Shown here: positions 1 to 60,899 of the stretch, one piece after another | How positions within the stretch are numbered: position 1 is the stretch's first letter | Layout: each line of letters begins with the position of its first letter | DNA from: Armatimonadota bacterium | Lineage (GTDB): Bacteria > Armatimonadota > UBA5829 > DTJY01 | NCBI GenBank assembly: GCA_023511795.1 | Contig: JAIMAU010000013.1 | Location: forward strand, 1-60,899 | Direction of reading: 5' to 3' | DNA length: 60,899 nt | The notes under the pieces: model-generated | What the model was told of the DNA's origin: nothing | The model's input: only the letters and a program-made list of their open reading frames with translations | The model's database searches: none | Position numbers and translations under genes: made by a program

Positions 1-2176
1 CATTTACATCCGTTTCTTTCAAATTCAACTTCGTTGGTCTAGCAAAGTCTAAGAATTCGGTTGTAATCTTACTCAAAACATTGACTTCATCGATTATAAT
101 ATCAAGAAATTCCTTTATGGCTGAATGGTCCTCATATTCTTTTCGCAAGAATTGTGCGGCGCCTTTTATAGAGCTTAAAGGATTCCGGAGCTCATGGGCA
201 ATCGTTGCAGCTAGCTGGCCCACGGCTGCAAGCTCTAAAATACGCCGCATTTCGTTTTCCATTTCTATTTCTTTTGTTACATCTTCGAATATTAGAACAA
301 GGCCTAGGACTTCGCCAGTATGATCACGTAGTTGGGTGATATTCATATTAATATAGATTACTTCTGCGTCTCCCCTGGTTGGATGATATTCCAATTTGTG
401 CCCAAGGTATCCATGCCCTGAACGAAATACATTCTTAATAATAGAAAGGGTTCGTTCCTTATCGTTTTCCGAAATACCTATATTGTGTACAATTTCTGCA
501 AAGTGTTTTCCAATCACTTGATTTGCAGGTATATCCACAATCTCTTCAGCTGCTTTGTTCCATGTCAATACTCTACCTTCGCTATCAAGTGTTACAACGC
601 CTGCGGCAATACTTCGAAGAATGTTGTCAGTATAGTTTGCAAGAGCACTTGACGTCTCTAGCTCTTTATATAAAGCGGCTGCTTGAGAAGCGATAATCGA
701 GAGTATCCGAACGTTTTCCTCAGTATAAAGATTTGGCGCATGACTGCCGATATTTAGGACGCCAACTACTTCGTCTTGAACAATCAGCGGAATTGACATG
801 AGTGATTTTACTATTCCTGAAAAGACAGCTAGCCTATTAAAACGGTTGTCCTTGCTTATATCTGGGGCAACAATAGCTTTCCTTTCGCTGATTGTCCACC
901 TGCTTAAGGGCGCTTTTTCAAGTGGAACTTCTGTTTCTGATGGCTTGATATCAATACCTCTCCAAGCCTGAAGGATCATTGTTTGCTTTTCATAGTCAAT
1001 TGTTGATATATATCCCTGGTCATACCAAACTATATCGCGAACTATATCAAGAATCGAATCCAACGCTTCTTTTAGGTTTGCGGCTGTGCTTATGCGCTCT
1101 GAAAGTTGGTACAAGGCGGTTAGCTCAAGCACCTTCTGTTCAATCTGTTCTTTATATCTAGTGGTATTTTTAATGATTGTGGCAGCCTGCGAAGAGATTA
1201 TTGAAAGCAAGCGAATTTTTTGTTTCTCGATTTGCTTATCTTTTTTATTACAAAGCAAAAGTAAGCCTATTACATTGCCCTCTGCAATTAGCGGTATAGC
1301 TATAATCCTTGCGAATGAACGTTTTAGTACCTCTGCTAGCCGGTATAAACTCGTTGGCCATCGGTTCCTGTTTTTAGTCAAAATGGTTTTTGGCTCACGC
1401 AAACCATGCATCCATGCAATGAAACCTTCGTCTATTGTTTCTGCTATGGTGTTTTGCATTTTCGCAGCTACACCAGATACTGCTTGGATTCTGACCCCAT
1501 GCCTACGCTCATGTAAAAGTACCATCGCAGACGAGCCGTCAATCATCTGCGTTGCAAGGCGGGCTAGTGAATGGGCCGCATTTTCGAGGCTGTATGCACC
1601 ACTTAACTCTTTACTTGCTTCGTGCAGAACAGAAAGCTCCTGTACCCTATCTCTTAGGCTAGCGTAAAGTTGGGAGTTTGATATTGCGAGGGCTGCCTGA
1701 CTTGCAAAAACGCTAAACAGCTTGACATCTTCTTCGGTGAACATTTTAGATGGCGAGATTCGCCGGATGCTTAGCACCCCTAGTATATTTGACCCCTCGT
1801 CCCTTAGTGGCACGCATATTGAAGAGGCAATTTCTGGTCGTGGTACAACGTCTGTATTGATGAACCTAGGGTCATCTTGAAGATTAGTTAGTAGCATAGG
1901 CTCGCCTGTCAACGCAACTCTGCCAGCGACGCCCTCTCCAATTGCAACCCGAGTTTCTTCAACTATTTGCTCAGACAAGCCAAAGCTCGCTTTGATGACC
2001 AGCTCGTCTTTATTTGGGTCTTTGAGCATCAACGAGCATGCCTGTGCATCCATAACGTCAGTAGCCTTCTCTGTTATGAGCTTCAAAAGCTCTTCTATAG
2101 AGAGGCTATTGATGGCTTGACTAATCTCGTAAATTGCGGAAACTTCTTGAATGCGCTTTTTTGCCGGGTCAGACAT
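1..2176 (-). CDS. Multi-GAF/PAS sensor histidine kinase (partial, 3' end outside window)
   Basis: Cytoplasmic two-component sensor kinase, read on the minus strand from ATG at 2176 with AAGGA about 9 nt upstream. The frame stays open to the window edge, giving about 725 residues. Three successive GAF domains (about residues 9-165, 175-335 and 345-500) are followed by a PAS domain (about 507-625) and a HisKA dimerisation helix with the H-box AHELRNPLSS; the phospho-acceptor is His661. The ATPase domain lies off the left edge. No membrane segment is visible, so the signal is probably intracellular and bound by GAF or PAS. The H-box region resembles NtrB/AtoS/ZraS-type kinases, which often pair with sigma54 activators; that pairing is inference. 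No response regulator is seen in the window. Confidence 0.9.
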   Translation of the reverse strand, partial: MSDPAKKRIQEVSAIYEISQAINSLSIEELLKLITEKATDVMDAQACSLMLKDPNKDELVIKASFGLSEQIVEETRVAIGEGVAGRVALTGEPMLLTNLQDDPRFINTDVVPRPEIASSICVPLRDEGSNILGVLSIRRISPSKMFTEEDVKLFSVFASQAALAISNSQLYASLRDRVQELSVLHEASKELSGAYSLENAAHSLARLATQMIDGSSAMVLLHERRHGVRIQAVSGVAAKMQNTIAETIDEGFIAWMHGLREPKTILTKNRNRWPTSLYRLAEVLKRSFARIIAIPLIAEGNVIGLLLLCNKKDKQIEKQKIRLLSIISSQAATIIKNTTRYKEQIEQKVLELTALYQLSERISTAANLKEALDSILDIVRDIVWYDQGYISTIDYEKQTMILQAWRGIDIKPSETEVPLEKAPLSRWTISERKAIVAPDISKDNRFNRLAVFSGIVKSLMSIPLIVQDEVVGVLNIGSHAPNLYTEENVRILSIIASQAAALYKELETSSALANYTDNILRSIAAGVVTLDSEGRVLTWNKAAEEIVDIPANQVIGKHFAEIVHNIGISENDKERTLSIIKNVFRSGHGYLGHKLEYHPTRGDAEVIYINMNITQLRDHTGEVLGLVLIFEDVTKEIEMENEMRRILELAAVGQLAATIAHELRNPLSSIKGAAQFLRKEYEDHSAIKEFLDIIIDEVNVLSKITTEFLDFARPTKLNLKETDVN

Positions 2177-2203
2177 TGTTTTTTCCTTGGGGCTTACAGC
2201 CAA

Positions 2204-2232
2204 ATTATATCACAGGGTCATCAGGGCGACAA
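2204..2232 (-). promoter_or_regulatory. Sigma70-type promoter of the sensor kinase
   Basis: On the minus strand, TTGTCG (2232-2227), a 17-bp spacer and a perfect TATAAT (2209-2204) lie just upstream of the kinase start. The predicted start point near 2197 gives a leader of about 20 nt carrying the AAGGA ribosome site. It sits directly downstream of the hairpin terminator at 2260-2285, so the kinase is probably its own transcription unit. Confidence 0.6.
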
Positions 2233-2252
2233 GTTCTTATAAATCTTGCAAG

Positions 2253-2287
2253 TACAAAAAGCCATCCCCTTTTAAGAAGATGGCTCC
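2253..2287 (-). terminator. Rho-independent terminator after the metallophosphoesterase unit
   Basis: Arms AGCCATC (2260-2266) and GATGGCT (2279-2285) enclose a 12-nt loop. On the minus strand the stem is followed by TTTTTG. It ends transcription from the genes at 2300-7381 and insulates the kinase promoter. Confidence 0.65.
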
Positions 2288-2299
2288 TAATAATACAGC

Positions 2300-2434
2300 C
2301 TAATATTGAAACTTAATACCACCGCCTATTGCAAACACGGTTTTTACATTTTTGGTTTCAATACTTATTATCGGCGATGTTTGTTGGAGGCTTAAGGCGT
2401 AGGCTGAAAAAGTGTGGATGTTGAGTCCCAACGT
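2300..2434 (-). pseudogene. Orphan C-terminal tail of an outer-membrane beta-barrel protein
   Basis: Between the phosphoesterase stop (2452) and the terminator, one minus-strand frame is open for 44 codons and ends at TAG (2302-2300). Its last residues, TVFAIGGGIKFQY, alternate polar and hydrophobic positions and end in an aromatic, as the last strand of an outer-membrane barrel does. The barrels at 44761-45624 (ends GLTFNLGARF) and 46744-47388 (ends YYGAFLSASF) end similarly. There is no start codon with a ribosome site; an in-frame TAA precedes it and only a TTG could start it. I read it as the remnant of a gene whose 5' part was lost; chance is possible because the tract is short. Confidence 0.4.
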
Positions 2435-2451
2435 TTATTTACAGTAACTAC

Positions 2452-5400
2452 TTATCGGTAAATTACAAGATCCGAAGGAACTCGACACCTAATGTAAGGA
2501 TAAACATTACTGTCTGTTTTATAATGACATACTATTCCAGTTGCTATGACATAGTCGCCCACGTTAGGTGGGGTGAAACTACCAGGTGAAAGGTCGGAAG
2601 TAGATACCTTGATTCCAACAGCGCCATAAGGTGCTTCAAACATAGAGCCATCATCCAAATAAAAGCCATCCGAAAGGATTCCTGTTACTCGCCCATGAAC
2701 TTTCATCAGCATTGACGTAACATTTGGCCCCAACCCTATCTTGTTATAAAGAATTCCATACCCAATATTTCTTTGGTTTGTAAGCAGGGGTCTAATGTTA
2801 ATACCAGAAGATGTTACTGAAACACTAGCATTGGAAATACAAAACTCGCCGGTATCAGTCAAAGATGTCGTGCCAGATACACTTACCTCATCGCCAATTG
2901 CTACCGGGAACGAGCCGTTTATGCGAAGTCCTGAACAGCGGTTAGGTTCTTCGACGTAAACACAATCAGCAAAAGAAGCTGTAACAACCTTGCCACTAAG
3001 GGAAACCCCGAGGCCTAGTTTTAAAGTTTTAGCCCAGGCAATGCTATTAACAGGCAAGATCAATACTTTTCCCCATTCCGAGTATAAGCTGGTTCTCCCA
3101 ACATTATCAATTGCTTGAACTCTACACATGTAGGTACCTGGTTCCAAAGGAAAAGACTGCTCCCAAATTGTGGTATTTCCCACCCAAAGGTTGCATATGT
3201 GGAAATAACCTGATTTTTCAACTACCACGTCTACTCGGTATCCTGCTAAGCCTGATGCATTATCCGTGGAAGGCGCCCATTGCCATACTGGCGTTGAGTC
3301 CAGCGTTGGAGTAATTGTCAAGGGTATACCAGGCTGCGTTGGCGAAGTGGCATCTAGCCAATAAACGAAACCTTCAAAGACTTCAGGGCAAAAGTTGCCT
3401 CTGTTATCTACAGTGCGTATTCTTAGGTAGTAATAGCCATCCGAACTTAGCGTGGTCGGAATATACCAGTTCACTCTGCAGTAAGTACCAGAAAAAACTG
3501 GTTCTGCATTCGGATTTGTACCGAAATATACATAATAGCCATCAACGCCTGAACTATTGTCTGTTGCACCGTTCCACATAATTAGGGGTGTTTGGAAGCT
3601 GTACCAATGGTTGCTTTGAAGAATCTCCTCCCTATCCGAGTTAGAATACACAATGACAGTTACTGGATTAGTTGGAGGTGTTATGTCTGGCTCGGAGCTA
3701 ACGTTAATATTTACAGTGAAAGTCTCCGATAATCTACTAAGACCAGCTCGGTTCCTGGCTATTACACACCAAGTATGTGCTCCATCACTTAGAGGTGAAA
3801 ATGGAATACAATGTGTCCATTGTGGTGGAATATTGTCGACACATAGTTGATTATCTATCCATAGTTCGTATTCAACTAATCCGCTGGCATCATCGTTTGA
3901 AGGAGCCCATGAAAAAGTTGGGGTTGCTGACGATACAGTTGCTCCATTTGCGGGAGAAATTAAATCAAAATTGCTAGGTGCTAACGAGAACTTATCTAGT
4001 ACTCGATCGGCTGCATCGATAAAGCTCACAGTAAGTTGGTCTGGTGATATCTCCAAGCGGGTTGAGCCGGCAAAGTCAATATATGCAGGTATAGTACCTG
4101 ATTCGCCATCGATATTCTCTAATGCTTCCACACCACTATAAGGAGTTTCCCAACCAAAAGGAGCGTAAGAAAGATCATAACTCATTGTCGAATTAATTAC
4201 ATAGAATACTCCATCTTTTACGTAACGGTTGTATACATGTCTATGGCCCTGCAATACAAGCCGAACCCCATATTGAGTGAAGATCTGGTGCAAAGTATCT
4301 GCATTTTTTAGAATCCACCAGTTATGTATTTCCTCTAAAGGGCTCATTCCTTTTATAAGATAGTGAATTACCGCAATCTTCCAAGGCTTGTTTGTACTTC
4401 CTAAATCTTGCTGTAACCAATCTAACTGCTGGCTGCTGATGGTTCGGTCAATAGACGCAGAATCCAGGACTACAAAGTGCGCAGGTCCATAGTCAAAGGA
4501 GTAGTACATTTCAGAGGCACCATTTGTAGGCAATGTCAGTTCTTCCTGCCAAGCCTGAGCGCACGTTATTGCTGATACATTATCATGGTTGCCTGTTGTT
4601 AAATAAAGCGCAGGTGACCAAGAGCTAGGATTAAGCAGCCCAAGGAATAATTGCCATTCGAACTTTGCTTCTTCTTTTGTAGGGTTAACTCCGGGTATAA
4701 ATTGTCCGAGTTCTGTATTGTCGCCTGCTGTCAAAATAATGTCGCCACGTCTTCCCATTACCTGAGCAATTGCATAACTATTAGAGCATTGTTGAAGGTC
4801 GCCGATAACGTCAACTGTTACTGTATCGTCAGGAAGTGGAATTCTGAATTCAGAATCCTCGGTAGTTATTAAATTGTTGGGATTGCTAGAATCAATGCAT
4901 GTCAATCTATAGTGGTAATTCTTTCCAGCTTGAAGTCCGGTTAATACTATCTCATGGCGTGAGAGATTTGTTGAGTTTGCTGTCATACCATATTGGCTTG
5001 TTTCGCCATATTCTACTGTTACGTTTGAAGTTCTATTTGTACTTACTACAATTGTTGCGGAGGCAGGCGTAACACATGTTAGATGTCTATAGTTGATTTC
5101 CATAGAAGCTGTATTAAGGCGAAAAGGAGTATCGGCGTTAGGCAGAGTTGTTAAATTGCCTTCTCCTGTTATTGTAATTGAACAGGAAGCCGAGCCCCCC
5201 CAAGTTAATGGCGATAGTGTTCCTGACGTGGTTGAGAAATATCTAACCCTGTAGCAATTATATGCATTGCCCCCATACCCGTCTTCATATAACCATATGC
5301 GGTAAGTTCGACCTGTAGTCAATGTCACTGGAAATGTTAAATCATGGCCTACCCAGTAGCAATTTGAAAACTTTGAACTGGATCGTGGAAAATCAGCAGG

Positions 5401-6222
5401 GGTGCAAAATACCTCATCGGCAAGAACTGCGCCTGATTGCACATCTTTGATCGCTATGCGACAAGAAGCTGTTGGACTGCCTGCCAATCGCATAAGGAAT
5501 GATATGCGATTGATGGTAGTGGTATTGGTGGCTACGAACTGTTGACCAAAGCCGGAGTTAGAGCCACTGCCGTATATAAGCTGGTCTGTACAATTTGTAT
5601 AAACTTGACCATAAAACTGGCCTTGTCCGAAATGTAGCGCAAATATTGGGTCTGCATTCTTATGTAAAACCCAACCGTTCCCGTAATCAGTAAGAACCGA
5701 CATGTCAGCTTTATCATGGCCTGCAGCATAAGCAAAAGCTACATAATTTTGGCTATTGGCGACGCCTGATTCATAACATATTACTAAATGGTATGCTGTT
5801 CCTGCGGTTAACGTATATGCCGGTAGTTGGATAGGTTCAAAAGTGCCACGACCAGCTGGCAAGAATGCGGTTGCAACCGGCACTTGTCCTGTTGAGAGCC
5901 AAGATCCCGACGGCAAACCGTTAATGTCTGCTTGCAAACCAACGCGACATATGGGGATGCTACCTTTGCCATCAGTCGAATAAATGTATACTCCGTACAA
6001 GGTCTTGCCGTTGAGAGATGGAGGAACCACAAATCGGTAGGATATCTTTTTTGCTGGATTATTAATATAAAGCCTTAATTGTGTAAAAGAAGCGTAATTA
6101 ATGTTGCAGCCGTATGTGGTCGCAAATACCCTATTTGCAAGAATCAAACAAATAACAACCGCTACCAACCCTAGTTTGGCATTTATATTCCTCATCTTGA
6201 CAGTCATACAAGTTCTAAACAT
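2452..6222 (-). CDS. Secreted multidomain metallophosphoesterase (purple-acid-phosphatase-like layout)
   Basis: Large exported protein of about 1256 aa with a Sec signal (core LGLVAVVICLILA). Numbered from the TTG at 6234, two beta-sandwich modules (about 45-205 and 215-375) lead to a fibronectin-III-like domain (about 385-465). The calcineurin-like catalytic domain carries GDLQ (Asp479), GDN (Asp505), GNHD (549-551), VIHY (His624) and GHRH (His664/666). Three FN3/Ig-like modules and a C-terminal OB-like module follow. The metal-ligand Tyr of true purple acid phosphatases (GDxxY) is absent, so the substrate is unknown; an exported phosphomono- or diesterase is likely. The start is uncertain: ATGs lie at 6222, 6207 and 6195, and 6195 gives the most usual signal peptide. 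The next gene upstream is the DUF362 gene. Confidence 0.8.
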   Translation of the reverse strand: MFRTCMTVKMRNINAKLGLVAVVICLILANRVFATTYGCNINYASFTQLRLYINNPAKKISYRFVVPPSLNGKTLYGVYIYSTDGKGSIPICRVGLQADINGLPSGSWLSTGQVPVATAFLPAGRGTFEPIQLPAYTLTAGTAYHLVICYESGVANSQNYVAFAYAAGHDKADMSVLTDYGNGWVLHKNADPIFALHFGQGQFYGQVYTNCTDQLIYGSGSNSGFGQQFVATNTTTINRISFLMRLAGSPTASCRIAIKDVQSGAVLADEVFCTPADFPRSSSKFSNCYWVGHDLTFPVTLTTGRTYRIWLYEDGYGGNAYNCYRVRYFSTTSGTLSPLTWGGSASCSITITGEGNLTTLPNADTPFRLNTASMEINYRHLTCVTPASATIVVSTNRTSNVTVEYGETSQYGMTANSTNLSRHEIVLTGLQAGKNYHYRLTCIDSSNPNNLITTEDSEFRIPLPDDTVTVDVIGDLQQCSNSYAIAQVMGRRGDIILTAGDNTELGQFIPGVNPTKEEAKFEWQLFLGLLNPSSWSPALYLTTGNHDNVSAITCAQAWQEELTLPTNGASEMYYSFDYGPAHFVVLDSASIDRTISSQQLDWLQQDLGSTNKPWKIAVIHYLIKGMSPLEEIHNWWILKNADTLHQIFTQYGVRLVLQGHRHVYNRYVKDGVFYVINSTMSYDLSYAPFGWETPYSGVEALENIDGESGTIPAYIDFAGSTRLEISPDQLTVSFIDAADRVLDKFSLAPSNFDLISPANGATVSSATPTFSWAPSNDDASGLVEYELWIDNQLCVDNIPPQWTHCIPFSPLSDGAHTWCVIARNRAGLSRLSETFTVNINVSSEPDITPPTNPVTVIVYSNSDREEILQSNHWYSFQTPLIMWNGATDNSSGVDGYYVYFGTNPNAEPVFSGTYCRVNWYIPTTLSSDGYYYLRIRTVDNRGNFCPEVFEGFVYWLDATSPTQPGIPLTITPTLDSTPVWQWAPSTDNASGLAGYRVDVVVEKSGYFHICNLWVGNTTIWEQSFPLEPGTYMCRVQAIDNVGRTSLYSEWGKVLILPVNSIAWAKTLKLGLGVSLSGKVVTASFADCVYVEEPNRCSGLRINGSFPVAIGDEVSVSGTTSLTDTGEFCISNASVSVTSSGINIRPLLTNQRNIGYGILYNKIGLGPNVTSMLMKVHGRVTGILSDGFYLDDGSMFEAPYGAVGIKVSTSDLSPGSFTPPNVGDYVIATGIVCHYKTDSNVYPYIRCRVPSDLVIYR

Positions 6223-6307
6223 ACTACATTTCAACAGCCTGCTGGAAGTTATTGTTTCATTTTAATTTGCTTCTTCCTTACCGTCAACTAGTAGATATGC
6301 TAGTTTA

Positions 6308-7381
6308 CTAAGAATAGCTTGCAAACAACTTGCCCCACCCAGTTTCCATGAACTCACGAATAGCCTTTTTACCCTTTGTCGGATACCAATACCAATCATG
6401 GTATATCGTTGACGCAAGAGGAGCCCAAAACACAAGTGGGGAATGTAGAAGTAGCTTTTCTAATGGCTGCAGCCATCCCTTTCTGATAATTTGGTCCCCC
6501 AAAATAACCAGGCTTTTCTTTGTTCGGAATCCGAAATTAACACCTGATATATCCTCTCCAACAACCTTAATCTCACTTGGATTGCCGCAACCTAGTCCCA
6601 TCTCAGTAGCCATTCGTATATATGGAATTTCCATGGGCTCAAAGCCCATCATTTTTGCAGCTATAGCATCGATAGCCACCGAATCTCCGCTCGCTAGGAT
6701 GAAATTTTGTATTTTGGGTTCCATCGTCCGCGGCCCCGCGCCATCGCCACAAACGGTGCCATCCATTACAGCAAAAACGCCCGGATGCAGTTCTTTTTGC
6801 ATTATTAGTAGGTCGACGAGCACTTCGTGGATGTACTTGTGCGCATAATGCCGAACTTCCTTCAAAAGACCACCAAACGCATTTTTAATCGCCCCTGTAG
6901 TTATGCTATGACCATGCGTCTTTACAGTAGGAAGATGAAGGACATTTTTACCGATAAACATCTTTGGTATTTCAATACCTTTGGGGAAGATTTTGTCCAG
7001 CATTAGCAAAGGTGTTTTGAACTCGTATTTAGTCCATTCTACGTCGGTCAGTGGCACAAACTTAAGCCCATACTTGTTCAACACAGGAATCCATTTGTTG
7101 TTCTTCGCCCCAAGTCGCGGATTAGTAACGACAGTTTTATTTTCCACGGGGATTAGCTTTGTGGTGTCCCAGCCATCGTGAAGCATTGTTCGAATTACTC
7201 CCTCAAGCTGCCAAGGTGCCGTTGAGCATGCGGGAAAGAATTTCGTCCATGACAGGTTTAGCTTGAGCAGGGTATCGTTTTGGCTTGGTAAGTAATCTTT
7301 ATAACCTGCTAGATGCATTAACTTTTCATAGTCATCAAGTACCGTAGCCGGATTTGTTCTCAACACTGCAACCGTTGACAT
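6308..7381 (-). CDS. DUF362 domain-containing protein
   Basis: Protein of 357 aa starting at ATG 7381, with a strong AGGAGG site just upstream; an in-frame extension to 7405 lacks one. It matches the DUF362 family as I remember it, including a conserved stretch around GDGAGPRTMEPK and the ASGDSVAIDAIAAKMMGF region. No ferredoxin-type Cys cluster is present, unlike some DUF362 members. The family has no settled function; it occurs in Armatimonadota, Planctomycetota, clostridia and archaea. No signal peptide, so cytoplasmic. It lies between the exopolysaccharide operon and the secreted phosphoesterase on the same strand. Confidence 0.8.
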   Translation of the reverse strand: MSTVAVLRTNPATVLDDYEKLMHLAGYKDYLPSQNDTLLKLNLSWTKFFPACSTAPWQLEGVIRTMLHDGWDTTKLIPVENKTVVTNPRLGAKNNKWIPVLNKYGLKFVPLTDVEWTKYEFKTPLLMLDKIFPKGIEIPKMFIGKNVLHLPTVKTHGHSITTGAIKNAFGGLLKEVRHYAHKYIHEVLVDLLIMQKELHPGVFAVMDGTVCGDGAGPRTMEPKIQNFILASGDSVAIDAIAAKMMGFEPMEIPYIRMATEMGLGCGNPSEIKVVGEDISGVNFGFRTKKSLVILGDQIIRKGWLQPLEKLLLHSPLVFWAPLASTIYHDWYWYPTKGKKAIREFMETGWGKLFASYS

Positions 7382-7475
7382 TATTTTTTCCTCCTGCAAA
7401 AGCAAGTGTTTTTAAAAGGATAGCACGTAAATATCGAACAATCTCATCTAATCATATCAAGAGTCTAATTATTGG

Positions 7476-10067
7476 CTATATTTTCGCTTCGAAAGCCGTT
7501 ACAGAATAAGCAGGGAAAGTATATGCAAATGAACGCCCTGCATAAATTGAAGAATGGTAGCGAAACCTAATTTCATAAGACTCCTCATTGTTTTCATAAG
7601 GAGAGCCGGTGAAATCCTTTATTCGGAAACTACATCCCTCGATTGGAAGGTTTATCGTAGCAGTTAGGTTGGAGTCTGCCCTATTAACTACTACCAGGTT
7701 TATGTCTTTTTCAGTCTCACCCCGAAAAGCACAGACGTAAAGCCACGGATGATTCGACTGCGCATCAAGTACGTATTTTAAGGCGCAGTCACGGACAAGC
7801 TTAATCCCTAACCCCGTAGGTCGAAGCCTGGGATTAGTGGAAGAATTAGTCATATATGAATACCCAAGTTTATATGGGAAAAAGCCTGTATGATATGCCG
7901 CGAAATCCCACCCACCTTTTAGAATTTCGCACTGCGTTATGGCGGCACGCAGTCCATTTATATGGCAAGTTAATAGCGATGGATGAACGCCTGAAAAGTC
8001 CCATTCGGTGAGACCGATTTTCTTTCCTGGAAATTTATTACGTAAATATTCACCATACTTGCTTACCAATTCTGGCATCCAAAGCCCTGCATTAATCATA
8101 ATGTGCAAAGGGCCATTTGATTTATTGGGTTCGCAGTCATAGCTAGTGTAAAAATGAGAGACTATTCCATCGTAGAGATCAGTATTTTCTGCAAGAGCCT
8201 TTTCGAAGCCTTTATTGCCAACCATCCCAATCCATGCGTATAATATGCCCCCGGCTTTGCGCACCGGGGCAAAGTGCTTTAATATTTCAATATAGGATTC
8301 GCCCGGCATGCAAACACGTATGAATTTCTCTATTGGAGCTTCTGCAAAAAGCGTGCCACGTGAATAAAGGCTCAATCTTATGTAATATAATCGGTCATCT
8401 GAAATCGAAGAGTTATTTTCTCCTGCTTCGTCTCGAATTGACCTTTTACCCCAGCCTTCTAGACGGCGCCAATCGAAGGTAACCCTGTTCAATTGGCCAG
8501 TAGCAAGGAAGTGAGGATGCTTATCAGTTTCCCATCCATTCACCCATTGATTAAAGTTCCGCCACTGCTGAGTGATTTCGTCCCAATATTCGTAATTGAG
8601 CCTGATGCTTCCTGCTGTCTCCTCTTTCGGTAGGTTTGCAAGTTCATAAATAATTTCATTGAACTTCCACCGAAAGCCTAAATAAAGATACTTGCCCGGC
8701 CCGAAGTCGAGTTTAAAGTTCATTTTTTCGTTCGAAAGGCAGTCGGGAAGGCCATTCTCAAGTGGATAAACTTCTTTAGCATGTCTGGCATCCCAAAGTG
8801 CCTCACCACTCCCTATTTGTATATATGATTTGCCATCATACCACCAGCCTTCGGTAAGAGATTGAGGTAGAGAAACCTCGTTGCCCGCTTCGTAAATGGC
8901 TCTAAGACCAACTGTACCATCAGGTTTTCTGTAGTTGTTGTTAAACCTCACCCACTCTACTGCATGCTCAGCATCCCATTTGGAGTTGCGTTCCCCCATG
9001 CAGTTCAAAATACAAATAAAAAGGGGGTCTTTCGTGCAAGCAGTATAAAAACTTGAACAAAGAAACGATTTTGCATTTCCAACTCCTTCGCTTGCATACC
9101 AGTAATTACGATTCGGGTTTGCCTGCCATGTCATTTCGCCGTCCCAATCTTTTTCGGTACACCGGTATCCATATCGGTAGGTGTTGAATTTAAGTGTTCG
9201 CTCTAGATCAAAAGCTTTAGCAGGCCAGTCAATTCCTGGGTGCGAGGTATTTATTCCAAAGCAGTCAAAGTTTACCGTGGATAAAACTTTGTCGGTAATA
9301 TTAATAGTTGGCTGAATCTGGGTGATTAAGTCTTCTGAGTTGGTAGAAATTCGTATATCTCCAATTTCCAACGACCCACCAAGGTTGACTCCAATGGTAC
9401 TAAAGCCGCCAATCTCAACCCTGGAAATCATTCCTTCGCCCATGTCTACACCGTCAAGACAGTATATCTTTGCGTTCTCAACATAAAACTTTACAAATCC
9501 TTCGTCACCTTTTCTGAAACCAATGATATAGCGATATTTCTGTCCTGGCCACCATGGATATCCCGTAAGATGGGTCCTTGTGTAGGTGCTTGATTGCGGT
9601 TGGCTTGCAAGTTCTACTAGCTTTGATTCACGCAATCGCATCTCTAATTGGTTTTTTTCATCATCACCAACCAAAGCAAAAGGTCTTGCCCAATTGCAAT
9701 CTGGCCTTGCGTTCAAAATTCGAATAGAAAATGCAACCCATATCTCTTCTACAGGCTTTGCAAGAGTAAAGCGAAGGAATGCGGCGCTCTCGGAATATGG
9801 AATGTCAACTTTAAATGTTCGGCCATTAGGAACCAAGTCGGATTGTATAATGGAGAGGCTTCCCCCACCTGCTTCGTGTGCAGACCAACCTGGGTGGTAT
9901 TTAATAACTTCAGCAACTCTAGAGGCACCGCCAATATCCAATACTTCAATGGCAGCAAGCATTTCTGAAGGCGCGGTAAATAGTATCGTTAGGTACAAAA
10001 GCAGCAGGATTTTTATATATGTGTTCCGCACCTTTTTAGTGCGCGTTTTCACCAACACATTATTCAT
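7476..10067 (-). CDS. Secreted clan GH-A-like glycoside hydrolase with inserted beta-domain
   Basis: 863 aa, last gene of the polysaccharide operon; its ATG overlaps the preceding stop (ATGA). A basic N-terminus and hydrophobic segment (about 15-38) act as signal peptide or anchor. A jelly-roll-like domain (about 45-235) precedes a TIM-barrel-like hydrolase domain. AGNEV (Glu397) fits the acid/base Glu of clan GH-A (GH39/51/79-like) and LTEWD (Glu688) fits the nucleophile strand. A region of about 170 residues between them (about 430-600) looks like an inserted beta-sandwich. A C-terminal beta domain (about 750-863) closes the protein. Hydrolases in such operons usually trim or release the exported polymer. 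The exact GH family is not assigned. Confidence 0.65.
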   Translation of the reverse strand: MNNVLVKTRTKKVRNTYIKILLLLYLTILFTAPSEMLAAIEVLDIGGASRVAEVIKYHPGWSAHEAGGGSLSIIQSDLVPNGRTFKVDIPYSESAAFLRFTLAKPVEEIWVAFSIRILNARPDCNWARPFALVGDDEKNQLEMRLRESKLVELASQPQSSTYTRTHLTGYPWWPGQKYRYIIGFRKGDEGFVKFYVENAKIYCLDGVDMGEGMISRVEIGGFSTIGVNLGGSLEIGDIRISTNSEDLITQIQPTINITDKVLSTVNFDCFGINTSHPGIDWPAKAFDLERTLKFNTYRYGYRCTEKDWDGEMTWQANPNRNYWYASEGVGNAKSFLCSSFYTACTKDPLFICILNCMGERNSKWDAEHAVEWVRFNNNYRKPDGTVGLRAIYEAGNEVSLPQSLTEGWWYDGKSYIQIGSGEALWDARHAKEVYPLENGLPDCLSNEKMNFKLDFGPGKYLYLGFRWKFNEIIYELANLPKEETAGSIRLNYEYWDEITQQWRNFNQWVNGWETDKHPHFLATGQLNRVTFDWRRLEGWGKRSIRDEAGENNSSISDDRLYYIRLSLYSRGTLFAEAPIEKFIRVCMPGESYIEILKHFAPVRKAGGILYAWIGMVGNKGFEKALAENTDLYDGIVSHFYTSYDCEPNKSNGPLHIMINAGLWMPELVSKYGEYLRNKFPGKKIGLTEWDFSGVHPSLLTCHINGLRAAITQCEILKGGWDFAAYHTGFFPYKLGYSYMTNSSTNPRLRPTGLGIKLVRDCALKYVLDAQSNHPWLYVCAFRGETEKDINLVVVNRADSNLTATINLPIEGCSFRIKDFTGSPYENNEESYEIRFRYHSSIYAGRSFAYTFPAYSVTAFEAKI

Positions 10068-11230
10068 GGAGCGTCCTTGGAGTCAACAGGCGGTTGCAGT
10101 TTGCTTTCAATTTTTGCAGTTGGTGAATGAAGACTCCTTTCATATACCTCTTGATAAAGTGCTAGGGTTTTTTGAGTAACGCTGTCGTAATTGTATTCCT
10201 TTACACCGAGGGCTTTTGCCTTTTCACCCAAATTCCGGGCTAGCTCAGAGTCTTTGACAATCTTGTCAAGCGCTTCGCAAAGGCTTTCGACATTCTCGCT
10301 CTCAAAAATTATGCCTGAGTCTTGAACAACCTCTTTGTTTGCAGGGATATTGCTTGCAATGACGCAGTTCCCATATGCCACAGCCTCTAGTAGGGTTACT
10401 GGCAATCCTTCGATAGTGGAAGGGTGGACGTAGCAGTAGGCATTTGAATAAAGTTCTTGCAGAGTTTCGCCATAAACATAGCCAGTAAATATCACATTGT
10501 CTCCAGCCATCCGATGAAGGCTTTCAACATAGTCATCCGAGTGACTTGATCCGCCTGCAACAACAAGCTTCAATTTTGCTCCCAGGCGCTTGTGAGCTTC
10601 CAAAAGGAAATGGCAGCCCTTCTCTGGAACAAGTCTTGCAACAAACAGTATGTAATCTCTTTCGCCAAGTCCGTATCCGCGTATCTTATTTGGTGGCCTA
10701 ATTATGGGATCTGTAACGGCACTCGGAATGTAATTAACAGTCTTTCCGTACTTATACTCCAGATATTTTTTGAGATACTTGGAGACAACGATTGTTGCAT
10801 GTGGAAAAACCACTGAGGCATACTCACCAAATTTTAGGAATAGCTTGGCTTTGCTCCCCCACTTTTCGCGCTGCCAATCAAGGCCGTGTACGGTTACTAC
10901 AGTTCGTTTCCCAACTAGACGAGGAAAGGCAGATAAAGTCGAAGGCCCAATGGCATGGTAATGCACAATATCGTAATCCTCAAGTAGAAGATGCATAGTT
11001 GCCATAAATGTATGTGTGATAGCATCTAAGTTTTTTGTGGCTATTGTGGGGAGTTTCTTTAGCCGCACCCCTTTGTAGTATTGTTCGTTTGTTGTAGTAT
11101 AGTAAGGTCGGCAGTACACGGTCACTTCGTGTCCCAGATTAACCATGCGAGTGGAAATTTCTTCGACGTGATGTTCGATTCCACCCCATGTAGCCGGTAT
11201 GCCTTTTGTCCCAAGCATTGCAATCTTCAT
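10064..11230 (-). CDS. Glycosyltransferase family 4
   Basis: 388 aa with the two-Rossmann (GT-B) layout of retaining GT4 enzymes. The N-terminus MKIAMLGTKGIPATWGGIEH is typical of the rhamnosyltransferase-like subgroup. The donor-site EX7E motif is intact (EGLPVTLLE), within HPSTIEGLPVTLLEA. I chose ATG 11230 over the in-frame TTG at 11251 because the conserved first strand starts there and AGGA lies upstream. It adds a sugar to the lipid-linked repeat unit on the cytoplasmic face; donor and linkage cannot be read from sequence. Confidence 0.85.
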   Translation of the reverse strand: MKIAMLGTKGIPATWGGIEHHVEEISTRMVNLGHEVTVYCRPYYTTTNEQYYKGVRLKKLPTIATKNLDAITHTFMATMHLLLEDYDIVHYHAIGPSTLSAFPRLVGKRTVVTVHGLDWQREKWGSKAKLFLKFGEYASVVFPHATIVVSKYLKKYLEYKYGKTVNYIPSAVTDPIIRPPNKIRGYGLGERDYILFVARLVPEKGCHFLLEAHKRLGAKLKLVVAGGSSHSDDYVESLHRMAGDNVIFTGYVYGETLQELYSNAYCYVHPSTIEGLPVTLLEAVAYGNCVIASNIPANKEVVQDSGIIFESENVESLCEALDKIVKDSELARNLGEKAKALGVKEYNYDSVTQKTLALYQEVYERSLHSPTAKIESKLQPPVDSKDAP

Positions 11231-11273
11231 TAAGACTATCCTGAAAACCAAGGTTTTCTAATTTCTACACTTC

Positions 11274-12500
11274 TTATTGGATACCTGCAACCCGCCGGTA
11301 AATATCGAGCGTGCCGCTGTAAAAAGCGTCGGGAGAGAAATGCTCTTCCATTTTGCGACGTCCCGCCAGCCCCATTTCTACCCTTCGTTTTTCGTCGGAA
11401 AGAAGCTCTAAAATCTTATCTGCCAATTCAGCGTAATTCCCTGGCTCGAAAAGATATCCGTCTACGCCTTCGCAAATCAATTCAGGAATACCGCCAATTC
11501 GCGAGCCAATTACTGGCTTTCCGCATGCAAAACCTTCTAATACAGTCCTTGGGCAGTTCTCATACCACTCAGACGGGACTACAACAGCCAGTGAATCTTC
11601 TATTAGATTAATTAGGTCCTTGCCAGCCTTAAAACCAGCTAGAACGATATTATTAATATTTTCCTGCTCAATCATAGATTCTATTTCTGCTCTAGCTTCA
11701 CCTTCGCCAGCGAAGCAGAACCTGACGTTGGGTAGTTTTGCCGCCGCCTTTGCTAACGTAAGTACTCCTTTTTCCTTTGTGAGCCTCCCCATATAAAGAA
11801 TATGCCCACCATTTTTTGATGGTTTGAATTGCGACAACTCGACGGCAACATGTTGGGTGATAATTTTGTCTGCGGGTACTCCAGACTTTATCATCTTTTC
11901 GCGCAGGAAATCGCTTGGTGAGATAAATAAGTCTACACAATTGTAAACCTTGAGTATTCTATGTACATAAGCTTCCAAACAGCAAATTAGGCTGTAAACA
12001 AGCGAGTCTTTTACACATCGACATCTAATAGCATTATAGAACCTTCCGCCAATACATTTGTCGCAAACTTTGTCCCTAACAAACATCCGAATAGCTGGAC
12101 ATATTAGTTTATAATCATGCAGAGACATGACAATTGGTATATTGTGCTTTTTAAGCGCATGAATTATGGAAGGTGAAAGCTGATGGTAAATATTATGTAA
12201 ATGCGCTATGTCCGGCTTTGTGTCTTTTATCAGAAGTTCTATTCGTTTTCTAGCTTCGAATGAATATATAATCCTGAATGCTTCCTCTATTTTGCGTTTT
12301 AAGCCATACGCTGTTCCTTCTGAATATTCAACGTTTGGCATGAAGTACTTAGAATATGGCGATTGCCAGTTGTCAGGGTGTTCCATAGAAAAAATTATGA
12401 CCGTATGGCCAGCTTCTTCGAAGCGGCGAGTCATGTCGTAAACCATCCATTCGGGACCGCCCACAGGACGGTAAAACTTGTTGCAAAGCAGGATTCTCAT
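11274..12500 (-). CDS. Glycosyltransferase family 4
   Basis: 408 aa GT-B enzyme. It begins MRILLCNKFYRPVGGPEWMV, a nucleotide-sugar GT4 N-terminus with the glycine loop, and carries an intact EX7E motif (ENCPRTVLE) before FACGKPVIGS. A Cys-rich insert (CDKCIGGRFYNAIRCRC, about residues 140-156) is seen in GT4 enzymes that begin with similar N-terminal loops and may bind a metal. Only 1 bp separates its start from the preceding stop. Assembles the operon's oligosaccharide; acceptor unknown. Confidence 0.85.
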   Translation of the reverse strand: MRILLCNKFYRPVGGPEWMVYDMTRRFEEAGHTVIIFSMEHPDNWQSPYSKYFMPNVEYSEGTAYGLKRKIEEAFRIIYSFEARKRIELLIKDTKPDIAHLHNIYHQLSPSIIHALKKHNIPIVMSLHDYKLICPAIRMFVRDKVCDKCIGGRFYNAIRCRCVKDSLVYSLICCLEAYVHRILKVYNCVDLFISPSDFLREKMIKSGVPADKIITQHVAVELSQFKPSKNGGHILYMGRLTKEKGVLTLAKAAAKLPNVRFCFAGEGEARAEIESMIEQENINNIVLAGFKAGKDLINLIEDSLAVVVPSEWYENCPRTVLEGFACGKPVIGSRIGGIPELICEGVDGYLFEPGNYAELADKILELLSDEKRRVEMGLAGRRKMEEHFSPDAFYSGTLDIYRRVAGIQ

Positions 12501-12501
12501 A

Positions 12502-13707
12502 TTACCTTACACCTTTGGCTCTTTCCCACATTCGGAGGTATCTCTCAGCTACGTCATTTATATCGCAGTTCTCAGCGATAAAGTTCCTGCAGGCGTTACT
12601 CATGCCTTGTAAGTCGTCGAAGTCAACTGCCTGAATCAAAGTCTCTGCTAGATTTTCAAATGATTGAGCTATAAAGCCCGTCTTGCCGTGAATTACTACC
12701 TCGTCAACACCGCCAGCGGCTGTCGAAATGACTGGCGTTCCCTTACTCATTGCTTCAAGCCACGTAAGAGGTGGAGCAACTATTACGTCGGTTCTAAGTA
12801 GGGGCGAATACAAATAGTCTGCGGTTTCCAGAAGTTCTGAAAAGTGTTCAATATCTGTTTCTATTAGGATTCCTTCGCATTCAAGGTGCTTGTATTCAAG
12901 CCGAAAGCTTCGAGGCTTGAATGCGAAAATAAAGCGACAGTTTGGTCTCACAGCAACTACTTTCTTGGCAACTTCTACGGCGGCTAGAAAGTCAGCTTCT
13001 TGTATTTGTTGGATGAATCCAGTCCAAAGGATGAAACGGTCATTGGCTGGCACGTCATATTCTTTACGAATAATGGCTTTCTTTTCCTTGCTTAGTTCAT
13101 CCTTGCTTATTTGAACTCCCCATCTGATTACCTCTATCTTTTGTGTGCTTATCCCTAATTGTAAGAGTTTTGATGCATATGCTTGGGAGTATGGGATTAT
13201 TCTATCAAGTTTGCTCATGCAAAAACGAAGGTACTTATCGTAAAACCGTCCCCTTGGAGCATAAGCCATCGCCGAATGAGTAACCATTACGTCATTGAGT
13301 GCGCCTTTTATTAGGGGCATTGAAGGACCCATGTTATCCATGAAATGGATAATGTCTACCTTTTTCTCACGAACAAGCCGACGTAGCCTTGGTAGCCATA
13401 GCATCGTTGTCAGCAGAAGTTCGGCAATTTCTCGTGGGGGTGAATGTTTGTGCTGATAGTCCATGAGGATACCACTGCCTGCAAAAAACCGCCTGCGGTT
13501 ACCTAAATGGAGCAGCCGTGGTGCGCTGTGGTATGTGACTGGACAGCTATTAATCATTACTTTCTCGCTACCCTCGCGATCGTTGACTGAAAATACGTCG
13601 ATACTTTCGCACCGACTAGCCAAGAGCGGTATTAGGCGCGTGAAAAAGTTCTTGTCCCCGGCAACAATCCAAGGAAAGAACCCAACGCCTATTAGAACCA
13701 ATCTCAT
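12502..13707 (-). CDS. Divergent glycosyltransferase family 4
   Basis: 401 aa, GT4-like, starting [20 protein letters not shown], with ATGA overlap to the upstream gene. The C-terminal donor half is recognisable (LEAMSKGTPVISTAAGGVDEVV), but the first Glu of EX7E is replaced: the residue eight before the conserved Glu is Val in VAPPLTWLE. Either the family uses another residue or the enzyme binds its donor differently. Cytoplasmic or peripheral membrane role in repeat-unit assembly. Confidence 0.75.
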   Translation of the reverse strand: MRLVLIGVGFFPWIVAGDKNFFTRLIPLLASRCESIDVFSVNDREGSEKVMINSCPVTYHSAPRLLHLGNRRRFFAGSGILMDYQHKHSPPREIAELLLTTMLWLPRLRRLVREKKVDIIHFMDNMGPSMPLIKGALNDVMVTHSAMAYAPRGRFYDKYLRFCMSKLDRIIPYSQAYASKLLQLGISTQKIEVIRWGVQISKDELSKEKKAIIRKEYDVPANDRFILWTGFIQQIQEADFLAAVEVAKKVVAVRPNCRFIFAFKPRSFRLEYKHLECEGILIETDIEHFSELLETADYLYSPLLRTDVIVAPPLTWLEAMSKGTPVISTAAGGVDEVVIHGKTGFIAQSFENLAETLIQAVDFDDLQGMSNACRNFIAENCDINDVAERYLRMWERAKGVR

Positions 13708-14867
13708 TCTGCCACTCCTTTACCTGGAAGTGGACACCCGAGAACTTTGAGGTAAGTCTCGTAAGTTTTTGCTGCGATATTCGTCCAGGAGTAAGTTGTC
13801 TCGTTGAGATAGTCTATGTACGCCGACATCTTGGCTTGCAGCTCGCTGTCCCGAAGTATTCGAACTAGCGCATCAGCAATTGCCTTTGGGTCGCCAGGCG
13901 GTACTAGAAAGCCTGATTTTCCTTCCTCTATAACATCCGGCAAACCACCAACAGTTGTTGCAACAACAGGTTTTCCGAATGTATAAGCGACTTGAAGCAC
14001 GCCACTTTGATATACGCCTAGATAAGGCAAGCACACGACGTCAGCAGATAAGAATAATTGCTTTACCTCCTCCATTGGAATATGTTTTGGCATAGTTAGC
14101 GTTTTGTTTGAGATTCCTGTGCTTTCTATTAAGGACACATAATCGTCCCAATTAATCTTATGTGGGAGCCCTGCGATTATGAGATAAGCATTGGGAATAT
14201 TTTTTAAAACCTGAGGGAATGCTTGAATCAGGTGAGGGACTCCTTTGCGTTCTGTGATGACGCCGAAATACAGAACAACTTTTGCATCCAATGGTATGCC
14301 GAGACTTCTTCTTGCATCTTCTAAACTTTTTACATTGTCATGAAAAACTGAAAAATTGCCCATTGGTACAACGGATATCTTTTTTTCGGGAATGCAAAGC
14401 AGGTCTTTTAGAAGCCGTTTGCAGTAGTCATCGTGTGCGATTACGTGGCTTAGAGGTTTGTAAAGTGCTTTCATTATATATTTATGGAACGGTTTAGCAT
14501 TATGTGGAAGAACATCGTGGGCTGTTACAATTACTTTCGCGGTAGACTTTGCAAGAAGCCTGAAGAAAACTAAATCAAATGGCCAATAGAAATACATCTG
14601 ATAGTGCACAATATCAGGACGGTTCTTGCGGATATAGCTCAAGAGTTTGAGTGCTTCGATAGGGTAATTGCGTGTACGCGTAAACATTGTTTCTACGTTA
14701 AAAAGCCGTTCTTTATCCGCCGTTTCAAAGTTCGGCTTTGTCGCCATAGTGACATCTGCATAATCAGATAATGAATTGCATAGCAAGTACGTATAATGGT
14801 TGATGCCTCGAACGCCCCTTGGTTCTACCATTAAAACTTTTATGCGATTGCCATTTCTAACGCTCAT
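13704..14867 (-). CDS. Glycosyltransferase family 4
   Basis: 387 aa, starting at ATG 14867 with AGGAAAA upstream. GT-B fold with donor-site segment [19 protein letters not shown] followed by [20 protein letters not shown]. Here the second Glu of the EX7E motif is Gln, a variation I recall in a recognised GT4 subgroup with the QSGVLQ signature. Overlaps the next gene by 4 bp (ATGA), consistent with translational coupling. Confidence 0.82.
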
Positions 14868-14873
14868 TTTTTC

Positions 14874-16079
14874 CTACTCCAATAGCTCATCATATATGTT
14901 TAGAAGACGTTGTGCGATGATATCCCAGTCATACTTTTCCTCTACTAATTTTCGTCCGTTTTGAATTAGTTTATCTTGCAATGATTGATCATTGAGAATG
15001 CGAATAACATTTTCTGCAAACGTTTTTGGCGTGTCGGCAATTAATATATTTTCGCCGTTAGTAACATCTAAGCCCTCGCAGCCTATCGTAGTTGATACTA
15101 CCGGCACACCAAATGCCATGGATTCTAATATCTTGAGTCTTGTACCTCCCCCAGAACGCAGAGGAACGACTGAAACTGCAGATCTTTCGTAGAAAGGTCT
15201 TACTTCGGGCACATTGCTGAACAACGCAACGCCGTCCACACATGCGAGGGCTTGTACTCTTGATGTTGGCGCACGACCTACTATGTTGAGCTTGATTTCT
15301 CTATCCTGGGCTCTTATTAATGGGAAGATCTTTTTAACAAAGTATTCTGCACCATCAATGTTCGGCGGATAACAAAGACTCCCAATCATCAGCAATTGTT
15401 TTTCCTTACTAGGGACTACAGGTGTTAAGAGTTTTGAATCTACTCCATTTGGCACTACCTCAACATCTACCATTGGTGCCATTTTTTTAGCAATCTTTGC
15501 TTCAATTTCCGACATGGCAATACACTTATCCATGCGACGCATAGACCGAGGTTCGAACGATTTCATAACCACCCAATCAATTAAATAGCGAATTTTGTTT
15601 TGACCTATTGGTTCAAGGAAGAATTGGCGCTTTATTCTGACTGATTCTATGTCTATTAATGTCAAAACCTTTTTGTGGGCCGAGTTTTTGGGTGTGCAGT
15701 GCGCATATTCTGACATATAAACATGCTCGGCTTGAATGATGTCGAAGTCTTTTTTGGACGTTAGTTCGCGGACTTTCGCTTCAAGGACAGGCACGAAATG
15801 GTATGATTCGCAAAGTGGCCTCCAACGCGCCAAGTTGCTGATAAAGCGCCGCATTAGAACAGGAGCTCTAAACTTGGGCGCATGAACAACATGGACGCCT
15901 TTGCAGTATTTGCGCATCTCTTGAACGCCAATTTCTTCCTCTTCCTTTCCATGCAGAAAGGTAGCTAAATAAACATTGTGGTGTTGTGCTATTCGCTTTA
16001 TAAGATTATATTGTCTGAGTTGGTCGCCACCTCTTACGGGGTAAGGCATCTCAGCCGAAATTATCAAGATTTCAGCCAT
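14874..16079 (-). CDS. Glycosyltransferase family 4, Stp1-like N-terminus
   Basis: 401 aa GT-B enzyme. The N-terminus (EMPYPVRGGDQLRQYNLIKR) and following HHNVYLATF resemble the sugar transferases associated with PEP-CTERM/exosortase loci as I remember them. The donor site GGTRLKILESMAFG contains only the second Glu of EX7E; the position eight before is Gly. Overlaps the methyltransferase gene by 8 bp. Likely one of the core assembly transferases of the exported polymer. Confidence 0.8.
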   Translation of the reverse strand: MAEILIISAEMPYPVRGGDQLRQYNLIKRIAQHHNVYLATFLHGKEEEEIGVQEMRKYCKGVHVVHAPKFRAPVLMRRFISNLARWRPLCESYHFVPVLEAKVRELTSKKDFDIIQAEHVYMSEYAHCTPKNSAHKKVLTLIDIESVRIKRQFFLEPIGQNKIRYLIDWVVMKSFEPRSMRRMDKCIAMSEIEAKIAKKMAPMVDVEVVPNGVDSKLLTPVVPSKEKQLLMIGSLCYPPNIDGAEYFVKKIFPLIRAQDREIKLNIVGRAPTSRVQALACVDGVALFSNVPEVRPFYERSAVSVVPLRSGGGTRLKILESMAFGVPVVSTTIGCEGLDVTNGENILIADTPKTFAENVIRILNDQSLQDKLIQNGRKLVEEKYDWDIIAQRLLNIYDELLE

Positions 16080-16752
16080 GGCAACTTGCCTTTCTTAGCA
16101 AATAAACGTTTGTTTCTGCAATTGGGCCGAGAATCGGAAACACAGCCGCTATGTATAGCCCAGCTTCAGCTGCTTCCTTCTTTACCTGCTCGTATGCCGC
16201 CGGGTTCCACGGTGCATGGGGCTGTTTGAACAAGTATTTTATCCGCCTTTTTATTCCTGATATTGACCTTGGATTGCAATGGGAAACAATTACTGCTAAT
16301 CGGCTTACGCGCGCCATTTCCTTGAGCACATTGACTCGAATATTAGGAGGCAGGTGGTTCATTAGCCGAATCGAGGTTACTGCATCAAACTCTTCATCTT
16401 TATATGGCAGTTTCTCCGCATCAGCCTCATCGAGTGATTCAAGGTTTCCGAACTTCTCAAGAGCCTTTTGTGCCAGATTGAGCATCCCTGTCGAAATGTC
16501 GGCACCGACTGTGCGGTATCCTAGTTGAAGAAGCAAAGCAGTTATGCGGCCAGTGCCGCAGGGTATATCGAGCACTCGACTTCCCGGTGGAACAACTGCT
16601 AGGGCACGGCAAACAGCGCGCTTCTCCAGCCAGTCTGTTATACGTCCTTTCAGGCTTTTGAACCGCGCCCTATCATATGTCATTACCTCTTTTTCATCTT
16701 GGTAGGCGGTCTTGGCGCGATATCCAGCCGAATTAGAACTGTTTTTTTCCAT
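16072..16752 (-). CDS. Class I SAM-dependent methyltransferase
   Basis: 226 aa with the Rossmann methyltransferase fold: motif I VLDIPCGTGRITA binds SAM, then VGADIS (acidic motif II), KLPYKDEEFDAVTSIRLMNHL (motif IV region). Small-molecule type; in this operon it probably methylates a sugar or the end of the growing glycan, which could cap the chain. ATG 16752 has GAGG 8 nt upstream and does not overlap the preceding gene, whereas the in-frame GTG at 16776 does. Confidence 0.85.
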   Translation of the reverse strand: MEKNSSNSAGYRAKTAYQDEKEVMTYDRARFKSLKGRITDWLEKRAVCRALAVVPPGSRVLDIPCGTGRITALLLQLGYRTVGADISTGMLNLAQKALEKFGNLESLDEADAEKLPYKDEEFDAVTSIRLMNHLPPNIRVNVLKEMARVSRLAVIVSHCNPRSISGIKRRIKYLFKQPHAPWNPAAYEQVKKEAAEAGLYIAAVFPILGPIAETNVYLLRKASCHG

Positions 16753-16769
16753 ATACCTCACCAAATCCT

Positions 16770-17729
16770 TTAACACTCAAGAGCGGCACGTATAAGAAGC
16801 CACATCTGGTCTATTCTAGATTTTGCCTTACTGCGTTCACTGCTTCGTAGAATAAAAATCACAACCCACTTTGCCAACCTAATACCTGCCACTAACGCAA
16901 TAGCAAGTCTCAATATCAAAGCTGAAAAAAATCCATAGTGTTTGTGAATTAGCCGGCATTTGCTTCGGTATTTTTGTGCAAGCATCCTTGATGATGACTG
17001 CTTTGTACTTTGGCCACCATAGTGGACTACCTCAGCTTCCGCTATATAGTAGAGTTTCCAGCCCGCCTTACGAATCCTCATTGCCCAATCAATATCCTCT
17101 GCATACACAAAAAACCTTGGGTCTTGGAGGCCTATTTTCTCCATTACCTCCCGCCTAACGATAAAAGAAGATCCCCATAAGATGCATTGAACTTCTTGGC
17201 TGGTGTTATAATCAATGGGTTTTCCAAACCTATCCTTTTGCAAGGCTTCCGCTGCATTGCCGAACAAAGGTGCCAAAGCCTCTACAAGTTCAGTCTTAAG
17301 CGATGGAATACTGCCGCAAAATTGGGGATGCTCGCCTCCATCCGGTAGGACTAGTTTTGGCGTAGCTCCACCAACGTCCGGATGTTCATCCATAAACCGC
17401 ACCATGATTTCTAGTGCTCCCGGTCGGACAATTGTGTCGCTATTGAGAGCAAGCACATATCTTCCGGTGCTTTTCGCTAGGCCTTGATTTGTGGCGGCAG
17501 CGAGTCCTTTGTTTTCGTTGTTGACGATTAGATTCACATTGGGGAACTCATGGCGAATCATATCAACACTGCCATCCGACGAATTGTTGTCGACAACCCA
17601 GACTTCAAAGCGAATGCCATAAGAACCGTCGAAAATTGACTGCAAACACTGCCGAGTTAAATCCTTTGTGTTGAAACTTACAATTGTTATTGAAAGGTCA
17701 AGAGTCTCCGCAGTCATTTTTGCTTTCAT
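16770..17729 (-). CDS. Glycosyltransferase family 2 (rhamnosyltransferase-like)
   Basis: 319 aa inverting GT-A enzyme. LSITIVSFNTKDLTRQCLQS begins the nucleotide-binding domain; WVVDNNSSDGS and LALNSDTIVRPG are the GT2 acidic motifs, and FVYAEDIDWAMRIRKAG carries the ED segment with catalytic base. A C-terminal hydrophobic helix (about 265-290) should tether it to the membrane. Closest in look to WbbL-type rhamnosyltransferases. In the operon it follows a putative dTDP-L-rhamnose/talose epimerase, which would suit a 6-deoxyhexose donor; that link is inference. Confidence 0.85.
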   Translation of the reverse strand: MKAKMTAETLDLSITIVSFNTKDLTRQCLQSIFDGSYGIRFEVWVVDNNSSDGSVDMIRHEFPNVNLIVNNENKGLAAATNQGLAKSTGRYVLALNSDTIVRPGALEIMVRFMDEHPDVGGATPKLVLPDGGEHPQFCGSIPSLKTELVEALAPLFGNAAEALQKDRFGKPIDYNTSQEVQCILWGSSFIVRREVMEKIGLQDPRFFVYAEDIDWAMRIRKAGWKLYYIAEAEVVHYGGQSTKQSSSRMLAQKYRSKCRLIHKHYGFFSALILRLAIALVAGIRLAKWVVIFILRSSERSKAKSRIDQMWLLIRAALEC

Positions 17730-17765
17730 TATGAAGTGTCCACCTGGTAGCGCTAGAATACAAAA

Positions 17766-18884
17766 CTATCTGAAAAGACCGCGCTGTTCTAACTCCGAAG
17801 TTGCCGCCGCCAGCAAATCTTTTGATTCCTCGCTCATTGCCCAATTAAGAAATTCTGTAATCCCATCCTCAAAAGAAATTTTAGGCTTATAACCCAATAG
17901 CTTTCGGGCCTTTTTCAAATCAGCATAGCAATGGCGTATATCACCAACTCTGTACTTCCCAATGACCTGGGGCTCCAACGAAGCGCCCATTACACGAATC
18001 ATTACGCGTGCAGCGTCAATTATGGAAAGCGCCGTTCCACTTCCTACATTTACAATTTGATAATCGGCATTTTCGTTGGTCATCGCTAGCATGCATGCTT
18101 GAACAACGTCGTCTACATGGACGAAATCTCTGCTTTCCAAGCCATCTTCATAAATTAAAGGTGGTTCCCCATTTTTAATACGCGATGCGAATATTGAAAT
18201 AATCCCAGTATATGGGTTTATAAGTGATTGGCCAGCACCATAAACATTAAAAAAACGCAATGCAACTACTGGGATGCTGTAAGCACGTCCTACACAGATG
18301 CAAAGTTCCTCTTGGTCTCTTTTAGAGATAGCATAAACTGAACCTGGGCGAAGCGGCTTATCCTCGTCCGTTGGCATTGGCTCTGTAGTATGACCGCAGG
18401 ATGGGCATTTAACTTCCCATTCGCCCACTGCCAACTGCTCTTCTTTTCGGAGGTCGGGATAAACTGGCCCACATAGCGGGCATAGGCTCTTGCCCTCACC
18501 ATAAACAGCTCTTGAGGAGGCAAGAACAATACGCCTGACACTTCCGCGTTCGGCTGCCAATATGTCGAGCAACTGGGCCGTGCCGCCAACATTGCAGTCA
18601 ATATATTCCTTTATTTTATACATCGATTGCCCCACGCCTGTTTGAGCTGCGAAGTGGAAAACAATTTCTACGTCCTCAAGCGCACGCCGCACTATATCAG
18701 CATTGCGAACGTCTCCGTAGATGAACTCCACTTCTTCTGGCAAAATTCGGCCAGGGTCTGGATTTTCTCCATGAACCTGGGCAGTCAGGTTGTCAAGCAC
18801 ACGAACAGTATGTGAATTGGATAGCAGTGCCTTTACCAACCGCCTACCTATAAAGCCCGCTCCTCCGGTTACCAAGACTTTCAT
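17766..18884 (-). CDS. NAD-dependent sugar epimerase with zinc-ribbon insert (dTDP-L-rhamnose 4-epimerase-like)
   Basis: 372 aa extended SDR enzyme. GGAGFIG (7-13) binds NAD; Ser123/124, Tyr184 and Lys188 (YAISK) form the catalytic set. An insert of about 45 residues carries CPLC (135-138) and CPSC (160-163), a four-Cys zinc-ribbon pattern that I recall from WbiB-type dTDP-L-rhamnose 4-epimerases making 6-deoxy-L-talose. The insert sits between the catalytic Ser and Tyr. Strong GGGAGGAG ribosome site. Supplies an activated sugar for the operon's transferases. Confidence 0.8.
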   Translation of the reverse strand: MKVLVTGGAGFIGRRLVKALLSNSHTVRVLDNLTAQVHGENPDPGRILPEEVEFIYGDVRNADIVRRALEDVEIVFHFAAQTGVGQSMYKIKEYIDCNVGGTAQLLDILAAERGSVRRIVLASSRAVYGEGKSLCPLCGPVYPDLRKEEQLAVGEWEVKCPSCGHTTEPMPTDEDKPLRPGSVYAISKRDQEELCICVGRAYSIPVVALRFFNVYGAGQSLINPYTGIISIFASRIKNGEPPLIYEDGLESRDFVHVDDVVQACMLAMTNENADYQIVNVGSGTALSIIDAARVMIRVMGASLEPQVIGKYRVGDIRHCYADLKKARKLLGYKPKISFEDGITEFLNWAMSEESKDLLAAATSELEQRGLFR

Positions 18885-18885
18885 G

Positions 18886-19746
18886 TTATATCTCCTCCCA
18901 ATAAAGCTGTCCTTCCACGTAGATTTTGTATATCTCTGAGGGCGTTGACATCAGTGCTCCTCTTTTTGTTATGAAACCAAGAAACCTCTCAGCGGTTGCA
19001 CGGCACTGTTCAATCTTGCTCGCCCTGAGAAGCACAAAACATGGCCACATTTTCCCCTCTGCTTCCATTTGTCGCCAAGTTCTCTTTAGATCCCATAAGC
19101 TATTGGCATCAAGCACCAACCCATCTTCAAAGCGCATAAGGTCTGTCATACCCAAGGGTATCTCTAGGACACGAGAATCACCAGGCGACTTTGAGTCATC
19201 ATACGAATGAAAGTATGGCTTCAACGGAGCTTCGTTCCAATTATTGTGCGAAAACTTAACATATTTCCCAACGTTGTTCATGCTTATGACCAGGCCCTGG
19301 TTTTCGGCAATCGGCGTAATCCACTCGTTCATGCCAAAGTAGCCAATCATCTGAGATTTAACGTCAAAGCCATGAGAACACAGAAGTTCGGTATGTTCAG
19401 TGATAACCCTTTCCATATGCCTCGAATAATAATAATAATAACAGCTTCCATCCGGCTCCTCTTCATGAGGATGCAAACCGACTTCTCCTCCGCCATCCTG
19501 CACTTTTTTCCACAGATTAAGATATTCGCTGTCAGTAAAAAATGGATTGCCGTAGTTTCGCCTCATAAATGGGGATGTGTGGATGAAAAATACTCCTTTT
19601 CCTCCACAAGTTTTTAGTACAAAATCGACTGTCAAAGAAACCAATCTTTGACTTTGGGCATGGTCGTAAGTGCACAATCCTTCATATGGCTGATAACCGG
19701 GGAAATCACATTCCACCGCAAGGATTACTCGCCTCTTGCCCTTCAT
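18886..19746 (-). CDS. Polysaccharide deacetylase-like (NodB-fold) protein
   Basis: 286 aa without signal peptide. VECDFPGYQ (Asp14) and GGGEVGLHPHEEEP (His92, His94) match the first two metal/catalytic motifs of CE4-like deacetylases, though the usual H-S/T-x3-H spacing is altered to HPH. A run of five tyrosines (103-107), encoded by five repeats of one codon, follows directly. It overlaps the toroid-protein gene by 4 bp (ATGA), so the two are translationally coupled. Likely removes an acyl group from a glycan intermediate on the cytoplasmic side; activity is inferred. Confidence 0.65.
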   Translation of the reverse strand: MKGKRRVILAVECDFPGYQPYEGLCTYDHAQSQRLVSLTVDFVLKTCGGKGVFFIHTSPFMRRNYGNPFFTDSEYLNLWKKVQDGGGEVGLHPHEEEPDGSCYYYYYSRHMERVITEHTELLCSHGFDVKSQMIGYFGMNEWITPIAENQGLVISMNNVGKYVKFSHNNWNEAPLKPYFHSYDDSKSPGDSRVLEIPLGMTDLMRFEDGLVLDANSLWDLKRTWRQMEAEGKMWPCFVLLRASKIEQCRATAERFLGFITKRGALMSTPSEIYKIYVEGQLYWEEI

Positions 19747-22076
19747 GAGTTTTCCTCCGCTTCAATAGGAACAACTAAAATCCGTTGCGTACAAATTCCG
19801 CCACGCTGCCATAAAGCTTTGAGTGTGACGTCGAATGCCAGGCGTCCATCCTGAAGCTCGACCGCTGATGCACCTAGACCGTAACTCCCCGGCAAAAAAC
19901 GGACTTCATAGTACCTGCCACTCTGAGTTTTCACTTTGACGGAAGTGATTGTTTCGCCAATTTTCTCACTTTCTATTAAATTAACCACCGGTGAAGGGAA
20001 TCTTAGTATTGGCATAAACACTCGCTTAACATTTGCCGTATATGTAAAGGATTTCAACGACACCACGTACTCTTCTGCCACCTGGTCAACTGAAAAAGCG
20101 AAGCCTTCCAGAGAATTTCCTGGACTTAAAAGAAGTCTGCGTACAGGACCTTCGTGTGGTACCGGTATATTATGAACGCTAGGTTTTTCTACAAGCTTCT
20201 TAAGGCGCTTGGCTACTGAGATGGGGAGCTTCTTCCATATTCTTTTCCTGATGGCGTGCGCCAGCACATTCTTCAATTTCTGTACGCGATTGCTCTTTTT
20301 GGCATTGCTATAGACTGATACCTCTGCATAAAAGCTTACTTGGGAGTCGCAACTTAAATGTGCATTATCTTTGCGGGCCTCAAGCGAAACACCAGATGCT
20401 TCAAGCATTGCCAAGCAGCCATTGATTAAAGCCCAGGTTACCATTGCCGACTCGCCACCCATGTCGGTATAGGTGCCGTCCAAACGTATTGGATATGTTT
20501 CCGAAATTCCACCAGTGCTTCTATTCTGAAATCTTAAACATTGTGCGAGTACATACTGAGCAACTTTGAACCAAAATTCGTCTCCAGTATAGCGATAAAG
20601 TCGAAGGTAAAATTCGGCAGCTAATGCGGTATTCCAAGGCGATGCGTGGGGGCTGAAAGACTCCGCCATAGGATCTATAAGACCTAATATCTCGTTTGGT
20701 CCCGGCGTCCACCAAAAATGCCAGGTAAGCAGGTAATAGCCTAGTGCTGTTGCAGTTTCAAGATAATTGCGGTCGCCAGTTACCTCGAACAAATCTAGGT
20801 TTGCATTTCCAAGTGAACAACCAGAAGTCGAGTCAGATTCATAATCTCCAGCATCCCTGAGGTCGCCATAACCTCGGAATCCGTAATATGGCGGACGAGG
20901 GTTAACTGCCTCTACAGCCCTCTTAGCTGCTTCAAGATAATGCTCATCATCAAGAAACTTATATCCTGCACATAATGTTCTTATAGCTTCGCCTGCGCCG
21001 CCGACAGCCCTGCTTTTAGGTCCTGTTAGGCATCGGCCTCGCATGCTATTGAAATCGATAAATGTTGGGACATTAAATGGAAATCCTCCATCTGGAAGTT
21101 GAATTGCTAGGAACCAGTTTAACCCAGAGCGAATCCGTTCGCATGCGTTCGATCTGCCCACTTTCATACAGTATTCGATTAGACCTCTAAGTGTATAAGC
21201 CATTCCCCCGGGCCAGCCGCAATATCCCGTACCATAGCCAGTCGTATACTTAAGCTTGCTCATGTCACCATTTGGCACAAGTGCGTTGTGCCAAACGCGC
21301 ACATCTCCTAGTTCAACTAGTCGAACAGATGCCTCATCACTTAATAACTTATCTGCTATTTTCTCCCATCTCTCGAGACGCCATTCGTCAGCGCGCGCCA
21401 ATGATGCCAGCCGACATGCTTCAAAGCTGGGATAGCTATAAATCGGATCCCCAAAATCTGAAGGCGCAAAAGTCAAAAGAGTATCCGCGTGAACACAATT
21501 TCCAGCGTCGAATGCACGGTCATAGAAACCAATTGCCATATGAATTGCATCCGATAGGTCTTTTAGTCGGGGTTCATTGCGTAAGTGCCTAGAAATGTAC
21601 CGGCGGACTAATTCCATCCAGCTATCAGCGCTAATTTCTTGCACGGGAGGAACCTGTGCATTGGATATAAAATCTTCTTCCCTCTCCCATGGACCAACAA
21701 ATCCTCTCGATTTGCTTCTTAATAAATGCTTTACATCATTTCTGTACTCGAAGGTAACATCGTCTTCCGTTGAGGATACGCACAGCGACAATGGACGCCC
21801 CTCGCTTAAAGGCTCAAAAACCAGACCGATTGCTCCTTTTTCATATTGAAAGATTGCCATGGGGAGGTTTGCATAGATAGTCGAGCGATATGTCCGAGAG
21901 TTTTCGACGGCGTTATAAATCCTAAAATAGGCATAATTTTCACCAGAGTAGCCCTTTGCCGAATAAGTAGATGATGTGTTAGGGAGAAGTGAGGTGTCAT
22001 ACCACATTCCACCAACTAAGCTGTATACTGGCTTTGATGGAAGCAATCTTTTGTAAATTGAGGACTTTGCCGACAT
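19743..22076 (-). CDS. Alpha/alpha-toroid protein (possible glycan epimerase/hydrolase)
   Basis: 777 aa, no signal peptide. A middle region (about 170-560) has the repeating aromatic helical pairs of a six-hairpin (alpha/alpha) toroid: GYCGWPGGMAYTLRGLIEYC, QLPDGGFPFNV, SPWNTALAAEFYLRLYRYTG, RSTGGISETYP. This fold occurs in D-glucuronyl C5-epimerases, unsaturated glucuronyl hydrolases and lyases. A basic amphipathic linker (about 600-635) precedes a C-terminal beta domain (about 640-777). I cannot assign the reaction. Coupled with the deacetylase downstream (4-bp overlap), it resembles glycan tailoring pairs; a C5-epimerase-like role is a guess. Confidence 0.6.
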   Translation of the reverse strand: MSAKSSIYKRLLPSKPVYSLVGGMWYDTSLLPNTSSTYSAKGYSGENYAYFRIYNAVENSRTYRSTIYANLPMAIFQYEKGAIGLVFEPLSEGRPLSLCVSSTEDDVTFEYRNDVKHLLRSKSRGFVGPWEREEDFISNAQVPPVQEISADSWMELVRRYISRHLRNEPRLKDLSDAIHMAIGFYDRAFDAGNCVHADTLLTFAPSDFGDPIYSYPSFEACRLASLARADEWRLERWEKIADKLLSDEASVRLVELGDVRVWHNALVPNGDMSKLKYTTGYGTGYCGWPGGMAYTLRGLIEYCMKVGRSNACERIRSGLNWFLAIQLPDGGFPFNVPTFIDFNSMRGRCLTGPKSRAVGGAGEAIRTLCAGYKFLDDEHYLEAAKRAVEAVNPRPPYYGFRGYGDLRDAGDYESDSTSGCSLGNANLDLFEVTGDRNYLETATALGYYLLTWHFWWTPGPNEILGLIDPMAESFSPHASPWNTALAAEFYLRLYRYTGDEFWFKVAQYVLAQCLRFQNRSTGGISETYPIRLDGTYTDMGGESAMVTWALINGCLAMLEASGVSLEARKDNAHLSCDSQVSFYAEVSVYSNAKKSNRVQKLKNVLAHAIRKRIWKKLPISVAKRLKKLVEKPSVHNIPVPHEGPVRRLLLSPGNSLEGFAFSVDQVAEEYVVSLKSFTYTANVKRVFMPILRFPSPVVNLIESEKIGETITSVKVKTQSGRYYEVRFLPGSYGLGASAVELQDGRLAFDVTLKALWQRGGICTQRILVVPIEAEENS

Positions 22077-22088
22077 AGTTTTCCTTAT

Positions 22089-23273
22089 TTAACCAAGTAC
22101 TTGATCGAACAGCCTAGCTGTTTTCTCACGCATTATTGCACTGTCTAGCACTTCGGTTGCTCGGCATCTAGCACGTCTGCCGTATTCTTCGCGTTTTCTT
22201 TCGTCAAGTATGAGTTCTTTTAGGTTTTTGTATAGCCCTTGATAGTCTGCAGGCGCAAAGTACAATGCGTCACCCCCCATTAACTCTGGAAGGCCTCCTG
22301 TGTATGAGAGCAATAGAGGCCTACCACATGCAGCAGCTTCATGTGTTACGTTTGATGTTTGTTCATACGCTTGAAATATTGGAATACTTGGGACTACCAC
22401 TATATCAGCGCACTGATATAACTGAGGTATTTTTTCAAAAGGAATACGCTCGTGAATCACCACTCTGTCAGCAATTCCCAGGTATTCAGCTCGCTTTTTG
22501 AAGTCCTTTCCTCCACGCGCTACTACAATGAGCTTTATAGGGAAATCGCGAACTTCTGAATCCATTTCTAAAAGCTTGGCGGCATATAGATAGGTCAAAG
22601 CTCCCTTCTGCCAACCAAAGTGGCCTATAAAAAGCACCGCAATGTCATTTTCTGATAAGCCGAGAATTCTCAGCATATCTTCGTTTTTTGGGGCAGGATA
22701 AAACTTCTTAGTATTTACACCGTGATAAATAACATGAATCTTTTCTTCTGGTATTCCTTCCATTAGAAGACAAGTTTTAACTTGGTGCAAAACCGCAACT
22801 ATTGCATCTGCTTCATGCAGGACGGCAAGCCGCTCTGCTCTGCGCGTTTCGCTGTGATGGAAAAACCTGAGCGGCACGTTTTCAAAGTCGGAAACTACCA
22901 CTTTTACCCCAGTTTTGCGCTTCATTTGAATGCACTGATATGCGAACTTCATAGCCGATCCTGCAGGATAAAGAATTCCAATGTCGGACATTGCTTTTTC
23001 AAAGCCGAAAAAATACTGCTGAGTTTCCCATGGAATCCTGTGCCGCAGTTTAGGCATGTGGCGAAGAATATCTCTCAGCGTCAATATCCTTCTGTGCTCT
23101 TGTTTAATGTCGCTTTCTCCAATATCACATCTTTTGGAACCAACTGCAATTATTTCATAATTTGGATCAAACTCTTCATATAAACTAGATACTCGCGCAT
23201 GGCATAGTGCGCCCATAATCAAAGCGACCTTCACAGGTGAACGGTTCTTTTGTGACGAAGCTAATAATTCCAT
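22089..23273 (-). CDS. Glycosyltransferase family 4
   Basis: 394 aa GT-B enzyme starting at ATG 23273 with GGAG 7 nt upstream; the in-frame TTG at 23279 would place the site too close and overlap the flippase gene. Donor-site EX7E is intact (EQTSNVTHE), followed by AAACGRPLLLSYTGGLPELM. First transferase encoded after the flippase, 2 bp behind its stop. Confidence 0.83.
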   Translation of the reverse strand: MELLASSQKNRSPVKVALIMGALCHARVSSLYEEFDPNYEIIAVGSKRCDIGESDIKQEHRRILTLRDILRHMPKLRHRIPWETQQYFFGFEKAMSDIGILYPAGSAMKFAYQCIQMKRKTGVKVVVSDFENVPLRFFHHSETRRAERLAVLHEADAIVAVLHQVKTCLLMEGIPEEKIHVIYHGVNTKKFYPAPKNEDMLRILGLSENDIAVLFIGHFGWQKGALTYLYAAKLLEMDSEVRDFPIKLIVVARGGKDFKKRAEYLGIADRVVIHERIPFEKIPQLYQCADIVVVPSIPIFQAYEQTSNVTHEAAACGRPLLLSYTGGLPELMGGDALYFAPADYQGLYKNLKELILDERKREEYGRRARCRATEVLDSAIMREKTARLFDQVLG

Positions 23274-23275
23274 CT

Positions 23276-24733
23276 TCAATCTCCTTTGACACTTAGACCT
23301 GGGCGGATAAAACTCATAGCAACTTTACGTAGTATTTTAACGTCCTCGCTATCTAGAACCCTAAAAAGCTGAATAGCGCCAATGTAGACTACAACTGCGC
23401 CGCCAGTGGCCACGAATATTCCAAACCTTCGCAGGAAAAGGATTGCCACAGCCATCACTGCTGTTGCTAGTGCTGGCTTGCCAAACAGCTTTATCGGGTT
23501 GAAGCGTTCAGGACCGCTGAAGGCAATTAAATAGCACAATATGTAATGTACATTTTCAGCAACTACCTTCGATACAGCCGCACCTTTATAATCATATTTG
23601 GGGATTAGATAGACAGCCAGACCAACAGCTAAAATTGCTCGCACTACAACAGGGGGGAATAACTTAAGCTGAGCATTACGAGCCGCTACCGATTGCTGAC
23701 CTGGAAGAATTGGGAACGCGAAAACTCTGCTCCACATGAGAATGGCAAGTGCCGTCCCTGATTCGGCGAACTTTTTACCATAAAGACCTACCATAAGAGG
23801 ATTACTTAAAAGTAGAATGCCAACGGTAAACGGAAACCCAAAGACCGTCATGTACTTTGTAGCTTTTTCCAGTGCCTTAGCATGTTCCTCTTTGGAGGTT
23901 TGAAACCTTCTAGATAAAATTGGAAACAGCGCAATGCTGGCGTTATATGCAATCATTGTAACAATTTCGACCATTCGCCAGGCAGCGCCGTATATTCCAA
24001 CAGTTCCTATATCTTTATAGTATTCTAATATTACATAATCTGCCCTATCAAACAAACTAGCAAATAAGCTTGTTATAAGAAAGGTTGAACCAGTCGCCAA
24101 TAAATACTTGGTAGTAGCTAGCTTCGGCTTCCATGTACCACCTGCAAGCCTTGATATGACCCGAAGATGCAGTATGAGCGCTAGAATCAAAATTCCTACT
24201 GTTACCCATGCGACAGCTAGAATGTCATATTTTAGGGTGACTAGAAGAATAACTAAGCTAACCCTTATGAGGTTTGTTACAACAGAAATAACTGCCGAAG
24301 CATCTTGACGCTCAATTCCAATAAGAACCGCCCGACAGCTTGCATTAAAACTCTCCGTAATTACCGTTGTGCATAGCAAGTATCCAACAGCAAGCTGAAG
24401 CCCAGAATAATTCCTAAGCTTAAGATACAAAACAATGCCCAGATAGGCAATGGTGGAAGTAAATACCTTAATAAGGAAACCGCTTATTAAGTACTCCGAA
24501 GCTCTTGTCCTCTCTTTGGCCGTTTCTCGCGAAATAACATTGTCAACGCCAACATTTGCAACTGCAACAACAAGTCCGCAGAGCCCAAGTGCCCAATTGT
24601 ATATGCCGAACTGTTCCTTGCCAAGCATTCGCGCAACATATACGCTTGAGGCAAGGCCTACCAGCAAATTTGCTAACTGAGCCGTTATGCTTGCAAAGGA
24701 GTTCTTTACTGCACTTCTTGCGTCGTTACTCAC
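23276..24733 (-). CDS. wzx: Lipid-linked repeat-unit flippase (Wzx/MOP superfamily)
   Basis: 485 aa integral membrane protein with about 14 hydrophobic helices and the N-terminal signature of Wzx/RfbX exporters (KNSFASITAQLANLLVGLAS, YVARMLGKEQFGIYNWAL). It should flip undecaprenyl-linked oligosaccharides from the inner to the outer leaflet for polymerisation. GTG start with AGG upstream. A 136-bp gap separates it from the polymerase gene; I see no clear promoter or hairpin there. Confidence 0.88.
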   Translation of the reverse strand: MSNDARSAVKNSFASITAQLANLLVGLASSVYVARMLGKEQFGIYNWALGLCGLVVAVANVGVDNVISRETAKERTRASEYLISGFLIKVFTSTIAYLGIVLYLKLRNYSGLQLAVGYLLCTTVITESFNASCRAVLIGIERQDASAVISVVTNLIRVSLVILLVTLKYDILAVAWVTVGILILALILHLRVISRLAGGTWKPKLATTKYLLATGSTFLITSLFASLFDRADYVILEYYKDIGTVGIYGAAWRMVEIVTMIAYNASIALFPILSRRFQTSKEEHAKALEKATKYMTVFGFPFTVGILLLSNPLMVGLYGKKFAESGTALAILMWSRVFAFPILPGQQSVAARNAQLKLFPPVVVRAILAVGLAVYLIPKYDYKGAAVSKVVAENVHYILCYLIAFSGPERFNPIKLFGKPALATAVMAVAILFLRRFGIFVATGGAVVVYIGAIQLFRVLDSEDVKILRKVAMSFIRPGLSVKGD

Positions 24734-24869
24734 AGTTTACCTAAGCTTAATCTTATGAACTCTGCATCCCGACTTTGTTCAAACAATACATGGGCAACAT
24801 CGGATAGCAATTTAATTTCAGCATTATGATTGAAACACATATTCAAAGTTTCCAAAAGCTTGCAAAACG

Positions 24870-26660
24870 TTAAGAGATTGTAGGGTTAACTAGCGGACGA
24901 CGTGGCATTGGCAGTTTCTGCGCCGTTTGAAGAGCAAAAGCTTCAGCTTTAGCACGTTCCAATTTTAACATGACATCAATAATACCCCATGAAAGCGCCA
25001 CGGAAAGCATTTGTGGCGGCTCGTGCAGTATATGCATACCTATGTTAGCCCGAATAAGAAATCCTAAATAAGCTATGCCAAGTCCCAACGCCCATGCCTT
25101 ATAGTACGGATTCTTTAGGCGTCTATAGGCACTAAAAGCGCGAACGAAAAAGGCTATGCTTAGCCAGATAAAGCTTCCAAGTCCAAAAGCACCGTAAACG
25201 AGCCAAAGTTCCAGATAGCTATTGTGAAGAGCGGAGTGTTCAACCAGTAGTTTTTGACCGCTCTTAAGCCTGATTTCATCATAATAGAAAGGCTTGCCCG
25301 GTCCAACGCCGAAGATTGGGTTTCTGAGTATCTGCGGCCATGTTCTTCGTACTTCCTCGCGGCGGTTTTCAAAGGAGGCTGACTCAAATGCTTCCTTGTT
25401 TATGAGTGACTGAAATCTGCGCACCATGGCAGACCCAAATTCACTGCCTGCGGCTGACATCAAGTTTCCAACTATAAAACTAAGTAAAATTGAACTTACC
25501 AGTAAAATCGCAGTGATGCCAATCAAGCGTCCCCTAATGCCTCGGCCGGCAAGAATAATTAGCAATATTGAACATACGGCGGCTGTAAACCAATAATTTC
25601 TTGTAAAGCTGAATGCCAATCCAATAAGCATGCATAAAAAAGCAATTCCATATATTAAGGCAGATTTCCCCTTCTGGCATGCGGTAAGATAAAGCACTGG
25701 AATGAATATCATTTGTGACAAAGAAAGGCCTGGTGGTAGCGAACGTGCAACTTCTTGTTCCTCAGGACTGAGTGGATTAACGAATTTTGGCGACCATTCT
25801 GTCCCAAAGAAAACGCGGTGCGAGGTGCCCAAGGCGGCTTGGACCACCATCAGTATTGAAACAATTACGCTCATTACGACTGCTGATTTGAGAACAATTT
25901 TTAGCTCACGTTCAGTCTGAAGCCCGAATGCTATTACGAAAAAGAATAGGTAGAAGAACAGGGGCCGGCATGTGTTATACACTGTTTTGAAGTCAAACCA
26001 GCCCCTAGGATTCTGCAAATAATTAAAATAGCTATTAGCCATTGAAACGAGTATTGAGATGTAAAACACTACCAATGGCAAAGTAATGGGACTTCGCGGA
26101 AATATTGAATTGCGATTTGCAAGAAATCGCACTGTGCCCACAGCAATGAGAGTAATCAATAAAGTCTCAGCACCCCACGGACCGAAACCTCCGATAGTAA
26201 TTACTTTAGGGAACACGCTTGCGTAGAAAATTGTTGCCACCATTATTAAAAGCAGAACAATTCCTACTTCAATCCGCCGCCAAATAATACCCATCAAACA
26301 ACTGGCTAAAAAAACTGCCACAACTTTTGTTGGCGATAGAGAAAGTATCGAATGAGCTAATAGAGACGCGGAGGCAACAGCCAAAACCCACGGGAAGATA
26401 AGCTTGAAGATAGAAAAGATGTATTGAGCCGCTGGCCTAACAAATCGCTTATGGATCCTGCGCAGGGATTGGTAGAATATTCGCCACGACGTTATAGGAT
26501 GTCGCACAACGAAGTATACAGCGGCGCCTGCAATCTTGGCTGACCGAACTGGATGCCTTAGGATCGCATAGAGTCCCTTAGCCGTATATCCAATCGGCAG
26601 AAGTACAACTCTCAAAAACGCATACAAAGTTTTTAGAAATGCCAAGAATCGTTTAGCCAT
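24870..26660 (-). CDS. O-antigen ligase/Wzy-like polymerase
   Basis: 596 aa polytopic membrane protein. A basic, amphipathic N-terminal stretch (about 90 residues) precedes about 12 membrane helices and a large periplasmic loop containing RTWPQILRNPIFGVGPGKPF and HSALHNSYLELWLVYGAFG, the Wzy_C (O-antigen ligase) signature. It probably polymerises or ligates the flipped repeat units at the periplasmic face, and forms a Wzy-type pathway with the flippase and the Wzc-like protein. The 124 bp upstream, to EpsI, are AT-rich without a clear signal; the ribosome site is weak. Confidence 0.85.
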   Translation of the reverse strand: MAKRFLAFLKTLYAFLRVVLLPIGYTAKGLYAILRHPVRSAKIAGAAVYFVVRHPITSWRIFYQSLRRIHKRFVRPAAQYIFSIFKLIFPWVLAVASASLLAHSILSLSPTKVVAVFLASCLMGIIWRRIEVGIVLLLIMVATIFYASVFPKVITIGGFGPWGAETLLITLIAVGTVRFLANRNSIFPRSPITLPLVVFYISILVSMANSYFNYLQNPRGWFDFKTVYNTCRPLFFYLFFFVIAFGLQTERELKIVLKSAVVMSVIVSILMVVQAALGTSHRVFFGTEWSPKFVNPLSPEEQEVARSLPPGLSLSQMIFIPVLYLTACQKGKSALIYGIAFLCMLIGLAFSFTRNYWFTAAVCSILLIILAGRGIRGRLIGITAILLVSSILLSFIVGNLMSAAGSEFGSAMVRRFQSLINKEAFESASFENRREEVRRTWPQILRNPIFGVGPGKPFYYDEIRLKSGQKLLVEHSALHNSYLELWLVYGAFGLGSFIWLSIAFFVRAFSAYRRLKNPYYKAWALGLGIAYLGFLIRANIGMHILHEPPQMLSVALSWGIIDVMLKLERAKAEAFALQTAQKLPMPRRPLVNPTIS

Positions 26661-26783
26661 AGCGCAAAGTCAATTGTAATATTGGAGAAGGAAATTAATA
26701 TTATTTCCGCAAGAACTTTAGGTGCCAGGTTGATTATACTAAGTATCCTTATAAAGCAATGAATTGATTAGACAAACACTTAT

Positions 26784-27422
26784 TTATTTTTTCAGCTCCT
26801 CCTGCACATACGGAAAAAGCAATCCTGCCAATTCCTTCACTTTTTTCAGGGTTGTTGCGTCGTCAGACTGAACCATCGATGTGAATCTTACTAGTGCAGA
26901 AGGTTCAATTTTACGTCTTAATATACGATAAAGATATAATTGTGTTTTGTGAGTGCCTAGGAATGTAGAAGTCATTCCTCTTGTGCTGAACCAATATACT
27001 CCAGCGGACTTCCCGACGTACTCATTTTCCATCACGAAGTACTTTGCCGTTATCGAAGTGCCAGAATTTACTGGAATTTTAGTGTCGCCTTCGTCCAATA
27101 TCGTCCATCCCGAACCCTGCAGGCACATTTCAGGTTGGTGAAAGATTCCTAAAGCTGTGCCATAGACGATTGCAATGCTTACTATGTTGCCATCCCTGTC
27201 AGTGTAATCCCGCCATAACAAACTGCTACCTGGAAGCTGTTTTTTAACTTCCTCATCAAATTGACGGTCAACGCCAGTCCAAGAGCCTATAGTTTTAGGT
27301 ATTCCCTCAAAAGAAGTAACTACTCTGCCTTCATGAGCAAAAGGTTTTACCAGGCGAGCAGCAGCGAGCAAAATGGCGAAAAAAATAACTAGGAATATAA
27401 CATTTGACTGTATTTTCGACAA
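26784..27422 (-). CDS. epsI: Exosortase-associated protein EpsI
   Basis: About 212 aa: one N-terminal membrane helix and a periplasmic EpsI domain (DUF3485). The family motif HQPEMCL is present (His98 to Leu104, counted from GTG 27431), as are WTGVDRQFD and YWFSTRG. It overlaps the exosortase gene. The longest frame starts at GTG 27431 with no ribosome site; TTG 27422 has GAGGTG 6 nt upstream, so I prefer it. EpsI occurs fused to or next to exosortases; its role is thought to be in the linked polysaccharide or sorting process but is not established. Confidence 0.88.
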   Translation of the reverse strand: MSKIQSNVIFLVIFFAILLAAARLVKPFAHEGRVVTSFEGIPKTIGSWTGVDRQFDEEVKKQLPGSSLLWRDYTDRDGNIVSIAIVYGTALGIFHQPEMCLQGSGWTILDEGDTKIPVNSGTSITAKYFVMENEYVGKSAGVYWFSTRGMTSTFLGTHKTQLYLYRILRRKIEPSALVRFTSMVQSDDATTLKKVKELAGLLFPYVQEELKK

Positions 27423-28282
27423 CCGACCCACCTCGATAGTAGTGAAAGAAAGACAAAGGCAAAAACAAGAACTATATATCCAGAATAATCATGGAAAGTA
27501 TGCATAGCCTCGTAACCCATGAGGTCGCCAACCATCCCAATCATTGCGACTCTGAGCGAATTTATGACAAGGCTTAAAGGCAGTGTGGACAAGATGAGCA
27601 CCAATTTACCCCAAAGAGGGCCCTCTTTGATATAGGCAAAAAGCGTTGAGAACGCAAACAAAGATATTAACAGCCTAAACCCACTACACGGTGCTCCGAC
27701 TTCTACAGTAATATAAGGAAGATAGATAATTACTCCAGCTCTCTCTGCATTGAATCCAAATAGTTTTAACAACCATGTGCCGCCGATTGTTGAGAGTATT
27801 TGTATTTTGAAACTCATTGTTGCAATAAGAAAGCTTGGAATTACGCACATGAAAAATAAGAATAGGATTGGGAAAAGGAGCTCTCTTAGTATTTCCATGC
27901 CGAAAAGAAGAGCCACAATGCCGCAGAGAATTATGGGAAGCATCAACCCAGCAACGCTTCGTGCGTCGCCCCAAAGCGAAAGCAGCGCAATAATACCGGC
28001 GGGTATAATGAAAAGCCAACCGCGAGCAGAGGGTTTTATTTCTAGTTTTCTTAGCTCTTTCCTCTTTAGGTATATGATGAAAGCAGAAATTGGTGGTATC
28101 AGGAATCCATGTGAATAGTAGCTATCTTTAACAGTCCACTGTTGGTACCACCATCTAAAAACAGGCACATAAAGCACCAAAAGCAAGACGCAGCTTACAG
28201 CAATTAGCGAATATGTAAGCAAATTCCAATCACTTGTGCTTTTAATGGTGTTGGAACTTTCAAGCCTTGTTTCTTTTTCCAC
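27389..28282 (-). CDS. epsH: Exosortase (EpsH/Xrt family)
   Basis: 297 aa with about eight membrane helices. The proposed catalytic triad is visible: Cys199 in GAPCSGFRLL, Arg244 in NSLRVAMIG and His264 (or 261) in MHTFHDYSGY. Exosortases are membrane transpeptidase-like enzymes that recognise the C-terminal PEP motif, helix and basic tail of exported proteins and cleave and attach them. Its likely substrate is the PEP-CTERM protein at 33643-34515. GTG start at 28282 with GGGGAAG upstream. It overlaps epsI by more than 30 bp, which indicates coupled expression. Confidence 0.93.
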   Translation of the reverse strand: MEKETRLESSNTIKSTSDWNLLTYSLIAVSCVLLLVLYVPVFRWWYQQWTVKDSYYSHGFLIPPISAFIIYLKRKELRKLEIKPSARGWLFIIPAGIIALLSLWGDARSVAGLMLPIILCGIVALLFGMEILRELLFPILFLFFMCVIPSFLIATMSFKIQILSTIGGTWLLKLFGFNAERAGVIIYLPYITVEVGAPCSGFRLLISLFAFSTLFAYIKEGPLWGKLVLILSTLPLSLVINSLRVAMIGMVGDLMGYEAMHTFHDYSGYIVLVFAFVFLSLLSRWVGCRKYSQMLYS

Positions 28283-28303
28283 TATTACTTCCCCGCACTT
28301 TGT

Positions 28304-29236
28304 TTATTGCTTATTTCTTCTGTAAAATTCCACAGCCCTGGCTACGCCCTCGGCAAATGATATTTTAGCCTTCCATCCTAATTTAGTCTTTGCTTTGGTT
28401 GCATCGAAACAACTCCTTCTGATTTCACCCGGGCGCTCGTCTGCATATATCGGCTCTTGGGAGCTTCCTACGGCGGCTCGAACGGTATCGAAGACCTCCC
28501 GGTCAGTAGTTTCCTTTTCTGTTCCTATGTTGAAAACTCCGCAAGCCTCACTTTGCATTGCAAGAATATTAGCCTCAACTACATCCTGGACGTATACATA
28601 ATCTCTAGTTTTGCTTCCATTTCCGAATATACGACACGGCTCGCCAGCAAGCATTCGGTTGGCAAAAACTGCTACAACGCCTCCTTCACCATGTGGCACT
28701 TGGCGTGGGCCAAAGACGTTTGCATACCTTAGAATGACATACTGCATACCAACTCTTGAAGCTTCTAATTCTAAATATTTTTCAAAGGTATTCTTCGAAA
28801 TACCATAAGCCGAAAGTGGCTTAATCGGATGGTCTTCATCGATCGGAACGTACTCCGGATCGCCATAAACAGCAGCAGTAGATGCATATATAAAGCGCCG
28901 AACGCCGTGCTCACACGCGCTTTTAAGGAGGTTAATACCTCCAATTATATTAATATGAGCGTCGGTTGCTGGATCGCTCACAGATTTAGTGACATCCACC
29001 TGAGCTGCATGGTGATTAATTATTGTTGGTTTCTCTTTGTCGAAAACTTCTTCTATTGCTTTGTAATCACGCAAGTCAACTTGATAAAACGATGCCTTTG
29101 GATTTACGTTTTTGAGCATTCCACTCGATAAATCGTCAACGATTACCACCCGATAACCTTCTGAGATAAGCCTATCAGCAATATGGGAGCCTATGAACCC
29201 GGCCCCCCCAGTAACCAATACCGTGACTTTTGTCAT
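28304..29236 (-). CDS. NAD-dependent sugar-nucleotide epimerase (GalE-like)
   Basis: 310 aa extended SDR. GGAGFIGSH binds NAD, Thr120 and Tyr144/Lys148 (YGISK) form the active site; HHAAQVDVTKSVSDP is typical of UDP-glucose/UDP-GlcNAc 4-epimerases. Makes UDP-galactose- or UDP-GalNAc-type donors for the operon; the sugar cannot be told apart here. ATG 29236 is chosen because it avoids overlap and starts right before the conserved first strand. Confidence 0.88.
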   Translation of the reverse strand: MTKVTVLVTGGAGFIGSHIADRLISEGYRVVIVDDLSSGMLKNVNPKASFYQVDLRDYKAIEEVFDKEKPTIINHHAAQVDVTKSVSDPATDAHINIIGGINLLKSACEHGVRRFIYASTAAVYGDPEYVPIDEDHPIKPLSAYGISKNTFEKYLELEASRVGMQYVILRYANVFGPRQVPHGEGGVVAVFANRMLAGEPCRIFGNGSKTRDYVYVQDVVEANILAMQSEACGVFNIGTEKETTDREVFDTVRAAVGSSQEPIYADERPGEIRRSCFDATKAKTKLGWKAKISFAEGVARAVEFYRRNKQ

Positions 29237-29240
29237 TAGG

Positions 29241-29957
29241 TCAATGTGCACCCGTACCTTTAATAACAGCGGGTATTGTCAACAAAAGAATTTTTAGGTC
29301 CAGCCATAAAGACTGATTGCGAATGTATTCGAGATCAAGCTCAACCCAACGGTCAAAGCCTATGTTGCTTCTACCGGATATTTGCCACAGACATGTAATG
29401 CCTGGGATAACATTCAGACGCTGGCGATCGCGAGCAGTATATTGTGCTACCTCAACTGGCAATGGTGGGCGAGGGCCTACTAAGCTCATATCACCTTTTA
29501 AAACATTAAATAGCTGTGGTAACTCATCAATGCTAGTCTTGCGTATAATGCGGCCGACTTTAGTAATTCTTGGGTCATTCTTTATCTTAAATATCGGCCC
29601 ATCCGCTTCGTTTAGATGTCTAAGTTCAGCAAGTCTTTTATCAGCGTCTCTGAACATTGAGCGAAACTTGTAAAAAGTAAATTCCCGCCCGTTTTTTCCT
29701 ACCCTAGTCTGCTTGTAAATTATCGGTCCTTCCGATTCCAGTTTAATTGCCAATGCAACAAGCAACATTAACGGAGCCAAGATAATTAGCATCATAAGGG
29801 AAATTACTACGTCTAGACAGCGCTTGATTATCTGTCCTAGTGGCGAAAGCGGAGACTGTATTTCTAAAGGTTCTTCTAATGAGTTCTTTTTTTGCGTCAG
29901 CTCTTTGTCTCCTACAGTCGTATGGTGTCCACTTTTATCTAAGCTGCCTGTATTCAT
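29241..29957 (-). CDS. Initiating undecaprenyl-phosphate sugar-phosphotransferase
   Basis: 238 aa, bacterial sugar transferase family. After a polar N-terminus, KRCLDVVISLMMLIILAPLM is the re-entrant membrane helix; then TRVGKNGREFTFYKFRSM, DELPQLFNVLKGDMSLVGPR and PGITCLWQISGRS give the full catalytic signature. It transfers a sugar-1-phosphate to undecaprenyl phosphate, the priming step. It is the short monotopic form without the extra N-terminal helices of WcaJ. ATG 29957 has AAGG upstream; the in-frame TTG at 29966 is less likely. Confidence 0.92.
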   Translation of the reverse strand: MNTGSLDKSGHHTTVGDKELTQKKNSLEEPLEIQSPLSPLGQIIKRCLDVVISLMMLIILAPLMLLVALAIKLESEGPIIYKQTRVGKNGREFTFYKFRSMFRDADKRLAELRHLNEADGPIFKIKNDPRITKVGRIIRKTSIDELPQLFNVLKGDMSLVGPRPPLPVEVAQYTARDRQRLNVIPGITCLWQISGRSNIGFDRWVELDLEYIRNQSLWLDLKILLLTIPAVIKGTGAH

Positions 29958-29971
29958 CAGGACCAACCTTA

Positions 29972-32134
29972 TTATTGATCTACTTCACTTTCGTCTTGCT
30001 CTTTTGTTTTCTCTGGAATTGCGCCAAGTATTTTAGACTCCATTGGCTCTTTAACTTTGCCGTCCTTGATTATGAAGTCCTCATATGAACGCCTATAGTG
30101 GTAGTAGCCATGGCTGTCCTCTGGCCTCACTCTGTTTAGAACTGCACCAATAGTGTTTGCGCCGATTTGCTCCAGTCTGCTTCGGAATTCAGCTTCTGCT
30201 CCACGAGGCACACGACCCGCTGAGTGCACGATAATTACGTTTTTTATGATTGCCGCAAGCAGTGTACTGTCTGCAAAGGCGACGCCCGAGGGGCTATCAA
30301 ACAATACAAAATCGGCTAGCTTGCTAATATCCTCTACAAATTTCTTCATTTCCGGCGACCGGAACAATCGAACTGGGTTGCTAGGAACTGGACCAGATGG
30401 AATTAATAGTAAACCATCTTCTCCAACTGGCACAACCGCATCTGCTATTCCAAGTTGTCCGGCGAGGATATTGCTAAGCCCTTTTTCATTCTGCACGCCA
30501 AACAATATATGCAACGAGGGCCGCCTAAAATCACTGTCAACTATTATCGTTCTAGCGCCATTTCTTGCAAGGGTTCGCCCTAGATTTGCAACTGTAGTAG
30601 ATCTACCAACACCGGGCTCGGCGCTTGCAATCAGAATTGCTGGTGTTCTGGCTTCTTGATTTGCAAACCATAGGTTTGTTGATAATATTTGATAAGAGGC
30701 CTCTATTACTGGTAATTGCGTATCGCCAATTAAAGCTTTTTGGTCTGAGAGTGGTACTACCGCAAACACCGGCACACCCAACAAAGCCTCTGCTTCCTCT
30801 GGGGTCTTAATGGTGTTATCTAGATAATGGAATAAGAACGCAAGCCCCGCCCCAAGAAGTGGTCCAAAGATAATAGCTAACATCAGCTTTAAGCCTCTCC
30901 GCATTTCAAGTCTTCGCACTATAGCGGGGTCAATCTGCTGTATAGAACTAGCGTTTTGTGCTTCACGCTCTTTGATTCTTGCCTCGTCGAGTTTTGATTT
31001 TAAGAGAGAATATGTCTCCTCAGCATTCTTTTGATCAAGAGTAAGCTGAGCTAGCCTCATTTCTTTTTCAGGAAGTGTTTCTAGTTCAGGGGTTAGCTCG
31101 TCTATTAATTGTTTTGCTGCTATATATTGAGATTGCGCGGCTACGTAAGTTGCTTGCGACTCTAAAAAGTTAGAAAGAATTGAGTCATAAATTGGGTTTG
31201 AAGCTGTCGAAAGACTGGAAATTATTCGCTCTTGTTCTTTCTTTTTTAAGTCTTCAATTTGCTCGTCAATTTTTTTCAACTGAGCCAGTAACGGCTTCAT
31301 TTCCGGATGGGCATCTGTTTTTCCGCCAATTTCGCGCATTCGCTGGATATCAAGTTCTAGTTTGATACGCGAACTTTGGAGTTCTTGCCAGATTGGATTT
31401 TCCATTATTACTTCGCTGGCTTTTCTCATAATCGGTTCTTTTGCCAGCTGTTGCTTTAGGATTTCCATCTGGCTTTTTGCTTCATCGGCTTTTATTCGCG
31501 CTGATGCCGCTTGATTTTGTATACTTTCCAAGCGCTGCATCAGCAATGTGCTTTGTTCTGGGAGAGAAACAACTTTATTTTTTTCTTTAAAATCTCTTAC
31601 GGCAGCTTGCGCCTCTAGCATTTCCTGCCTTGCAATAGGCAGTCTTTGTTCGATGAACTGTCTGCTTTTTGTAGTTTCGCCACGTTGTAGCTCGTTATAA
31701 AAACGTTTAAACTCAGCCGCCAAAGTATCAGCGGTTGCTTTTGCCTCCGCTTGGCTTGTTGAGTTTACTTTGATAAGAAGAATCTCAGTGTTCTTTACAG
31801 GCTCGACAACTACGGTTCTCAGGATTTCTTCCGGCGTTGATGTTATGCCAAGTTCATATAGTGTTTGTGCAGTTCGGTCAAGTACTGTTTGACTCCCTGC
31901 TATGTATGCCAGGTTCGATACCCTGATTTGGACTTCCATGTTATATATGTACGGCGGTTGGTAGATTGTTACTTCCGCCTGCTCGGGGCGCCGCTCCATA
32001 ACCGTCGTATAAGCTTCCCATCTGGTTTTTGTAAAAAGAATGCTTAGCCCAACAATCAATACGCAAACCAGGGTAGTGGTAACAATTAGCCACTTTCTCT
32101 TGCGAAGTATCCTATAATACCGCCAAAGTTCCAA
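29972..32134 (-). CDS. Wzc-like chain-length protein fused to BY-kinase-type ATPase with altered P-loop
   Basis: 720 aa inner-membrane copolymerase. Helix 1 (about 14-34) and helix 2 (about 408-432) flank a long periplasmic coiled-coil region with a Wzz domain. The cytoplasmic ATPase has AEPGVGRSTT where bacterial tyrosine kinases have GxxGxGKS/T: the P-loop Lys is Arg511 (codon AGA). Walker A' is VDSDFRRP; Walker B reads FVLFDSPSG. The tail is Tyr-rich (GYYHYRRSY), as in autophosphorylating Wzc. The Lys-to-Arg change may impair or alter catalysis. TTG start at 32134 with GGAGGTG upstream. It controls polymer length and drives export with the Wza-like protein encoded just before it. Confidence 0.9.
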   Translation of the reverse strand: MELWRYYRILRKRKWLIVTTTLVCVLIVGLSILFTKTRWEAYTTVMERRPEQAEVTIYQPPYIYNMEVQIRVSNLAYIAGSQTVLDRTAQTLYELGITSTPEEILRTVVVEPVKNTEILLIKVNSTSQAEAKATADTLAAEFKRFYNELQRGETTKSRQFIEQRLPIARQEMLEAQAAVRDFKEKNKVVSLPEQSTLLMQRLESIQNQAASARIKADEAKSQMEILKQQLAKEPIMRKASEVIMENPIWQELQSSRIKLELDIQRMREIGGKTDAHPEMKPLLAQLKKIDEQIEDLKKKEQERIISSLSTASNPIYDSILSNFLESQATYVAAQSQYIAAKQLIDELTPELETLPEKEMRLAQLTLDQKNAEETYSLLKSKLDEARIKEREAQNASSIQQIDPAIVRRLEMRRGLKLMLAIIFGPLLGAGLAFLFHYLDNTIKTPEEAEALLGVPVFAVVPLSDQKALIGDTQLPVIEASYQILSTNLWFANQEARTPAILIASAEPGVGRSTTVANLGRTLARNGARTIIVDSDFRRPSLHILFGVQNEKGLSNILAGQLGIADAVVPVGEDGLLLIPSGPVPSNPVRLFRSPEMKKFVEDISKLADFVLFDSPSGVAFADSTLLAAIIKNVIIVHSAGRVPRGAEAEFRSRLEQIGANTIGAVLNRVRPEDSHGYYHYRRSYEDFIIKDGKVKEPMESKILGAIPEKTKEQDESEVDQ

Positions 32135-32163
32135 TTAGATATAACACCTCCAAATGGGGCTTG

Positions 32164-33090
32164 TTAGAATCCGAGTATTTTAAATAAGTATGTAGTGTTA
32201 ACAACAGCGCTTACTACCCCCGAGATCTTGTTCCAATCAGGTCTGGATGTCTCAGGCACATAAACTATGTCACCTGGCTTGAGTGCTATAGTCTGGCTTA
32301 GATCAGCTTTCTTCAAAACTTTGCTCATATTAACTTCGATTCTCTCGGGATTATTTATATCTCCGCGGATTATTGTCGTCTTGCTTAATATACCACGGTC
32401 TGTTGGTCCGGCGGCGTTGGCTATCGCATCCATAACGGTCATGCCTTCCTTCCAACGGTATTGACCAGGCCGTAGCACTTCTCCAAGCACAAAATATTTA
32501 TTCTTTGTGTCTTCTGGTATGTATATTACATCTCCTGCTTGAATTTCTAAGTTCTGAGTCATATCGCCTTTATAGAAGAGATCATAAAGATTTAGAGGCT
32601 GGGCTTCATTACTACCTTTTCGAGTAATTGTTGCTCCTTTTAAATCAGCTTGTTCTGTAAAGCTACCTGCTTGGGCAATGATTTCCAGTACGCGATCACC
32701 TGGACGAAATTCATGCAAACCAGGGCGGTTTACTTGACCGAGAACGTATGCTTTGGGCGAATGAAACTGAACTATAGTAACCTGGATATTGGGGTCAGTC
32801 AAATACGGACTAAGTCGTTCTTTTATTACCTTTAAAAGCTGTTGCTGTGTAAGTCCTTTGGCACGAATTGGTTCTTCTACCAATGGAATAGAAATATTAC
32901 CTTCAGGATCAACCATTTGTTTTGTAGACAGCGCTGGATCGCCTATTGATTGAATTTCTATAACATCCTCGACATCCAGAACATACCCTGGTGGTGGAAC
33001 TGCTTCAGCAGCAAGGGAAACTCCAACCTGCGAGACCAAGAAGGACAGGAAAAGTAGCGCAAAAAAGCTGATTTTCATTGCGAACCTCAT
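32164..33090 (-). CDS. wza: Wza-like polysaccharide export protein
   Basis: 308 aa. Sec signal (core FFALLFLSFLVSQVGVSL) without a lipobox Cys, then the polysaccharide-export domain (about 33-110, PGYVLDVEDVIEI) and two SLBB modules (LGQVNRPGLHEFRPGDRVLE; LGEVLRPGQYRWKEGMTVMD), with a third PGDIVYVPE motif near the C-terminus. It forms the outer-membrane or periplasmic exit channel. First gene of the polysaccharide operon, with GGGAGGT upstream. Confidence 0.92.
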   Translation of the reverse strand: MRFAMKISFFALLFLSFLVSQVGVSLAAEAVPPPGYVLDVEDVIEIQSIGDPALSTKQMVDPEGNISIPLVEEPIRAKGLTQQQLLKVIKERLSPYLTDPNIQVTIVQFHSPKAYVLGQVNRPGLHEFRPGDRVLEIIAQAGSFTEQADLKGATITRKGSNEAQPLNLYDLFYKGDMTQNLEIQAGDVIYIPEDTKNKYFVLGEVLRPGQYRWKEGMTVMDAIANAAGPTDRGILSKTTIIRGDINNPERIEVNMSKVLKKADLSQTIALKPGDIVYVPETSRPDWNKISGVVSAVVNTTYLFKILGF

Positions 33091-33256
33091 TAAAAACTAC
33101 CTCCCACTCGTAAAAAGCGATGTGAGAGTACTTGTAACTTTAGAATAGAGCTCACCAACGCACAGCTCGACCATGGTAAAAATACCAGCACCATTTTTCA
33201 TTATGGCGTATATCACATTCACCTTTAGCTATCCAGCAGCTATAAGGCATCTTGAA

Positions 33257-33271
33257 TGCAGAAAATCTGCA
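33257..33271 (-). other. Small perfect hairpin in the polysaccharide operon leader
   Basis: TGCAGA-AAA-TCTGCA, a 6-bp perfect inverted repeat about 170 bp upstream of the wza-like start. It could be an operator or an RNA hairpin in the leader. The rest of 33091-33436 holds no ORF I can support and no riboswitch core I recognise. Confidence 0.3.
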
Positions 33272-33298
33272 AGCGTTCTGTGCTAAATTACGCAAACG

Positions 33299-33329
33299 AT
33301 AATAATTTGGTTCCTCTATCCCTCGTCAA
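33299..33329 (-). promoter_or_regulatory. Second sigma70-like candidate promoter of the polysaccharide operon
   Basis: Minus strand TTGACG (33329-33324), 19-bp spacer, TATTAT (33304-33299). The spacer is longer than ideal. It would give a leader of about 200 nt, shorter than that from the upstream candidate. Confidence 0.3.
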
Positions 33330-33436
33330 ATACCTCTAAAACTGCAGGTAGTACCTTTTATAAAGGGAAATTCAAAAACCTACTTTCAGCCTCACTATTT
33401 ATGAAAATAATGCTTTAACTTTTTAAAATCAGCAAG

Positions 33437-33465
33437 ATGTTAGCACCCCTGCAAACTCTTGTCAA
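33437..33465 (-). promoter_or_regulatory. Sigma70-like promoter candidate of the polysaccharide/exosortase operon
   Basis: Minus strand perfect TTGACA (33465-33460), 17-bp spacer, TAACAT (33442-33437, four of six matches). It would start transcription near 33430 with a leader of about 340 nt before the wza-like gene. Its -35 box lies inside the dyad at 33451-33471. Confidence 0.4.
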
Positions 33466-33471
33466 GTTTGC
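33451..33471. promoter_or_regulatory. Operator/enhancer-like dyad between divergent promoters
   Basis: GCAAACT, 7-nt spacer, AGTTTGC: a perfect 7-bp inverted repeat. Its centre is about 103 bp upstream of the predicted sigma54 start of the PEP-CTERM gene, the usual range for enhancer-binding proteins, and it covers the -35 box of the divergent operon promoter. The binding protein is unknown. Confidence 0.4.
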
Positions 33472-33537
33472 GACACTAGGTCTTCACAATTACCACTAAT
33501 CAATAAAAACAATTTTTTATCGCAAAACTTATCAAAT

Positions 33538-33553
33538 TGGCCCAATTCTTGCA
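33538..33553 (+). promoter_or_regulatory. Sigma54 (-24/-12) promoter of the PEP-CTERM gene
   Basis: TGGCCC-AATTC-TTGCA, preceded by T. The invariant GG and GC are exactly 10 bp apart and 14 of 16 positions are compatible with the TGGCACN5TTGCA consensus. Predicted start near 33564, leader of about 79 nt to ATG 33643. Sigma54 control of PEP-CTERM genes is known from XrtA/PrsK/PrsR systems. Confidence 0.7.
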
Positions 33554-33642
33554 CTAGTCATATTTGAATGCTGTACAAAGCAAAGTTTAGATGGTCATAA
33601 ACCGTTGTTGACTTAATTGATTTTGAAAGGATGGGTGGTGAA

Positions 33643-34515
33643 ATGAGAATAAGGGCCATATTTTTAACGTTAATTCTTACGGTGGCGCTGTTCGGAGCCG
33701 TCGCAGCAAAGCCTGCAGGGCAAGGAGCATTCCTTTTGGAATATTCAGACACAATCCAGCAGCTTGTTAGCCAAGTTGAAGATAGCCGACTTGTAGCCCT
33801 GCGGTATGCCAAGCATTTCCGCACGGACCCATCCAGCGTGCTTACCTTCTTCAGGAATGAACTGTCGGTTGTTAAACTTCCAGAGGATATGTCGCTTCAA
33901 GTCTATTATCTTGATGAAGCACATAATATAGTAAGCGAAACCCGAGAGTTTAAAGCCGGCACATGGGTATTTGCTAACAAAGCAGGTGCACCAATCTTGG
34001 AAATAGGAACAGGCAATCCACTTGCTTCCACGCTTTTAACAGGCGCACTTCCAAAGAAGACAATTGATGGGCTGAAGGCATCGAATACAAGCTCAGCAGT
34101 GAAAAATGATAAAGTTGCAGTTCAAGTTCTCGAGCAACCACCAACAGAGCTTCCGAAGATTACACCTGAAAGTGCTGGTCAGGGTGCAGCATTGGCTAAA
34201 CCCGCTGAAACTGTGGCGGCAAACACGAGCGTTCAGATACCATCAACTCCTTCACCGGTTGGAACCGGTTCTGGACTGGGTTCTGTAAATTGGCTAATTC
34301 CGCTGGGTGTTGTAGGCGTTGCAGTTGCGATGGGTGGTGGCGGAGGCGGAGGCGATAATGGCATAATAATTCCTCCAGATAACCCTCCGGATAATGGTGG
34401 TGGCGGAGGCGGAGGAACAAATCCTCCAGTTGTCCCAGAGCCTACTAGTATATTAACTTTGGCTTCAGGAATAGCTACCTTAGCATCCGTCAGAATCCTA
34501 CGCCGGCGTAAATAG
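33643..34515 (+). CDS. PEP-CTERM sorting-domain protein with internal membrane helix and glycine tracts
   Basis: 290 aa. Sec signal (1-22), a soluble domain of unknown function (about 25-150), a Pro/Ser/Thr/Ala-rich region (about 165-212), a hydrophobic segment (216-231, NWLIPLGVVGVAVAM), two Gly7 tracts (231-237, 252-258) around a Pro/Asp-rich spacer, and a C-terminal PEP-CTERM signal: VPEPTS (264-269), helix to about 283, RRRK end. Start ATG 33643 has GGTGG upstream; the in-frame ATG at 33631 has its ribosome site too close. The expected substrate of the exosortase in the divergent operon. Probably an envelope or matrix protein; the internal helix would leave it membrane-bound even after C-terminal cleavage. 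Confidence 0.9.
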   Translation: MRIRAIFLTLILTVALFGAVAAKPAGQGAFLLEYSDTIQQLVSQVEDSRLVALRYAKHFRTDPSSVLTFFRNELSVVKLPEDMSLQVYYLDEAHNIVSETREFKAGTWVFANKAGAPILEIGTGNPLASTLLTGALPKKTIDGLKASNTSSAVKNDKVAVQVLEQPPTELPKITPESAGQGAALAKPAETVAANTSVQIPSTPSPVGTGSGLGSVNWLIPLGVVGVAVAMGGGGGGGDNGIIIPPDNPPDNGGGGGGGTNPPVVPEPTSILTLASGIATLASVRILRRRK

Positions 34516-34542
34516 CTAACAGCAACTATTAGAAAGAGCAAC

Positions 34543-34581
34543 AAAAAGAAGGGTGTACCAATTTGATACACCCTTCTTTTT
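34543..34581. terminator. Strong bidirectional terminator
   Basis: A perfect 15-bp inverted repeat (34543-34557 with 34567-34581), loop of 9 nt, A-rich on the left and T-rich on the right (CTTTTTGTTTT). It ends the PEP-CTERM transcript on the plus strand and can stop the Tad operon on the minus strand. Confidence 0.9.
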
Positions 34582-34710
34582 GTTTTAATTGGTTCTTGCT
34601 TTATAAAATTTGGGGAGGACCTTTACAAGATATAAATAGTTTCCCCAATCATGAAATAGGCCGTTGTCTTAAGCATCAGCAAGCAAATAGTTTATATGCT
34701 TTGTTTTGTT

Positions 34711-35646
34711 CTATCTGCTGCCAATCACACTGCCGAGCTGGCGAAATATCTGAATAAACGCCGGGCCTGCAATCACTACGAATAACGCAGGAAAAATAAA
34801 GAATACCAAGGGGAAAAGCATCTTGACTGGTAGCTTTGCTGCGGCTTCTCTTGCTTTCTGACTTCGCTGGGTTCGCAGCGTTTCTCCTTGGACGCGAAGA
34901 ACTTTCGCAATGCTTACGCCTAACTGGTCAGCTTGACAAACTGCGGTTACAAAAGAACTCAGCTCTGTAACTTTTACCCTCCTAGCCATATCTCTTAGTG
35001 CTTCCATCCGCATTTTACCTATTCTTATTTCCTGAAGGGCACGAGTCATTTCGTCGGAAAGCGGATTGTGCAATTTCTCAGTCACTTTTTGCATTGCACC
35101 GTCTAAACCTAAACCAGCCTCGACGCTCACGGTTAGCAAATCTAGCGTGTCTGCAAGAACTTTTCTAATCTGTGTTTGCCTATTATTAATTGCTCTTTGC
35201 AACAGGTAATCAGGAAGAATTATCCCGATGAAAACAATCAAAACGAACGCTAAAATCCTAATTGGTGGCTGAGCATCAATGAAATTGGATAATAGCGAGC
35301 CAAAGACAATAGATGCACCAGTAGAAAGAACTCTAAGCCCTACGAACTCTTTTGCACTTAGCGACCATGGACGACCTGCTGTTTCTAGCTTGTCATCAAT
35401 GGCACGAAGAGCTCCGGCAGGGGTGAAGCTGCTTACTAAGTTGGCAAGTTTTAGAAGTATTGGTGCTATTATTCGCTGTTTGATTGGTCTTTCAAGCTCG
35501 GCTTCGATTGAACTTAATATGGATGCATCCATCTCTTGATGTTGACGTATCCTGTCCTGAATTATTTCGCGCTCGGTTTTCATAGTTAGCCCGAGGAATA
35601 ACAACACGACAGTTCCAAAAGTCAATGCCGAAATGAGTATTAGCAT
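34711..35646 (-). CDS. tadC: Tad pilus inner-membrane protein TadC
   Basis: 311 aa, type II secretion F-domain protein with N-terminal helix, paired helices near 100-140 and a C-terminal helix (VKMLFPLVFFIFPALFVVIAG). VSVEAGLGLDGAMQKVTEKL marks the TadC side of the TadB/TadC pair forming the pilus platform. ATG 35646 follows AAAGGAG and avoids overlap; the longer frame from 35700 overlaps tadB. Last gene of the Tad operon. Confidence 0.92.
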   Translation of the reverse strand: MLILISALTFGTVVLLFLGLTMKTEREIIQDRIRQHQEMDASILSSIEAELERPIKQRIIAPILLKLANLVSSFTPAGALRAIDDKLETAGRPWSLSAKEFVGLRVLSTGASIVFGSLLSNFIDAQPPIRILAFVLIVFIGIILPDYLLQRAINNRQTQIRKVLADTLDLLTVSVEAGLGLDGAMQKVTEKLHNPLSDEMTRALQEIRIGKMRMEALRDMARRVKVTELSSFVTAVCQADQLGVSIAKVLRVQGETLRTQRSQKAREAAAKLPVKMLFPLVFFIFPALFVVIAGPAFIQIFRQLGSVIGSR

Positions 35647-35665
35647 TTCACGTCTCCTTTGATTC

Positions 35666-36628
35666 CTAATACTCCAGCACAAGTAATCTTTTAATAACAA
35701 GCCATCCTAGTAGCTGAAAGATGGCTGCTACGACCAATAAAATGCGCCCGACATCTTCATAAAATAATGTGTGCATGTATGGTGGGTTTATTAAGGTTAG
35801 AACTACCGCGACAAATATTGGTATTAGCACTAATGCTATTCCAGAGATTCTTCCTTCGGCAGTCAGCGTCTTTATTTCACCGGCTATTCGCATGCGCTCG
35901 CGTATAGTCTCAGCAATTGTTTCCAAAATATCTGCCAAATTGCCTCCTATTTGAAGGTGAATCAACACGGCAGTTGCTACTAGATCAAAATCGTAGCTTT
36001 TAACGCGCTGGACACTACCCCGAAGAGCATCTTCCATTGAGCGCCCAACGTTTACTTCGCTTATTATTCGCTCAAATTCTGTGGAAATAGGAGGTGGCAT
36101 TTCTTGAGCGACCATTTGCAAAGCTCTTAGAAAACTAAAACCTGAGCGAATGGACGAGGCTATTAGCACAAGCGCATCGACTATTTGGCTGTCAAACATT
36201 GCCCTTCTTTTTTGCTGGAGCACCTTGACGACGAAGAATGGAATACTTGCTCCTAGAATTGCAAATGCGAAATAAACAATTATGTTTCTCGCAACAATTG
36301 CGCCTAATATCTGTGAAATTAATACTGAAGCCGCTACAATGCCAACAAATTCGCTTGGTCGTAAAGGCAACCCTGCAGCAGCAAGCTCGACATAGAGGCG
36401 CTCAATCAAATTGCGCGCCGTTAGGAAGCGCGTTACCGTTGGAAGCATATCTCTCTTTTCTGCAGGTGCTTTGAACTCTACAGACGGTCGCTCCTCTTTG
36501 GGACCTGATGTTAACTGCCGTAACCTGGTTCTAGCTTCTGCAGATTCTTTTGTTGCGGCAAAACCAATAAGAATTACGACCAAAGCGGTAGCAGCGAATG
36601 CTAGAAGAGCCCATACTAATGGAGGCAT
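35666..36628 (-). CDS. tadB: Tad pilus inner-membrane protein TadB
   Basis: 320 aa, type II secretion F-domain protein. N-terminal helix (4-25), central helices, SSIRSGFSFLRALQMVAQEM and a LQIGGNLADILETIAETIRE segment typical of TadB, C-terminal helix. Works with TadC and the CpaF ATPase in Flp pilus assembly. GAGGTGA ribosome site; 6 bp after cpaF. Confidence 0.92.
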   Translation of the reverse strand: MPPLVWALLAFAATALVVILIGFAATKESAEARTRLRQLTSGPKEERPSVEFKAPAEKRDMLPTVTRFLTARNLIERLYVELAAAGLPLRPSEFVGIVAASVLISQILGAIVARNIIVYFAFAILGASIPFFVVKVLQQKRRAMFDSQIVDALVLIASSIRSGFSFLRALQMVAQEMPPPISTEFERIISEVNVGRSMEDALRGSVQRVKSYDFDLVATAVLIHLQIGGNLADILETIAETIRERMRIAGEIKTLTAEGRISGIALVLIPIFVAVVLTLINPPYMHTLFYEDVGRILLVVAAIFQLLGWLVIKRLLVLEY

Positions 36629-36634
36629 TCCACA

Positions 36635-37966
36635 TCACCTCATATTAAAGATACTTGCCGGTAGCTCCAATCCCTGTTGAATTAATCTATCCATGAACTT
36701 TGGACGTAGCCCAGTTGCCACGTGCCTGCCGATTACCTTACCGCTTGCATCCACACCTTCCTGTTGGAACAGGAATAAATCTTGCAAGATTATGACATCC
36801 CCTTCCATTCCCTGCACTTCAGTGATGTGTGTTATTTTGCGGCTTCCATCTCTTAATCTGTTTTGATGAATTATTAAATGAAGAGCAGCAGCTATTTGTT
36901 CTCTTACTGCGCGTGATGGAAGTTCTGTACCGGCCATAAGAGTCATTGTTTCAAGCCTCGAAAGCGTATCACGTGGGCTATTGGTGTGGGCAGTGCTAAG
37001 CGAGCCATCATGGCCTGTATTCATAGCCTGGAGCATGTCAAGAGCCTCGCCGCCTCGGACTTCGCCTACGATTATGCGGTCAGGCCTCATCCTCAAGGCA
37101 TTTCTAACGAGCTGCCTAATTGTTATTTCACCCTTCCCTTCCAGATTGGGAGGCCTGCTTTCCAATGAAACTACGTGATCTTGCTGAAGTTGAAACTCCG
37201 CGGCATCTTCTATGGTGACTATGCGTTCGTCGTTCGGAACAAATGACGAAAGGACATTAAGCGTAGTTGTTTTACCACTTCCTGTTCCACCCGAAATAAT
37301 GATATTCAAGCGTGCTATTACGCAAGCTCGAAGGAATTCTGCCATTTCTCTTGTAAGGGTGCCAAATGAAATAAGGTCCTCTACAGTATATGGCTCGCGT
37401 GAGAATTTTCTGATTGTAAGTGTTGGCCCTTTAATTGATAATGGGGGAATTATTGCATTAACGCGCGAGCCGTCGGGAAGCCTTGCATCGACCATTGGAG
37501 AGCTTTCATCGATTCGCCGCCCCAATGGCATTACGATTTTCTCAATTATCCGCATTACGTGTTGGTCATCGCGAAAAATTTTATCGGTGAGAAATATCTT
37601 TCCACCACGTTCAGCGTATACTTGGTTTGGACCATTGACCATAATTTCGGTTATGGTTGGGTCATCCAACAGTGGTTGTATTGGACCATAGCCGATAATC
37701 TCATTTATTACATCAGCTACTATTTGCTCCCGGACTCGAACTGGCAAAGCTAAATTCTCACTTGCAAGTACATCAGCCGTTACGGCATGAACTTCTCTAC
37801 TCAAAGCGTGCCTGTCGAGAGTTCCAAGCCTTTTGGGGTCCATTTCATCCATCATTTTTTGATGGATTTTGGCTTTGAGGTCTAAAAGACGGCGAGTATT
37901 TAGTGGTCCCTCCAAGCTTCCGCTTTCTGACTCTGAATTCGTCCTCCCTGCTCCCAATATTCCCAC
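36635..37966 (-). CDS. cpaF: Tad pilus assembly ATPase CpaF/TadA
   Basis: 443 aa secretion ATPase (GspE superfamily). Walker A ISGGTGSGKTTTLNV, Asp box DERIVTIEDAAE, Walker B RMRPDRIIVGEVRGGE and His box GHDGSLSTAHTN are all intact. Powers Flp pilus assembly from the cytoplasm. GTG start at 37966, well placed behind GGGGAGGT. The N-terminal region (about 1-60) is charged and variable, as usual. Confidence 0.95.
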   Translation of the reverse strand: MGILGAGRTNSESESGSLEGPLNTRRLLDLKAKIHQKMMDEMDPKRLGTLDRHALSREVHAVTADVLASENLALPVRVREQIVADVINEIIGYGPIQPLLDDPTITEIMVNGPNQVYAERGGKIFLTDKIFRDDQHVMRIIEKIVMPLGRRIDESSPMVDARLPDGSRVNAIIPPLSIKGPTLTIRKFSREPYTVEDLISFGTLTREMAEFLRACVIARLNIIISGGTGSGKTTTLNVLSSFVPNDERIVTIEDAAEFQLQQDHVVSLESRPPNLEGKGEITIRQLVRNALRMRPDRIIVGEVRGGEALDMLQAMNTGHDGSLSTAHTNSPRDTLSRLETMTLMAGTELPSRAVREQIAAALHLIIHQNRLRDGSRKITHITEVQGMEGDVIILQDLFLFQQEGVDASGKVIGRHVATGLRPKFMDRLIQQGLELPASIFNMR

Positions 37967-37969
37967 TGA

Positions 37970-39187
37970 TTACCTCCCCTTCCTAGCCTTCGGTAGCAGG
38001 CTCCATCTTTCGGCTTCATTTATAGCAATTGAAATATTACCTTCTACGCCTAATATGGTAGCGGCTAGTCTTTCAATGCTTCGCCCATAAGGTGAGTCAC
38101 CATCAGTCATTGCCAGAGGGATGCCTTTATTAATGGCATTTACGAGCTTGCTTTCATTTGGTATATGCGCCAAAATACCGCATGGAAACATCTGTTCTAG
38201 GTCTGCTGCATGTAGCCTGTTTACCTTCGATACCCTATTCAAAACTACCTTTATATGCTCTTTCGATATTCGCTCTTGGTCGAGAGCGTCATAAAACTTT
38301 TTTGTATCCATCGCTGTTGTCAAATCAAATAAATTAGCAATTAAGAGCACAATATTTGAATGCATCAATACGTGAATAGTTGTCGGATGCAGTATTGGCG
38401 GCATATCAATTATCACATACCGATATGTTCGTTTTAGAAGGTGGATAAGTATATCCCAGCACTCAACGCTAATAGCATCCAGCGGCAAAGGGTTGATTGT
38501 GGCTACGAGTATATGAACACCAGATTCATGCTCTGACATGTAGTTTCGGATTAAATCCTGGTCCAAGTCTTTTAAAACTGGTTCAAGGTCTGAAATTGTA
38601 TGCTTGGGCGTGACATTGAACATAGTAGCAATGTCGCCAAATTGAGTATACATATCTACAATAACAACCTTGTTTGGCGCTTGTTTTGCTAATGCTACGG
38701 CAAGATTGACTGCTATCGTGCTTTTGCCTACGCCTCCCTTTGCCCCTGTTATGCTTATAACCTTTGGGAAACGAGCTGGGTCTTTTAACTCCTGAATATC
38801 CTCTGAATCACGGCGATTTCGCACTTCAGCAAGTTCTTGTATTAAATAGCCTACTTCCGGTGATTTTAGGGGCCTTGTTACAACTGCTCTTGCCCCAACT
38901 TTCATGGCAGCTTCGACTCGTTCAGTAGATTTTGTATCTGCCACCATGATAATCATTATGTCTGGTGCAAGCGCATTTATTATTTCGCATGTCTGCAAAC
39001 CTGTTATTCCCGGCAAATCATGCGAAATGAATACTATATGCGGGAGCAGCTGCATGGCAAGTTGGATGGCTTCATGGCCATCGCGCGCAAGACCAACTAC
39101 CTCGCAACTGCATTCGTTGCTAAGATAGTCGCGCATTTGTTCGCGCAGTCTTTGATTTTCTTCTGCTACCAAAACTCGCACAGGCAT
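37970..39187 (-). CDS. cpaE: CpaE/TadZ: pseudo-receiver fused to ParA/MinD-type ATPase
   Basis: 405 aa. Residues 3-120 have the receiver fold (VRVLVAEENQRLREQMRDYL) but the phospho-acceptor Asp is Ser55 (IVFISHDLPG) and the switch Lys is Arg (VTRPLKS), so it should not be phosphorylated. Residues about 150-380 form a MinD-like ATPase with deviant Walker A GAKGGVGKSTI. CpaE/TadZ marks the pole and localises pilus assembly. Sits between the secretin and cpaF genes as in other Tad loci. Confidence 0.92.
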   Translation of the reverse strand: MPVRVLVAEENQRLREQMRDYLSNECSCEVVGLARDGHEAIQLAMQLLPHIVFISHDLPGITGLQTCEIINALAPDIMIIMVADTKSTERVEAAMKVGARAVVTRPLKSPEVGYLIQELAEVRNRRDSEDIQELKDPARFPKVISITGAKGGVGKSTIAVNLAVALAKQAPNKVVIVDMYTQFGDIATMFNVTPKHTISDLEPVLKDLDQDLIRNYMSEHESGVHILVATINPLPLDAISVECWDILIHLLKRTYRYVIIDMPPILHPTTIHVLMHSNIVLLIANLFDLTTAMDTKKFYDALDQERISKEHIKVVLNRVSKVNRLHAADLEQMFPCGILAHIPNESKLVNAINKGIPLAMTDGDSPYGRSIERLAATILGVEGNISIAINEAERWSLLPKARKGR

Positions 39188-39198
39188 TTTTGCACCTG

Positions 39199-40842
39199 TT
39201 ATTCTTGGGCTTTTTCAGCGGTGGCTGTTGGTTTGACTATCTGCGGTGTAACGATTATCACAAGCTCGCTTTCACCCTTACTAAACGAAGTGTTTTTGAA
39301 GAGCTCTCCTAAAATTGGTATGTCACCAAGCACTGGAATCTTCTTAACCAGCTTTGACACCTCACTTTGCAGTAGACCGCCAAGTATTAGCGATTGCCCA
39401 TCTCTTACACTTACTATTGTTTCAGCTCTTCGAGTGCGCAACGCTGGAATGCGGAATCCGCTGAACTCAACGGCATTTGCAAAATCAAGTGAGCTTACCT
39501 CAGGCATAACTTTAAGTTGTATTGTATCCTTGCTGGTGATAGTAGGGAGAATTTCCAAACGCACACCGAATTCTTTATATTCAATAGTTACACTTACTGC
39601 GGCACCAATATTGCCCGATTGAACCACTGGCACCGGTATTTCCCCGCCTACTAAAATTTTCGCCTCTTTTCCATCAACCACAAGCAGATTGGGTTCGGAA
39701 AGCACCTTTGCCTTGTTTTGTTGTTCTAGAGCTCTAATCCTTGCGGCAATTGGGTCCAATCGGTATAGACCGCCACCGCCAAAAATGTCGTAAGGAGGGA
39801 TTTTAATTTGCCCGATGAGCCAAGGTTGTTCCCCAAAGCTCACTCCTCCCTCGCCTGTTGAAACAATTCTACCCCAATCTATACCAAAATCTTTTAAAGC
39901 GGCCTTGTCTATACTCACAACTTGGGCACGCACCATTACCTGCTGCGCAATCGAACTATCAATGGTTACAGCGTTGACAAGCGAAACTTCTTCATTTGCA
40001 CCCTCTGCTTGTCCACTTGTGTTGCTTTGCTTTTTCCAACCAGATATAACTAGGTTTATCTTGTCAAATTCAGCCTGCGTGCCAACCTTTCCCTCGACTA
40101 ATACCACATTTCCTGGCAGACCTCGAACAGTTAGGTTTGTTCCGTTGAGAGCCTGCCTTAAGGCTTCACATGCTTCAAGCGTGGATACGCTTATTTCATC
40201 AATCGGTTTTTCAATTTCAATGAGGTTTACTATTTTTGGACATCTAAGATCAACCGACGCAGTAACAGGCGTAGTTCTATCGGTCTTAACGCTTTCAATA
40301 CGAATCACATCGCCTTCGGTCCTTGCTACCGATTTTGTCTGCCCTGTTGGTTCAGGCGTATAAACACCACGGAAAGCAGCCATTTCTGCTACTGCGGTTG
40401 CTATTCTTTCCGCTCGGTCAGACTCGGCTTTCCTAGAAACCACACCCTCAAGCATAATTGTGCTTCCAACCGATCGAACAGTAATCCTTGAATCGTTCAG
40501 TTCATTTGTTATGGCTTCTACGAGCTTTTCCATATTCAATTCGGCTGCTTTGACATCGGTTTTGAATACACGCCTACCATTGTCATCCCATATGTAGACG
40601 ACGGTTCGGCCTGGTGATTTAGCATTGACTAATACTTCTTTTGAAGACAAAGGCACAACATCTGCTATTACGGGGTCGCCAACGGCTGCCCGTGTGACAT
40701 TCTTGCATTCAATGATAATGCTTTCACCAACTTGAAGTGCCTTCTCATCGCTAGCCTTATCAACCGCTTTAGCAGCGGTCAATGGACTTGCTAGAAAAAC
40801 TGGAATTGCTAAAATGAATACAATGCATATTTTGATTCTCAT
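39199..40842 (-). CDS. cpaC: Tad secretin CpaC/RcpA
   Basis: 547 aa. Sec signal (core IVFILAIPVFLASPLTA), pilus N-domain (VGESIIIECKN), BON-like repeats (about 100-165, 225-275), then a secretin domain with VLSEPNLLVVDGKEAKILVG, VPVVQSG and LILGGLLQSEVSKLVKKIPV. Forms the outer-membrane channel for the Flp pilus. No lipobox, so it may need a pilotin elsewhere. The ribosome site is weak. Confidence 0.93.
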   Translation of the reverse strand: MRIKICIVFILAIPVFLASPLTAAKAVDKASDEKALQVGESIIIECKNVTRAAVGDPVIADVVPLSSKEVLVNAKSPGRTVVYIWDDNGRRVFKTDVKAAELNMEKLVEAITNELNDSRITVRSVGSTIMLEGVVSRKAESDRAERIATAVAEMAAFRGVYTPEPTGQTKSVARTEGDVIRIESVKTDRTTPVTASVDLRCPKIVNLIEIEKPIDEISVSTLEACEALRQALNGTNLTVRGLPGNVVLVEGKVGTQAEFDKINLVISGWKKQSNTSGQAEGANEEVSLVNAVTIDSSIAQQVMVRAQVVSIDKAALKDFGIDWGRIVSTGEGGVSFGEQPWLIGQIKIPPYDIFGGGGLYRLDPIAARIRALEQQNKAKVLSEPNLLVVDGKEAKILVGGEIPVPVVQSGNIGAAVSVTIEYKEFGVRLEILPTITSKDTIQLKVMPEVSSLDFANAVEFSGFRIPALRTRRAETIVSVRDGQSLILGGLLQSEVSKLVKKIPVLGDIPILGELFKNTSFSKGESELVIIVTPQIVKPTATAEKAQE

Positions 40843-40930
40843 TTTTGAAAGGGGTTCTTCGTGTGCAATGTTTTACTCCCCATAACCTCCTTTGCTAGGA
40901 ATTTATTTTAAAGACATCCTGTCTTATCTT

Positions 40931-41851
40931 TTATTCGCTGACCACTACTTCCTCAATCTTGGTGCCGCGCACAACCTGAACTTTCTTGCCGGGTTCTTCT
41001 TGTACCGGAGTCTGCGCAGGCAGTGGTGGAATACTATAAATTGGCGGGCTCTCCCTAACTATTGGAGGAGATGGCCTCGAAACTGCAGGGCGCACCGCTA
41101 CCGTACTCGATGTTTTCTCTGGAACATCGGGCGGCACATAACCTATTAATTGCCTGCTGGTAATGCCCTTTGAAATAACCTTAGCTTGGTCGCCATAGTA
41201 CCGAAGAGTTAACCTCAACTTGCCCTTTGATTCTGCCAGGATTAGTTTTTCCGCATCTTGCGGGGTCACAGCGAGCGTTGCGTTAGGCTGAGTCTGCGGT
41301 TTGGCAGGTTTTCCTGTTCCTGGGTCAATTTCTCCTTCAACAACTTGCGAGCCAATTGCGAGCAACTCAACATCCTGGAGGACAGTTTTTGTAACCGTTC
41401 CATCGCCTACATCGAAGGTTGCTACAACATCAACGTGGTCGCCAGGCTTTAGGAATCCTGCAACGCCGATAATAGGGTCCAGCGCTACCGTAACCGCGCG
41501 CATTAGCGGCGGCACAGCATAGGACAAGCCCAAAGCTGCACCCCTTGGGGCTAGCTGGTTCATTGATATGGGATTTCCTTCTTTAATTGTTTGTAAAGCT
41601 ACTTTGCCAATTACCGAATCAATGCTCACAGCGGCATTTGGCGGAATGAGTTTTCTTGGGAAATCATTCACTTTTACCATTTCTTGCGTGATAATTGTTC
41701 TTGCAGGTATGTCTTTGCTTGCTGCCACAACTGCCACCGGTTGTCTAGTCTCATCCGAAAGCCTACTCATATAAGCATACACAAGTATTGCTGCTACAGC
41801 TGCAAGACACAGAGCGGCGGCAAGAACTCTGTTTCTGGGCATTTGTTTCAT
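40931..41851 (-). CDS. cpaB: Flp pilus assembly protein CpaB/RcpC
   Basis: 306 aa: N-terminal helix (9-28), SAF domain (about 38-100, AASKDIPARTIITQEMV), then the RcpC/CpaB domain (VALDPIIGVAGFLKPGDHVD) and a Pro-rich C-terminus. Periplasmic partner of the secretin. AGGAGGTT upstream of ATG. Confidence 0.92.
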   Translation of the reverse strand: MKQMPRNRVLAAALCLAAVAAILVYAYMSRLSDETRQPVAVVAASKDIPARTIITQEMVKVNDFPRKLIPPNAAVSIDSVIGKVALQTIKEGNPISMNQLAPRGAALGLSYAVPPLMRAVTVALDPIIGVAGFLKPGDHVDVVATFDVGDGTVTKTVLQDVELLAIGSQVVEGEIDPGTGKPAKPQTQPNATLAVTPQDAEKLILAESKGKLRLTLRYYGDQAKVISKGITSRQLIGYVPPDVPEKTSSTVAVRPAVSRPSPPIVRESPPIYSIPPLPAQTPVQEEPGKKVQVVRGTKIEEVVVSE

Positions 41852-41867
41852 CCTGCTTAACCTCCTC

Positions 41868-43031
41868 CTAATATATCAAGCGAAGTCTTATCATAGTCCA
41901 ATTGTTTGAACCTGGTAAACTTGAGCCATCGTTCCAAAGTGGAATAAACTTATCCCCAATAACTGCTCCCTGAATAAATCTTCCTATAATTAATCCTTTA
42001 TCCTGCCCATCATGGGTTGCTTTCTCAATAAAAAAGCCAATGAATCCAACTATTGTAACTTCCTTTGACCCAGAAATATCGTCAATTCCCTCGAAGTCTA
42101 GCAATACCGGTAAAATTATTATTCGCCAAGTATGCGGGTACATTCCTGTTTCTGGGTTGAAATCCGCTGTCCATTCTGCCCAAGCAGTGTCATCGTTAGT
42201 GTATACTTCTTCTTTTGCCAATCTGTCCATAATGCCGGTGTAAGTTGCGTTTCCCATTTTTCCTGGCTCCGTTGTGCACGTATTATTTGGCTCCTCTGTA
42301 GATAGGCAAACGGTAGGTTTGTCACCGGCAAGTCTCATTCTATAATCTTTTGCGCCCGAATCGGCTTCGTCGAGACGCAGAGAAAGGTAGTTACCCGGTC
42401 CTAGAAAGCCACCATTCCATTCTGTGCAGCGAAGTGTTTCCTGAGTACCAAATTTAACGTTAACACTCCCGTCTTCATTAAATATCTCAAGACTCGAAAC
42501 TCCAATTGGAACTTTCAAAGGACTGCACAGCTCCTTTATCTGTTCTGCTATTGCAGTAGCACTTGCTTCCACTCTCTTTTTGTCGAAGCCGAATATTCGT
42601 GCAAAGCCAAAATTAACGAGTACTTCACCCCTCACTCGAATTGCTTCGCCCTCATTTACATTTAAAATTGTGCCATCATCGTATTGAACAGTTGTTGGAA
42701 ACTCAACGGATATGCCTTCTTCAGGCGGTTCCGAACCGGGAATTAGGATTCGCCAGTTCGTAACCTCATTATTACCCAAAGCAGTTTTAATAGCCGTTTG
42801 AGTTGCGGCTGCTTTTCGATCGCTTAAACTTGGCAAATCTGTGCGAACCAAGTCCCAAATGCCGGCGAGTGCGGCGGCGTCACAAGTATTCTGTGCTTTC
42901 TGCCTGGCAATAAACAGCTGTCCAACATCTACTGCTAATGCCGCCATTCCAACAATAACAACCATTAAAATTGCAACCAAGATTATGACAATTCCTTTTT
43001 CATGTGGTTTTCTTCTAAAGCAGCGCATCAT
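41868..43031 (-). CDS. TadG-like pilus assembly protein
   Basis: 387 aa. KGIVIILVAILMVVIVGMAALAVDVGQLFIARQ is the N-terminal TadE/G-like membrane helix (about 13-40), followed by the alanine-rich AQNTCDAAALAG. A large extracytoplasmic region follows, without the von Willebrand domain of full-length TadG. Probably a minor pseudopilin. Good GGAGGAGGG site. Confidence 0.85.
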   Translation of the reverse strand: MMRCFRRKPHEKGIVIILVAILMVVIVGMAALAVDVGQLFIARQKAQNTCDAAALAGIWDLVRTDLPSLSDRKAAATQTAIKTALGNNEVTNWRILIPGSEPPEEGISVEFPTTVQYDDGTILNVNEGEAIRVRGEVLVNFGFARIFGFDKKRVEASATAIAEQIKELCSPLKVPIGVSSLEIFNEDGSVNVKFGTQETLRCTEWNGGFLGPGNYLSLRLDEADSGAKDYRMRLAGDKPTVCLSTEEPNNTCTTEPGKMGNATYTGIMDRLAKEEVYTNDDTAWAEWTADFNPETGMYPHTWRIIILPVLLDFEGIDDISGSKEVTIVGFIGFFIEKATHDGQDKGLIIGRFIQGAVIGDKFIPLWNDGSSLPGSNNWTMIRLRLIY

Positions 43032-43048
43032 TTTACCCTCCTCCCCGG

Positions 43049-43510
43049 CTATTCCCTTCTCATCACCATTTCACTTCTGACAGTAATCGAATCTCCACCA
43101 TCTGCAAGCCATGAGAAGAATTGACCTGTAATCAATTTGTGAGAATACTCGGCGTGAACCCTAACTTGTACATGATATTGAGCTATAGTATCTGGAGGCG
43201 TTCCTGGAATCCAATCGCCCCAACTATTGGAACTCGAGTTGTAGACTCTGTAAAAAACGTTAACATTGTTGATTCTTGATGGGTCAAGCGTTAGGGCACT
43301 GCCTTTAACCCTATTTACAATGGTAGTTTCATCACTTCGGAGGGCGGCGCTTCTTGCTCCTTCCCTAACTGCTTGATTTAGTGCGAAGTAGTCCTTTATT
43401 AGCATGCCAAATTCAATGATTCCTAAAAGCATTGTGAACAGCAAAAGGGCAACTATGGCGAATTCGACCAATGCTGCCCCTTTGTTATCACCTAGCCGCA
43501 TCATTTTCAT
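43049..43510 (-). CDS. tadE: TadE-like minor pseudopilin
   Basis: 153 aa. KGAALVEFAIVALLLFTMLL (about 10-30) is the TadE-family prepilin-like segment: G followed by a hydrophobic stretch with Glu at +5. The remaining 120 residues are extracytoplasmic. Cleaved probably by the prepilin peptidase encoded at 43863-44393. Confidence 0.9.
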   Translation of the reverse strand: MKMMRLGDNKGAALVEFAIVALLLFTMLLGIIEFGMLIKDYFALNQAVREGARSAALRSDETTIVNRVKGSALTLDPSRINNVNVFYRVYNSSSNSWGDWIPGTPPDTIAQYHVQVRVHAEYSHKLITGQFFSWLADGGDSITVRSEMVMRRE

Positions 43511-43564
43511 ATCTTCGTCACCGCCTGTCCCAAGGCTTTTGATGGTGTCTGTACTTTGTTTCCT

Positions 43565-43741
43565 TTATGGATATTTTGATGCAGTATTGCTTAGTAGAAC
43601 ATTGGTCTTATTTCCTATCTCACCAACAATTGTTATGCATGCAATAGCAATTAGCGCTAGCACGACTCCATATTCAATGAGCACGTGACCATCCTCATCG
43701 AAAACAAGGACTTTTGCTTTACTCTTTATTTTGTCCAACAT
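43565..43741 (-). CDS. flp: Flp-type pilin 1
   Basis: 58 aa, too short for a typical ORF list. ATG 43741, GGGAG upstream, stop TAA 43567-43565. A basic N-terminus (MLDKIKSKAKVLV), then the prepilin site DEDG|HVLIEYGVVLALIAIA with Glu at +5 and Tyr at +6, as in Flp pilins, and a hydrophobic helix with Cys. The second pilin gene at 44499 has a similar layout. The mature peptide would be about 43 aa. Confidence 0.9.
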   Translation of the reverse strand: MLDKIKSKAKVLVFDEDGHVLIEYGVVLALIAIACITIVGEIGNKTNVLLSNTASKYP

Positions 43742-43862
43742 TAGCTTAAGCTCCCTTCTTTAGCGGCAGCAACCAAAAGCTAATTTCTTTGGCATCTGAC
43801 TACCGTCAAAATGCAATTTTCAGAGCCTATAGGTTGTGCCAAACGCTAAGTATTTTTGATGC

Positions 43863-44393
43863 TTATCTTCCAAATTGGTAAATAATTGTAAGAATTGTAC
43901 CAATTGCTATTGCTGGGCTGTAGCGAACTTTTAAGCATTTCGAGCCTCTTGTGAGAACCGCTGGTGCTTTTAGAACTCCGCTGAGAAAAACGCTTTTCGC
44001 AATGTTTTTTGTAGTACTGAGTAATTTGCGGTGCATAAGCACCGTTATTATTGCTAGCACACCCCCTACAACTGCCGAGATAAGCACTGCCCAAATTGCC
44101 GCTTTGAATCCAAGCAGAGACCCTACAGCCATCATGAGTTTAATGTCGCCGCCGCCAATACCTGCCGCAGGAGCGAATAATAAAAATGGAATAAGGATTA
44201 TTAAAATTCCACCTATACTGCTGAGAAAACCCATCCACCCATTTGACATTGCGCCAAGCAATATGCCAAGCGCCATGCAAGGTAGTGTTAACTTATTGTA
44301 TATCTTTCCCAATCGGATGTCTGTGTAAACAGCGGCTCCCAGCATTAAAAGCAATATGGCGACCGGAAGCATTTCTATTACTTTTGCGCTCAT
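43863..44393 (-). CDS. cpaA: Type IV leader (prepilin) peptidase CpaA/TadV
   Basis: 176 aa, about six membrane helices. Both catalytic aspartates of the A24 family are visible: Asp25 in YTDIRLGKI and Asp83 in GGGDIKL. Short form without the methylation domain, as for TadV. It should cleave the two Flp pilins, TadE and possibly TadG. It lies between the two pilin genes. Confidence 0.93.
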   Translation of the reverse strand: MSAKVIEMLPVAILLLMLGAAVYTDIRLGKIYNKLTLPCMALGILLGAMSNGWMGFLSSIGGILIILIPFLLFAPAAGIGGGDIKLMMAVGSLLGFKAAIWAVLISAVVGGVLAIITVLMHRKLLSTTKNIAKSVFLSGVLKAPAVLTRGSKCLKVRYSPAIAIGTILTIIYQFGR

Positions 44394-44424
44394 ATTATCC
44401 CAGAACAGTTAAGAAAAAGAGTGT

Positions 44425-44454
44425 GATTCTGCCCCGCAGAAGCGGGGCAGAATC
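44425..44454 (-). terminator. Strong stem-loop downstream of the second pilin gene (partial terminator/attenuator)
   Basis: A perfect 13-bp, GC-rich inverted repeat (44425-44437 with 44442-44454) with AGAA loop. On the minus strand CTTTTTCTT follows 4 nt after the stem. It lies between the pilin stop (44499) and cpaA (44393). It probably reduces read-through or protects the pilin mRNA so that pilin is made in excess over the machinery. Confidence 0.7.
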
Positions 44455-44498
44455 CGTCCACTTTAATCCAAAATGGTGCTGCTTATTTATAGCAGCGT

Positions 44499-44669
44499 TT
44501 ATGGCATTTGTTCTGCGCATTCAGTGAACGTATTTCCTACTTTCGTGCCAAGGCCTTGTATGATCAAAATGCACGCTACGGCAATCAGCGCCAGCATGAG
44601 GGCATACTCGACCATTGTCGCACCCTCTTCATCCTTGAGCAGCTCCTTCATCCTCTTAACCATTTTCAT
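44499..44669 (-). CDS. flp: Flp-type pilin 2 (likely major pilin)
   Basis: 56 aa, stop TAA 44501-44499. AAGGGGGTGA directly precedes two in-frame ATGs (44669 and 44663); either may start it. Prepilin site DEEG|ATMVEYALMLALIAVACI with Glu at +5 and Tyr at +6 is a textbook Flp pilin. Its position as the first pilin gene, its strong ribosome site and the stem-loop right after it suggest that this is the major structural pilin. Confidence 0.93.
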   Translation of the reverse strand: MKMVKRMKELLKDEEGATMVEYALMLALIAVACILIIQGLGTKVGNTFTECAEQMP

Positions 44670-44760
44670 TCACCCCCTTTCTGTAAAACGCTAATTCAAA
44701 CTTTTTGCCTTATCCCACATATTTGCGTTGACGCGCCAGTTCATGCTTTGTTCACCAGCC

Positions 44761-45624
44761 TTAGAACCTAGCGCCGAGGTTAAATGTTAACCCCTTGAAA
44801 TCTGACCTTGTGGCATCAGTATATGTTAGCTCTACATGCCTGCCCTTCTTTGATTGGTATCCGAGCCCTAGTCTCCACCCAAAAGTAACCACGTCTAAAT
44901 TGTCTTCAGTACTGCCTGTGGAACGCTCGTCTTTGACATAAAAAGCTCCTATGCCGGCTTTGAAGTAAGGCGTTCCTTTAAATTGGGCTGATTCTGAAAA
45001 TTTAACATCCAAAATCAAGGGAACAAGCCTAAAATCACGCCTGCCTTCTACTTCATTTACTGTAAAGCTCCCATCGCCGTGAAAGTATCCGATGCTTAAA
45101 CCTAACGCTGTATTCCCTTGTTTGCTTAATTGATAGCCAATCTGGACTGCTGGCCACAAGCTGACCGTCTCACTGCGAAGGCTGCTTTCTAGAGGATAGA
45201 AAACCCCTATGGAAAAACTCAGTGGATTGACGCCCTTCGGTCCAAGCTCAACTTCCTGATAGCCATCTATTTTATCTCGGTCATTAACAGCAGCATCGCT
45301 AACAGCCTCGGCATATGCTCCTACTGTAATGAAAGCACCTTTTTCCTCAAAAACGAACTTCGCCTTTGCGACATAAGGCTCATCCGGTGTGCATTCTGTT
45401 ACAATAGCTTTCGCTATTACCTTGCTGTTCGGCATCACCATGATGTTAAATACCGTCCCTTTTTTAACTTGCACTGGCAAACCAAGCCACAGAATATTCT
45501 CAGATCTATCAACTACAATACCTCTTACTGGCTTGCCTTCCTCTTGTGCACATAATGCGGGCATAACCAAAGACGCCGACAATACCAATAACGCCAAGCA
45601 AATTAAATGTCGGTTAAGGTGCAT
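44761..45624 (-). CDS. Outer-membrane beta-barrel protein heading the Tad locus
   Basis: 287 aa. Signal peptide (ICLALLVLSASLVMPALCA), an SH3-like beta domain (about 25-110, VDRSENILWLGLPVQVKKG), then an eight-strand-like barrel with amphipathic strands ending LTYTDATRSDFKGLTFNLGARF, a classic C-terminal Phe. ATG 45624 lies behind AAGGAGGAGG. No specific family recognised. Being 91 bp upstream of the pilin gene on the same strand, it may be an outer-membrane partner of the pilus. Confidence 0.75.
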   Translation of the reverse strand: MHLNRHLICLALLVLSASLVMPALCAQEEGKPVRGIVVDRSENILWLGLPVQVKKGTVFNIMVMPNSKVIAKAIVTECTPDEPYVAKAKFVFEEKGAFITVGAYAEAVSDAAVNDRDKIDGYQEVELGPKGVNPLSFSIGVFYPLESSLRSETVSLWPAVQIGYQLSKQGNTALGLSIGYFHGDGSFTVNEVEGRRDFRLVPLILDVKFSESAQFKGTPYFKAGIGAFYVKDERSTGSTEDNLDVVTFGWRLGLGYQSKKGRHVELTYTDATRSDFKGLTFNLGARF

Positions 45625-45793
45625 GCCGTTCCTCCTCCTTGTTGACGCAAAAATATAGATGACTGCCAATTATCAATAAAGACATAAATTTTCATTTAAC
45701 AGAGCACCTAGATTTTTGGGAACAAATAGCCTTCCTAGCCCTTTGTGCTATATTAAAACAACCACACTGAAGTTATTATTTAACTTGAGGTGT

Positions 45794-45809
45794 TGCAAAA
45801 AATATGCCA
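45794..45809 (-). promoter_or_regulatory. Sigma54 (-24/-12) promoter upstream of the beta-barrel/Tad locus
   Basis: Minus strand TGGCAT-ATTTT-TTGCA, GG and GC 10 bp apart, preceded by T. Only one position differs from TGGCACN5TTGCA. Predicted start near 45783, leader of about 160 nt to ATG 45624. The rest of the 430-bp gap (45625-46056) is AT-rich and has no ORF I can support. Confidence 0.65.
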
Positions 45810-45853
45810 ACCAGCCAATAGCATGCAAGATTTCCAGCAAACTGGTAATTTAA

Positions 45854-45868
45854 ATGGTAAGATACCAT
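45854..45868. promoter_or_regulatory. Operator-like dyad upstream of the Tad-side sigma54 promoter
   Basis: ATGGTA-AGA-TACCAT, a perfect 6-bp inverted repeat, with a further TGGTAA copy 12 bp to the left (45843). Its centre is about 78 bp upstream of the predicted start, so it could be an enhancer site. It differs from the dyad at 33451, so another protein would bind. It also overlaps a sigma70-like TTGACA (45888-45883)/TATCTT (45864-45859) pair on the minus strand. Confidence 0.35.
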
Positions 45869-46056
45869 ATTTTTGTTTTTTTTGTCAAGTTAATTGTTTA
45901 CAGCTTTCTTGTTTTGAGCGTTAATAATCTACTTACTAATTAAAACTGTGGTTACAGATGAGCGCTGGCACACTGTTTTATCGCTTTCTACCCTTCTATT
46001 TCAAAAATTAAACACAACCACTAAAAAAATTAGAAATAGCACCCATAATATTTTTT

Positions 46057-46524
46057 TTAAGCCGCTTTAGACTGGGGGTTTTCCTTAATTGGCCAGGTGA
46101 GGATTATGTGAGACTTGTTTACGATGGCAACCGAGTCATGGGTAGCGTCATTTGGATTATCTATTTGAGTAATCTCTGCATCGGTAAGCACCAAGAATGG
46201 CTTATCGGTTCGATTTATATAGTCTGACAGACGTGCGCCAACTGGCATGTGCAAATCGCCTTCAATGTCAAAGCGATCAGTACAGACTCTAACACGGGTT
46301 CTCTCAACAGGAACTTTGTTTATTGCTATGTACACTGGACATGAAGCACAGTTATCCCTATGCTTTGTGCAACAAATCACGCGGTCGAGTTCATAGCAGT
46401 TTTTCCTCTGCTGAAAAGCTGGACATGAAATATAGTCTGACCTACTGCATCCGGTTACTTCCCAGCAAGTGGTAAATACAGAATTATTTTTCTCATCACA
46501 TTTGATTTTATTTTCTTCTGCCAA
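46057..46524 (-). CDS. Small Cys-rich protein (two-CW-type motif plus DUF6812-like domain)
   Basis: 155 aa, TTG start 46524 with GGAGGTAA 9 nt upstream. Residues about 19-66 contain CWEVTGC, CPAFQQRKNCYE, CC and CASCPVY, the Cys pattern seen in small proteins and in front of signalling domains, perhaps metal- or cluster-binding. Residues about 73-150 (VRVCTDRFDIEGDLHMP, LSDYINRTDKPFLVLTDAEI) resemble a domain I remember as DUF6812. No signal peptide. The combination suggests a cytoplasmic regulatory or redox-sensing adaptor; function unknown. Terminator at 46681-46718 separates it from the upstream operon. Confidence 0.65.
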   Translation of the reverse strand: MAEENKIKCDEKNNSVFTTCWEVTGCSRSDYISCPAFQQRKNCYELDRVICCTKHRDNCASCPVYIAINKVPVERTRVRVCTDRFDIEGDLHMPVGARLSDYINRTDKPFLVLTDAEITQIDNPNDATHDSVAIVNKSHIILTWPIKENPQSKAA

Positions 46525-46680
46525 CGTTAATTACCTCCAAAATTGCTTGTGCCAATCAGCGAAGGAATGTACTGGTATTTCTACTGGTATATCTAATAGA
46601 AGTATCGGCATTATGCGATAATTCCTTTATTCCGTAAGACACAATACTTTTGTGCCTTGCCTAATATCTGCCACAAAAAC

Positions 46681-46718
46681 TTTCAAGGGAGAGCAACTTC
46701 CTTAGCTCTCCCTTGAAA
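46681..46718. terminator. Terminator after the 51-47 kb operon
   Basis: A 14-bp perfect inverted repeat (46681-46694 with 46705-46718), 10-nt loop. On the minus strand GTTTTTGTGG follows the stem; on the plus strand an A-run follows. It ends the operon whose last gene stops at 46744. Confidence 0.85.
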
Positions 46719-46743
46719 AATCCAATTTTGCGCTGATTTCTCT

Positions 46744-47388
46744 TTAAAATGAAGCGCTCAGAAAGGCACCATAATAAAGATCGTTTCTTATCGAAGAGAC
46801 TTTAAATTTCAGCGGGCCTGCTATACTGTAAATCGCAGCCCAATTAAACTCTTCGGTATCATACTCCGCGGCGATTCGGAGACCAATGGGCAAGGTTCCC
46901 TCAACGCCGAAGAATACACCGCCAAGGCTTCCGGTGCCTACGCCGCCGTGAACTTTCATATCTTGGAATATAAGAGGAATGCCCCCAGTAATGGGCACTG
47001 TCTTGGAAACGGCCGCATAGAATGATTGGCCGTCGTAGGGAAGCCCAAGCCCTTCTGTTTCATCAGAAATATCCCTTACTCCGATTGCTATGGCTGGTGT
47101 AAACGATGTTTCTGGGATTACACACACTTGTGCACTCAAAGCATCCGTTTCTTCTGTTGAGGGAAAATCTTGGAACCTTGCACCCTCAACCTCAAATCGA
47201 GACATGCCAATACTCGCCCAGTAAATTTTTTGGTCGTCACCCTCAGCACTTGCAGCATATTCAGCTTTTATGCCAGTGCTTATGGTACTGCCTGTAGGTA
47301 TTAAGATCAACCTATCAGCGCTGGCATAGCTAATTACCATTAAACATCCCAAGACTAACAAAAGCAAGCAAAGCATGGCTTTTTTCAT
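46744..47388 (-). CDS. Secreted beta-barrel-like protein
   Basis: 214 aa. Signal peptide (MKKAMLCLLLLVLGCLMVISYASA), then regularly alternating beta-strands: LILIPTGSTISTGIKAEYA at the N-terminus, repeated GIGVR/GGVGTGSLGGVFFG-type glycine turns, and a C-terminal LYYGAFLSASF ending in Phe. Probably a small outer-membrane barrel. Similar proteins beginning LILIPTGST seem frequent in Armatimonadota as I recall. AAAGGAG ribosome site. Last gene of its operon, 36 bp after the methylase. Confidence 0.65.
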   Translation of the reverse strand: MKKAMLCLLLLVLGCLMVISYASADRLILIPTGSTISTGIKAEYAASAEGDDQKIYWASIGMSRFEVEGARFQDFPSTEETDALSAQVCVIPETSFTPAIAIGVRDISDETEGLGLPYDGQSFYAAVSKTVPITGGIPLIFQDMKVHGGVGTGSLGGVFFGVEGTLPIGLRIAAEYDTEEFNWAAIYSIAGPLKFKVSSIRNDLYYGAFLSASF

Positions 47389-47424
47389 AATGTACTCCTT
47401 TCCGCTAATTTTGTAGTTGGAAGT

Positions 47425-48630
47425 CTAGCTTACCATATTTTGATTATTTATATGTTCGTCAAGAACTTTTTGTTTTACCTCTTTTATATTTGAAGGGTTT
47501 CCAGGCTTAGAAGTATTTACAATGGCGACGAACTCGACATTATGCGATCTTGGCGAAGGACGCTGGCTACTTACGCGGTACCGCTTATATCTTTGTGTCA
47601 CGACAGAGAGTTCACCCCTTGCAGCAAGAAGCTCAAGAAGGGAATCAAAAGGAATTATGCCATCGGTACTATAGCTTACCAGTATGAAACGTGCTTTTGT
47701 TCTATTAACTAAGTCTGAAAATGCTGGAAGTGCAGAACAGCGGTAGCAGTATGGACTGCGTCGTACAGTACGCCAATCTTCGCGAATTGCCGCTTTGCCA
47801 TTACCACTACGCCCAAATTGGAAAATTGGGGTGACTTTCGGCTTATCCCAGAGGGCTATGGTATTTAAAAGGTGGTAATTAGCACCATATTGGTGCTGGT
47901 TATATGGAGGATCTAGATAGGCTATATCAGCTTCAATCTTGTCACATAGAACATTGGCATCCTCTTGAAAGATAAGATTTTGGCAACCGTTATCCCAAAA
48001 CAGCGGTGGAGAAAGGGTAAGAGTACTTCGAATGCGATACAGGGCTGTTTTAGTTGCCCCACCCCATCCCCTATGGAAACCCTTAAAAACTCCTGATGTG
48101 TTACTACAATAGGATGCCTGGAATATAAGTGGCGCTAGGAGGACTGCTTCCTCGCCATCTGTGATGATTTTGTTTGCGCGCCATTCGGCAATTTTTTCAC
48201 GTATGGCATCGATTCTGCGGCCGTTTTCCTGAGTATAAAACATTCTTTCGGTTTCCGGGTCATAATTCTCGTCGTCTTTGGGACAATAATTGCAGGCAAT
48301 ATAACCTTGTATTGGCCGAAGCGAATTCAAAATGCGAATTGCATTCTCAATTCCACCAAGATTCTCGAATGCAGGAGGTTTGTTATGGCCAATGTAACAG
48401 TAGTTTATATAAAAGGAATACGGCTCCCAATCATTAGCAATGACTCTAAAGCCAAGTGTCTTTGCAAGCCTTGAGACGACTCCACTTCCAGCAAAGGCAT
48501 CGTAGAATGTTCCACTTTTAACGCCAGTAGCGTCAATTGCATGTTTTATTAGCCGTATAAGCTTGCGCTTGTTTCCAATGTACGGAATTAACTGGTCTGT
48601 TATGTAATTTTCCTGCTCCATGCGTGCCAA
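47425..48630 (-). CDS. Orphan DNA adenine methylase (D12/Dam-like class)
   Basis: 401 aa. YIGNKRKLIRLI and FAGSG (46-50) form the SAM-binding region, DPPYNQHQYGANYH (from 240) the catalytic motif IV with DPPY; a long target-recognition region lies between, the order typical of alpha-group N6-adenine methylases. Residues 103-181 carry CNYC and other Cys, perhaps metal-binding. No restriction enzyme is nearby, so it is either a solitary (epigenetic) methylase or a leftover. TTG 48630 or ATG 48621 may start it; no clear ribosome site. It sits in a run of same-strand genes of unrelated function. Confidence 0.82.
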   Translation of the reverse strand: MARMEQENYITDQLIPYIGNKRKLIRLIKHAIDATGVKSGTFYDAFAGSGVVSRLAKTLGFRVIANDWEPYSFYINYCYIGHNKPPAFENLGGIENAIRILNSLRPIQGYIACNYCPKDDENYDPETERMFYTQENGRRIDAIREKIAEWRANKIITDGEEAVLLAPLIFQASYCSNTSGVFKGFHRGWGGATKTALYRIRSTLTLSPPLFWDNGCQNLIFQEDANVLCDKIEADIAYLDPPYNQHQYGANYHLLNTIALWDKPKVTPIFQFGRSGNGKAAIREDWRTVRRSPYCYRCSALPAFSDLVNRTKARFILVSYSTDGIIPFDSLLELLAARGELSVVTQRYKRYRVSSQRPSPRSHNVEFVAIVNTSKPGNPSNIKEVKQKVLDEHINNQNMVS

Positions 48631-48636
48631 GCTGTT

Positions 48637-49713
48637 CTACTTCTTTGGTAAAGGTGACCATGAAGGCTGATAATTATCACCTTTGCCATTTGTGAGGTTT
48701 AAAGGATTGGAACCATCTGCATTTATGCGCCAAATATCTCTGCCTCCGTCTGCGCGAAACAAAACGTACGCAAGATACTTACCATCCGGAGACCAAGCGG
48801 GCTCTCGCGCATCACCGGAAACAATAAGTTTGGGCTTTCCACCCGCCACACTGATTGTATAAATGCCCTTACATTTGTCTGGATATCCGTCTCTAAGTGT
48901 CCACATTTCGAACGCAATGAGCTTTCCATTCGGAGACCAAGCAGGAGACAACGGACCTTCAGCATTCCCTTTTATTTTCCACAAGTCTTCCGTCAACACT
49001 CTTGCGATATCGGCAATCAGAATTCCATTCTCTTGCCCACGTCCGATGAACGTAGCTGCAAGCATTTCTCCTGACGGAGACCATGCGATACCTAAACGCC
49101 GGGCGGCAGTAATTCCAAAGGGCTTCTCGTCAAAATTCTCAAGCACTAGTGCCCGTTCACCCTCCTCAGCTTTCATTATAACAGCAAGCTTTTTGTCACG
49201 AGGAGACCACAATGCCAATGAATATGGTGTATTATCTAAATTCACGCCTGTTGCTACCGCTGGTAGAACTTGTTGTTCTGTTCCCCCATAACGTCGAAGT
49301 GTGAAAACCCTGCCGCTGGAAATATATGCTAGCGTCGAACCATCAGTACTCCATTGTACCGAGTCTTTTGTACCGGTGGCCACTGTAAGTTGTTTTGTAT
49401 AGCTTCCATCCCATGCAGAGACAAATACCTGATAAATATTCTCCCGCCGGTCAGAAATAGAAGCAATTTCTTTACCATCCGGTGACCATACAGGTAGGCG
49501 ATCGTTTGCTTGATCATTGGTTACCTGGCGCTTATCGGAACCATCGGATTTCATTGTCCAGATATCTATGTTCCCACCAACGTCGGAAACGTAGGCAATC
49601 CGAACTTCATCCGGGCTTTTCAGAAAAAAGGTACTACCCTGTTTTAGCAAAAAAAGCCCCAACGCACCGAGTACCGCCACAGATGCCAAAAAAAGGATTA
49701 TACCTCGGTTCAT
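48637..49713 (-). CDS. TolB-like WD40/PD40 beta-propeller protein, membrane-anchored
   Basis: 358 aa. N-terminal hydrophobic helix (5-23), then repeated PD40 blades: NDRLPVWSPDGKEIA, SVQWSTDGSTLAYIS, LSPAWSPNGKLIAFE, REPAWSPDGKYLAYV, YQPSWSPLP. It is like the C-terminal half of TolB without the N-terminal domain. Periplasmic, tethered to the inner membrane; probably a protein-interaction platform. Start has AGGTGA upstream. Confidence 0.82.
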   Translation of the reverse strand: MNRGIILFLASVAVLGALGLFLLKQGSTFFLKSPDEVRIAYVSDVGGNIDIWTMKSDGSDKRQVTNDQANDRLPVWSPDGKEIASISDRRENIYQVFVSAWDGSYTKQLTVATGTKDSVQWSTDGSTLAYISSGRVFTLRRYGGTEQQVLPAVATGVNLDNTPYSLALWSPRDKKLAVIMKAEEGERALVLENFDEKPFGITAARRLGIAWSPSGEMLAATFIGRGQENGILIADIARVLTEDLWKIKGNAEGPLSPAWSPNGKLIAFEMWTLRDGYPDKCKGIYTISVAGGKPKLIVSGDAREPAWSPDGKYLAYVLFRADGGRDIWRINADGSNPLNLTNGKGDNYQPSWSPLPKK

Positions 49714-49720
49714 TATTTAT

Positions 49721-51337
49721 TCACCTATCCCTTCCACGTCTTATAACCCGGCCTGCGCCAAGACCACTATCCACTATTCGGCCGTTATCAACGCAAACCT
49801 TACCATTGACAACCACATATTTTATACCGATTGCCGGCGTGAGCGGTTCCTTAAATGTTGCAGTATCCAAAATCGTTTCAGCATCGAATATCGTTATGTC
49901 AGCCCAAAAACCTTCAGCAATTGTGCCCCGATTGGCAAGGCCTAGCCTTTGTGCTGTCAAGCCTGTCATCTTAGCCACTGCCTGTTCAAGCGTAAGCACC
50001 TTCTCCTCGCGTACATATTTACCAAGAACCCTCGCGAAAGTGCCGAAAGCCCTTGGATGAGGTTTCCCCCGGCTTAGAGGCCCGGTTGTTGCCCGTGCTG
50101 TTGCATCTGAGCCTATCAAGACTGCTGGGTGTGCCATTACTCTCTTAACATCATCCTCACTTATTACGAAGTGTACCATGCCAATGTGGCCATTTTCACT
50201 GAGCATTAGGTCAATTGCAATATCAACTGGATGTTTCCCCTGCTCTTGCGCAATCTCAGCGATGCTTCGACCTTCGAAGTGTTTGTTGCATTCCTTTCGG
50301 ACACTGCTAATTACAACTGCTTCCCAGCCGCACAAATCCTTTATCCAACCCGAATCTGTATTGCTTAACATTTCGTCACGAATTTTGCTTCTCTCATCGG
50401 CATCTCTTAGTCTTTCTGTTAGGCTTCGGTTGCCACCCGCATATGCCCACTTTGGGAACATGATTCCTAGTCCTGTAGAGGTAGCTACATAAGGATACTG
50501 GTCCGCCCAAACATCCAAGCCTTCAGCACGTGCTTTATCAATCAACGCAAGGCTTTCGTTGACCAATCCCCAATTTGGCATCCCGCAGGCTTTATGGTGC
50601 GAGATTTGCACGCCCACACCTGCTTCCTTTCCTATTGTGATAGCTTCTTCAACGGCTTCGCAAAGTCTTTCACTTTCATTCCTTATATGACTAGCATAGA
50701 ACCCTCCAAATGGAGCTACTCCCTTGCATATTTCTATCAATTCTTCAGTATCGCCATAGCAACTTGGTGGGTAAATCAACCCGCTTGACAATCCAAATGC
50801 GCCTGCTATCATTGATTCTTCAACTAATCGGCGCATTTCAGAAATTTCACTAGGCGTAGCTGTACGGTCATCATTACCCATCACTACACTGCGCAGAGTT
50901 CCATTCCCTACAAGAGTTATGCAATTAACTGCCATTTGAATTGATTCTAGAACATTAAAGTACTCATCCAAGCTCCGCCATGTCAGGTTAATCCCATATT
51001 CAGCTAACCATTTGCTAGCCTCTTCGAGATTTTGCTTGCCGCCCCTTGGAGCAGCCGAGTCTCCGCAGTTGCCCGAAACTTCAGTAGTAACTCCCTGAGT
51101 AAGTTTACTCTCACACGTTGGATTGGCGATAACAAGCTCGTCAGTATGCGAATGAATATCTATAAACCCAGGACTAACAACTAGGCCCTCGGCATCTATC
51201 GTCCTTGCCGCATACTCAGTCGTGCTTCCAACAATTGCAATCCTTCCGTCTTTTACAGCTACATCAGCATTAAAACCAGGCCTCCCAGTACCATCAACCA
51301 CAAAGCCATTTTTTATTACTAAGTCAAACAATGGCAT
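49721..51337 (-). CDS. D-aminoacylase / N-acyl-D-amino-acid deacylase family
   Basis: 538 aa amidohydrolase. LFDLVIKNGFVVDG start, HSHTD (62-66) and EVSGNCG with Cys91 as metal ligand, ASHIRNE, SHHKACG, then GSDATARATTG carry the D-aminoacylase-type binuclear metal site. It removes acyl groups from N-acyl-D-amino acids or related amides. ATG 51337 fits the family N-terminus; an in-frame TTG at 51352 is possible. First gene of the operon, cytoplasmic (no signal peptide). Confidence 0.88.
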   Translation of the reverse strand: MPLFDLVIKNGFVVDGTGRPGFNADVAVKDGRIAIVGSTTEYAARTIDAEGLVVSPGFIDIHSHTDELVIANPTCESKLTQGVTTEVSGNCGDSAAPRGGKQNLEEASKWLAEYGINLTWRSLDEYFNVLESIQMAVNCITLVGNGTLRSVVMGNDDRTATPSEISEMRRLVEESMIAGAFGLSSGLIYPPSCYGDTEELIEICKGVAPFGGFYASHIRNESERLCEAVEEAITIGKEAGVGVQISHHKACGMPNWGLVNESLALIDKARAEGLDVWADQYPYVATSTGLGIMFPKWAYAGGNRSLTERLRDADERSKIRDEMLSNTDSGWIKDLCGWEAVVISSVRKECNKHFEGRSIAEIAQEQGKHPVDIAIDLMLSENGHIGMVHFVISEDDVKRVMAHPAVLIGSDATARATTGPLSRGKPHPRAFGTFARVLGKYVREEKVLTLEQAVAKMTGLTAQRLGLANRGTIAEGFWADITIFDAETILDTATFKEPLTPAIGIKYVVVNGKVCVDNGRIVDSGLGAGRVIRRGRDR

Positions 51338-51363
51338 TCTCCTTTCTTGCACACTATCTTATT

Positions 51364-51393
51364 TATTCTAGACCATTCTTATGATACTTGGAA
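51364..51393 (-). promoter_or_regulatory. Sigma70-like candidate promoter of the D-aminoacylase operon
   Basis: Minus strand TTTCCA (51393-51388), 18-bp spacer, TAGAAT (51369-51364). Start near 51357, only about 20 nt before ATG 51337. It is the only candidate in the 109-bp divergent gap. Confidence 0.35.
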
Positions 51394-51434
51394 AGATGCT
51401 TTGAGGGCCATTTTCGATGTAGTGTATTTTTTGA

Positions 51435-51440
51435 TATACT
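51435..51440 (+). promoter_or_regulatory. -10 element directly in front of a GTG start
   Basis: TATACT followed by GGCAGA and the GTG start at 51447. No Shine-Dalgarno sequence fits, and the start would coincide with the predicted transcription start. A good -35 is not evident. Confidence 0.35.
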
Positions 51441-51446
51441 GGCAGA

Positions 51447-52295
51447 GTGAAATACAAAGGGTTAGCTACATTCGGTCAAGAATTATATTATGATTATAGC
51501 ATCCAGGCTATTGAAAAGTTTGCCAATGTCTCTAGCCTTACTGGTTTGCGAGATAAAATCGCTTCGATTCTTCCTCATAAATCCGAATCAACGCGTTGTC
51601 GTATAGCTTTAAAAATTATACAACGCTTTTTTAAATCACCAGACGGCAAATCACCATTTTCTGCATTTCTTAAACTAATTTCACGAATGAAAAATGATTC
51701 TATTAGGCAAGACCTTTTGTTTTGGAGAACTGCCAGGACCGATTTGTTGATTAGCGCAATTGCATCGGAAATTTTTTATCCATTCTTTGTGCTTCAAAGC
51801 CTGCCTGCGAACTATGATGAGCACACATTTCGAATGGATAACATGGCATCTCTCTTCCCCATTGACTCCATTATCACTAGGGACTTGATAATTAAGTACG
51901 CAAAGAAGATATGGGGTTTCGAAAGCGAGAAGACGATTACTCTTGCTCTTAGAATTTTGAAGCAGGCGGAGATACTAGACTCGGTCTCAGTTGCTATTGG
52001 GAGCCGGCATACTTTAAGCTACTTTCCTCGCCCCCGTATTCCCCACCTGGAGACATTTATTTACTGCTTATACGAAGAACCCCTTTACAGTGGAGCATCT
52101 GCAGTTCAGTCATTGGATCGCATCCAAAACGGAGATTTTGCAAAGTTATTCCTCTTGAATCGCCTTCAGATAGATTCCCTCCTTAAAACAGCAGAAAAAG
52201 AGGGTTTTATTTGTTTTATAAGCATGCCCGGTAGCCGGCATGTAAAACTTCTTTTTCCAAGCTTAGAAGATCTTGTGGATAAGCTAGTCTCGTAG
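51447..52295 (+). CDS. Unrecognised mostly helical protein, possible winged-helix C-terminus
   Basis: 282 aa, no signal peptide or membrane helix. Mostly alpha-helical by eye. The first half is basic and aromatic (YYDYSIQAIEKFANVS, LLFWRTARTDLLISAIASEIF); the second half has LRILKQAEILDSVS and RLQIDSLLKTAEKEGFICFI, which could be two helix-turn-helix or winged-helix units. The layout is faintly like DUF1819/BrxA proteins of BREX systems, but no other BREX gene is near; low confidence. GTG start without ribosome site. It is the only plus-strand gene between 34515 and 56945. Confidence 0.6.
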   Translation: MKYKGLATFGQELYYDYSIQAIEKFANVSSLTGLRDKIASILPHKSESTRCRIALKIIQRFFKSPDGKSPFSAFLKLISRMKNDSIRQDLLFWRTARTDLLISAIASEIFYPFFVLQSLPANYDEHTFRMDNMASLFPIDSIITRDLIIKYAKKIWGFESEKTITLALRILKQAEILDSVSVAIGSRHTLSYFPRPRIPHLETFIYCLYEEPLYSGASAVQSLDRIQNGDFAKLFLLNRLQIDSLLKTAEKEGFICFISMPGSRHVKLLFPSLEDLVDKLVS

Positions 52296-52321
52296 GGGTG
52301 CTGCGAACAACTTGGATTCTT

Positions 52322-52362
52322 CTATGCAAAATGGCAATTCTTGTTGCCATTTGGAAGCATAG
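52322..52362. terminator. Hairpin between converging genes
   Basis: Inner 9-bp arms AAATGGCAA (52329-52337) and TTGCCATTT (52344-52352), and outer CTATGC/GCATAG. Little T-run on either side, so termination may be weak. It is placed between the 51447-52295 stop and the convergent hydrolase stop. Confidence 0.45.
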
Positions 52363-52377
52363 CCGTCAACTGCGCTC

Positions 52378-54267
52378 TTAGCCATTTGAAATTACAAAAG
52401 CCCTTGCATCATCAAGAATATCCAATCTAAATTTGATTGCGCCTCTAAGCTTTTCGAATGATAGAGGAACTAATTTTCCACCTTTTACCTCTTCTAAATG
52501 GCAATTTCGAAAGTGAGGTGGCAGGGAAATTGTTAGCTCAACGTTTTTGGCTGAGGTATGCCATGCATATTCATTTTTCGTTTCAAAACCTATGTAATGG
52601 TTAGTATTCACTACTACAACTACCAAACTATCTCTTCCACATTGAAGTGCCCGCACCCAAACGTCATTCCCGGAAATAGAAATTGGAATTGGACAACCGA
52701 TTGAGAGAAATTTAGCTAATGCTTGAACATCCTTGTTTGTGCGACCAACCTCTTCCCAAAGCGGTTTTATATCCGATAGCCCCGTGAACTTTCCTTCCCC
52801 AGTTTCGGAAGTCAAGTCAATGAAGTATGCAATTCCCTTAACCCCACATCCTATGGCATAGAATACCATCATGCGCTCTTCCTGCGGTGTTGGTGGACGG
52901 TGGCCAAACTTTCGAGCCCCAGCAAGTCCACAAGCCCAGAGAACTGAAACTAGCGGCCTGGGTGTGCACGCATCTCTGGCACAGTCAAGAGCTCTCCATA
53001 CGTAATCTAGTTGTCTGCCATTCAAGGGCACATATGGATCAGTACAATAAATATCAGCAATCTGGCCATATACAAACCAATTCAAAGGCTTGTAAGTATT
53101 GTTTACAAGCAAGAGGTTGGGTGTCCGCGGATCCCTTGCTTTTTGGTAGCGTAATCTCGGCAAAACCTCTGCTTTGGCATTAACACCAAGGCGGTCCATG
53201 ACTGGCAGATTTTCGGCGCTTGAGAAATCGTGCGCATCCGGCTCATCCTTATTTTGATAAAAAAGAACGCCAGATTGGTTTTCATTCCGTGGTCTACCTT
53301 CGCCCACGTTGTATGCGGGGACGTAGTTTAGGCCGGCTTCATCAAGCAAGGGGGAAACGCCTGACGTGAAATAAGTATTTATTCCGTGCGCCTTCGCATC
53401 ACTTATGCTTTCGGCATCCAAAACGCCGTAGAGGCCAATACAAAAATAATTATCCCATGCACGAACAGGTTGGACCAGCTGCAACCCACCCGGAACCTCA
53501 ACCTCAATAAGATGATATGAGCCATATTCCCAACTAGGTTTTAGGGCAATCTCTGCCAGCAACAATCCGGATGATTTTGGCCCCTCGGCCCACCTTGCAT
53601 TCACTTTATATCCATCAAGCTTTACTATCCCTGTCCTGATAGCATTGCCATCTAGCGAACGAATGTACACATACAGCTTGTCTATCTTTGGAGAAAATGA
53701 AATAGATTCGATGCGGGCCCTTTTAGCCTTTATTGACACAGGCACTTCAACAATGCCATGTGAACCTGTAATGAACTGAAGGCGGACAATACCTTTTGGA
53801 GTGGTTCTAAATCGCACTATACATTCAACCCAGCCGCCGCATTCAACTTCAACCTGCTTAGGCTGATCCCAATTTTTGTCTTCTTTCCAATATGATTCAT
53901 TTGGAGCCATTAATTTAGGGGATTCTACCTTGTACCAAATTACGCTGCCTGCCTTTTGTGAGTTAGTGACAAGTTTATCGATTGATTTATCATTAATTTT
54001 TGACAACCAAATAGTATCCTTTGTTTTCGAATTATTTCGAAGTATTACGTGGACACTTCCCGATGGCTTCATGTGTTTTGGATAAAACTGCTCCTCTTCC
54101 GACCATCCTTCACTCCAAATTGTGCCCTCCCATACTTGTGTTTTTGCCCATGGGTTCGCATCTGGGCGCCAATGCGCATCAATTACCTTCCAAGCTGAAA
54201 CAGGAAGCGCGCTGACAGATACCAATACAATAAGCGTCAAGAATTGCAAACTGATTCGTTTATACAT
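52378..54267 (-). CDS. Secreted TIM-barrel glycoside-hydrolase-like protein
   Basis: 629 aa. Signal peptide (LQFLTLIVLVSVSALPVSA), an N-terminal beta region (about 25-260), then a barrel-like segment with GVLDAESISDAKAHGINTYF, FYQNKDEPDAHDF, LVNNTYKPLNW, YCTDPYVPL, GVKGIAYFIDLTS and a C-terminal beta-sandwich. KDEPD is a likely acid/base Glu. I do not recognise a GH family. AGAGGAG upstream of the start. Grouped with the other hydrolases as a polysaccharide-degradation cluster. Confidence 0.6.
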   Translation of the reverse strand: MYKRISLQFLTLIVLVSVSALPVSAWKVIDAHWRPDANPWAKTQVWEGTIWSEGWSEEEQFYPKHMKPSGSVHVILRNNSKTKDTIWLSKINDKSIDKLVTNSQKAGSVIWYKVESPKLMAPNESYWKEDKNWDQPKQVEVECGGWVECIVRFRTTPKGIVRLQFITGSHGIVEVPVSIKAKRARIESISFSPKIDKLYVYIRSLDGNAIRTGIVKLDGYKVNARWAEGPKSSGLLLAEIALKPSWEYGSYHLIEVEVPGGLQLVQPVRAWDNYFCIGLYGVLDAESISDAKAHGINTYFTSGVSPLLDEAGLNYVPAYNVGEGRPRNENQSGVLFYQNKDEPDAHDFSSAENLPVMDRLGVNAKAEVLPRLRYQKARDPRTPNLLLVNNTYKPLNWFVYGQIADIYCTDPYVPLNGRQLDYVWRALDCARDACTPRPLVSVLWACGLAGARKFGHRPPTPQEERMMVFYAIGCGVKGIAYFIDLTSETGEGKFTGLSDIKPLWEEVGRTNKDVQALAKFLSIGCPIPISISGNDVWVRALQCGRDSLVVVVVNTNHYIGFETKNEYAWHTSAKNVELTISLPPHFRNCHLEEVKGGKLVPLSFEKLRGAIKFRLDILDDARAFVISNG

Positions 54268-54300
54268 AAATAATCTAATCTCCTCTTTTCATAAAATTGC

Positions 54301-55299
54301 CTATTTTTGCCATCCCCTCAACTGTTCCTCTGTTATAAATCTAGCTGTGGGATGCTCTGCTGCCCAATCTACCTCTCCAAATCTAATAGTCCCTGATGCG
54401 AAGCTGGCGAGAAGCGCACGGCTACCCTTTTCTTTTACGATTTCCACTCCTCCACCCCCACGCCAAAACTCTCTCCCCTTTGAAAAGTTGAAAGAATCAA
54501 TCCTACTGCCCTCAAAGACCCAGCATCTGATTGGCGTTCCCCGAATTGCAGCATTAACAAGAAGGAACCACCTATCATTTCTAATAAGCAAATTGCTTGA
54601 TTCCAAGCTCCCCTGGGGGTGACCTCCTTCAAGCCTAGGTTCGTATCCATCAGCTGGGCCTATAAGAATAGGACCATGATCCTCCCAATGTATAAGGTCA
54701 TCAGTACTTGTCAAAGCAATGCAGGATGCACCTCTTCTCGTATTTGCGGTATAACACATCCATATCTTGCCATCATGTTCAAAAACGTGGGGATCACGAC
54801 AGCTAGATATGCGGTCTTCACGCCAAAACGACCAATCTCTGTCCTTACACGGTGAAATGGGATTACCATCCCAGCGTTCCCATTCAAACAGGTCTTTACT
54901 AAACGCCAAGCCAATATTTTGGGAAATATATCTGTTTACTCCCGTGTACGCCATAACAAATAAGCCGCCATAGCGGAAGACAAACGGCGCCCAAACATGC
55001 GCTTCCTCCCATGTCCCAGGACGAATAAGCATAACTGGATCATGAACTTCCCAGTTGAAAAAGTCTTCAGTACTTGCGTGGCCGAAATAAATTTCGTTTC
55101 CAGGATAGAATGGGGTTCCCTCTTGAAGCCGGCGTTCAATATAGAAGAAATGATAACGCCCATTATTTTCAATCACGCAAAAGTCGGCAACCTTACCGCT
55201 TACTGGTCGAAATCCTACGTTTATTATATCAATCTTCGGATGACGGTAAGCTGCCATTCGCATTTCGAATAATCGCTCTTCAAACTCAATATTGTTCAT
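54301..55299 (-). CDS. GH32/GH43-like beta-propeller hydrolase, cytoplasmic
   Basis: 332 aa five-bladed propeller: DFCVIENNGRYHFFYIERR, HASTEDFFNWEVHDP, AFSKDLFEWERWDG, SSCRDPHVFEHDGKIWMCY, LTSTDDLIHWEDHGP. CRDP is the transition-state RDP of GH32-like enzymes; Asp and Glu candidates are in DFCVIE and YEPRLEGGH. No signal peptide. ATG 55299 chosen over the longer frame (55338), which would overlap its neighbour. Pairs with the next gene; substrate not deducible. Confidence 0.7.
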   Translation of the reverse strand: MNNIEFEERLFEMRMAAYRHPKIDIINVGFRPVSGKVADFCVIENNGRYHFFYIERRLQEGTPFYPGNEIYFGHASTEDFFNWEVHDPVMLIRPGTWEEAHVWAPFVFRYGGLFVMAYTGVNRYISQNIGLAFSKDLFEWERWDGNPISPCKDRDWSFWREDRISSCRDPHVFEHDGKIWMCYTANTRRGASCIALTSTDDLIHWEDHGPILIGPADGYEPRLEGGHPQGSLESSNLLIRNDRWFLLVNAAIRGTPIRCWVFEGSRIDSFNFSKGREFWRGGGGVEIVKEKGSRALLASFASGTIRFGEVDWAAEHPTARFITEEQLRGWQK

Positions 55300-55322
55300 T
55301 GCATTCTTCTTTTTTGAAACTC

Positions 55323-56813
55323 TTAAGAATCTCGCCAAATTGGTTGCAAATTTGGCGTCTTGAACGCATACAATTTCGCATTTCTCAAGTAGAATCGGAG
55401 GCGCACATCATGATTGAAGCGCATGAAGTTTCCCCGTGAAAAGAGGGCCTTAGGCTCCACTTTAAAGTTTACGACAGCACGTATGTGATTTCCCTTGACA
55501 GGAATGCAATCATCTTTTGTACATCCTTCGATTGGATTAAAGTTCTTATCGGTTACTTCTACTAGAACTTCTCCCCTGCTTGCATCTACATTTAGCAAAA
55601 TCCAGGTTGGCCCGATGGGTTTCATAGGAATAGTCGTTATGACGCCTTCCTTTTCGCCAGCCTCCCAGCAGACAAATCCATCACGACGAAGGGTTCCGGT
55701 ACCTAGTGCTCCATATCCCGCCTGGTAGTGTGGTGCCGATGCTCCACCATACCAAAATCGCATTTTATCGCCCTCGGGATGCGGAGGGTTATTGGTTAAG
55801 GCAACATGCTTTGAGTCCCAACTTCCCTCTGGACCTCGTTCTAGCAGTGGCTTCCTATCGCCTACTCTCTGCCATTTTTCAAGATCCCGACTAAGGGCAA
55901 GCTGTTCGTGGAGCACCATCTCATTTGTATTGAAAACTAGCAGTTGCCCGAGATAAGCATGGCCGTAAGGGATGATGTACATTAAATATAGATGGGTATC
56001 CTCTGGGTCATTTTCATCAGCTTCTAGAATGGTTTGCATGGGAGTCCAGTGAAAGAGGTCTCTGCTCTTACTTAACGCTATATGTCTCTTCCATGGGCGT
56101 CCCCATCTGCGGCATAAATTCATGTGTTGGTGGGACCGTGTTGTCATGAGGAAACATTTGCTCACTGGATCAATCGACAGCGAGTGACAATCCCCATCTA
56201 AAGGAAGTACAGGAGGGTAATGCATGCGCCACCGAAGTCCGTCTTGACTAAAGCAAACTGTAATGCCTTTAGAGTAGATTGGGTCGTCATAAGCGGCAAA
56301 TAATGTTGCAACCCAACGGTCTTCTGAATCTGGGGTTCCATAAGGCAAAACATTCCACACTTGTTCAGCAAGCACACATGTGTCATGTGTTGCAGAGTGC
56401 TCCATAAAACGAACAATGTTATTATCATAAGAATTATCAAAAAGTACCTCGCGGACAGAAGGCTTTTCCCAATGCACGCCATCGGTGCTCACAGCGTAGC
56501 AGCATGACGAACCTTGGTTTGCAAACGGAGAGTAGTTAGCACGGTTTACGATGCGGGTGTAAGCATTATACCAACATTTGAATACTTCTTCGATTGGGTC
56601 AAAAACAACAACCGCATAGAAGGGATCTTGAAGTGAGTCGACCTTGCCATTTGGTGCCAGTCCTTCCCAAGGTCTATTCGGCACTATTACTGGCTCGGCA
56701 TGTTTCTCAATAGGACAAAGCCGGCGTGTGGCATTTTCGCTTTTCTCAATTATCTCTTCGTCTGCCATTAGAAAAAGGTCTGCTTCAGCCCATGTGTGCG
56801 CTTGGTTGAGCAT
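55323..56813 (-). CDS. GH32/GH43-like beta-propeller hydrolase with C-terminal beta-sandwich
   Basis: 496 aa. Propeller motifs with repeated SxDGxxW blades: CYAVSTDGVHWEKP, TVCFSQDGLRWRMHYPP, ALSKSRDLFHWTPM, ALSRDLEKWQRVG; then a beta-sandwich (about 395-496, RRDGFVCWEAGEKEGVITT) like the C-terminal domain of GH32 enzymes. No signal peptide. GGAGGAAAT before ATG 56813. Upstream partner of the smaller propeller gene, 23 bp away. Divergent from the sulfatase gene. Confidence 0.68.
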   Translation of the reverse strand: MLNQAHTWAEADLFLMADEEIIEKSENATRRLCPIEKHAEPVIVPNRPWEGLAPNGKVDSLQDPFYAVVVFDPIEEVFKCWYNAYTRIVNRANYSPFANQGSSCCYAVSTDGVHWEKPSVREVLFDNSYDNNIVRFMEHSATHDTCVLAEQVWNVLPYGTPDSEDRWVATLFAAYDDPIYSKGITVCFSQDGLRWRMHYPPVLPLDGDCHSLSIDPVSKCFLMTTRSHQHMNLCRRWGRPWKRHIALSKSRDLFHWTPMQTILEADENDPEDTHLYLMYIIPYGHAYLGQLLVFNTNEMVLHEQLALSRDLEKWQRVGDRKPLLERGPEGSWDSKHVALTNNPPHPEGDKMRFWYGGASAPHYQAGYGALGTGTLRRDGFVCWEAGEKEGVITTIPMKPIGPTWILLNVDASRGEVLVEVTDKNFNPIEGCTKDDCIPVKGNHIRAVVNFKVEPKALFSRGNFMRFNHDVRLRFYLRNAKLYAFKTPNLQPIWRDS

Positions 56814-56878
56814 ATTTCCTCCAGAAATCTTTTTATATGCAATTATGATATTCCTAGCATTTCAAGACGTCAAGCGGA

Positions 56879-56894
56879 TGCATTGACGTTGCCA
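56879..56894 (-). promoter_or_regulatory. Weak sigma54-like site upstream of the propeller-hydrolase pair
   Basis: Minus strand TGGCAA-CGTCA-ATGCA with GG-N10-GC spacing; the -12 region departs from TTGC at its first base. Predicted start near 56868, about 55 nt before ATG 56813. Chance occurrence is possible. Confidence 0.3.
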
Positions 56895-56912
56895 CTTACA
56901 ATATGCCATACT
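56883..56912 (+). promoter_or_regulatory. Sigma70-like candidate promoter of the sulfatase gene
   Basis: TTGACG (56883-56888), 18-bp spacer, CATACT (56907-56912); start near 56920. The -35 overlaps the minus-strand sigma54-like site, so the two directions may compete. Confidence 0.35.
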
Positions 56913-56944
56913 ATGATTTAGACATGGGATAGGTGAGGAACGAA

Positions 56945-58357
56945 ATGAAGGATAGATTTACAAGGCGTGAATTTATTACAGCACTTAGCGCGTCGGCAGC
57001 AATGGCATTTGCGCCCAGAACCTTTGCCAGAGATAGCAGCAATCGTTTAAATGTGCTTTTGATAACCGCCGATGATATGAATTTTGACTCCCTTGGCGTT
57101 ACTGGTTGCAAGGTTCCAGATATTACACCCAACCTAGACGCATTAGCCGCGCAAGGTATGCGTTTCACTCAAGCTCATGTGACAAGTGCAATTTGCCAGC
57201 CCAGTCGTTCAGCTCTTATGACAGGCAGATTCCCTCATAGAAACGGTGCCTTGGGATTCCAGCCGATCAATGAAAACGTCCCAACGCTTCAGGAATATCT
57301 ACAAAAAGCTGGTTATTTAAATGGTATTATGGCAAAAATCGAACACCTTACGCCAAAATGGAAATTTTGCTGGGATGTTGAAATACCTGCAAAAGATCTT
57401 GGCAATGGTAGGGATCCAGAGGCATACTACGTTAAATCAAAATCTTTTTTTGAACAAGCTAAGGCCGCAGGGAAGCCATTCTTTCTTATGGCAAACTCAA
57501 TGGACCCTCATAGACCATTTCCTGGCGCGGAATCTGCTTCTAAAGTCAGCAGAACCTACAAATCTAAAGAAATTACCGTCCCCCCATTCCTACCTGGCGA
57601 CCTTCCTGATGTTAGGAAAGAACTGGCGCAGTATTATACTGCCGTTCATAGATGCGATGAAACAGTTGGTCAAATTCTTAGAGCACTCAAAGAAACCGGT
57701 TTCGAAGAAAATACTATTGTTTTCTTTCTAAGCGACAACGGAATTTCCGAACCATTTGCGAAAACAAACTGCTACTACACTAGCACTGCGACGCCCCTTA
57801 TTGTGCGCTGGCCTGGAAAAATTAAGCCAGGAACAATTAACGATAAAGACCTTGTTTCAGGCGTTGATTTTATGCCAACAGTGCTTGATGCGCTGGCATT
57901 AGACCAAGTTGAAGGATTAGATGGTAGGTCATTTGTTTCGTTGCTAGAAGGCAAATATTCTTCGGGATGGGACAAAGTTTTCACTTTTATTACCAGTACC
58001 TCCGCCGGCAACATGTTTCCAATGCGATGTGTTCGAACTAAAAACTTCAGCTACATTTTCAACGCCTGGGCGGATGGAAAAACTACATTCAAAAATGAGC
58101 CAATGGGCGGTTTGGCATATAAGGCGATGGCGCAATCAAGCAATCAAAAAATTGCTGAGCGTGTTAAGTTTTTTCTTTACCGTACGCCAGAGGAGCTCTA
58201 CGACCTTCGAAAAGACCCTTGGGAGCAGAGAAACCTTGTCGCCGAAAAGGATTACAAGAATACTCTTTCCAAACTCCGATTGGAATTGCACAAAATGATG
58301 GAAAAAACAAAAGATCCCTTACTTGATGTTTTTAAAGCAAAGATTGGTAATGATTAA
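56945..58357 (+). CDS. Tat-exported type I (Cys) sulfatase
   Basis: 470 aa. Twin-arginine signal TRREFITALSASAAMAF, then LITADDMNFDSLG (metal aspartates 43-44), the formylglycine motif CQPSRSALMTG with Cys84 converted by FGE, and SDNG later on. Hydrolyses a sulfate ester, probably on a glycan. Tat export fits metal-dependent folding. ATG 56945 has GAGG upstream; the GTG at 56933 lies in the ribosome site. A formylglycine-generating enzyme or maturase is not in the window. Confidence 0.92.
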   Translation: MKDRFTRREFITALSASAAMAFAPRTFARDSSNRLNVLLITADDMNFDSLGVTGCKVPDITPNLDALAAQGMRFTQAHVTSAICQPSRSALMTGRFPHRNGALGFQPINENVPTLQEYLQKAGYLNGIMAKIEHLTPKWKFCWDVEIPAKDLGNGRDPEAYYVKSKSFFEQAKAAGKPFFLMANSMDPHRPFPGAESASKVSRTYKSKEITVPPFLPGDLPDVRKELAQYYTAVHRCDETVGQILRALKETGFEENTIVFFLSDNGISEPFAKTNCYYTSTATPLIVRWPGKIKPGTINDKDLVSGVDFMPTVLDALALDQVEGLDGRSFVSLLEGKYSSGWDKVFTFITSTSAGNMFPMRCVRTKNFSYIFNAWADGKTTFKNEPMGGLAYKAMAQSSNQKIAERVKFFLYRTPEELYDLRKDPWEQRNLVAEKDYKNTLSKLRLELHKMMEKTKDPLLDVFKAKIGND

Positions 58358-58360
58358 TTC

Positions 58361-60868
58361 CTAACCTCCGATTCCGGTAATTGCAAATACTACCGGACAC
58401 GCCTCTGTGTTATTCGATAGGACTTCAATTGCTTGAATTGGCCTTGTTGGATAAGGATTATTCCATTGAATAATACGAAGTGCTATTATTTCCCCCGCAC
58501 GGGTTTTCCCCCTCCACGCAACCGAAGCATATGGGATTGAACCATGGTCGTTCCATGCAGCGATATTTTCCCCATACACAAGGTCAAGAACCATAGATTC
58601 CGTATTCGAGTATCTAAAGACAATTTTCCCGATAGGTGTGCCCTTTTCAGCTGCCCAGCCGGTAGCAATAAGGAAAGCCACACTATCAACAGTTCTAGAT
58701 AGCGGTATTCGAATCCCGCAAGGCCATGAACCTTTTGGATTCATCGCTCCAGAAAACATAAGCGCCTTGTTTTCTGGTATCTCAAAGCAAATTCCGCACA
58801 GTCTGATATTCCCCGTTTTCAACTCTCTGAGATCATGATCCGGCCCATAACCTGTCCATCCACTTTCGTTATCGCTACTTAGCAAGATATTTGCAAACGG
58901 TGAAAGATTCACCACAAAGCCATCGCTTGCCGAGTGGTCGGCTTTTTCACGTCTCCAGAGTTTCAGAAACTCTTCTCCCGAAAAATAAGGTAGGTCACTT
59001 ACTGATGTTTCCCCTGTGTTCCAAGCATACTCGGCTGCTAATATAAACGCATGGTACTGATGGAATTGCTCGTCTAAACATCTCTCATCAACATTAAACC
59101 CTGACCAAAGGGTTTGGATAAGACCTTCTGCCCCATCTTTTTTTGCCGAACGGCTGAAATCATGAATGTTATATGGATTATACCAGGTACAAGCAAGCAC
59201 CTCGTGTCCTTTTTCTTTGAAAAGCCGCACGCTTGGAAAGTCCTCCGAAGTGCAGTAATGCCAATCAGCAATTATGATATCCTTCGGGAGAGCTTCCCGC
59301 CGCTCCTTTGCCGCTTCCAATGATTCTGCCATGCCAGCACAAGGAGTTTCACTACTATGCAGCATCATATCTCCCCAAAGCATTGTGCGAATACCTCTTT
59401 CGGCGAGATATGCGCGAAGCTTTTCAACATCTTCTAGGAAAAGCTGTGATATAGTTTTTCTCGAACATATCTCATCCCGTGGGAAGCGACCTCTCATAGT
59501 GATTTCGTCGTGGCCTATGTGAAAAACCTTTGGCTTGAATACTTCTATTGCCTCGTTGTATATGTCAAACAAGAACTTGTAGCTTTCTGGTTTGCTTGGG
59601 CAGTAACCATAAGGATGCTCAGGGTCTTCCGCAAGGTTTAGGTTAGAATTATTTGCGAACATCCATTCAGAATGGCCAAGCGATTGAACTAGCGGAACCA
59701 CCTCCATATGGTGCATTCTTGCATATTCTACGACCTCTTTTACATCTGCCTTGCTTGCACCATATGAAACCCAAATTTCTGGGTGACTTTCCCACTTCAC
59801 GTAGTCTGTTTGGAAGATGAGATAATTCATTTTATGACGGGCGAAAATACGCCTTATCAGCTTTTTAATAAATGGCTTTCCCTGGCCTCCCATAAAAATA
59901 TGCGCTCCGCGAATCTTCATCGTAGGCCAATCACGAACAATTGCGCCATGGACAGCTGCCCCAGTTACAGTGGGTTTCAGAAGTTGAAGTAAGGTCTGAA
60001 CACCATAAAATGTCCCGCGAGTGTCTTTTCCGGCAATTACAATAAACTGGGGACAAGATTTAAGCGCATATCCTTCATCATAGTTTGGAACTTCCAAGCC
60101 AGTTTCTTTACAAAGATATGCTACCGCTGGATTACGCGCAGGCTCTCCTATGCAAATGATTTTTGTCCCCGGCTTCATTTCAGATGGAGTCGTTACTGGA
60201 AGCGTGACGCCGTATATGTCATTCAATTCCTCATTCAATATTTCTGCATTCAGGCGGTCATCAGCAGTGGGATTGTCTGGCAAGACAAACGCTACATTGT
60301 CTTCAATGATAAAATCACGGTCGCTGTATTCAACGTATTTTGGCTCTGGGATTATCTTGATTAAATCTTCCTTTGGAAGTTTGGCATTCTTAACTGTTTT
60401 GATTTCAACCGAAGTAGGATTGAGTTCGAAGCATTCTTGCATTTCCCTTGGAACGAACTTAAAGTTTGTAACTACATGGTATTCTTTACCATAAACAATC
60501 TTTTCCGGGGGATGTCCCATACCACACCAGAATATCGGCGCCTCACGTGCCCACACTTGCGGGTCACGTCGTGCATCGAAAATAATTAACCCTGAGCAGT
60601 CGCCAGAAACTGATATTTCTATATCTGCAAGCCGTGTTTCGAACTTTAATCGGTTAAATGGCGGCACCAGCATTGATTCAAAATGGTCAGCCGACTTGGC
60701 AGTAAATGGAACAAAACCACTCCTCTGACCTTTTTCAGTTTCCGCTTCGTAGGGGAATCCTGCAATAAGCTGAGCTGGAATATAGCCAACACAATATTCA
60801 ATCTCTGCAGGCACATCTTGGACTAATTGGCAGGCAAGGTCGATGGTAACTTCATTGGAATCTTTCAT
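58361..60868 (-). CDS. GH20 beta-N-acetylhexosaminidase-like enzyme, intracellular
   Basis: 835 aa, no signal peptide. An N-terminal beta domain (about 1-165), the GH20b domain (about 169-315, IIPEPKYVEYSD), a GH20 barrel (about 318-620, VRDWPTMKIRGAHIFMGG) with the catalytic Asp-Glu pair in GHDE (454-455), and a C-terminal beta-sandwich. Retaining enzymes of this family use the substrate N-acetyl group. The usual GGDE is GHDE here. Its stop is 3 bp from the convergent sulfatase stop. Weak ribosome site; window edge 31 bp upstream. Confidence 0.85.
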   Translation of the reverse strand: MKDSNEVTIDLACQLVQDVPAEIEYCVGYIPAQLIAGFPYEAETEKGQRSGFVPFTAKSADHFESMLVPPFNRLKFETRLADIEISVSGDCSGLIIFDARRDPQVWAREAPIFWCGMGHPPEKIVYGKEYHVVTNFKFVPREMQECFELNPTSVEIKTVKNAKLPKEDLIKIIPEPKYVEYSDRDFIIEDNVAFVLPDNPTADDRLNAEILNEELNDIYGVTLPVTTPSEMKPGTKIICIGEPARNPAVAYLCKETGLEVPNYDEGYALKSCPQFIVIAGKDTRGTFYGVQTLLQLLKPTVTGAAVHGAIVRDWPTMKIRGAHIFMGGQGKPFIKKLIRRIFARHKMNYLIFQTDYVKWESHPEIWVSYGASKADVKEVVEYARMHHMEVVPLVQSLGHSEWMFANNSNLNLAEDPEHPYGYCPSKPESYKFLFDIYNEAIEVFKPKVFHIGHDEITMRGRFPRDEICSRKTISQLFLEDVEKLRAYLAERGIRTMLWGDMMLHSSETPCAGMAESLEAAKERREALPKDIIIADWHYCTSEDFPSVRLFKEKGHEVLACTWYNPYNIHDFSRSAKKDGAEGLIQTLWSGFNVDERCLDEQFHQYHAFILAAEYAWNTGETSVSDLPYFSGEEFLKLWRREKADHSASDGFVVNLSPFANILLSSDNESGWTGYGPDHDLRELKTGNIRLCGICFEIPENKALMFSGAMNPKGSWPCGIRIPLSRTVDSVAFLIATGWAAEKGTPIGKIVFRYSNTESMVLDLVYGENIAAWNDHGSIPYASVAWRGKTRAGEIIALRIIQWNNPYPTRPIQAIEVLSNNTEACPVVFAITGIGG

Positions 60869-60899
60869 TTTTACACAGTAAGTTGCAGAGAAAAATTCG

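Follow-up and report, generated by a model that had tools for sequence, protein, structure and literature searches.

In Proteobacteria, genes coding for PEP-CTERM proteins are known to be associated with sigma54 control. The survey of Haft et al. (2006) described a sigma54 motif (motif 2), a motif 1 located ca. 63 nt upstream of it, and the proteins PrsK, PrsR, and PrsT, all of them restricted to Proteobacteria within that survey, with a motif-to-start distance of 71 +/- 38 (PMC1569441). A PEP-CTERM gene shown to depend on RpoN is pepA of Aquincola tertiaricarbonis (PMC9850573). A different kind of sigma54 activator, with no DNA-binding domain, is represented by CtcC of Chlamydia and FlgR of Helicobacter (PMC7482065, PMC3162934). 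In the open-licence literature, we found no report of sigma54-controlled PEP-CTERM genes in the Armatimonadota.

The stretch of DNA analyzed here (60,899 nt of one armatimonadotal contig, hereafter the window) carries, on the forward strand at positions 33538 to 33553, the sequence TGGCCCAATTCTTGCA, which is almost certainly a functional sigma54 promoter, judging by its sequence, its conservation within the class, the alignment with a sister species, and the genome-wide pattern of such sites. The GG-N10-GC core is exact and there are two deviations (C for A and A for G) from the consensus TGGCACG-N4-TTGCW, giving a match score of 18.6 of 20.3 by our own weighting. The initial annotation had placed a canonical sigma54 promoter ca. 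90 bp before a gene for an exosortase substrate, in a phylum remote from Proteobacteria, and this description holds: the host belongs to the Armatimonadota and the last base of the site is located 89 nt 5' of the ATG at 33643 (there is also an in-frame ATG at 33631). The transcription start is predicted near 33564. In the sister species, the site is fully kept within a nearly identical run of ca. 50 bases, unchanged around the site itself, whereas the two species of the genus are 91.5% identical over the 660-bp stretch as a whole.

The gene behind this site (33643 to 34515, forward strand) codes for a protein of 290 aa with a signal peptide, a DUF6777-like domain, a proline/glycine-rich linker, and a C-terminal VPEP sorting signal, i.e., the features of an exosortase substrate are present (signal peptide, PEP motif, transmembrane stretch, and basic tail). 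The sorting signal model PF07589 was matched (E up to 0.05) by 23 of 30 homologues; the window protein itself scores 19.5 bits (14.8 in hmmscan), below the curated PEP-CTERM cut-off of 20.7. DUF6777 (PF20568), a domain of unknown function, was matched at the same E limit by 24 of the 30 family members, the best at 2e-8, with the window protein again below the curated cut-off; in these proteins, the domain is fused to a PEP-CTERM signal. Among solved structures, the 30 homologues had no relative at E up to 1. The gene is probably transcribed alone, since a strong hairpin, the probable terminator, is found 3' of it at 34540 to 34584. The presumed sorting enzyme is an exosortase (Exosortase_EpsH) encoded on the reverse strand at 27389 to 28282. 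It reaches 149 bits with the XrtA model (TIGR03109), for which the cut-off is 208; XrtW is the best-fitting model (186 bits), yet the score is also below its cut-off, as it is for all other named subfamilies compared, so that only the general exosortase models are passed.

A protein search of 101 related genomes (E limit of 0.001) recovered the PEP-CTERM family protein in 53 of them. For 72 copies, 34 from the class and 38 from outside it, the 360 nt 5' of the gene were scanned for the highest-scoring -24/-12 match, with a threshold of 17.5 of 20.3. Within the class, 28 of the 34 homologues reach the threshold, eight of them with a perfect TGGCACG-N4-TTGCA, and six remain under it; the reversed and the reverse-complement controls of the same regions gave 0/34 each. 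At least one site-bearing homologue is present in 20 of 23 class genomes. Outside the class, the threshold is reached by 12 of 38 copies (1 of 38 in the reversed and none in the reverse-complement controls). The 29 class sites aligned at a threshold of 17.1 yield TGGC[AC]C[GA]NTTCTTGCA, with flanks that carry little information, which is, in sequence terms, a textbook sigma54 promoter logo.

The genome codes for the sigma factor itself: there are two intact rpoN genes with the RpoN box ARRTV-KYRE, one standing alone (contig C16) and the other within the flagellar gene cluster (contig C1), so that the search for rpoN proposed in the initial annotation came out positive. A genome-wide pattern modeled on the class sites (the site of the window included), with up to one mismatch allowed, had 42 matches versus 3 for the reversed pattern. 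Among 13 exact matches, 10 avoid all open frames of at least 150 codons, and an 11th falls within a 159-codon frame of the opposite strand that is probably no gene. Three exact matches precede PEP-CTERM genes, a number that is partly built in, since sites of this kind had served to derive the pattern; for the same reason, the enrichment value (p = 8e-6, with an assumed gene number of 2700) is too favorable. Others precede genes for a TPR protein, a trypsin-like protease, a BioY protein, and secreted proteins. A chance match, with the gene transcribed from an ordinary sigma70 promoter, would find some room in the sigma70-like matches of the region and in those other consensus matches that fall inside genes. 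However, when the 552-bp upstream region was regenerated under an order-1 Markov model, only ca. 0.4% of the versions had an equally good match on the same strand, a comparison with random sequence that the initial annotation had also called for, and this low probability, the excess over the reversed pattern, and the conservation in the class compared with its controls make such a coincidence extremely improbable.

The gene had been described as the lone PEP-CTERM gene. This is correct for the window, where the family search found no other, and incorrect for the genome, which carries about 11. Sites before other PEP-CTERM genes were accordingly found in part: of the ca. 11 genes, four have a -24/-12 site (one of them has two) and seven have none. 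Contig C30 carries two codirectional PEP-CTERM genes in succession on the reverse strand (L102, 1413 to 2853); the first codes for a paralogue of the window protein and has a -24/-12 site. On contig C4 (L103), one PEP-CTERM gene is preceded by two -24/-12 sites 110 bp apart (63750 to 63765 and 63860 to 63875).

A candidate for the control of the promoter is found at the left edge of the window. There, on the reverse strand (2 to 2176), a domain search identified the 5' 725 codons of a GAF-PAS-HisKA sensor kinase gene, cut by the contig end. The kinase has three GAF, one PAS, and one HisKA domain and is cytosolic by appearance. Its remainder is located on a 4.1-kb contig (C34, L100), together with an activator without a DNA-binding domain and a receiver-PilZ gene. 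The same order is found uninterrupted in the sister species (L289:5684-10913), with an intact kinase of 897 aa, an activator of 400 aa, and a receiver-PilZ protein, and there the kinase and the activator adjoin sequence equivalent to the left edge of the window. The receiver-PilZ gene has a -24/-12 site of its own in both species. The activator is made up of a receiver, Sigma54_activat, and a lid, with nothing beyond, and measures 390 to 402 aa across orthologues. All members of a domain-checked set of 23 orthologues, which includes one genome outside the class (G030) and leaves out G027, had this make-up; HTH_8 was among the matched families of none, and kinase motifs were found directly 5' of the activator in 21. 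In another genome outside the class (G029), the activator homologue has an HTH-like tail by eye, and the PEP-CTERM homologue has no site.

This pair was compared with the proteobacterial regulators, as the initial annotation had invoked PrsK/PrsR control, either ancient or carried along with an XrtA system. There are parallels with the proteobacterial systems: a -24/-12 promoter at a similar distance from the gene (89 nt versus 71 +/- 38 [PMC1569441]), an exosortase substrate, often in a single-gene transcript, rpoN, and a two-component pair near an exopolysaccharide locus, here with kinase and regulator in the neighborhood of the exosortase locus. PrsR was also among the better-scoring models. 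But the two best activators reached 434 and 401 bits with PrsR (TIGR02915), for which the cut-off is 502.6, and both fit the AtoC model better, AtoC being the best fit of the locus-linked one. With PrsK (TIGR02916), only the generic C-terminal kinase half was matched (at most 95 bits versus 300), and the N-terminal part of PrsK was not seen in the linked kinase. The Fis-type DNA-binding domain that defines PrsR is found neither in the locus-linked regulator nor in its 22 orthologues. By eye, the expected stretch of the window showed no TTTACA, the end of motif 1. A de novo EM search over the class upstream regions, of limited power, found no shared motif either; its scores were only slightly to moderately above those of a few shuffled sets, with scattered motif positions, and a degenerate enhancer could escape it. 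The phylum, the regulator, the kinase, the lack of a recognized motif 1, the exosortase below the XrtA cut-off, and the DUF6777-like target all set this locus apart, and the proposal of PrsK/PrsR control, as well as that of its antiquity or joint transfer with XrtA, is not supported. It is very unlikely that the gene is controlled by a true PrsK/PrsR system, whether inherited or acquired by transfer together with the sorting machinery.

Counterparts of the activator itself are CtcC and FlgR. As in these proteins, a receiver and a sigma54-activating AAA+ domain are present with no HTH, there is a partner kinase, and the nearest model is AtoC, as reported for CtcC. The differences are that the genomes studied here have other sigma54 activators, that the pair is linked to a surface-protein and exopolysaccharide locus, and that action without an enhancer is a prediction in our case. 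The promoter is probably driven by the linked kinase and its activator lacking a DNA-binding domain, and control of the CtcC/FlgR type seems the best-supported mechanism, considering linkage, domain content, and co-occurrence across genomes. We infer that the linked activator acts at the promoter at 33538 to 33553, that it needs no enhancer, and what kind of signal it answers to. The PEP-CTERM surface-protein gene would stay silent under the sigma54 promoter until the complex is opened by an activator ATPase. This activator would be the response regulator whose gene follows that of the kinase at the window edge, reduced to a receiver and a sigma54-activating AAA+ domain, and it would work without a dedicated enhancer, as is thought for CtcC and FlgR. 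Switched on by the GAF/PAS kinase, it would make the display of this sorted protein on the surface dependent on an internal signal.

Alternatively, a real sigma54 promoter could answer to an enhancer-binding protein of the usual type, either the flagellar NtrC-type regulator (C1) or another one, perhaps through the inverted repeat GCAAACTCTTGTCAAGTTTGC at 33451 to 33471, which is located 67 nt 5' of the -24 element and is a candidate activator site. We consider this rather unlikely. The genome does have such a regulator, with HTH_8, i.e., a Fis-type HTH, encoded beside the flagellar rpoN, and the inverted repeat falls within conserved sequence, at a distance that would be plausible for an activator site. 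However, the repeat is found only in this species and its sister, being missing from the other homologues, and repeats of this quality are expected by chance in ca. 19% of such regions, so that their number is not significant. Besides, the flagellar regulator is absent (E limit of 1e-60) from the class genomes G003, G005, G007, G011, and G024, in which the promoter is still there.

The distribution across genomes is consistent with control by the linked activator. Among the 28 genomes of the class, 23 have both the activator and the PEP-CTERM family and five (G002, G010, G013, G021, and G025) have neither (Fisher p = 1e-5), with absence defined at E limits of 0.001 for the PEP-CTERM family and 1e-60 for the activator; in G027, a genome 67% complete, a second match of partial length represents the activator orthologue. 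The rpoN gene is absent or broken in all five genomes without the family, and family and rpoN agree in 27 of the 28, the exception being G011 (69% complete), in which activator, site, and PEP-CTERM family are present and rpoN was not found. Of these five genomes, four also lack the exosortase and one, G021, has it, and therefore loss of the sorting enzyme explains the co-occurrence only in part. Along the same lines, when the phylum sample is restricted to the 80 genomes with an exosortase, the presence of the PEP-CTERM family is associated with that of rpoN (Fisher p = 0.0007). A fair reading is that two or three independent losses underlie the co-occurrence, as the genomes are related and these tests count lineages repeatedly.

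In this class of Armatimonadota, the DUF6777/PEP-CTERM protein may equally well be, or not be, under sigma54 and an enhancer-independent two-component activator recruited independently of PrsK/PrsR. It looks like a parallel recruitment because Haft et al. (2006) saw this type of promoter only before proteobacterial PEP-CTERM genes, and shared ancestry with the proteobacterial control is less likely than independent recruitment, given that the activator is apparently a different one, with no DNA-binding part. If true, there would have been at least two separate origins of sigma54 control over sorted surface proteins. The same promoter logic in a second phylum, with a different kind of activator, would suggest that exosortase substrates are well served by tight, ATP-driven control and that such control has been reached repeatedly. 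The activators described here would also be a candidate family of sigma54 activators without a DNA-binding domain beyond Chlamydia and the Helicobacter/Campylobacter group, and a setting for studying how promoters are chosen with no enhancer.

There is a second strong -24/-12 site in the window, TGGCATATTTTTTGCA, on the reverse strand at 45794 to 45809. It precedes the gene for a predicted secreted protein (44761 to 45669), which shows weak similarity to PagL. On another contig (C18, L239), an exact -24/-12 site at position 31207 is located ca. 300 nt 5' of the gene for the TPR protein mentioned above, for which PrsT is the best NCBIfam model, with a score, obtained from a partial protein, of 151 versus a cut-off of 312.
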